Origin: a virus
Strand: one strand, 5' to 3'
DNA: 24,438 bases
Virus record (IMG/VR): IMGVR_UViG_3300033552_000054
Location: 1 to 24,438 of that record
This document shows, in pieces, positions 1-24,438 of this stretch; position 1 is the first letter of the stretch; every line of letters starts with the position of its first letter. The translations under genes and the position numbers were made by a program. The notes below the pieces were generated by a model. That model had not been told where the DNA came from and did no database searches. It was given only the letters and a program-made list of their open reading frames with translations.

Positions 1-307
1 ATCTCGGAGAGAGGAGGGTAGGAGCTTATAAGTGCTTGGATGTGCTTGATTTTGCTTTATAGGGTAAAGAGGAAGGAGAGTTATTAGGAGATGATTGTAG
101 TTAAGGAAAACGTTATCAATTTTTTCAAATGAACTAGTTTTCAATAAACCTCTCAAACTTTATAAATGTAAAATGAGTAATTGTATAGTCTCAAATAAAC
201 AACATTGAGAGGTTTATCGAAAACAAGTCAAATGAATATTCACTATTTGAGATCATATTGAGGATATGATGGTACTAATTAATATAAAGAATTGTAATTT
301 TATCTCA
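1..307. other. Noncoding leader region
   Basis: I see no convincing gene here. One frame is open from base 3 to a stop at 60-62 and could be the tail of a gene that starts before the window, but twenty codons are too few to judge. A 13-codon ATG frame at 91 looks accidental. The stretch is AT-rich and holds a long inverted repeat (137-224), listed separately. It sits upstream of the first clear gene, so it may contain that operon's promoter, although I found no clean TAnnTTTG motif. Confidence 0.5.
137..224. repeat. 20-bp near-perfect inverted repeat, 48-nt spacer
   Basis: The left arm (137-156, starting GTTTTCAATAAACC) and the right arm (205-224, ending TTTATCGAAAAC) are reverse complements with a single mismatch (A versus G) over 20 positions. 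The flanks outside the arms keep weaker complementarity. The 48-nt spacer is AT-rich. There is no T-tract after the right arm, so it is not an ordinary terminator. It could be an operator, a replication-related site, a recombination site or a long RNA hairpin in the leader of the downstream genes; the sequence alone does not decide. Confidence 0.8.
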
Positions 308-532
308 ATGAAATGTGATGTAAATGTGACTCCACAAGAAAAGGCCTTAGAACTTGTAAATAAATTTAAACCTTTTGTATCGAAGTTTGACATAGCCCTA
401 GCTAAACAAGCTGCACTAATTGCGGTATGTGAGATAGATAGTGCAATTGACTTTGATTGGATGGAAGTACAAAACCTAGAGCGAGAACATAAGTATTGGG
501 AAAATGTCGAAAATGAAATAAACAAACTATAA
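308..532 (+). CDS. Small conserved phage-type protein, unknown function
   Basis: The 74-aa product begins MKCDVNVTP and is predicted to be largely helical, with the segment ALELVNKF followed by AKQAALIAVCEID. This layout resembles a small family of unknown function often seen in phages of Bacteroidota; that likeness is from memory. The ATG at 308 is preferred over the in-frame ATG at 266, because the 14 extra residues are hydrophobic and cysteine-containing and look like translated leader. It is the first clear gene after the inverted repeat. No catalytic motif or membrane segment is visible. Confidence 0.7.
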   Translation: MKCDVNVTPQEKALELVNKFKPFVSKFDIALAKQAALIAVCEIDSAIDFDWMEVQNLEREHKYWENVENEINKL

Positions 533-650
533 AAAGGTAGGTGTAGTTTTATTGGTGGGCAATAATGGTTTAGAAACATCTACAATGTTAGCGAGACTTT
601 TAACTAGAGAGAATTCAAAAATCGCAGACTAAGAAGAAAAAAACGGATAG

Positions 651-947
651 ATGGATGATATAAATAAGTGGAAATTCTTTCCATGGGAAAATGGAGAGAA
701 GCCTGTATTAGTCAACGAAGAGGGTTTTGAATGGTATCTTGATAAAGATTGTACTCAATGGGCTACAAAGTGGATGGGAAATAATAATCCTCCTTTAAAG
801 GCTAATTGTTTTTTTGCTAAAAGGGGTGAAGAGGTTACAAGGGTATTAATAGATAAAAATCAAAACATATTACATCACGACACCTCCTTGGAAGGTATGT
901 GTGCTAAGATAGATGTATTAAGACTACTTGAAAATTATGATAGATAG
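651..947 (+). CDS. Hypothetical protein, 98 aa
   Basis: A Trp-rich soluble protein with several Trp and Phe residues in the first half (KWKFFPWENG, FEWYLDKD, QWATKWMG). It is acidic to neutral, with no signal peptide or membrane segment. I do not recognise a family. The next gene's ATG at 937 lies inside its 3' end, so the two are probably translated together. The 118-nt gap upstream holds no gene I would defend. Confidence 0.65.
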   Translation: MDDINKWKFFPWENGEKPVLVNEEGFEWYLDKDCTQWATKWMGNNNPPLKANCFFAKRGEEVTRVLIDKNQNILHHDTSLEGMCAKIDVLRLLENYDR

Positions 948-1365
948 ATGCTCTCAAGAAGGATGTAATTATCCAACGATCAATAAAAAATACAAACTCT
1001 GTCAGCAGCACAATTGGCAAAGACTCCATCCAGGTCAATCTATTTATAAAAAACAAAAATCAATTAAGCCTGTAGCAGATAAACGCAAAGAAGAAAATCA
1101 AACAGAATATAATCCTAATAGAGATCAATTCTTGTTAAACAATTCTACTTGTCAAGTTTTAGGTTGTTGTAATGATTCTTGTGATGTACACCACAAGAAA
1201 GGTAAAGTTGGATATGCTAATGATACCAAAAGATTATTAGGAATTAAATTATTGTGGGATGTAGATTTCTTCTTAGCTGTATGTAGAGAGCATCATGGAG
1301 AGATAGAAGTCAACCCTACATGGGCAAAGAATATGGGGTATAGTGTATCGAGATCGAGTAAATGA
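937..1365 (+). CDS. Cys/His-rich HNH-like zinc protein
   Basis: 142 aa from the ATG at 937; a TTG nine bases upstream is the alternative start. An N-terminal C5-x4-C10 followed by C22-x2-H25 looks like a small zinc finger. The C-terminal half has C72-x4-C77, then C82-D-V-H85-H86, then C116-R-E-H119-H120-G, and ends in a WAKNMGYS segment. That pattern matches HNH-type phage proteins with a Cys-bound structural zinc, so nuclease activity is plausible but unproven. It could also be a non-catalytic zinc-binding protein. It overlaps the genes on both sides by a few bases, consistent with one operon. Confidence 0.65.
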   Translation: MIDRCSQEGCNYPTINKKYKLCQQHNWQRLHPGQSIYKKQKSIKPVADKRKEENQTEYNPNRDQFLLNNSTCQVLGCCNDSCDVHHKKGKVGYANDTKRLLGIKLLWDVDFFLAVCREHHGEIEVNPTWAKNMGYSVSRSSK

Positions 1366-1871
1366 GGAATCTAATGTTAGAACGTGATATAAAATTGATA
1401 ACTTCATATCTTGAAAGAATAGACGAAGCATATATCGTTGTAATGTGTATTGGATTTATGTGCATTGTATTATTAATAGACGGCATAGTGTCTTTATATA
1501 TACTTACTTTAGTTAAAGTTAAAACAATTAAGAATATGGCATTAAATGGTATTAGATCATTGAAGGAAGATAACGAGTTATCGAAAGATATTTGTAATTA
1601 TTTAATTGCAGAAGGGTTTAAAGTGACTACTAAATCAGTTAAGCCTGAGTATACCATTATCAAAGGGACTCTACAGTTCTATAAGGAGTTAGGTGGTAGC
1701 GAACAAGCGACATATAGAGCCTTCGTCACAACTAAAGAAATAGCTATTGAAGTTCGATTTATGGATAACAATTCTCCTGCAGATATATTTTATATATCAT
1801 TCGTCAATGAAGAATCATTCGTATCTGCATATAATGAATTTACTGAAAAGGTAGCCGATATATTGAGATGA
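1362..1871 (+). CDS. Membrane-anchored hypothetical protein
   Basis: 169 aa, starting in an ATGA overlap with the preceding stop. Residues about 24-50 form one long or two short hydrophobic stretches (YIVVMCIGFMCIVLLIDGIV onward). The remaining ~115 residues are soluble and mixed alpha/beta, with the pattern of a small domain (EGFKVTTKSV, AIEVRFMDN). A short N-terminal tail would lie on one side of the inner membrane and the C-terminal domain on the other. I do not recognise the family. The position among small early-type genes fits a host-takeover or envelope role, which is only inference. Confidence 0.6.
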   Translation: MRNLMLERDIKLITSYLERIDEAYIVVMCIGFMCIVLLIDGIVSLYILTLVKVKTIKNMALNGIRSLKEDNELSKDICNYLIAEGFKVTTKSVKPEYTIIKGTLQFYKELGGSEQATYRAFVTTKEIAIEVRFMDNNSPADIFYISFVNEESFVSAYNEFTEKVADILR

Positions 1872-2131
1872 TGAATATGAACTATAGGCTTAAAGATAAG
1901 CCAAAATTTGAATTCGAACCTAAGGTTGGAATGAAAACGAATGATTGTTATTTACACGGCATTGGAGAATTAGATGATATCGGTAGTTCTGGACACATTG
2001 CTTATGTTGGTAATGGTTACTTTGTTATAGAGACGAGAAGGTGGAGTAGTGATAAAGATGATTATATACCTCATGCAATTATGGTAAGAGAGGATTCTTA
2101 TTGGGTTATAGAAGAAGGAGATTTTAATTGA
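1868..2131 (+). CDS. Hypothetical protein, 87 aa
   Basis: Begins in an ATGA-type overlap with the upstream gene; a second ATG follows immediately. The protein looks beta-rich (GHIAYVGNGYFVIETRRW, then HAIMVREDSYWVIEEGDF), like a small barrel or SH3-like fold, and is acidic. There is no membrane segment or Cys cluster. The function is unknown, and its only support is the tight packing and the intact frame. Confidence 0.6.
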   Translation: MMNMNYRLKDKPKFEFEPKVGMKTNDCYLHGIGELDDIGSSGHIAYVGNGYFVIETRRWSSDKDDYIPHAIMVREDSYWVIEEGDFN

Positions 2132-2460
2132 TGGAAAAACAAATTGAAGAATATTATGAACCACTTCCATTGGAAATCAATGGTGGTCGTGATGTGAAGG
2201 GATATTTCTTCACTCAAGTAAAGAGATGTGAAACACATGCCATCTATGCTCAACGAGTTGGTAATAAAGATGGGAGAATTCAATCTTACGACGTGATTAA
2301 AATAAAGAAACAGAAGGCAGCGATTGTTAATTTTGGAGGAATCCCTCAACAATTAAAAGCTAAAGAACAATACCCAAGTTCAAGAGAGTGGGGAACCAAT
2401 GCATGTAGTTTCCCTACATTGCAGATGGCGGAGTCTCATTATAAAAACCTTACCCTATAA
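2131..2460 (+). CDS. Hypothetical protein, 109 aa
   Basis: The ATG at 2131 shares its first base with the stop of the previous gene; an in-frame TTG one codon earlier is the other option. The product starts MEKQIEEYYEPLPLEIN and is mixed alpha/beta with a lysine-rich middle (IKIKKQKAAIV) and the C-terminal segment FPTLQMAESHYKNL. No family is recognised. It is the last gene before a 118-nt gap that ends in a terminator-like hairpin, so it probably closes the first operon. Confidence 0.6.
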   Translation: MEKQIEEYYEPLPLEINGGRDVKGYFFTQVKRCETHAIYAQRVGNKDGRIQSYDVIKIKKQKAAIVNFGGIPQQLKAKEQYPSSREWGTNACSFPTLQMAESHYKNLTL

Positions 2461-2549
2461 TAAATCTAATTTAATGAATAGTCATATTAATAATGCCTAT
2501 ATTAGACTTTCCATTTATGGGACAAGGTATATAAAACCCTTGATTAAAT

Positions 2550-2578
2550 AGCCCTCTTAGGAGGGCTTAATTTTCTTT
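2550..2578 (+). terminator. Rho-independent terminator-like hairpin abutting a start codon
   Basis: AGCCCTC (2550-2556) pairs perfectly with GAGGGCT (2561-2567) around a TTAG loop, and the T-rich tail TAATTTTCTTT follows directly. The next gene's ATG is at 2579, immediately after the tail. It may end the upstream transcript, act as an attenuator for the downstream gene, or both. A second hairpin of the same design with the same TTAG loop lies at 17066-17096. Confidence 0.8.
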
Positions 2579-3634
2579 ATGGCAAAACCAAGAAAAGTTT
2601 CTAAGAAATCAATACAAGCCCTAGTTAGGGTAAACAAGACTCGCTCTAAGCTTTGGAAACAACACAAAGATAGATTCTCTAGTTACAAAGAAACAGCTAA
2701 AGTAGCAGGTGAGATCATATCGGTCACAGGAGTCATTCCTACATATAAGATTCTAAAGGCTCATTTTAGTAAGGTTGATCGTCAAGAGAAAAAAGAAAAA
2801 GAACGATTAAGACAATCTCCAGAAACCGATTTAATCATTACAGCTGAAAATGCTTATGATAAATTCACTCAAGCCTTTCCTTTTGGATTGATAGCTAATC
2901 CAGTTCCTTATTGGGAAATGAATTATTTAATTAGTGAGCTTTTAAATTACGACAATGGTAATTCTATTTTCAAAAAACAATTAGAAAGATTAGAAGTAAG
3001 AACTGAACTAAGTATTCGTACACCATTTTTATTGGGTGACTATACTTATGAATATTGTAGAGATTTCGTTAATAGTTCCAATATGGAAAATGCAGGTAAG
3101 GGTAGTGATGAAGCTCCATACATCAAAGCATTTTTAAAACAAGATAGATTGACAGGTGAATTATATCTTCATATAGAATTACTCGATCAAGAGATGAAGA
3201 CAGAATTTCAAGATTTCCCTTTGGAACTTTATGGAGGTCAATCTTTTGCAGAGGTAAAAGAAGCGAGTAGAAAAATTCAAGAAGAATTGGTTCTTAATAA
3301 AAAGAGATACGAAATGGTTCGCTCTCTTGAAACGAGCGCTACTACTCTATATGGCGAACTCGATCATGATCGAAATCCATTTCACAAAACAGCAAGAAAG
3401 CGATTAGAAGAACAAGCATATAAGAACCTTTATGAGGTAAGAGAGACTTTACGGATGTATGGTCGTAAGATTGCTGGTATAAATATTAAGTCAAATAGAT
3501 TACATAAGAAGATTGCCAACTTCGTTGAGTTCAAAAAGCATTTAGATTTAATGCAAGAAAAATATGAAAAGGTTAGAAAAGAATACGACAAACTCAAACA
3601 AGAAGAAAGAAAGTCCAATAGAAAAAAGAAATGA
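2579..3634 (+). CDS. Hypothetical protein with basic N-terminus and coiled-coil C-terminus
   Basis: 351 aa. The first 40 residues are strongly basic (MAKPRKVSKK, RVNKTRSKLWKQHKDR), suggesting nucleic-acid binding. The middle third looks globular. From about residue 225 the protein is heptad-like and highly charged, ending in a Lys/Arg/Glu-rich tail (EKVRKEYDKLKQEERKSN). No other start is available before residue 112, so the ATG against the hairpin is the likely true start. It overlaps the next gene by about 70 nt. I do not recognise the family; a DNA-associated structural or replication accessory role is a guess from charge and neighbours. Confidence 0.65.
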   Translation: MAKPRKVSKKSIQALVRVNKTRSKLWKQHKDRFSSYKETAKVAGEIISVTGVIPTYKILKAHFSKVDRQEKKEKERLRQSPETDLIITAENAYDKFTQAFPFGLIANPVPYWEMNYLISELLNYDNGNSIFKKQLERLEVRTELSIRTPFLLGDYTYEYCRDFVNSSNMENAGKGSDEAPYIKAFLKQDRLTGELYLHIELLDQEMKTEFQDFPLELYGGQSFAEVKEASRKIQEELVLNKKRYEMVRSLETSATTLYGELDHDRNPFHKTARKRLEEQAYKNLYEVRETLRMYGRKIAGINIKSNRLHKKIANFVEFKKHLDLMQEKYEKVRKEYDKLKQEERKSNRKKK

Positions 3635-4493
3635 GGTCGTAAGTACTAATGAATTAAAAACACCAAATCATAAATTAATAATAATAAGAGATAGGCTAAG
3701 GATTTATTCCATAGCCTATACTTTATTCAATCAGAATCATGATGTAGAAGTCATTGAGAGAAACTCTACTGTAAATGTGATTGACAACACTACTAATGAA
3801 AAGTATCACTTCTTAGATATGCAGTCGAAGGAGTTTAAAGCAGCTAGTCAATCTACCACTATTCGCGCTAGTATAAGGAAGTGTCTTCAAGGTGGTAGAA
3901 AAAAAACACTTGAAGAAGAGAAAGAATTTCCTCAGCAATCGTTCAGTTCTCGATCAAGAGTTTTTAAAAAGGGAGAGATTTTTTATTTATTCGATATCGA
4001 TAATTGTTACTGGAGGACAGCTTTAAATGAAGGCTACATTGAAGAAGAATTATATACTAAACTTCTAGCACCTGAGTTTAAATTGGCTCGAAACAAAGCG
4101 CTTGCAACTCTTGCTTCTATTATTTATCGCACTACCAAAGTCAACGGTAAATTTAAAAGAGTAGTACAAGAATTAAGCGACTACCCAATCATATACAAGA
4201 ACATTAGAAACAAATCATACAAAGTCTGCTTCGATATTAAGGAGGTTATTGATAAGAAAGATTTTTTATGGTATAAGACCGATGAGATAGCAATTAGAGA
4301 GGATTCATATGAAAAAGTAAAAGAATTAATTTCTAAATTGCCTTACTCTTTTAAAGAAAGAAAATGTAAGGTTCTTTATAGAAATCTTGTTGCTTGTGAA
4401 GATGGTATTTATATGATTGAAGATGGTGGTTTATTTAATCTTTATAAAGAACAAGATCTTGAGAAGATTCAACGAATGAAAGGAAAGTTATGA
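3564..4493 (+). CDS. Putative family B DNA polymerase palm-like protein (minimal)
   Basis: 309 aa. Three segments in order resemble the palm motifs of family B polymerases. FDIDNCYW (143-150) matches motif A of the D-x-x-S-x-Y-P type. K173-LARNKALATLAS resembles the K-x3-N helix of motif B. WYKTDEI (236-242) resembles motif C (YxDTDS), with Lys in place of the first Asp. No exonuclease domain is present, and the A-to-B spacing is far shorter than in true PolB. It could be a degenerate or accessory palm domain, or an unrelated fold with chance likeness. The start lies 71 nt inside the previous gene, and no later ATG or GTG precedes the conserved part. The complete replicase of this phage is a Pol III alpha subunit, so this protein would be an extra. 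Confidence 0.4.
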   Translation: MKRLEKNTTNSNKKKESPIEKRNEVVSTNELKTPNHKLIIIRDRLRIYSIAYTLFNQNHDVEVIERNSTVNVIDNTTNEKYHFLDMQSKEFKAASQSTTIRASIRKCLQGGRKKTLEEEKEFPQQSFSSRSRVFKKGEIFYLFDIDNCYWRTALNEGYIEEELYTKLLAPEFKLARNKALATLASIIYRTTKVNGKFKRVVQELSDYPIIYKNIRNKSYKVCFDIKEVIDKKDFLWYKTDEIAIREDSYEKVKELISKLPYSFKERKCKVLYRNLVACEDGIYMIEDGGLFNLYKEQDLEKIQRMKGKL

Positions 4494-4765
4494 AAATCGT
4501 CAATATACCAAAGGATAGATATGATATATGGAGTACGAGAGATAGATTTAAAACTTACGCAAGTTTGATGGAATCCATTAATTCCAAAATAATTACTCAT
4601 TATTTTAAAGGATGGATACATTCTCCGATTACGCCCTCTATCGCTGTCATTATTGGTATTGAAATGAAAATGTCAATTAATAAAGGTATTATGAAACGAT
4701 TATCAAATAAAGCAATCTTAAAACAACACGACCAATCTTTTGAATCCACAAGTAATAGAATTTAA
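4490..4765 (+). CDS. Hypothetical protein, 91 aa
   Basis: Starts in an ATGA overlap with the PolB-like gene, which suggests translational coupling. It is basic and mixed in composition, with a mildly hydrophobic stretch SPITPSIAVIIGIEMKM (about 45-61) that could be a buried strand-helix unit or a weak membrane segment. No family is recognised. The intact frame and packing are the main evidence that it is expressed. Confidence 0.55.
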   Translation: MKIVNIPKDRYDIWSTRDRFKTYASLMESINSKIITHYFKGWIHSPITPSIAVIIGIEMKMSINKGIMKRLSNKAILKQHDQSFESTSNRI

Positions 4766-4780
4766 TTTCCAATAAGAAAT

Positions 4781-5056
4781 ATGGAACAAACTTTTAAGCA
4801 ACAAATAAAAGAATTCAATTTTCATAAAAAATACGGTATCGAAACTATCATCAAGAAACCTAAGGCTAAAAAGGGTCAAGGTAAAAAAAACGAAGTGTTT
4901 GCTATTGTATATCAAGTAGGAGAAAATATAAAAACAAGAAGAGTGATAGATCGAGGCTTGTACTCTTTACTTGTTTACAAAATGAAAGAAATCAAAAAAG
5001 GGCCAACTTCTCAAATACCACATTATAAGATTGTACCGATAGTTGATGCTACATGA
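4781..5056 (+). CDS. Small basic hypothetical protein, 91 aa
   Basis: The N-terminal third is lysine-rich, including KKPKAKKGQGKK at about residues 26-37, followed by a beta-like segment FAIVYQVGENIKTRRVID. The charge suggests binding to nucleic acid. The ATG follows a 15-nt A-rich spacer typical of starts in this window. It overlaps the next start by ATGA and lies two genes upstream of the helicase, so a replication accessory role is conceivable but not shown. Confidence 0.55.
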   Translation: MEQTFKQQIKEFNFHKKYGIETIIKKPKAKKGQGKKNEVFAIVYQVGENIKTRRVIDRGLYSLLVYKMKEIKKGPTSQIPHYKIVPIVDAT

Positions 5057-5637
5057 TCAAAATTAGAATAACAGAACAATACTTAGCACTATCTTTTCAA
5101 GCGATATATAGACAGACTTCTAATAATCCGAAATATAGATATATGTCTCTAGTTAAAGACTATAAGATGCTATCTAACTTCATCAAGTTAATATCTACAC
5201 AATACCAATTAATTACTCTTGGAGATGACTTTACAAATCGCTATATAGAGTATCAACTACAGTATTGGTCTGCACTACAGAACGTAAGAGAATATAGTGG
5301 TTACTTCAATATAGCTTGGATTTTTGGACCGAAAGCTTTCCAGAGGTGGTTAAAAACAGGTCAATATAAACAGACCTTGTTTGATACTAATAAGATTATT
5401 AAATTTAAGAGTGTTAATAGCGAGAGCGAAAAACTTAAACCACCCACGGATTATGAAGAAGTAGAAAAAAACAAAACCGAAAATGACAATAGAAGATTTG
5501 ATTGGTGTTATATCACTACAAGTCTCTATCATCCTTTATCTGATCACTGCAAGCAATGCGTATGTAGTGATCAGTGTAAGTTAGCACTTCAATCAGAATA
5601 TCCTGATATGTTTAAAAAGAGAGTAACAAATGTCTAG
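5053..5637 (+). CDS. Cys-cluster protein upstream of helicase; candidate helicase-loading or primosome factor
   Basis: 194 aa. The N-terminal two thirds look helical, with an aromatic-rich core (RYIEYQLQYWSALQN, YFNIAWIFGPKAFQRWLK). A polar linker follows, then a C-terminal cluster C152, H165, C166, C169, C171 and C175 that could bind zinc. The helicase gene begins 8 nt before its stop, so the two are translationally coupled. Phages often place a loader or primosome protein next to DnaB-type helicases, which is why that role is proposed. No ATPase motif is present, so it is not a DnaC-type AAA+ loader. Confidence 0.5.
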   Translation: MIKIRITEQYLALSFQAIYRQTSNNPKYRYMSLVKDYKMLSNFIKLISTQYQLITLGDDFTNRYIEYQLQYWSALQNVREYSGYFNIAWIFGPKAFQRWLKTGQYKQTLFDTNKIIKFKSVNSESEKLKPPTDYEEVEKNKTENDNRRFDWCYITTSLYHPLSDHCKQCVCSDQCKLALQSEYPDMFKKRVTNV

Positions 5638-7105
5638 TATTAAGATTACTGAAACATTTTTAGATGAAGCCTTATCGTTAGCCTTCAAAGACAAAATGGT
5701 CTTTGAGATAATGAAGCATTATTTGAAGTATAGTTTTCTTCCTTCTGAAGAATATAAAAAGATTTGGAAATTTTGCGTTAACTATCATAACATAGAACAA
5801 AAAGTTCCGTCTTATGGTATAATGAATCAAGCGTTCCAAAGTGACGTTATTGGATTGGATATTTTAGAGGCATTGTCGAACATAAAGAAAGCAACTCCAC
5901 CAGAGAAGGAAGCGTTTATCCAGATGTTTGAAATGTACATTAAGCAATGTTTGTTCCTAGAAGGTTATGAACAATTATCTACCATCTATAATACATCTCA
6001 CAACAAAGAGGATGTTGTAACACGACTTGGTAGCTTATATGAAGAGATACAAGCTGTGTCGTTAAGAGCAACAACCTTTCACAAAGTCTTTGGTAGTTTT
6101 TCTGATCGCTATTACGATAGAGCTTACGAAATAGCGAAAAGTGAAGTAGATTTTGAACGCAACATTCGTATTCCTTTTGGAATTGATCCATTAGATTTTT
6201 ATACAGGTGGAGGTTTTAAATTAGGCGATACGGTATTGTTTTTAGCTCAATCTGGTTATGGTAAATCTCAAGCTTTAAAGTATTTAGGCATTCAAGCTGC
6301 AATGAGAGGATTGAGAGTAGCTCATTTTCAATTAGAAGATACATTGCAATTATGTCTTGATCAATATGATTCTGCATGGACTGGCTCTAAGTTAGATGAT
6401 ATTGAAAGGTGTACAATTGAAGAGGGTAAATTCACAAAATTATGTACTGACTCTGGAAGATTTCGAGGTGAAATAATTGTAGATGCTTTTGAACAATTCG
6501 GTACCCCATCAGCCCTTGACATTGATCGAAGACTTACTGAAATGGAAAAACTTTACGGTAAGATCCATTTAGTATTGATAGATTATTTAGAATTATTAAA
6601 TCCTGGTGATGGTAAAAAGTATCGTCCTTCAGATGAAAGATTTAGAAGAGAGGCAACAGGAAATAAATTAAAGAACATAGCTGTTAAGCATTACTGTGCA
6701 GTAGCAACAGCAACACAGGCGTCTTCAATCTCTCCTGCAGAGTTAGAGAATCCTGGTTTCTTTATGACACGTTATAATGTATCTGAATTCAAAGGTATAG
6801 TTAAACCATTCTCATATTTTCTTACAATTAATGCAACAAGAGATGAACTTGACAAGGGGTTTGCTAGAATCTATTGCGATAAGTTTAGAAAGCATAAGGC
6901 AGGTCAATTGCTTCCAATAGCAACAGGATTCGATAGAGGGAGATTTTACAATAAACAAAAGACACTTAACTATTTTTGGGATAGTGATCTTCAATGTGTG
7001 AAAAAAGAATGGGAAGTTGTCGTTTCTCCATTGTCAAGTGAAAAGAAGACTACAAGGCGTTCAAAAGTAAAACCAATAGATGCAACAACAACCGCAACTA
7101 ACTAA
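5630..7105 (+). CDS. Replicative DNA helicase, DnaB/RecA-fold type
   Basis: 491 aa. After an N-terminal region of about 180 residues comes a RecA-like motor. It begins IPFGIDPLDFYTGGGF, continues to the Walker A motif AQSGYGKS (206-213, K212), a Walker B strand HLVLIDY (313-319, D318), and a TATQAS segment (about 360-365, Q363) matching the DnaB motif 3 glutamine. It would unwind the fork as a hexamer, moving on single-stranded DNA. Length and order fit phage DnaB-like helicases. The N-terminal domain is divergent. A Cys-cluster protein lies upstream and a primase two genes downstream, a typical replication operon. The C-terminal tail is basic (KKTTRRSKVK) and overlaps the next gene by 26 nt. 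Confidence 0.9.
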   Translation: MSSIKITETFLDEALSLAFKDKMVFEIMKHYLKYSFLPSEEYKKIWKFCVNYHNIEQKVPSYGIMNQAFQSDVIGLDILEALSNIKKATPPEKEAFIQMFEMYIKQCLFLEGYEQLSTIYNTSHNKEDVVTRLGSLYEEIQAVSLRATTFHKVFGSFSDRYYDRAYEIAKSEVDFERNIRIPFGIDPLDFYTGGGFKLGDTVLFLAQSGYGKSQALKYLGIQAAMRGLRVAHFQLEDTLQLCLDQYDSAWTGSKLDDIERCTIEEGKFTKLCTDSGRFRGEIIVDAFEQFGTPSALDIDRRLTEMEKLYGKIHLVLIDYLELLNPGDGKKYRPSDERFRREATGNKLKNIAVKHYCAVATATQASSISPAELENPGFFMTRYNVSEFKGIVKPFSYFLTINATRDELDKGFARIYCDKFRKHKAGQLLPIATGFDRGRFYNKQKTLNYFWDSDLQCVKKEWEVVVSPLSSEKKTTRRSKVKPIDATTTATN

Positions 7106-7664
7106 AGATATCTTAACTACCAAGAGTACATTAAGAATGAATCATTTGATGAAAAAAGCAAATGACCATATCGATTTATTACTCATAGATGAAAACGTTG
7201 GTTCAATAGAAAATCTCATGTTCGATGGAATAGCTTGGTATATAGGACATCTACGACACAATTGTCCTATATGGCTTAATGAATGGAATAAAAGATGGGC
7301 TATCATTTATGTAAAAATTAATGAAGATTTGTTCGACAGTCGTGGATCTGAAGCGCTCTTTATTAATGTGATTAATAATTTGATTCAAGATAGGGTACAA
7401 AGAAAATTCCTACACACTTCACTCCTTGATATTGCACAAAAGATATGTATTAAATATCAACAAGTGATTATTAGGGAGTTTGTCTTTCAAGTCAACAATG
7501 GACGATATCCCTCTAATGTTTATGACGATTATATACAGACAGCCTTAATTGAAATTCCCGATATCGTGATCAATACAGATCCGAATATTTTATTAGAGGT
7601 GTTTGTACATGCATTCCATACAATAATCCCACTCAGCTATGAAATCTACGATACTCCTCGATAA
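7080..7664 (+). CDS. Hypothetical protein between helicase and primase
   Basis: 194 aa, overlapping the helicase gene by 26 nt and the primase gene by 26 nt. It is mostly helical, with no zinc cluster, P-loop or membrane segment. Segments such as IAWYIGHLRHNCPIWLNEWNKR are rich in Trp. I do not recognise the family. Its conserved place between two interacting replication enzymes would suit a partner of either, but this is positional inference only. Confidence 0.6.
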   Translation: MQQQPQLTKDILTTKSTLRMNHLMKKANDHIDLLLIDENVGSIENLMFDGIAWYIGHLRHNCPIWLNEWNKRWAIIYVKINEDLFDSRGSEALFINVINNLIQDRVQRKFLHTSLLDIAQKICIKYQQVIIREFVFQVNNGRYPSNVYDDYIQTALIEIPDIVINTDPNILLEVFVHAFHTIIPLSYEIYDTPR

Positions 7665-8628
7665 AGAGGTACTTCAAGATGTTTTAGGTTCTACAAAGGA
7701 TTCCAACAAACACTTAATAGCTAAAACATGTCCGTTCTGCCACGACTCTTCGTGGCACTTTTATGTTAACTTTTCAAAAGAAGGTCATCCATGGGATTGT
7801 AAGAAGTGTGAAGCTCGTGGTGGAATAAAGTCGCTATTAGATGAAGTAGGCCGAAGTGATATTTACGATGAATTAATAACATTTAGTCCAATTACTCAAC
7901 CTTTACTTATTAATAAAATTGGAGTATTTAATAGTGATCAAAAGAAAGATTTGACTATTAGTACAAGTGATGTATTTTTACCTGTTGGATATAGACAAAT
8001 TGTAAATCATCACGAATACTTAACAAAGAGGGGATTTACTCGTTTAGATTATAGTGAATACAATGTAGGTACCACTCTCAAAGACTTTAAATTGCGCGAT
8101 TATGTGATTTTCCCTGTTGAAGAGGGAGAAAATATTAAGGGCTATGTTTGTAGATATTTTGGAACAGAATCATTTAAGCCAAGATATAAAAACTCATCCA
8201 ATGTCGAATTTGAAAAATTGATATATGGATACAATTTACTAAATGTCAAAATTGAGAATGTTATAATAGTAGAAGGAGTTTTCGACATGATAGCAGTCAA
8301 CAGATTCTTGCGATTCTTGGGGATGAGAGAATGGACTTGCATTGCAACATTTGGTAAAAAGATTTCTGGAAGTCAAATTACTAAAATCAAATTAAGAGCT
8401 ATGAATGTACAAAATGTACATTTGATGTTCGATTTAGATGCTATTCAAAGTTCCAAACACTATGTCAATTTACTAAAAGGAAATTTCTTAAACGTATATT
8501 CTATTTATAACCATTTAGGAAAGGATCCTGATGAGATCACAGTAGAGCAATTTAAAGAGGTTATTAATGTAAAATTCACACCTTTTTTATATAACTTGAA
8601 CATCGTTACAAAAAAGAAATTAAGATGA
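7639..8628 (+). CDS. DNA primase, DnaG-like (zinc ribbon plus TOPRIM)
   Basis: 329 aa. An N-terminal zinc ribbon has C31-x2-C34 and C54-x2-C57 in a CPFCHDSSWHF / WDCKKCEARGG setting. The catalytic TOPRIM core follows: VIIVEGVFDM holds the conserved glutamate E212, and LMFDLDA holds the D265-x-D267 pair that binds metal. It would make RNA primers for lagging-strand synthesis. Bacterial DnaG is about 600 aa; this one lacks the C-terminal helicase-interaction domain, as many phage primases do. It starts inside the preceding frame and ends in an ATGA overlap with a lipoprotein gene. Confidence 0.88.
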   Translation: MKSTILLDKEVLQDVLGSTKDSNKHLIAKTCPFCHDSSWHFYVNFSKEGHPWDCKKCEARGGIKSLLDEVGRSDIYDELITFSPITQPLLINKIGVFNSDQKKDLTISTSDVFLPVGYRQIVNHHEYLTKRGFTRLDYSEYNVGTTLKDFKLRDYVIFPVEEGENIKGYVCRYFGTESFKPRYKNSSNVEFEKLIYGYNLLNVKIENVIIVEGVFDMIAVNRFLRFLGMREWTCIATFGKKISGSQITKIKLRAMNVQNVHLMFDLDAIQSSKHYVNLLKGNFLNVYSIYNHLGKDPDEITVEQFKEVINVKFTPFLYNLNIVTKKKLR

Positions 8629-8849
8629 AAGAGGTATTATTTGTATTAGGAGTAGTTTTATTGTTTGGTTGTGAAAGAGAATATAAAGGAAATGAAATAC
8701 ACGCTAGAGATAACTATAACAACTCATTGTATTCATGTATCTATATAATTGACAGTTGTGAATATATAGGAGGTGCTTCTGTAATGAGTCATGCTTTTTA
8801 TTTGACTCACAAAGGCAATTGTAAGTTTTGTAACAATAAGTTTAAGTAG
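8625..8849 (+). CDS. Small putative lipoprotein
   Basis: 74 aa. The start MKEVLFVLGVVLLFGC is a short hydrophobic signal sequence ending in a lipobox-like LLFG-C, so cleavage before C16 and lipid attachment are expected. The mature part is short and Cys-rich (C38, C45, and C67-x2-C70). Phage lipoproteins of this size are sometimes superinfection-exclusion factors, as in T5 Llp, but nothing here proves that. It is unusual between primase and polymerase genes, and its ATG overlaps the primase stop. Confidence 0.65.
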   Translation: MKEVLFVLGVVLLFGCEREYKGNEIHARDNYNNSLYSCIYIIDSCEYIGGASVMSHAFYLTHKGNCKFCNNKFK

Positions 8850-8850
8850 T

Positions 8851-9105
8851 ATGAATTTATCAATTGATCCTAAAGGTCTATCATTTACAAAGAATGAAGA
8901 TGAAAGTAGTCCTTTTGATTGTGATTTCACTTATAAGTTAAAAGATCAAATATTCGAAGGTGGATTATGGCTCGATCGAAATTATGGAACATATAGAGTT
9001 AAAGTCACATCAATGGAAATTTCTACATCTGACTTTGTAGAAATTCAAATAAGTATTAGGTCTGAGTTCCAAAAGAGACAATTACAACTATCAAATTATA
9101 AATAA
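8851..9105 (+). CDS. Hypothetical protein, 84 aa
   Basis: The ATG follows the lipoprotein stop by one base. The product is acidic and beta-rich (DFTYKLKDQIFEGGLWLD, TYRVKVTSMEIST, FVEIQISIRS), like a small single-domain sandwich, with no signal peptide. The family is not recognised. Its stop overlaps the next start (TAATG), so it belongs to the replication operon. Confidence 0.55.
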   Translation: MNLSIDPKGLSFTKNEDESSPFDCDFTYKLKDQIFEGGLWLDRNYGTYRVKVTSMEISTSDFVEIQISIRSEFQKRQLQLSNYK

Positions 9106-9290
9106 TGGAAATAATTGCCCTAATAAAAATTATCGTAATATTGATCATCTGCGGTATTGTAGCAACCTGTGTAAAAATACTTATTCGATCTATGCTCGGT
9201 CAACAAATCGATTATATATGTGGACACAAATGGATGATTGTTATAGTAAACAAACTCAAAGCACGCAACAAGAAACAAAATGGAAATTAG
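9105..9290 (+). CDS. Small single-pass membrane protein
   Basis: 61 aa with one strong transmembrane segment at about residues 3-29 (IIALIKIIVILIICGIVATC onward), followed by a basic tail (VNKLKARNKKQN). By the positive-inside rule the tail should be cytoplasmic. It starts on the last base of the preceding stop codon, and its own stop lies 10 nt inside the polymerase gene. The function is unknown. Confidence 0.6.
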   Translation: MEIIALIKIIVILIICGIVATCVKILIRSMLGQQIDYICGHKWMIVIVNKLKARNKKQNGN

Positions 9291-12200
9291 AGATTGGATA
9301 GCAAATAATAAACTTAAAGTAACTTATAAGAGTCCTAAGCTATTTGAAATAGATGGGAATTCCTTTTTGTATGTAGAGGGAATCAAAGAAGGTAAAAAGG
9401 TAATCCTTTTTGATGAGTTGATGTGTTTGAAATTAAGTGAAGAGGAATCTTTTCTTTTTGATTCAAATAAGCCTAAATATTTTGTATTTGAATTTGGTGG
9501 AACTTTTTATTTCGAAGAGGCTATCGAGAATTACAAGATTAAGAATCCCCAAGTCTTTCGCTATATAGGTAGATACGAACAAAGCGGCAATGAATATTAT
9601 TGCAATCTCTTTGTAAGAGGAGGTTATGAGATACTCAATGGTGTAGGATTGTATGAAGAGTATTGTCGTAAGGCAAAGTGGATGGGACACGACGTACTTG
9701 GCATTGCTGAGAGAAATACATTAGGAGGAACATTAGCTTTTCAATTTGAGTGCAACAAGATCGGGATTAAACCAATTATTGGTGAAACAGTAATTGTACA
9801 AAGCTTTGATATGAAGCGATACAATGTAAAGTTGTATGCAATGAACGATCAAGGATGGATCTCCTTACTGCAGATTAATAAGATTATCAATGTCGACAAT
9901 GAATTCGATAAATATATTTCTGATACTGTCTTATTGAAACATACAAAGGGTTTGATTTGTGTGGTTGAGCCAAATGTAAACTTTTCATTCGCAATAAATT
10001 TAAAGACGTATAAGAAGGCCTTCTCTCATTTGTATTTTGCACTTGATACTTCAAGGTATTTGAATCAAAAGACAGATCTTGATAAATTAACTGCTATCAA
10101 ATCATATTTGAGTAACGTTGATCATATAAAGACATTCGCTCCTATTATAATGAGTAATACGTTTTATGCTGATCAAGATTATGCTTTTATAAAGACTCTA
10201 CTTAATCAAATCGATGGAGTATCAGAGCTTCACTCAAATGATGAGTATTTTAAAACATTCAATGAGCAAATAGAACGTCTATATGATATATGGCCAAAAG
10301 ATCAAGTCATTAGTGGTTATACTAGATTGCAATTCATTACAGAAGCATCTGATAATCTTTGGAAACTTACACAAGCAGTTGAATTTAAAATATCAACAGG
10401 TGTATTAAAGCTTCCTGAGTATGACTACAATCATAAATGTCAAGATGGAGTTATAAGATCGAAAGAAGATCTCTTCAGTACATTGCTTCAAGAAGGCTTT
10501 GTTCAGAAATGTGAAAATGGAATGATCCCAGAAGATCGCATTGATGAATATGCTGAGCGATTAGAGAGAGAGTATAACGTACTTGTTAATGGAAAGGTCC
10601 ATCACTACTTTTTAATTCTTTGGGATGTGTTCGTGTTTTGTAAGAGAGAGAATATTTATACAGGTATTGGTAGAGGCTCAGCAGGTGGATGTCTTATAGC
10701 GTGGTTGTTAGATATTACGAGGGTGGATCCTATTAAATACGATCTTATTTTTGAACGATTTATTAATGAATCAAGAATTGCAACAGGTCTTCCCGATATT
10801 GATAGTGATATAGAATCTGCTAGAAGACCTGAAGTTAAAAGATATATAGAAGAAAGATTTGGTGAGATGAATGTATGTTGTATTGGTACATACACTACAT
10901 TGAAACCTAAAGCAGCTATTAAGGATCTTGGTAAGCAGTTTAATCTCAGCCATGATGAATTAAATTACATCAATAGTACCCTTGCAACAAACGACGATTG
11001 GAATTGGTGGGATTTATTTAAGTATGCCAATAACGGGTCTAACGCTACTGTCAAAGCTTTTGTAAAAAAGAACATCGATCTAATTAACGCTATTCGTATA
11101 GTTCTTGATCAACCAAGATCCTGCTCAGTACACGCTGCTGGTATGATTATTGTTCCGAACAAGACTAAAGATGGTGAAATAACAGACATTTATAAACAAA
11201 TTCCCGTTAAGCGAGTAGATGGAATTATTGTTAGTGAGTGGGAAGGAGAATATTTAGACAAAGCTGGTTTTTTGAAAGAAGACATCTTGGGTATTACTCA
11301 ACTTGATAAATTCAAAGAGATAGTCACTCTAATAAAGAGGCGAAGCAATATCGATATCGATATCTATAATCTACCTCACAACAATAAAGAGGTATTCGAG
11401 TTATTTAAAAAGGGTTTAAATGAAGATGTGTTTCACTTTGGTGCTAAAGGATTAAAGAATTATTGTTTACAAGTAAAGCCATCCTCATTGAACGAGTTGA
11501 TTGCTGTGAATGCTATCTTTCGTCCTGGTCCAATTGCTGCGAATGCTCACAATGATTATGTATCATTTAAACAAGGATTAAGACAACCTCGTTTTGATCC
11601 ACTGACTGAAGATATTACTAAGGAGACTTATTCATTGATCGTATATCAAGAACAAGTAATGAAGATATGTCAAGTTGTTGGAGACTTTACAATGATTGAA
11701 GCTGAAGATGTTCGACGAGCAATGGGTAAAAAGATCCACACAATTATGGATAAGTATAAATCCATATTTGTTAACAGAGCGGTTGATAAAGGATACGAAA
11801 GAGATCAAGCAAATATTCTTTGGAAGAAGCTTGAAGATTTCTCGACATATGCTTTTAATAAATCTCACGCAGCAGCATATTCTATTACAGGCTACATCTG
11901 TCAATGGTTGAAAGTGAACTATCCTGTTGAATTTTGGAGTGTGTCTTTAAAGTTTGCTAAGAAGGACGATATCAATTCTCGACTATCGGAAATGATCAAA
12001 GTTGGATCCAATATAAAGATTACAGCTCCTGATGTTAATATTAGTACAGATAGTTTTGAATATAACGATAAGACAGGTAAGTTTTATTTTCCATTGAATA
12101 AGATAGCAGGATTAGGTGCTGCTAGTTTTACTTATTTAATGCAAGAAAGAAAAGAAAGAGGTCAATTTTATTCTTTCGAGGAATTCCTAACTCGATGTGA

Positions 12201-12780
12201 AAAGAAGTATATGAAAAGAAATGTTGTTAAGAACATGATCTTTACTGGATGTTTTGATGAGATAGAAAGTATAGCTGAGCCAATAGATAGAATTAGACTA
12301 ATTACTCAGCACGAAAGCTTTACTTTTAAAAAGGGCGATGAAAAAGATCCTATTCACGTTAATAAAGCAAAGAATAAAAATTATTTATGGAAGACAATAG
12401 AAAAAGATCTTCTCGGATATGGATCAATCGATTATACAGAACTTCAAAGAGATACTCGGATGGATGGATCACAATTGTGCCATGCAACTACGAACTATGT
12501 GCAAGATAAGAATAATGTTGGTAGAAGGGTTTTGCTTGTAGGAGTAGTTGATGAAATCATAGAAAGAAAGACTAAGAACGGACCGATGGGTATCCTTACT
12601 GTCGATCACAATGGTGATGCACTTAACGCAACTATATGGCCCGATAAGTGGAGACTAATGTCTACATCTCTTACGAAAAAGTGTATCATGTTTATGGAAG
12701 GAATTATTAAATACGATGAATGGAATAAGAGAAATGTAATCTATTCTTTTGAAGGTAGTCGTGTAGAAATATTAAATTAA
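9280..12780 (+). CDS. dnaE: DNA polymerase III alpha subunit, DnaE type
   Basis: 1166 aa, normal DnaE length. Residues 1-105 are an extra, unrecognised N-terminal region. Residues 109-175 align with the PHP domain, but the metal-binding HxH and DH positions read LFVRGGY and AERN. The palm follows with GIGRGSAGG and the catalytic PDIDSDI (D506, D508), then the fingers (YQEQVMKICQ, EDVRRAMGKK) and NKSHAAAY (860-867). A helix-hairpin-helix segment AGLGAASF lies near 943, and an OB-fold RRVLLVGVVDEI begins near 1082. It synthesises both strands of the phage genome, presumably with the helicase and primase just upstream. No clamp or proofreading subunit is visible in this window. It overlaps the previous gene by 11 nt. 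Confidence 0.95.
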   Translation: MEIRDWIANNKLKVTYKSPKLFEIDGNSFLYVEGIKEGKKVILFDELMCLKLSEEESFLFDSNKPKYFVFEFGGTFYFEEAIENYKIKNPQVFRYIGRYEQSGNEYYCNLFVRGGYEILNGVGLYEEYCRKAKWMGHDVLGIAERNTLGGTLAFQFECNKIGIKPIIGETVIVQSFDMKRYNVKLYAMNDQGWISLLQINKIINVDNEFDKYISDTVLLKHTKGLICVVEPNVNFSFAINLKTYKKAFSHLYFALDTSRYLNQKTDLDKLTAIKSYLSNVDHIKTFAPIIMSNTFYADQDYAFIKTLLNQIDGVSELHSNDEYFKTFNEQIERLYDIWPKDQVISGYTRLQFITEASDNLWKLTQAVEFKISTGVLKLPEYDYNHKCQDGVIRSKEDLFSTLLQEGFVQKCENGMIPEDRIDEYAERLEREYNVLVNGKVHHYFLILWDVFVFCKRENIYTGIGRGSAGGCLIAWLLDITRVDPIKYDLIFERFINESRIATGLPDIDSDIESARRPEVKRYIEERFGEMNVCCIGTYTTLKPKAAIKDLGKQFNLSHDELNYINSTLATNDDWNWWDLFKYANNGSNATVKAFVKKNIDLINAIRIVLDQPRSCSVHAAGMIIVPNKTKDGEITDIYKQIPVKRVDGIIVSEWEGEYLDKAGFLKEDILGITQLDKFKEIVTLIKRRSNIDIDIYNLPHNNKEVFELFKKGLNEDVFHFGAKGLKNYCLQVKPSSLNELIAVNAIFRPGPIAANAHNDYVSFKQGLRQPRFDPLTEDITKETYSLIVYQEQVMKICQVVGDFTMIEAEDVRRAMGKKIHTIMDKYKSIFVNRAVDKGYERDQANILWKKLEDFSTYAFNKSHAAAYSITGYICQWLKVNYPVEFWSVSLKFAKKDDINSRLSEMIKVGSNIKITAPDVNISTDSFEYNDKTGKFYFPLNKIAGLGAASFTYLMQERKERGQFYSFEEFLTRCEKKYMKRNVVKNMIFTGCFDEIESIAEPIDRIRLITQHESFTFKKGDEKDPIHVNKAKNKNYLWKTIEKDLLGYGSIDYTELQRDTRMDGSQLCHATTNYVQDKNNVGRRVLLVGVVDEIIERKTKNGPMGILTVDHNGDALNATIWPDKWRLMSTSLTKKCIMFMEGIIKYDEWNKRNVIYSFEGSRVEILN

Positions 12781-12782
12781 CT

Positions 12783-12941
12783 ATGAAGAGTTTTTTTAAA
12801 CATTGGAGATTGAGTCTTAAATTGTGGAATCAACTTTCACATCATGTATTTATGAATCACTGGAAAGCTGCAGGTAATGTGTGCCAAAGGATAGATCATA
12901 TGAAGGCAGATCGAATCCACATCAGGATATTAATGAGGTAG
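12783..12941 (+). CDS. Small ORF downstream of polymerase
   Basis: 52 codons beginning two bases after the polymerase stop (ATG at 12783), encoding a basic peptide rich in His, Trp and Arg (MKSFFKHWRLSLKLWNQLSH at the start). It has no membrane segment and no known motif. Close packing after dnaE is the only argument for expression; a promoter-like element starts 9 nt after its stop. It may be real or spurious. Confidence 0.4.
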   Translation: MKSFFKHWRLSLKLWNQLSHHVFMNHWKAAGNVCQRIDHMKADRIHIRILMR

Positions 12942-12949
12942 CGATCTTG

Positions 12950-12977
12950 TTTGCAACACACAAAGGTATTATTTTTG
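12950..12977 (+). promoter_or_regulatory. Candidate Bacteroidota-type promoter for the H1-like gene
   Basis: TTTG (12950-12953) and TATTTTTG (12970-12977) match the TTTG -33 and TAnnTTTG -7 elements known for the primary sigma factor of Bacteroidota. The spacer is 16 nt, shorter than the usual 19-21, which lowers confidence. It sits in the only gap between the polymerase operon and the histone-like gene and could also drive the tmRNA island downstream. Confidence 0.45.
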
Positions 12978-13026
12978 TATTCACAATTAAGGATTGATTA
13001 CTTAGAACAAACTAAAATTATTTATT

Positions 13027-13203
13027 ATGATGAAAGATAAAATCACAGCAATGAGAGCTACATTAGACGCTGCTGAATCTGAAGCTGCTAAATTTGATGC
13101 TGGTAATAAGGCTGCTGGTACTCGCTTACGTGCTCATATGCAAACGTTGAAGCAAAATTCTCAAGATGTTCGTAATTCTGTATCGGAATTAAAGAACGCT
13201 TAA
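13027..13203 (+). CDS. Histone H1-like small DNA-binding protein (Hc1-like)
   Basis: 58 aa, starting MMKDKITAMRATLDAAESEA and continuing AAKFDAGNKAAGTRLRAHMQ, then VRNSVSELKNA. The GNKAAGTRxR core with flanking amphipathic helices is the hallmark of the short histone H1-like (Hc1-related) proteins widespread in Bacteroidota, recalled from family knowledge. These typically have a lysine-rich tail; here it is nearly absent, so DNA binding may rest on the helical core. Possible roles are compaction of phage DNA or interference with host nucleoid proteins. It has its own candidate promoter 50 nt upstream and is followed directly by structured RNA. Confidence 0.75.
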   Translation: MMKDKITAMRATLDAAESEAAKFDAGNKAAGTRLRAHMQTLKQNSQDVRNSVSELKNA

Positions 13204-13208
13204 AAATC

Positions 13209-13298
13209 TTTTTGAGATATAGGACCTTTGAAGTTAGGTAACATAAGATTCATCACCTAAACAAAAGCCTATAATAGTGATGACTTATATCTCAAAAA
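13209..13298 (+). ncRNA. Candidate structured RNA closed by a 13-bp perfect stem
   Basis: TTTTTGAGATATA (13209-13221) pairs perfectly with TATATCTCAAAAA (13286-13298). Inside the 64-nt loop, TTAGGT (13234-13239) can pair with ACCTAA (13255-13260), and TCATC (13250-13254), within that hairpin loop, can pair with GATGA (13279-13283), giving an H-type pseudoknot. An alternative fold uses TCATCAC with GTGATGA and ACCT with AGGT. No T-tract follows, so it is not a terminator. It lies between the H1-like gene and the tRNA-like and tmRNA genes. It matches no RNA family I know; strand is inferred from neighbours. Confidence 0.55.
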
Positions 13299-13318
13299 CA
13301 TTGATCGCACAACGATCT

Positions 13319-13392
13319 GTGTCGAAGTAGCTTAAAGACAAAAGCGTATCCTAACGGGAGACTTATGCGGGTTGAAGTCTCGTCTTCGATAC
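13319..13392 (+). ncRNA. tRNA-like element upstream of tmRNA
   Basis: A cloverleaf-like fold fits: a 7-bp acceptor 13321-13327/13384-13390 (extendable to 9 bp), T8, a D-like arm GCTT/AAGC, a 4-of-5-bp anticodon-like stem GTATC/GAGAC with loop CTAACGG (T33 present; formal anticodon AAC at 13353-13355), a 4-nt variable loop, and a T-like arm GCGGG/CTCGT with loop TTGAAGT. Against a working tRNA: the D-loop lacks GG, position 56 is G not C, and a rival 7-bp hairpin GAGACTT/AAGTCTC competes. A perfect GATCG/CGATC hairpin lies just upstream (13303-13317). It may be a decayed tRNA, a tRNA mimic or part of a larger precursor. Confidence 0.45.
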
Positions 13393-13419
13393 TAAATAAT
13401 AAAATGTTCTTTTACATAT

Positions 13420-13770
13420 GGGGGTGAACGGATTTGACAGGATGGTTCTGGGTTAAAATATTATGCCGTAGGCTTGCAGGCTACTACGTTAAAATTGAGT
13501 GCAATCAATAAATGGCAAAAACACAATAACAGATGCAGACATGGTAGCCATGGATGCTCTATTGAATGAAGCTAAATCAATTGTCTTTACTCCTGCAAAG
13601 GAAGAAGAATTAGAATTAGCAGCCTAATACTAATACAAGTTTGCTAGAGTCACAAACTAGATGGTGGAGTTAGGTTGATTAGATTATTCTTTTCGATCCC
13701 AATTTAAAGCATATATAAATATTTTAATTACAACATCTCTGGACGGGGTTATCGTAGACCCCCACCTCCA
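13420..13770 (+). ncRNA. ssrA: Transfer-messenger RNA (tmRNA)
   Basis: A 351-nt tmRNA. The 5' end GGGGGTGAACGGATTTGACA carries the conserved acceptor and D-arm-like sequence. The 3' end has GGACGGGG... and CACCTCCA, completing the tRNA-like domain. The acceptor helix GGGGGUG/CACCUCC contains a G3-U70 wobble, the identity element for alanyl-tRNA synthetase. The next bases are CAA, so CCA is not fully encoded. The mRNA-like part ends in codons for ELELAA and TAA. It would rescue stalled ribosomes and tag the nascent chain for proteolysis. The frame feeding that ending is unusually long (see the tag entry). It is flanked by a tRNA-like element and an HNH endonuclease gene. Confidence 0.95.
13514..13627 (+). 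other. tmRNA tag reading frame, about 37 codons
   Basis: From GGC at 13514 the frame reads GKNTITDADM..., continues without a stop, and ends ...KEEELELAA followed by TAA (13625-13627), with a second in-frame TAA two codons later. The GKN start resembles the GEN start of Bacteroidota tags, and the LAA end is the standard degradation signal, so the frame is anchored at both ends. An upstream in-frame TGA limits any earlier resume codon to at most five codons. The AKTQ-stop frame starting one base later gives no LAA ending. Typical tags have 8-15 residues. The resume codon itself is inferred. Confidence 0.75.
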
Positions 13771-13788
13771 CAAATTATTTAATTCTAA

Positions 13789-14277
13789 ATGGCTAAGGTT
13801 GAAATTACTTGTGCAAATCCTCAATGTTCTAAATCATTTCATAGAAATGAAAGTCAAACTAAATATAATCTAAGGACAGGACGAGCTAAAGGATCTTTCT
13901 GCTGTATTCAATGTTCAAAAGATGCACGAGATAAAGATCAATTCACTGGTTTTAGAGAATTGTTGAGAAGTTGTCAAAGAAGGGTCAAAATTCAACCCAA
14001 TACTTTAACACTTCAAGAGATGAAATCTCAATGGGATAAACAACAAGGCATTTGCGTTTATACAAAAGTTCAATTGATCTTGTATCATTCTCGAAACAAT
14101 TACAAGAATAGTACTCTATATAGAGTTTCTCTTGATCGAATTGATAATAAGAAGGGATATACCGCTGACAATGTTCAATTCATTAGTATAATGGCCAACT
14201 ATGCTAAGAATAGAGGCACTCACGAACAAATGATTGAGTTTTGTCGAGTTGTGGCTGAAAATTGCAAAATAGTTTAA
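13789..14277 (+). CDS. HNH homing-type endonuclease
   Basis: 162 aa. The N-terminal zinc-binding part has C8-x4-C13 and C39-x2-C42. The C-terminal HNH-like core has GICVYTK (87-93), then VSLDRIDNKKGYTADNVQFI (113-132), the classic S-x-D-R-I-D...GYT..N-V-Q pattern of phage free-standing homing nucleases. Such enzymes cut DNA lacking the element and spread by repair. It lies 18 nt after the tmRNA and ends 3 nt before tRNA-Trp, so it looks like an insertion into an RNA gene cluster. The first catalytic His is not obvious, so activity is likely but uncertain. Confidence 0.8.
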   Translation: MAKVEITCANPQCSKSFHRNESQTKYNLRTGRAKGSFCCIQCSKDARDKDQFTGFRELLRSCQRRVKIQPNTLTLQEMKSQWDKQQGICVYTKVQLILYHSRNNYKNSTLYRVSLDRIDNKKGYTADNVQFISIMANYAKNRGTHEQMIEFCRVVAENCKIV

Positions 14278-14280
14278 TTT

Positions 14281-14353
14281 ACAAGAATCAGATAACTGGC
14301 TAATCTGAAGGATTCCAGATCCTTTCATCTCTGTTCGAATCGGAGTTCTTGTG
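14281..14353 (+). tRNA. tRNA-Trp (anticodon CCA)
   Basis: A 73-nt canonical cloverleaf: acceptor ACAAGAA/TTCTTGT, D-arm AGAT/ATCT with a GG-containing loop, anticodon stem AAGGA/TCCTT with loop TTCCAGA (anticodon CCA), T-arm CTCTG/CGGAG with loop TTCGAAT, and discriminator G73 as in bacterial tRNA-Trp. CCA is not encoded; GCG is not followed by CCA. It starts 3 nt after the HNH stop codon. Trp is a rare codon, so a phage copy could offset host shortage or depletion. Confidence 0.95.
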
Positions 14354-14485
14354 CGAAGAGTGCTACTCTTCTTCAAAAGGCCAGCACCGTGGTTATACGG
14401 TAATCAGTCAAGCCATAGAAAGGGTGAGAGTTTCGTTATCAGAAGAACCGTTTCCTGTACTATAACAGTGAAGGTGTGACTATTT
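14354..14485 (+). other. Inter-tRNA noncoding segment with strong hairpins
   Basis: 132 nt without a coding frame. A perfect 7-bp hairpin GAAGAGT/ACTCTTC with a 3-nt loop lies at 14355-14371, immediately after tRNA-Trp, and ACCGT/ACGGT forms a second about 20 nt later. No T-tract follows either. GAGTTTC (14428-14434) is complementary to GAAACTC at 14814-14820, beyond tRNA-Gln, so this stretch could be the 5' part of a larger RNA enclosing that tRNA. I could not fit another tRNA here. Confidence 0.4.
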
Positions 14486-14558
14486 TGTCCTGTGGTGTAA
14501 TTGGCAACACGTCTGTTTTTGGAACAGAAGAGTCTTGGTTCGAGACCAAGCGGGACAA
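14486..14558 (+). tRNA. tRNA-Gln (anticodon TTG)
   Basis: A 73-nt cloverleaf: acceptor TGTCCTG/CGGGACA with one G-U pair, T8, D-arm GTGT/ACAC with loop AATTGGCA, anticodon stem TCTGT/ACAGA with loop TTTTGGA (anticodon TTG, reading CAA), T-arm CTTGG/CCAAG with loop TTCGAGA, and discriminator A. CCA is not encoded. CAA is the favoured glutamine codon in this AT-rich genome, which may explain its retention. It is surrounded on both sides by noncoding, apparently structured sequence. Confidence 0.95.
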
Positions 14559-14871
14559 CGACCTGTGTAAGTAACTGTTCGGCAACATTTATGTGGTGAG
14601 GGAGCGCAAAGAGTAACCAAAAAAGATGTTGAATAATCAAAAGGAGGGTAATTAGGAGTATGCGGTAGCCTAATGAGAGCAATGGAGCGAATAAATTGAG
14701 TTAAAGTCCTGACATAATACTGAGTCTTCATTGATAAGTTACAAGGCAGAAGCACAATGATATAACTCGCATAGGATCTTAGAATCGAGTACTCGTTATG
14801 GGTGCGAATTGGTGAAACTCCAATCTATGTGCTGTTATTGTGTTATTCAAAAAAAACAAATATATAGAAAT
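14559..14871 (+). other. Noncoding region after tRNA-Gln, candidate structured RNA
   Basis: About 310 nt with no defensible gene. Local pairings include TTAGG/CCTAA (14652-14673), GAGTTA (14698-14703) with TAACTC (14763-14768), the palindrome CGAGTACTCG near 14787, and ATTGG/CCAAT near the 3' end. The GAGTTA/TAACTC pair, with ATGATATAACTC on the 3' side, loosely recalls group I intron P7, but I found no convincing P/Q elements or splice sites. Large phage RNAs such as GOLLD and ROOL also cluster with tRNAs. No class can be assigned by eye. A TTG-started extension of the next gene into 14809 is less likely than its ATG at 14872. Confidence 0.35.
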
Positions 14872-15363
14872 ATGATAAAATTTATTATTAAAATGTTGGT
14901 AGTCGTTTCGATTAAGCCTCTTGTAACGCTTTTCATATGGAGAGTGTTAGGTCTTGAATTATTTACAACTATTTGTATCGTCCTTATTTTTGATTCCTTA
15001 TTGGGAGTTGTTTGGTGTTACGGAGATGATATTTTAAAACAGATTAAACAATCGAAAACGTATAAACATTCAATGTTTAATCTTCATCAATTCAACATAG
15101 AGGAATGGAAAGAAGAGTTAAAGGTTGCAATTGGATTTGGTAGCGATTATGAAATATTTTATTTCTCTAAACTTCTTCAGCTACCTGATGAAGAATTACT
15201 TTCTGTATGTAGAGGATCTTTTGTAAGCGATATGTGTAGCAATAGTGATTTTTTTATACAGAAATTCTTAGCAGGTCTTAATCCTATCGAAAGAGATATT
15301 ATTATTAATGAATTTGAAAATTTCAAATTTAAGAGGAAAGTCACTATCACAGTAAATAAATAA
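14872..15363 (+). CDS. Membrane protein with soluble C-terminal domain
   Basis: 163 aa from the ATG at 14872, which follows an A-rich spacer; earlier in-frame starts (14809 TTG, 14827 ATG) would add a Cys-rich leader and are less likely. Two hydrophobic segments lie at about residues 2-24 and 27-49, separated by W-R-V. The remaining ~110 residues form a charged, helical, presumably cytoplasmic domain. No family is recognised. It is the first gene after the RNA island. Confidence 0.6.
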   Translation: MIKFIIKMLVVVSIKPLVTLFIWRVLGLELFTTICIVLIFDSLLGVVWCYGDDILKQIKQSKTYKHSMFNLHQFNIEEWKEELKVAIGFGSDYEIFYFSKLLQLPDEELLSVCRGSFVSDMCSNSDFFIQKFLAGLNPIERDIIINEFENFKFKRKVTITVNK

Positions 15364-15379
15364 TCGATATCTTTACAAT

Positions 15380-15889
15380 ATGGAAAATAAAACCACATTC
15401 TCTTTTTCACTGAATGGTCAAGTAGTAAGTATGAACTATGATTTTTCAACTGATGGTTTAGATATAGATGACATTTTAAGAATTGATCACGGCAATATTT
15501 TAGGTGAACTTTTAACTTTTCCTTCACTTATTGGTAAGGTCAACATGATGTGTGCCGATGCAGAGAATGCTTATTTGCAAGCTAAATTGGATTCTAGGAT
15601 TACAGAAGCCATCTTGTTGAAAAAATATAAAGAACTTTTAAAGGATCAAAAACCTACACAAGCGTATTTAGAAGCAGAGATTCATACTAGTGAAGAGTAT
15701 GTAGAATCTCAAGAAGCTCTACTTGCTACAATGCATATATTGAACACAATGAATAAATTTTCTGAAGCTTGTATGCAAAAAGCAAGGAAGCTTGATTCAA
15801 TTACAGGATTTGTAAATAAAACTGAAGCTGAGATAGCAGAAGGAACTATTAATAAAATTAAAGTTCGTACCTATAAAGGTTGGGCTTAA
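15380..15889 (+). CDS. Possible UvsY-like recombination mediator
   Basis: 169 aa. The first 45 residues look beta-like (TTFSFSLNGQVVSMNYDFS). The rest is helical, with the central segment ADAENAYLQAKLDSRITEAI, then PTQAYLEAEI and MHILNTMNKFSEACMQKARK. That helical layout, and the next gene being a possible ssDNA-binding protein with Mre11/Rad50-like genes beyond, recall T4 UvsY, which loads recombinase onto SSB-coated DNA. The sequence likeness is weak, so this is a contextual proposal; another recombination or replication accessory protein is equally possible. Confidence 0.35.
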   Translation: MENKTTFSFSLNGQVVSMNYDFSTDGLDIDDILRIDHGNILGELLTFPSLIGKVNMMCADAENAYLQAKLDSRITEAILLKKYKELLKDQKPTQAYLEAEIHTSEEYVESQEALLATMHILNTMNKFSEACMQKARKLDSITGFVNKTEAEIAEGTINKIKVRTYKGWA

Positions 15890-15917
15890 AAACTACACAC
15901 TAATCAATTTAATTCAA

Positions 15918-17045
15918 ATGAGTACAAATAGACGTTTATTTAAAGCCACAACGATGGCTGCTCTTACAGAGCAAGCGACAGAAGTCGCAGATTTAGTTAG
16001 TAATTCTTTCGAAGGGATACCTTTTCACACTATCGTAGATCAAGTTACTTCTAAGTTTAGAATGTATCCAGCACACCCTGGCGAGAAATCGTTCGTACAC
16101 AAGAAAGTTGTTCATTGGTTGAATACAACTAAAAACAACAAAGATAACATTCCTGAGACAAAACGTAGACCTGTATACAATGGTCGTATACATGGCGGTC
16201 TCGATGAAGATATTGTTGAGATCTATATCGATCTAGCTAAGGAAATTATTGAAGAAGAAGTAACAGATTCAAAAGAGAAAGTTAGACTCTTGAAAGTTAT
16301 TACAGATGGTCAAAAAGGTATCACTGCTAAATTAGGTTGGGTAGGCTATGCAGATCATCACAAAAACGGTGCAGTAATTTTTGGTCTCCTTGATATGACA
16401 AATTCATTAAAGGAAAGTATGGAGAACTGCTCTGTTACAAAAGAAGGAGAAGACGCTGCTTTAGTTCCTGAGCCATTTACAGATCCCGATACTGGTGTTA
16501 TAGTTCTTGTCACAAAGAATACGAATCTACCAGGAAACAAAATGTATCAAGCTAAAACTGGAGAAGAGCTTCCATTAACAGATGCTCAACTTGATTACTT
16601 CATGGAAGTTGACACATTGAGTAAGAAGTATACCAATGTATATCATCAAGGAGACTTTGAAGACGCATTAGAAGGTTTGACTCACGTCGATCAACTTTTA
16701 GGTATGCAGATTACTGCCTTGGATGAATTCCAAGCAGCGGTTGAAGCAATTCAGAAACAAGTACCACCTAAGCCTGTTGCTCAAACAGAACAAGCTCCTG
16801 TATTGGCTGATAAAATAGGTAGTAAAATCAACACTCCTAAAGAAAAAGTCGAACCTGTAGTTATTAAGACTAGTAGAGTACAGAAAACAGTACCTGTAAC
16901 TCAAGAAGAATTGTTACCATGGGAAAAGGATCCTATTGTAGATGAAGTAGACGACTTAACAGCAGGTGCAGCGATCGCTCCTAGTGCTGAGGCTGGAAGT
17001 AAAGCCAAAAGTCGATTAGCTAATTTGGGTAAGAGTAAGATTTAG
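15918..17045 (+). CDS. Possible phage single-stranded DNA-binding protein
   Basis: 375 aa. The N-terminal domain (1-160) is mixed alpha/beta with a basic patch (NIPETKRRPVYNGRIHGG). A central domain begins with PFTDPDTGVIVLVTKNTNLPGN (about 192-213) and LPLTDAQLDYFMEV, vaguely like gp32-type SSBs. A Pro/Glu/Val-rich linker (about 285-325) follows, then an acidic stretch LLPWEKDPIVDEVDDL and a short basic tail. Flexible acidic C-termini are typical of SSBs, where they recruit partners. The gene ends just before a terminator and lies beside recombination genes. Evidence for the SSB role is indirect; a scaffold or structural role is not excluded. Confidence 0.35.
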   Translation: MSTNRRLFKATTMAALTEQATEVADLVSNSFEGIPFHTIVDQVTSKFRMYPAHPGEKSFVHKKVVHWLNTTKNNKDNIPETKRRPVYNGRIHGGLDEDIVEIYIDLAKEIIEEEVTDSKEKVRLLKVITDGQKGITAKLGWVGYADHHKNGAVIFGLLDMTNSLKESMENCSVTKEGEDAALVPEPFTDPDTGVIVLVTKNTNLPGNKMYQAKTGEELPLTDAQLDYFMEVDTLSKKYTNVYHQGDFEDALEGLTHVDQLLGMQITALDEFQAAVEAIQKQVPPKPVAQTEQAPVLADKIGSKINTPKEKVEPVVIKTSRVQKTVPVTQEELLPWEKDPIVDEVDDLTAGAAIAPSAEAGSKAKSRLANLGKSKI

Positions 17046-17065
17046 TTTGAATAGTTGAAGTGTAT

Positions 17066-17096
17066 GAGGAGGAGGCTTAGGTCTCCTCTTTATTTT
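17066..17096 (+). terminator. Rho-independent terminator
   Basis: GAGGAGGC (17069-17076) pairs with GTCTCCTC (17081-17088) with one G-U, around a TTAG loop. Weaker outward pairs extend the stem to 17066, and TTTATTTT follows. It probably ends the possible-SSB transcript. The next gene's ATG is only about 12 nt downstream, as for the hairpin at 2550-2578, so part of the transcription must read through or start inside. Confidence 0.85.
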
Positions 17097-17108
17097 AAAT
17101 AAGAAAAT

Positions 17109-17267
17109 ATGACATTCTTGATAATTTGGAATACAATACTTTGTGTATTGTTTCTTTTAGGTGCTCTGGACTCCTCTAAGGATGACGATAGCATGGGTAC
17201 ATTTGGCTTTGTGTGTGCTTTTGTACTTGCTCTGGTGAATCTTATAGATGTAACATTATTTATATAA
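17109..17267 (+). CDS. Small two-pass membrane protein
   Basis: 52 aa beginning MTFLIIWNTILCVLFLLGAL. Two hydrophobic segments (about 2-20 and 31-51) flank a short acidic loop with DSSKDDDS. It could be a hairpin membrane protein. It begins just after the terminator and ends 2 nt before another tiny membrane gene. Roles such as holin or lysis inhibitor are imaginable for two small adjacent membrane proteins, but no lysis enzyme is nearby. Confidence 0.5.
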   Translation: MTFLIIWNTILCVLFLLGALDSSKDDDSMGTFGFVCAFVLALVNLIDVTLFI

Positions 17268-17269
17268 TT

Positions 17270-17383
17270 ATGGAAGTATTGAGATTTGTATTTGAAGATG
17301 GTTGGCACTTTGCTGGTTGTTTTATTTTTTTTGTTGTGTTTTGTGCTACGTTAATTCAGTGTTGTGAAGTCTTCAAAAAGTAA
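17270..17383 (+). CDS. Tiny single-pass membrane protein, 37 aa
   Basis: Starts 2 nt after the previous stop. The product begins MEVLRFVFEDGWHFAGCFIF and has one hydrophobic segment (about 14-30) with several Cys and Phe, then a short basic end (CCEVFKK). The ATG of the Mre11-like gene follows its stop by one base, so it is packed into the operon. The function is unknown. Confidence 0.45.
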   Translation: MEVLRFVFEDGWHFAGCFIFFVVFCATLIQCCEVFKK

Positions 17384-17384
17384 T

Positions 17385-18431
17385 ATGAATAAGAAAGCAC
17401 CAATTGCTGTATTAATTACAGACACTCATTTAAAGTATGAAACAGTAAAGGTTGTTGAAAGCATCTTTGAACAAGTCCATGAGGTTTGTAGTGTGAGGGG
17501 AATAGGAAGAATAATTCACTTAGGTGACTTCTTTACTTCAAGAAAAGCTCAAGATTTAGACACACTCCTATCAGCCAAGAAGATTTTCGATTCATTTGAC
17601 AATGTGGGAAGTGATTTCATTATCATACCAGGTAATCATGATAAGGTGTTATATGCTGATTCAAGAAGCTTCTTGGATCTGTTTTCAAACAACATTATTG
17701 TATATAGAGAACCTTCGATGATTAATATAGAAGGTGTTGATTTATTAATGATGCCCTTTTTTGCAACTGACCCTTATGTAGAAAAATTTACTGGATTTGT
17801 TAAAGGTATTCCTGTTTTGAATCGTAAAGAGATTGTCGTTCTTACTCACATAGGTTTTAAAAGTACTTCTAACAATGACAATGTTTCTATTCACGATGGA
17901 GTAGATCTGAGTCTATTTAAAGACTTTAAAGCTGTCTATAGTGGGCATATACATAATAAGAATTATCCTTATCTAGGATCAGCATACCAACAGAATTTTG
18001 GAGAGAATACCGAAAAAGGTTGTCACCTTTTATTTGATGATGGTAGTATTGAATTTATACAATTGGATTTTCCAATCTATAAGACTACTAGAGTCTCTGC
18101 TAATGAAATCAATGTTAATTTTGTAGAGAAATTTAAAGTTGATAATAGTGAATCATTTTATAATAGATTATTCATAACTGGTACAAGAGAAGAGTGTCAA
18201 GCTATCAATAAGTCTTTGTTGAATGAATCTGGATTAGCGTTAAAGGTGGTATATGAACACGAATCTGTTTTAGTTATACCTACTGAAGAGTCTGACAATG
18301 CAGGAGGAGAGATAGTTTTTGGGCACACAGCCGAATCGATCGTTGAAGAATTCAGTATCTTTATAGAAAAGCAATCAATTGAAGTAACCGACTATATGGT
18401 CGACAAAGTAGAAATTTTATTAAACAATTAA
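17385..18431 (+). CDS. Mre11/SbcD-like nuclease subunit (gp47-like)
   Basis: 348 aa from the ATG at 17385. All calcineurin-like phosphoesterase motifs are present in order: D13-T-H15 (TDTH), G-D48, G-N84-H85-D86, T-H155-I-G, and G-H188-I-H190, the residues that bind two metal ions. LGSAYQQNFGE (198-208) is the usual Mre11/SbcD/T4 gp47 segment after the active site. With its Rad50-like partner at 20969 it would process DNA ends for recombination-dependent replication or remove blocked ends. The C-terminal ~130 residues are a divergent capping region. The partner is separated by seven genes instead of being adjacent. Confidence 0.9.
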   Translation: MNKKAPIAVLITDTHLKYETVKVVESIFEQVHEVCSVRGIGRIIHLGDFFTSRKAQDLDTLLSAKKIFDSFDNVGSDFIIIPGNHDKVLYADSRSFLDLFSNNIIVYREPSMINIEGVDLLMMPFFATDPYVEKFTGFVKGIPVLNRKEIVVLTHIGFKSTSNNDNVSIHDGVDLSLFKDFKAVYSGHIHNKNYPYLGSAYQQNFGENTEKGCHLLFDDGSIEFIQLDFPIYKTTRVSANEINVNFVEKFKVDNSESFYNRLFITGTREECQAINKSLLNESGLALKVVYEHESVLVIPTEESDNAGGEIVFGHTAESIVEEFSIFIEKQSIEVTDYMVDKVEILLNN

Positions 18432-18432
18432 T

Positions 18433-18741
18433 ATGGCAGTAGTTGCACCAATCACACAAGTTTTAGTTCAAATCAAAAGTGTAGACAGTAAGGTTGAAGT
18501 CTTATTGAAAGATAAAATGCCTTTTGAAAAACCAGATCAGCAAGATTTTAGAGATGCTGATACAAAGTTCTTTGACTCATTTGCCTACAACAGAGAGCTT
18601 CAATTATTTAAAGATACAAGAGAAGCTCTTCGAGACTATACTTATGTAGGTAATACTCCTACATACTTTAAAGCAGGTCAAACACTGAATAAGAACATAT
18701 TCGATTTTCAAGACAATCATTGTAAACTTAAAGGAGAATAA
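18433..18741 (+). CDS. Hypothetical protein, 102 aa
   Basis: Begins one base after the Mre11-like stop. The start MAVVAPITQVLVQIKSVD looks like a beta hairpin, followed by a helical, charged remainder (RELQLFKDTREALRDYTYVG). No family is recognised. It sits between the nuclease and a pyrophosphohydrolase gene in the same tightly packed operon. Confidence 0.55.
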   Translation: MAVVAPITQVLVQIKSVDSKVEVLLKDKMPFEKPDQQDFRDADTKFFDSFAYNRELQLFKDTREALRDYTYVGNTPTYFKAGQTLNKNIFDFQDNHCKLKGE

Positions 18742-18743
18742 TT

Positions 18744-19250
18744 ATGGGAGAGGTTAGAAATGAATCAAACATCACATGTGAGCGTTTAAAGTCTGTACAA
18801 GATTTTACAATTGCATTCAAGCATCCAATGTTGGATGCTCCATGTAAGACCATTATGTTTTCATGGGTAAAGAAGCGTATTGAATTTATACAAAGCGAAC
18901 TTGACGAGCTTGAGGATGCTGCAGAGAAGAATGACATTGCAGAGTGTCTTGATGCATTGCTCGATATCGATTATTTCCTTATGGGCACAATTCTTGGTTT
19001 AGGTCTTCAAGAAGAATATCAAGAAGGATTCAATATTGTTCATAGTGCTAACATGGCTAAATTGTGTAGCTCAGAAGGTGAAGTACAAGCTACAATATCA
19101 ATGTATAGTTATCAAAGTATCGATACAACTTTTGCAGAAGTACTTCCTGGCAAGTGGGCTGTCTATAATGCACAAACGGGCAAGGTAATGAAATCAATCA
19201 ATTACAAGGCACCTAATCTATCTCAATTATTCAATTCTGAAAAGGTATAA
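18744..19250 (+). CDS. MazG-like NTP pyrophosphohydrolase
   Basis: 168 aa. The all-alpha NTP-PPase core runs from about residue 18 to 110. QDFTIAFKHP precedes the metal-binding helix with E52-L-D-E55, then E67-C-L-D70-ALLDID, then GTILGLGL and VHSANMAKL. This matches phage MazG-like and phosphoribosyl-ATP pyrophosphohydrolase-like enzymes. It would hydrolyse NTPs or dNTPs, or a nucleotide alarmone, to the monophosphate and pyrophosphate. A C-terminal extension of about 50 residues is unrecognised. The neighbouring thymidylate synthase gene supports a nucleotide-pool role. Confidence 0.8.
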   Translation: MGEVRNESNITCERLKSVQDFTIAFKHPMLDAPCKTIMFSWVKKRIEFIQSELDELEDAAEKNDIAECLDALLDIDYFLMGTILGLGLQEEYQEGFNIVHSANMAKLCSSEGEVQATISMYSYQSIDTTFAEVLPGKWAVYNAQTGKVMKSINYKAPNLSQLFNSEKV

Positions 19251-19253
19251 ATT

Positions 19254-19928
19254 ATGAATGTAAAATTAGTTTCATTAACAAAGCCTGTAATTGAAGGTGC
19301 CGACTTAGATGCTGAAAGCTTGATCGCATACATTGCTCGTGTTTCGAATCCATCGAATCAATTAAATACTGAGACATCTGACAAATTGCTTGGTTATATG
19401 ATCAAGCATAAACATTGGTCTCCTTTTGATATGGTGAATATGACTGTAGAGGTTACTACATCTAAAGCTATAGGTATTCAGATATTGAGACACTGGTCGA
19501 TTAAACCTCAAGAATTCTCTCAGCGATATGCGGAAGTAGTTGATATGGAACCTATCGAATTGAGAAAGGCTGGTGCTACCAATCGTCAAAGTAGTGAAGA
19601 AGCTTTTGATCCAATGATTGAGTGTCCATATATAGGATCATTTGACAAAATGCCTGCTTCTAAAGTTGTTCAAGGATATATTGATATGGGTGTAGCTATC
19701 TATAAGGATTTGTTAAATGAAGGTGTAGCTAAAGAATGTGCTAGAATGATTCTTCCACTTACTTCTTCTACTACTCTTTACTTGAATGGATCTGTACGTA
19801 GTTGGATACATTATATGGAACAGCGTTGTGATCAACACGCTCAATTAGAACACAGAATGGTTGCTGAGGAAGTGAAGAAAATCTTCATGGAGAATTTCCC
19901 TAACATTTCAAAAGCTTTAGGTCTATGA
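19254..19928 (+). CDS. thyX: Flavin-dependent thymidylate synthase ThyX
   Basis: 224 aa, normal length. HKHWSPFD (52-59) and the C-terminal NGSVRSWIHYMEQRCDQHAQ (with LEHR next) match conserved ThyX regions. The signature that is normally RHRxxSxNExSxRY reads RHWSIKPQEFSQRY (79-92), keeping R79, H80, E87, S89 and R91 but with Trp at the second Arg. The enzyme makes dTMP from dUMP using FAD, NADPH and methylene-tetrahydrofolate. Synthesis of dTMP suits an AT-rich phage. The next gene overlaps its stop by ATGA. Confidence 0.92.
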   Translation: MNVKLVSLTKPVIEGADLDAESLIAYIARVSNPSNQLNTETSDKLLGYMIKHKHWSPFDMVNMTVEVTTSKAIGIQILRHWSIKPQEFSQRYAEVVDMEPIELRKAGATNRQSSEEAFDPMIECPYIGSFDKMPASKVVQGYIDMGVAIYKDLLNEGVAKECARMILPLTSSTTLYLNGSVRSWIHYMEQRCDQHAQLEHRMVAEEVKKIFMENFPNISKALGL

Positions 19929-20254
19929 TAAGCGATAATGATTTGTTGAAAAAAGAGATGGTGAACAATCCTTCTCATTATGGAGGTAAAGACAATCCTT
20001 ATGAAGTTATCAAAGTAATTGACGCCTGGGATCTTGATTTTAATCTTGGTAACGCCATTAAATACATTCCAAGAGCTGGAGAGAAGTTGTATCCTGGTAA
20101 GACCAAGCTCGAATCTGAGATTGTAGATTTAAAGAAGTCTGCTTGGTATCTTAACCATAAGATTGAATTATTGGAAGCTCAAAGAAAGAAGTCAATGATA
20201 CCTAAGTTATCTAATGAAGAATCTTATACTACTGAAGAGGAAATGAGAGAATGA
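19925..20254 (+). CDS. DUF3310 family protein
   Basis: 109 aa. NPSHYGG (15-21), YEVIKVIDAWDLDFNLGNAI (26-45), KYIPRAGEK and EIVDLKKSAWYLNHKI together are the full DUF3310 pattern, a family found in many phages and sometimes loosely named nucleotide kinase. The biochemical function is not established. It starts in an ATGA overlap with ThyX and lies among nucleotide-pool genes, consistent with a metabolic role. The C-terminal 25 residues are a polar tail. Confidence 0.85.
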   Translation: MISDNDLLKKEMVNNPSHYGGKDNPYEVIKVIDAWDLDFNLGNAIKYIPRAGEKLYPGKTKLESEIVDLKKSAWYLNHKIELLEAQRKKSMIPKLSNEESYTTEEEMRE

Positions 20255-20661
20255 AATTAGAAAACCAATACTGTACACGACTCCAAGCTTTAAAATTGAA
20301 AGAGCTTGGAGTATCCAACATAGCTGCAGAATGGTATGGTGATCAAGACAATGGAGATGTCAATGTATTAATTGCTATTCCGGAAACTTGTATTTCATAC
20401 ATAAGGCATTTAGGTGAAGAGGAGATCTGCTTAATTGGAAGTAGAGAAAGATTTATTCTCTCAAAGTTCTCAGAACCTGTTAAATTATATAGTGTTGCAG
20501 AGTTGATGAGAATGCTATCTTGCGACGACCTACTGCAGTTTAGCGAACATCATCCTGCTCATCAATTGGCTGACATTTTGATATGTGAAATTGAATCAAA
20601 TATTTTGAATGTAGCTTTTTCGAATCCGGTTCAAATCAATCAACGACTAAATCAAGACTAA
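20251..20661 (+). CDS. Conserved phage hypothetical protein, 136 aa
   Basis: Begins in an overlap with the DUF3310 gene. The start MKLENQYCTRLQALKLKELG and the later YSVAELMRMLSCDD are typical of a family of small phage proteins I have seen without assigned function. The middle looks like an alpha/beta domain. No catalytic residues are recognised. Its stop (TAATG) overlaps the next MazG-like gene. Confidence 0.6.
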   Translation: MKLENQYCTRLQALKLKELGVSNIAAEWYGDQDNGDVNVLIAIPETCISYIRHLGEEEICLIGSRERFILSKFSEPVKLYSVAELMRMLSCDDLLQFSEHHPAHQLADILICEIESNILNVAFSNPVQINQRLNQD

Positions 20662-20963
20662 TGACAAGAAGACAATGGCTATTGGTAAAACTAATGGAAG
20701 AGTGTGATGAAACATCACAACGTGCAAGTAAGTCTGCTATTTTTGGAGGAGATGAAATTGAACCTAAAGAGGGAGAGACTAGAACTAATGACGAAAGGAT
20801 ACTTGGAGAATTCTGTCACATTGTAGCTTATTTAGAGATATTAAAAACAGAAGGATTTCTTCCTTGGAATACCGATATGATGACTTACGAAATCGAGAAG
20901 AAGAGACAGGAGATCGAAAAATGGTACCAACATTCAATTGATCAAGGTCAAATAAAAGAATAA
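20661..20963 (+). CDS. Second MazG-like pyrophosphohydrolase (short phage type)
   Basis: 100 aa. KLMEECDETSQRASKSAIFG (10-29) is the first metal-binding helix of short phage MazG-like proteins (E13, E14, E17). R46-ILGEFCHIVAYLEI supplies the second, with E50 present but His53 where Asp is usual. These small all-alpha NTP-PPases hydrolyse nucleotide triphosphates. With the longer relative at 18744 this makes two in 2.3 kb. The His substitution could alter metal binding or activity. It starts on the last base of the preceding stop. Confidence 0.7.
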   Translation: MTRRQWLLVKLMEECDETSQRASKSAIFGGDEIEPKEGETRTNDERILGEFCHIVAYLEILKTEGFLPWNTDMMTYEIEKKRQEIEKWYQHSIDQGQIKE

Positions 20964-20968
20964 TAAAT

Positions 20969-23098
20969 ATGTGGATTATACAAGACATAGAGCTCACAAA
21001 TGTGGGCTCGCATCGTAATACAGTAAGAAAGTTTACACCTAAGATCACTAATCAAGTAATTGGTTTAAATCTTAAAGCCTTAGAATTAGAAAAGAAGATT
21101 CGTTCTAATGGAAGTGGAAAGAGTTTTATGTTTGAAGCTCCTCGATTGTTGTTGATAGGTGACACTGTTAAGAATTTAAGAATTAAAGAAATAATTTTCA
21201 ATGGAGAGGAGAGAGCTACCATAACAGGAACTTTAAAAAATGAGTTCCTTAAAAAGGAGATGAAGATCACTAGAGAATTCTTCATAGCGAATCACAAACC
21301 CTCTACGTGTAGTATTGAAATCAATGGCGAACCTATTACAAAAGGATCTGATATCAATGAGAAGAATCAAATAATCCTATCAGAACTTGGGATTTCTAAA
21401 TCAGACCTATGTAATAATTTTTTAATATCTAAAGACTATAAATCGTTTTTTGTGATGTCTGACAAGGAGCAACAAGGCATCCTTAATAAATATAGTAAGG
21501 CCGATAAGGTTGACAAGATGCTTGTAAGTGTAGAGCTCGATATTGCTAATAAAGAAACTGACATTCAAAAGTATAAAAAAGCTGAGCTTGAGTGTCACAC
21601 CAAAGTACAAGTATTCGAGCAACAGATCTTAGATGAGTCAGATAGAACTAAGATAGAAGAGCGTCGTCAAAGTACAATTCAAAATATCAATCAATCGATT
21701 GATGTCGAAAAGGAACGAATTGAAAACATACAGAATCAAATCAAGGAATTAAATAGAATTAATTCCAACAAGGTTTTAGAGAAGGGTACTTGGAAATATT
21801 CTAAAGATTTTGATTCTCTTGTTCAATCAACTGAAAGCAAGCAAAAGATTGAACTCGACAAAGGAACTAAATTAAAAGAGCAATTTGATTTAGGTTTTCC
21901 TGAATTAGATGAACAAAAAAAATCTATAGAATCAAATTTAGCCACAATTGTTAAAGATATTTTATTTTATAAGAAAAGAATATCTTCATTGAAGGCCTGG
22001 TCTGAGAAACTTCATAGAGAATTAAATGAATCGATTCATTGTCCTAAATGTTCTCATTTCTTCCAACTGAAAAATCCTTTATGGAATCACAAGATCGCTA
22101 AAAGTAGAATTGAACAGATTGAAAGAGTAATTATATCTCGAGAAGAAATTATTGCAGAGTATAGAGAATTTGAAGGTAAAGCTCATCTAGATTGGGATGC
22201 AATCAAACTACAAATTTTAGAGAAGAGATCTAAGATTGAAGAACAATTAGTTGCTGTTAGAGAAGCCTATAAGGTATTAAGTGTTAACATTGCTCAATTA
22301 CAGGCTCAAAAGAAGAATGAAGATAACAATCTTCAAAACATTGAAATGATTATATCTGAAAATGATATAGCTATTGAAAGATTCAATGCTACAATTGAAA
22401 GCTATAAGAGACAGGTCTTGATTTTAAAGCAAAATATTGAAGACGAAAAGGTTCGCGATTATGGTAAGGATGTAAGTCGTTATTCTGAAGAGATATCTAA
22501 ATTAAATCACGAACTAGATAGTGTCTCAAACGCTATCGAAGAAGAGGAAGAACAATTAACACAGTTTAAATTCACATTAGGTATCTTTCAAAAGTTTAAA
22601 ACTCATTTAGCAAATAAGAGTCTCGATTCAATCTCTCAAATGAGTAATTATTTTTTAGCTCAACTCAATTCACCATTCCGTCTTGTTATAGACGGATATA
22701 AGACTCTCTCTAATAAGAAGGTGAAAGAAGATATCACATTCTACATATTAAGAGATGGAGTTACTAAGGAGCCTATTGAAAAGCTTTCATTAGGAGAATT
22801 AGCAATGTGTGATTTATCTGTATTGTTTGCATTCCAACAATTAATCAACTCCTCATCAGAAACAGGTGGACTTGATTATGTTGGCATAGACGAAGTAATT
22901 GTCAATGCATTAGATGGAACAGGTCTGGAAGAAATCCTTTACCTACTAAATTCGCTCGATAAGACGATCGACATCATTACACATGGTCGAATTAATGGAA
23001 CTTATCCTAACACAATTCTTATTACCAAGGACAAAAAAGGGGTAAGTAGCATTGCCACTGAGTCTTTTGATATGATATTGAACAACTATTTAAAGTAA
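20969..23098 (+). CDS. Rad50/SbcC-like ATPase (gp46-like)
   Basis: 709 aa. The N-terminal ATPase half has Walker A SNGSGKS (46-52, K51). Two long coiled-coil arms (about 185-350 and 370-540) flank a zinc hook C358-P-K-C361. The C-terminal half has the ABC signature KLSLGELAMCD (605-615) and Walker B with D641-E642. It would pair with the Mre11-like subunit at 17385 to process DNA ends, tethering DNA through the hook. It is longer than T4 gp46 (about 560 aa) and shorter than E. coli SbcC (about 1050), so the coils are of middle length. Confidence 0.92.
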   Translation: MWIIQDIELTNVGSHRNTVRKFTPKITNQVIGLNLKALELEKKIRSNGSGKSFMFEAPRLLLIGDTVKNLRIKEIIFNGEERATITGTLKNEFLKKEMKITREFFIANHKPSTCSIEINGEPITKGSDINEKNQIILSELGISKSDLCNNFLISKDYKSFFVMSDKEQQGILNKYSKADKVDKMLVSVELDIANKETDIQKYKKAELECHTKVQVFEQQILDESDRTKIEERRQSTIQNINQSIDVEKERIENIQNQIKELNRINSNKVLEKGTWKYSKDFDSLVQSTESKQKIELDKGTKLKEQFDLGFPELDEQKKSIESNLATIVKDILFYKKRISSLKAWSEKLHRELNESIHCPKCSHFFQLKNPLWNHKIAKSRIEQIERVIISREEIIAEYREFEGKAHLDWDAIKLQILEKRSKIEEQLVAVREAYKVLSVNIAQLQAQKKNEDNNLQNIEMIISENDIAIERFNATIESYKRQVLILKQNIEDEKVRDYGKDVSRYSEEISKLNHELDSVSNAIEEEEEQLTQFKFTLGIFQKFKTHLANKSLDSISQMSNYFLAQLNSPFRLVIDGYKTLSNKKVKEDITFYILRDGVTKEPIEKLSLGELAMCDLSVLFAFQQLINSSSETGGLDYVGIDEVIVNALDGTGLEEILYLLNSLDKTIDIITHGRINGTYPNTILITKDKKGVSSIATESFDMILNNYLK

Positions 23099-23099
23099 A

Positions 23100-23273
23100 A
23101 TGGGAAAACCAAAAGTATCATTAAAGGATTTGAGAAAAACTCCTAAGCAGGTTAGGGAGAATTTTTATCACAAAGAACAAACAGATCATGGGAAAAATGG
23201 CAATCAAGGAACAACGAACGACAAGAACAGAATTCAAGGTTTTTGGAATCCTTATAGAGGTTGGTTATGGTAA
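23100..23273 (+). CDS. Small basic hypothetical protein, 57 aa
   Basis: The ATG follows the Rad50-like stop by one base. The product starts MGKPKVSLKDLRKTPKQVRE, is polar and Lys/Asn-rich, and ends IQGFWNPYRGWLW, an aromatic-rich tail. No hydrophobic core is evident, so it may be disordered or a partner-binding peptide. Its last 7 nt overlap the next gene. Confidence 0.5.
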   Translation: MGKPKVSLKDLRKTPKQVRENFYHKEQTDHGKNGNQGTTNDKNRIQGFWNPYRGWLW

Positions 23274-23380
23274 AAGAACACAATCAATGGATTAAGTGTT
23301 TGTGTGGATGTTTGAATCCCTCATATTCAACAAGGTGTCAATGTTGCAATAAACCATTACAGAATGTATCTAGAAGATAA
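23267..23380 (+). CDS. Zinc-ribbon microprotein, RanBP2-like Cys pattern
   Basis: 37 aa beginning MVKEHNQWIKCLCGCLNPSY. W8-x2-C11-x-C13 (or C15), N17 and C24-x2-C27 closely follow the RanBP2-type pattern W-x-C-x2-4-C-x3-N-x6-C-x2-C, with exactly six residues between Asn and the next Cys. It is almost entirely a single metal-binding motif. Such modules bind RNA or proteins. It overlaps both neighbouring genes. Confidence 0.5.
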   Translation: MVKEHNQWIKCLCGCLNPSYSTRCQCCNKPLQNVSRR

Positions 23381-23852
23381 AAGTGTTGTTGAGGTATTCA
23401 ACAAGGCAGGTTTTTATATCAGGAAGAGAAAGAAGATTCAAGAAGGGATGTTCCAATACGTACCTTCAATCTGTATTCAAGGTTATACTGAATTGAGTCT
23501 CAAAACTCTTTCAAACACTCTTGTAGAGAAAGGTGTCAAGACTGATATTAAAACGAAACATAATAATCGATTATATCGAGTAGAAATTAGTGGCTTAGAT
23601 AATATAAATCATTTGCTTAAATCATACCAGATTGACATTCCCTCAGAGCATTTTATAATGTTTAAGAATTTCATCAATCATCGTCTTAATCAACTGTTAT
23701 CGAACAAGAAATCAAGGTATGACTACAGAGATGAGATTCTCTATATAGCATTTAAAACTGCACAGGTAAAGAAGGATTTGAACATAACGGTTCTTCAATC
23801 AATTACCAATATTCAAAATCACTTAACTGTTGAAATTAAAGATGAGAACTAA
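23364..23852 (+). CDS. LAGLIDADG-like protein, probably degenerate
   Basis: 162 aa. AGFYIRKRKKIQEGMFQYVP and SICIQGYTELSLKTLSNTLV, followed by G-V-K-T-D-I and N-RLYRVEISGLDNINHLLKSY, match the beta-beta-alpha-beta-beta-alpha order of a LAGLIDADG homing endonuclease domain. The N-terminal dodecapeptide with its catalytic acid is not recognisable; the position reads VFNKAG. It may be a relic, a maturase-like binder or a divergent nuclease. The upstream frame stays open to a TGA but offers no ATG or GTG, so this start is the best available. It overlaps the preceding microprotein gene by 17 nt. Confidence 0.5.
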   Translation: MYLEDKSVVEVFNKAGFYIRKRKKIQEGMFQYVPSICIQGYTELSLKTLSNTLVEKGVKTDIKTKHNNRLYRVEISGLDNINHLLKSYQIDIPSEHFIMFKNFINHRLNQLLSNKKSRYDYRDEILYIAFKTAQVKKDLNITVLQSITNIQNHLTVEIKDEN

Positions 23853-23916
23853 TGTTATAAGACGACTGTTAATTTGGATACACTGTCTGAATAAGAAATT
23901 ACAGAATAATTTTTAC

Positions 23917-24129
23917 ATGGAAAAAGAATTAACCAAAGGTATGTTTAGAATAATTGAATTCAGAGGAAGAAGGAAAGACAATGGAGCATGGATTATAGGA
24001 AATTATGTTCACAACCTACGTAAAGATGAATTTCACGCCATCTGTGAAAAAGAAAGCAATATTACTCATTTCATATATAGAGAATCCCTTCAGATGAGAG
24101 ATTGGGATGGTGAATTCAAAAACACATAA
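23917..24129 (+). CDS. YopX-like protein
   Basis: 70 aa from the ATG at 23917; an earlier in-frame ATG at 23842 would overlap the previous gene and add a hydrophobic leader. IIEFRGRRKDNGAWIIGNYV matches the start of YopX-family proteins (usually IKFRGKxxDNGEWVYGxYV), small beta-rich proteins of phages and prophages with no firm function. At 70 residues this is shorter than typical family members (about 120 or more), so it looks like a truncated or minimal version. Confidence 0.65.
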   Translation: MEKELTKGMFRIIEFRGRRKDNGAWIIGNYVHNLRKDEFHAICEKESNITHFIYRESLQMRDWDGEFKNT

Positions 24130-24141
24130 ACGAATAACGGA

Positions 24142-24297
24142 ATGGCAACAGTATACGAAATAAAAATAAAAACGACCAGTCCTTGGTGCAGATATACAGA
24201 AGACCAAGTTAAAAAGATTCTCGAGGATTTGATTTCACAATATGAATATCTAGGGATGAAATTTGAATGCACCGAAATAGAAGTTAAAACTAAATAA
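24142..24297 (+). CDS. Hypothetical protein, 51 aa
   Basis: Starts MATVYEIKIKTTSPWCRYTE and continues with one amphipathic helix (QVKKILEDLISQYEYLG) and a closing beta strand, a compact beta-alpha-beta pattern. It is 12 nt after the YopX-like stop and 3 nt before the next gene. No family is recognised. Confidence 0.5.
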   Translation: MATVYEIKIKTTSPWCRYTEDQVKKILEDLISQYEYLGMKFECTEIEVKTK

Positions 24298-24300
24298 CAC

Positions 24301-24438
24301 ATGGCTAAGATAACAGTAGAATACCTTCAAGAATTATTATTTGGTGAAAAAAGATGCTCAACAATGAGCAAAGTAGTCGAACTCATTAATGAGAAAGCGA
24401 GTGAAGGGGGGTTGAAAGCATACGCAATAATAGACACT
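24301..24438 (+). CDS. Hypothetical protein, 5' part only
   Basis: An open frame from the ATG at 24301 runs off the window end, giving 46 residues that start MAKITVEYLQELLFGEKRCS. It looks like a small alpha/beta protein. It shares the spacing and start context of the genes before it. Nothing more can be said without the rest of the sequence. Confidence 0.5.
   Translation, partial: MAKITVEYLQELLFGEKRCSTMSKVVELINEKASEGGLKAYAIIDT

Follow-up and report, generated by a model that had tools for sequence, protein, structure and literature searches.

A divergent phage tmRNA with a 37-residue tag frame, probably a member of a long-tag group in Bacteroidota phages

The DNA analyzed here (the window) is the 24,438-base IMG/VR record IMGVR_UViG_3300033552_000054, positions 1 to 24,438. 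Gene products encoded in the window include a DNA polymerase III alpha subunit, a DnaB-like helicase, a Toprim protein, ThyX, and an SMC-like protein. The polymerase is most similar, at 36%, to enzymes of Chryseobacterium phage MA9V-3 and Cellulophaga phages, which makes a Bacteroidota host likely. A tmRNA gene and a neighboring gene were delineated as follows:

13420–13773, plus strand: phage tmRNA gene of the standard (one-piece) form, from a full-length RF00023 match
13420–13426, plus strand: 5′ acceptor strand GGGGGUG, paired with 13763–13769 (CACCUCC), from the sequence and the Rfam alignment
13467–13504, plus strand: PK1 pseudoknot, S1 13467–13471/13484–13488 and S2 13474–13478/13500–13504, from the sequence, with the Rfam alignment agreeing in position
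13505–13513, plus strand: resume-codon context UCAAUAAAU, its last six bases the same as in many long-tag relatives
13514–13627, plus strand: tag frame GKNTITDADMVAMDALLNEAKSIVFTPAKEEELELAA, 37 codons and UAA, frame 0 from GGC, supported by relatives
13532–13567, plus strand: core of the phage long-tag family in diverged form, DADMVAMDALLN (compare EANMNKVFSLLN), from a MAFFT alignment and a profile test
13637–13703, plus strand: post-tag domain, with stem AGUUUG/CAAACU, then AUGGUGG, a hairpin, and CCCA, from the fold and family model R1
13745–13762, plus strand: T-arm, with the 8-nt loop UAUCGUAG in place of the 7-nt UUCRANU, from the sequence
13789–14277, plus strand: HNH/endonuclease-VII-like gene (phrog_3322 and phrog_1035 matches), 15 nt 3′ of the tmRNA

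The HNH/endonuclease-VII-like gene is probably outside the tmRNA system. Directly 5′ of the tmRNA, positions 13315–13397 resemble a degenerate tRNA by eye (GUGUCGAA/UUCGAUAC ends); neither ARAGORN nor Rfam made a call in this stretch.

The initial annotation had placed a phage-encoded tmRNA at 13420–13770, and an end-to-end match to RF00023 confirmed it (13420–13773, plus strand; model positions 1–374; 74.5 bits against a gathering score of 47; E 1.6e-27), with acceptor stem, P2, and PK1 intact. The acceptor stem has 7 bp and includes G13422·U13767, which corresponds to G3·U70, the alanine identity pair. P2 pairs were read from the sequence at 13441–13444/13734–13737 and 13453–13462/13718–13727, and an intact T-stem is directly readable as well. 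A permuted tmRNA (RF04321) was rejected, as the gene order is standard and the score only 12.1 bits. The description of the tRNA-like domain as intact holds for G3·U70 and the acceptor stem, but the T-loop is the 8-nt UAUCGUAG and the 3′ end is ACAA, with CCA not encoded. Although the canonical 7-nt T-loop is absent, the RF00023 cut-off is still passed. Because this curated model score is reached with the T-loop included, we read the loop as variation and not as a ground for exclusion from tmRNA; it recurs in phages. Loops of this type, UAUCGUA(G/U), were found in 14 contigs (L144, L564, L574, and others), in phage tmRNAs and in tmRNA 3′ fragments. A host origin of the variant was rejected, with 0 of 395 Bacteroidota genomes carrying this loop type. 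ARAGORN did not call the window tmRNA; the atypical T-loop is the probable cause.

The resume codon, GGC at 13514, lies nine bases past PK1, and the tag stop is UAA at 13625–13627. Re-reading of all frames showed that, as first described, the only one with LAA-stop runs from GGC at 13514 to TAA at 13627 and encodes 37 residues with a GKN start and an ELELAA end; frames +1 and +2 stop at codons 5 and 18 without a degron-like end. A covariance-model search had been proposed for fixing the resume codon and pseudoknots. It settled the alignment of the 5′ part, through the resume position, at high posterior probability and did not move the resume codon further 3′, but was uninformative for the tag and post-tag region. 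The interior of the tag stayed open in 1160 of 20,000 shuffles (5.8%), and a run this long could, on its own, be open by chance. Openness alone is unremarkable, and the case for the tag rests on the resume position, the ELELAA-stop end, and the relatives described below.

That the tmRNA is decaying and non-functional, with a long frame that is accidental, is very unlikely. The odd T-loop, the CCA that is not encoded, the diverged pseudoknots, the missing ARAGORN call, and the 5.8% of shuffles with an open interior would all fit decay, but the acceptor stem, G3·U70, P2, PK1, T-stem, and resume context are intact, further phage tmRNAs whose tags are intact have the same T-loop type, and the window tag has the matching ELELAA-stop end.

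The tag region is also more stable as RNA than dinucleotide shuffles (z −3.2), and part of its sequence may be maintained by demands of RNA structure, such as local hairpins. This stability and two internal ATGs are what would be expected if the long frame were an independent small ORF or undecoded RNA structure, a reading that we find hardly credible: the frame begins precisely where tag translation would resume and has a degron at its end, the internal ATG positions are not common to most relatives, and the tags of relatives are under codon-phase selection. The earlier suggestion of an independent peptide from the internal ATGs is not supported, given the same mismatch, with tag residues 10 and 13 out of line with the conserved Met (core ANM) of most relatives. 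An amphipathic helix, likewise suggested, found no support, as 32% of shuffles reached its maximum hydrophobic moment of 0.40, which is thus not above chance.

Chromosomal tags of Bacteroidota, from genomes drawn from the phylum, have 9–10 residues in all 51 ARAGORN calls, and the same 5′ pattern scan that was used for phages returned tags such as GENNYALAA, GEENFALAA, and GEYNYAMAA from bacterial genomes. Two 31-residue calls from Chitinophaga MAGs in that scan are without an AA end and look like miscalls. The comparison with host ssrA tags therefore distinguishes the window tag (37 versus 9–10 residues). Bacteroidota host ssrA shares with the window a one-piece tmRNA, a tag beginning with G and ending in LAA, and the same tRNA-like domain, whereas the window has a shorter post-tag domain and an 8-nt T-loop in place of the standard one. 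Known tmRNA tags span 8–35 residues, and their terminal degrons are recognized by ClpXP, ClpAP, and Lon (PMC8012679). By quoted length alone, the window tag is comparable to the upper end of these bacterial tags, which, as quoted, are not phage-encoded, unlike the window tag. A database paper reports 97,179 tmRNAs, 79 of them from phages, with 10 as the commonest tag length, and the parts of it consulted do not discuss long phage tags (PMC11915505). "Exceptionally long" thus holds relative to hosts, but 37 residues is not the extreme, as related phage tags reach 42.

Relatives were collected by 5′ pattern scans of IMG/VR viral contigs, with counts that depend on the patterns and are not prevalence estimates, and by blastn with one group member as query, which reached cultured phages. 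The comparison with other phage tmRNAs that the initial annotation had called for yielded 33 distinct related tags of 24–42 residues (median 35) from both sources, with a core selected as peptide. An AA end is present in 30 of the 33, and 26 have at least two acidic residues among the last 12. Examples from the main group are GKNNSRVVALGANAQIEANMNKVFSLLREEVAVAA (35 residues), DNNTISLDADQVSANMSKVFSLINADVEELEIAA (34), and GNTMSTQETAQEVANMSVVHNILNGSDDLVAPVATVKLAMAA (42). Among cultured phages, Flavobacterium phage FpV4 and its kin carry GNTNNSVVSLEDNAQVEANMNMAFSLIREDVAVAA, with no feature annotated at the locus; Cellulophaga phages Calle_1, phi40:1, and phi38:1 carry GNNTNAVNAQIEANMEAVNAILNLEVAVGV; and the crAss-like Cellulophaga phage phi14:2 carries GNDTDNTQLKANMTVVHNILNGSDALIGSSVQKLAMVA, with the tmRNA unannotated in the record used. 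Rfam confirms a tmRNA in FpV4, Calle_1, phi40:1, and several IMG/VR members; in phi14:2, the gathering score was not reached in the stretch tested. CDSs predicted over the tmRNAs in phi14:2 and phi40:1 are annotation errors (L311, L315, L147, and other loci). ARAGORN starts long phage tags too late, giving for example 18 instead of 35 residues. Such wrong starts affect most of the tags collected here, and long tags are therefore probably under-reported. No description of long-tag tmRNAs from Bacteroidota phages was found in the open-access literature searched, and the group is apparently undescribed. In L170 (930–2399), a tmRNA whose tag has 34 residues precedes a GOLLD RNA by ~0.7 kb.

The related tags have a common core, Q(V/I)xANMxxVxxxL(L/I)N, and show codon-phase selection. 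Among 23 coding variants of the GKN type and FpV4, frame 0 is open in all 23, and both other frames contain stops in all 23. The pN/pS ratio is 0.60 for the 35-codon set and 0.57 for the 37-codon set, compared to 0.9–3.0 in shifted frames; these figures are for the relatives' tags, and the sequences are related, so that counts are not independent. For the 14-codon core (31 distinct sequences), pS is 0.65, pN 0.24, and pN/pS 0.37, a ratio not reached in any of 300 column permutations; between FpV4 and L137, pS is 0.94 and pN 0.16. The codon-phase signal is clear despite kinship, and the related tags are therefore kept as peptides.

The window tmRNA is probably a divergent member of this group, as judged from several sequence comparisons. 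Its tag length of 37 falls within the 24–42 range, and several group members have its exact resume context, AUAAAU/GGCAAAAAC. FpV4, Calle_1/phi38:1/phi40:1, and phi14:2 share with it a phage tmRNA and a 30–38-residue tag beginning with G(N/K); core ANM is well kept in FpV4 and the Cellulophaga phages, whereas the window core is degenerate and its PK1 differs in sequence from that of the family. Against a family profile from which the window was left out, the window tag gave a modest signal, with 36 of 5000 shuffles that kept the ends fixed scoring as high (p about 0.007), and 91 of 2000 shuffles equaled or beat its best pairwise local score. The layout UGGUGG...CCC past the tag appears to be common to the window and long-tag relatives, and stems of the family post-tag domain show double-sided changes among relatives. 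Family model R1 matched window positions 13629–13719 in register and over its whole length, but with a score of only 8.8 bits (E 0.1 within the tmRNA); on the family post-tag model, FpV4, whose tag makes it a member, also reached only 14–15 bits. The 8-nt T-loop type also occurs in L144, a clear group member. Searches by blastn in phages, with the 5′ end, and with the tag end EELE.AA recovered no close relatives of the window tmRNA. The window DnaE was found in none of the first 45 tmRNA contigs; therefore, either the distribution of the tmRNA group cuts across phage lineages or these contigs use other polymerases.

Unrelated types of long tag also occur in phages and carry conserved motifs of their own (FEDAM, EDIMSIPTS, and KLxxLGLxRTEEV). 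These types, together with the permuted forms below, suggest that phage tags were lengthened on more than one occasion. Permuted (two-piece) tmRNAs in L115, L156, and L175 resemble the window in having 36–37-residue tags with an acidic segment before a hydrophobic end, but are of the RF04321 gene form, whereas the window is of the standard form. A relative of these permuted tmRNAs, L158, has a 10-residue tag (GEQVELAMAA), and lengthening in the permuted form was probably independent.

With moderate confidence, we propose that the phage tmRNA, with host SmpB, appends an extended tag of the Bacteroidota-phage group, in which the core would be a second recognition element. During infection, the phage tmRNA, SmpB of the host, and alanyl-tRNA synthetase would rescue stalled ribosomes, and Ala plus the 37-residue tag would be added to rescued chains. 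Tags of the group are made up of a conserved core on the N-terminal side, a linker in which acidic residues are usual, and an AA end of the ClpXP type, through which ClpXP-like proteases would presumably degrade the tagged chains. The extension would most likely let a protease adaptor or a phage protein dock and also provide a long unstructured tail, such that rescued chains would be handled differently from host-tagged ones. In FpV4 or Cellulophaga phi38:1/phi14:2, tagged chains would have the C-termini ...NAQVEANMNMAFSLIREDVAVAA or ...GNDTDNTQLKANM...LAMVA. Use of host SmpB is consistent with the absence of SmpB from 34 of 35 long-tag phage records. A phage-borne SmpB as general partner was rejected, as it was found in 1 of the 35. 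A 271-kb phage contig (L629, the record of L117) has both a 24-residue-tag tmRNA and a full SmpB (151.8 bits).

Alternatively, the tag could be a plain degron on a neutral spacer, with phages having relaxed its length and only the LAA end mattering. Indeed, no feature of the tags is more constant than the C-terminal AA (30 of 33), the window core is weakly conserved, and tag lengths range from 24 to 42. We regard this as unlikely, as the core is kept as a peptide in Flavobacterium, Cellulophaga podo-like, and crAss-like phages and many IMG/VR contigs (pN/pS 0.37), whereas the flanks vary. A low probability is likewise given to a tag that redirects rescued proteins or acts non-degradatively, by phage-protein docking or host-factor inhibition, with the ClpXP end serving only for turnover. 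Such a role would agree with a conserved core that is not matched in any host tag seen and with the separate motifs of the unrelated long-tag types, but AA-type C-termini in nearly all tags point to proteolysis, and the partner is putative only. A recognition role for the core within a degradable tag remains our preferred reading, and the window phage may in this way reprogram ribosome rescue, as first suggested.

More broadly, that many Bacteroidota phages carry long tags with a conserved peptide core suggests that phages alter the fate of rescued proteins. Tentatively, Bacteroidota phages may have repeatedly swapped the 9–10-residue host tag for a bipartite tag of 24–42 residues, with the core recruiting a specific partner (adaptor, protease, or phage protein) and trans-translation diverted to a phage purpose. 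Selected long tags in cultured phages, namely the F. psychrophilum phage FpV4 and the Cellulophaga phages, make the open question of why phages carry tmRNA directly testable.

Several minor observations were made alongside. With 8 nt, the T-loop may be poorly suited as a target for group I introns or integrases; a group I intron in the window T-loop itself was rejected, with no Rfam match in the window. In L313 (cr128_1, 899–1168), the T-arm of a phage tmRNA is interrupted by a group I intron (Rfam), and in L149, L192, and L211, the T-arm is interrupted by sequence that looks similar by eye. The post-tag motif GAUUUCUYUAUUAGAUUAAAUARAGUGGUGG was also found outside tmRNA, between a tRNA and a tmRNA, in Lactococcus phages AM1 and WRP3 (L312, 802–861; L314, 792–851). 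A tRNA gene in L562 (5166–5309; Rfam 56.5 bits) has a ~72-nt anticodon-loop insert with a short frame ending in NEELEVAA-stop, which may be chance.
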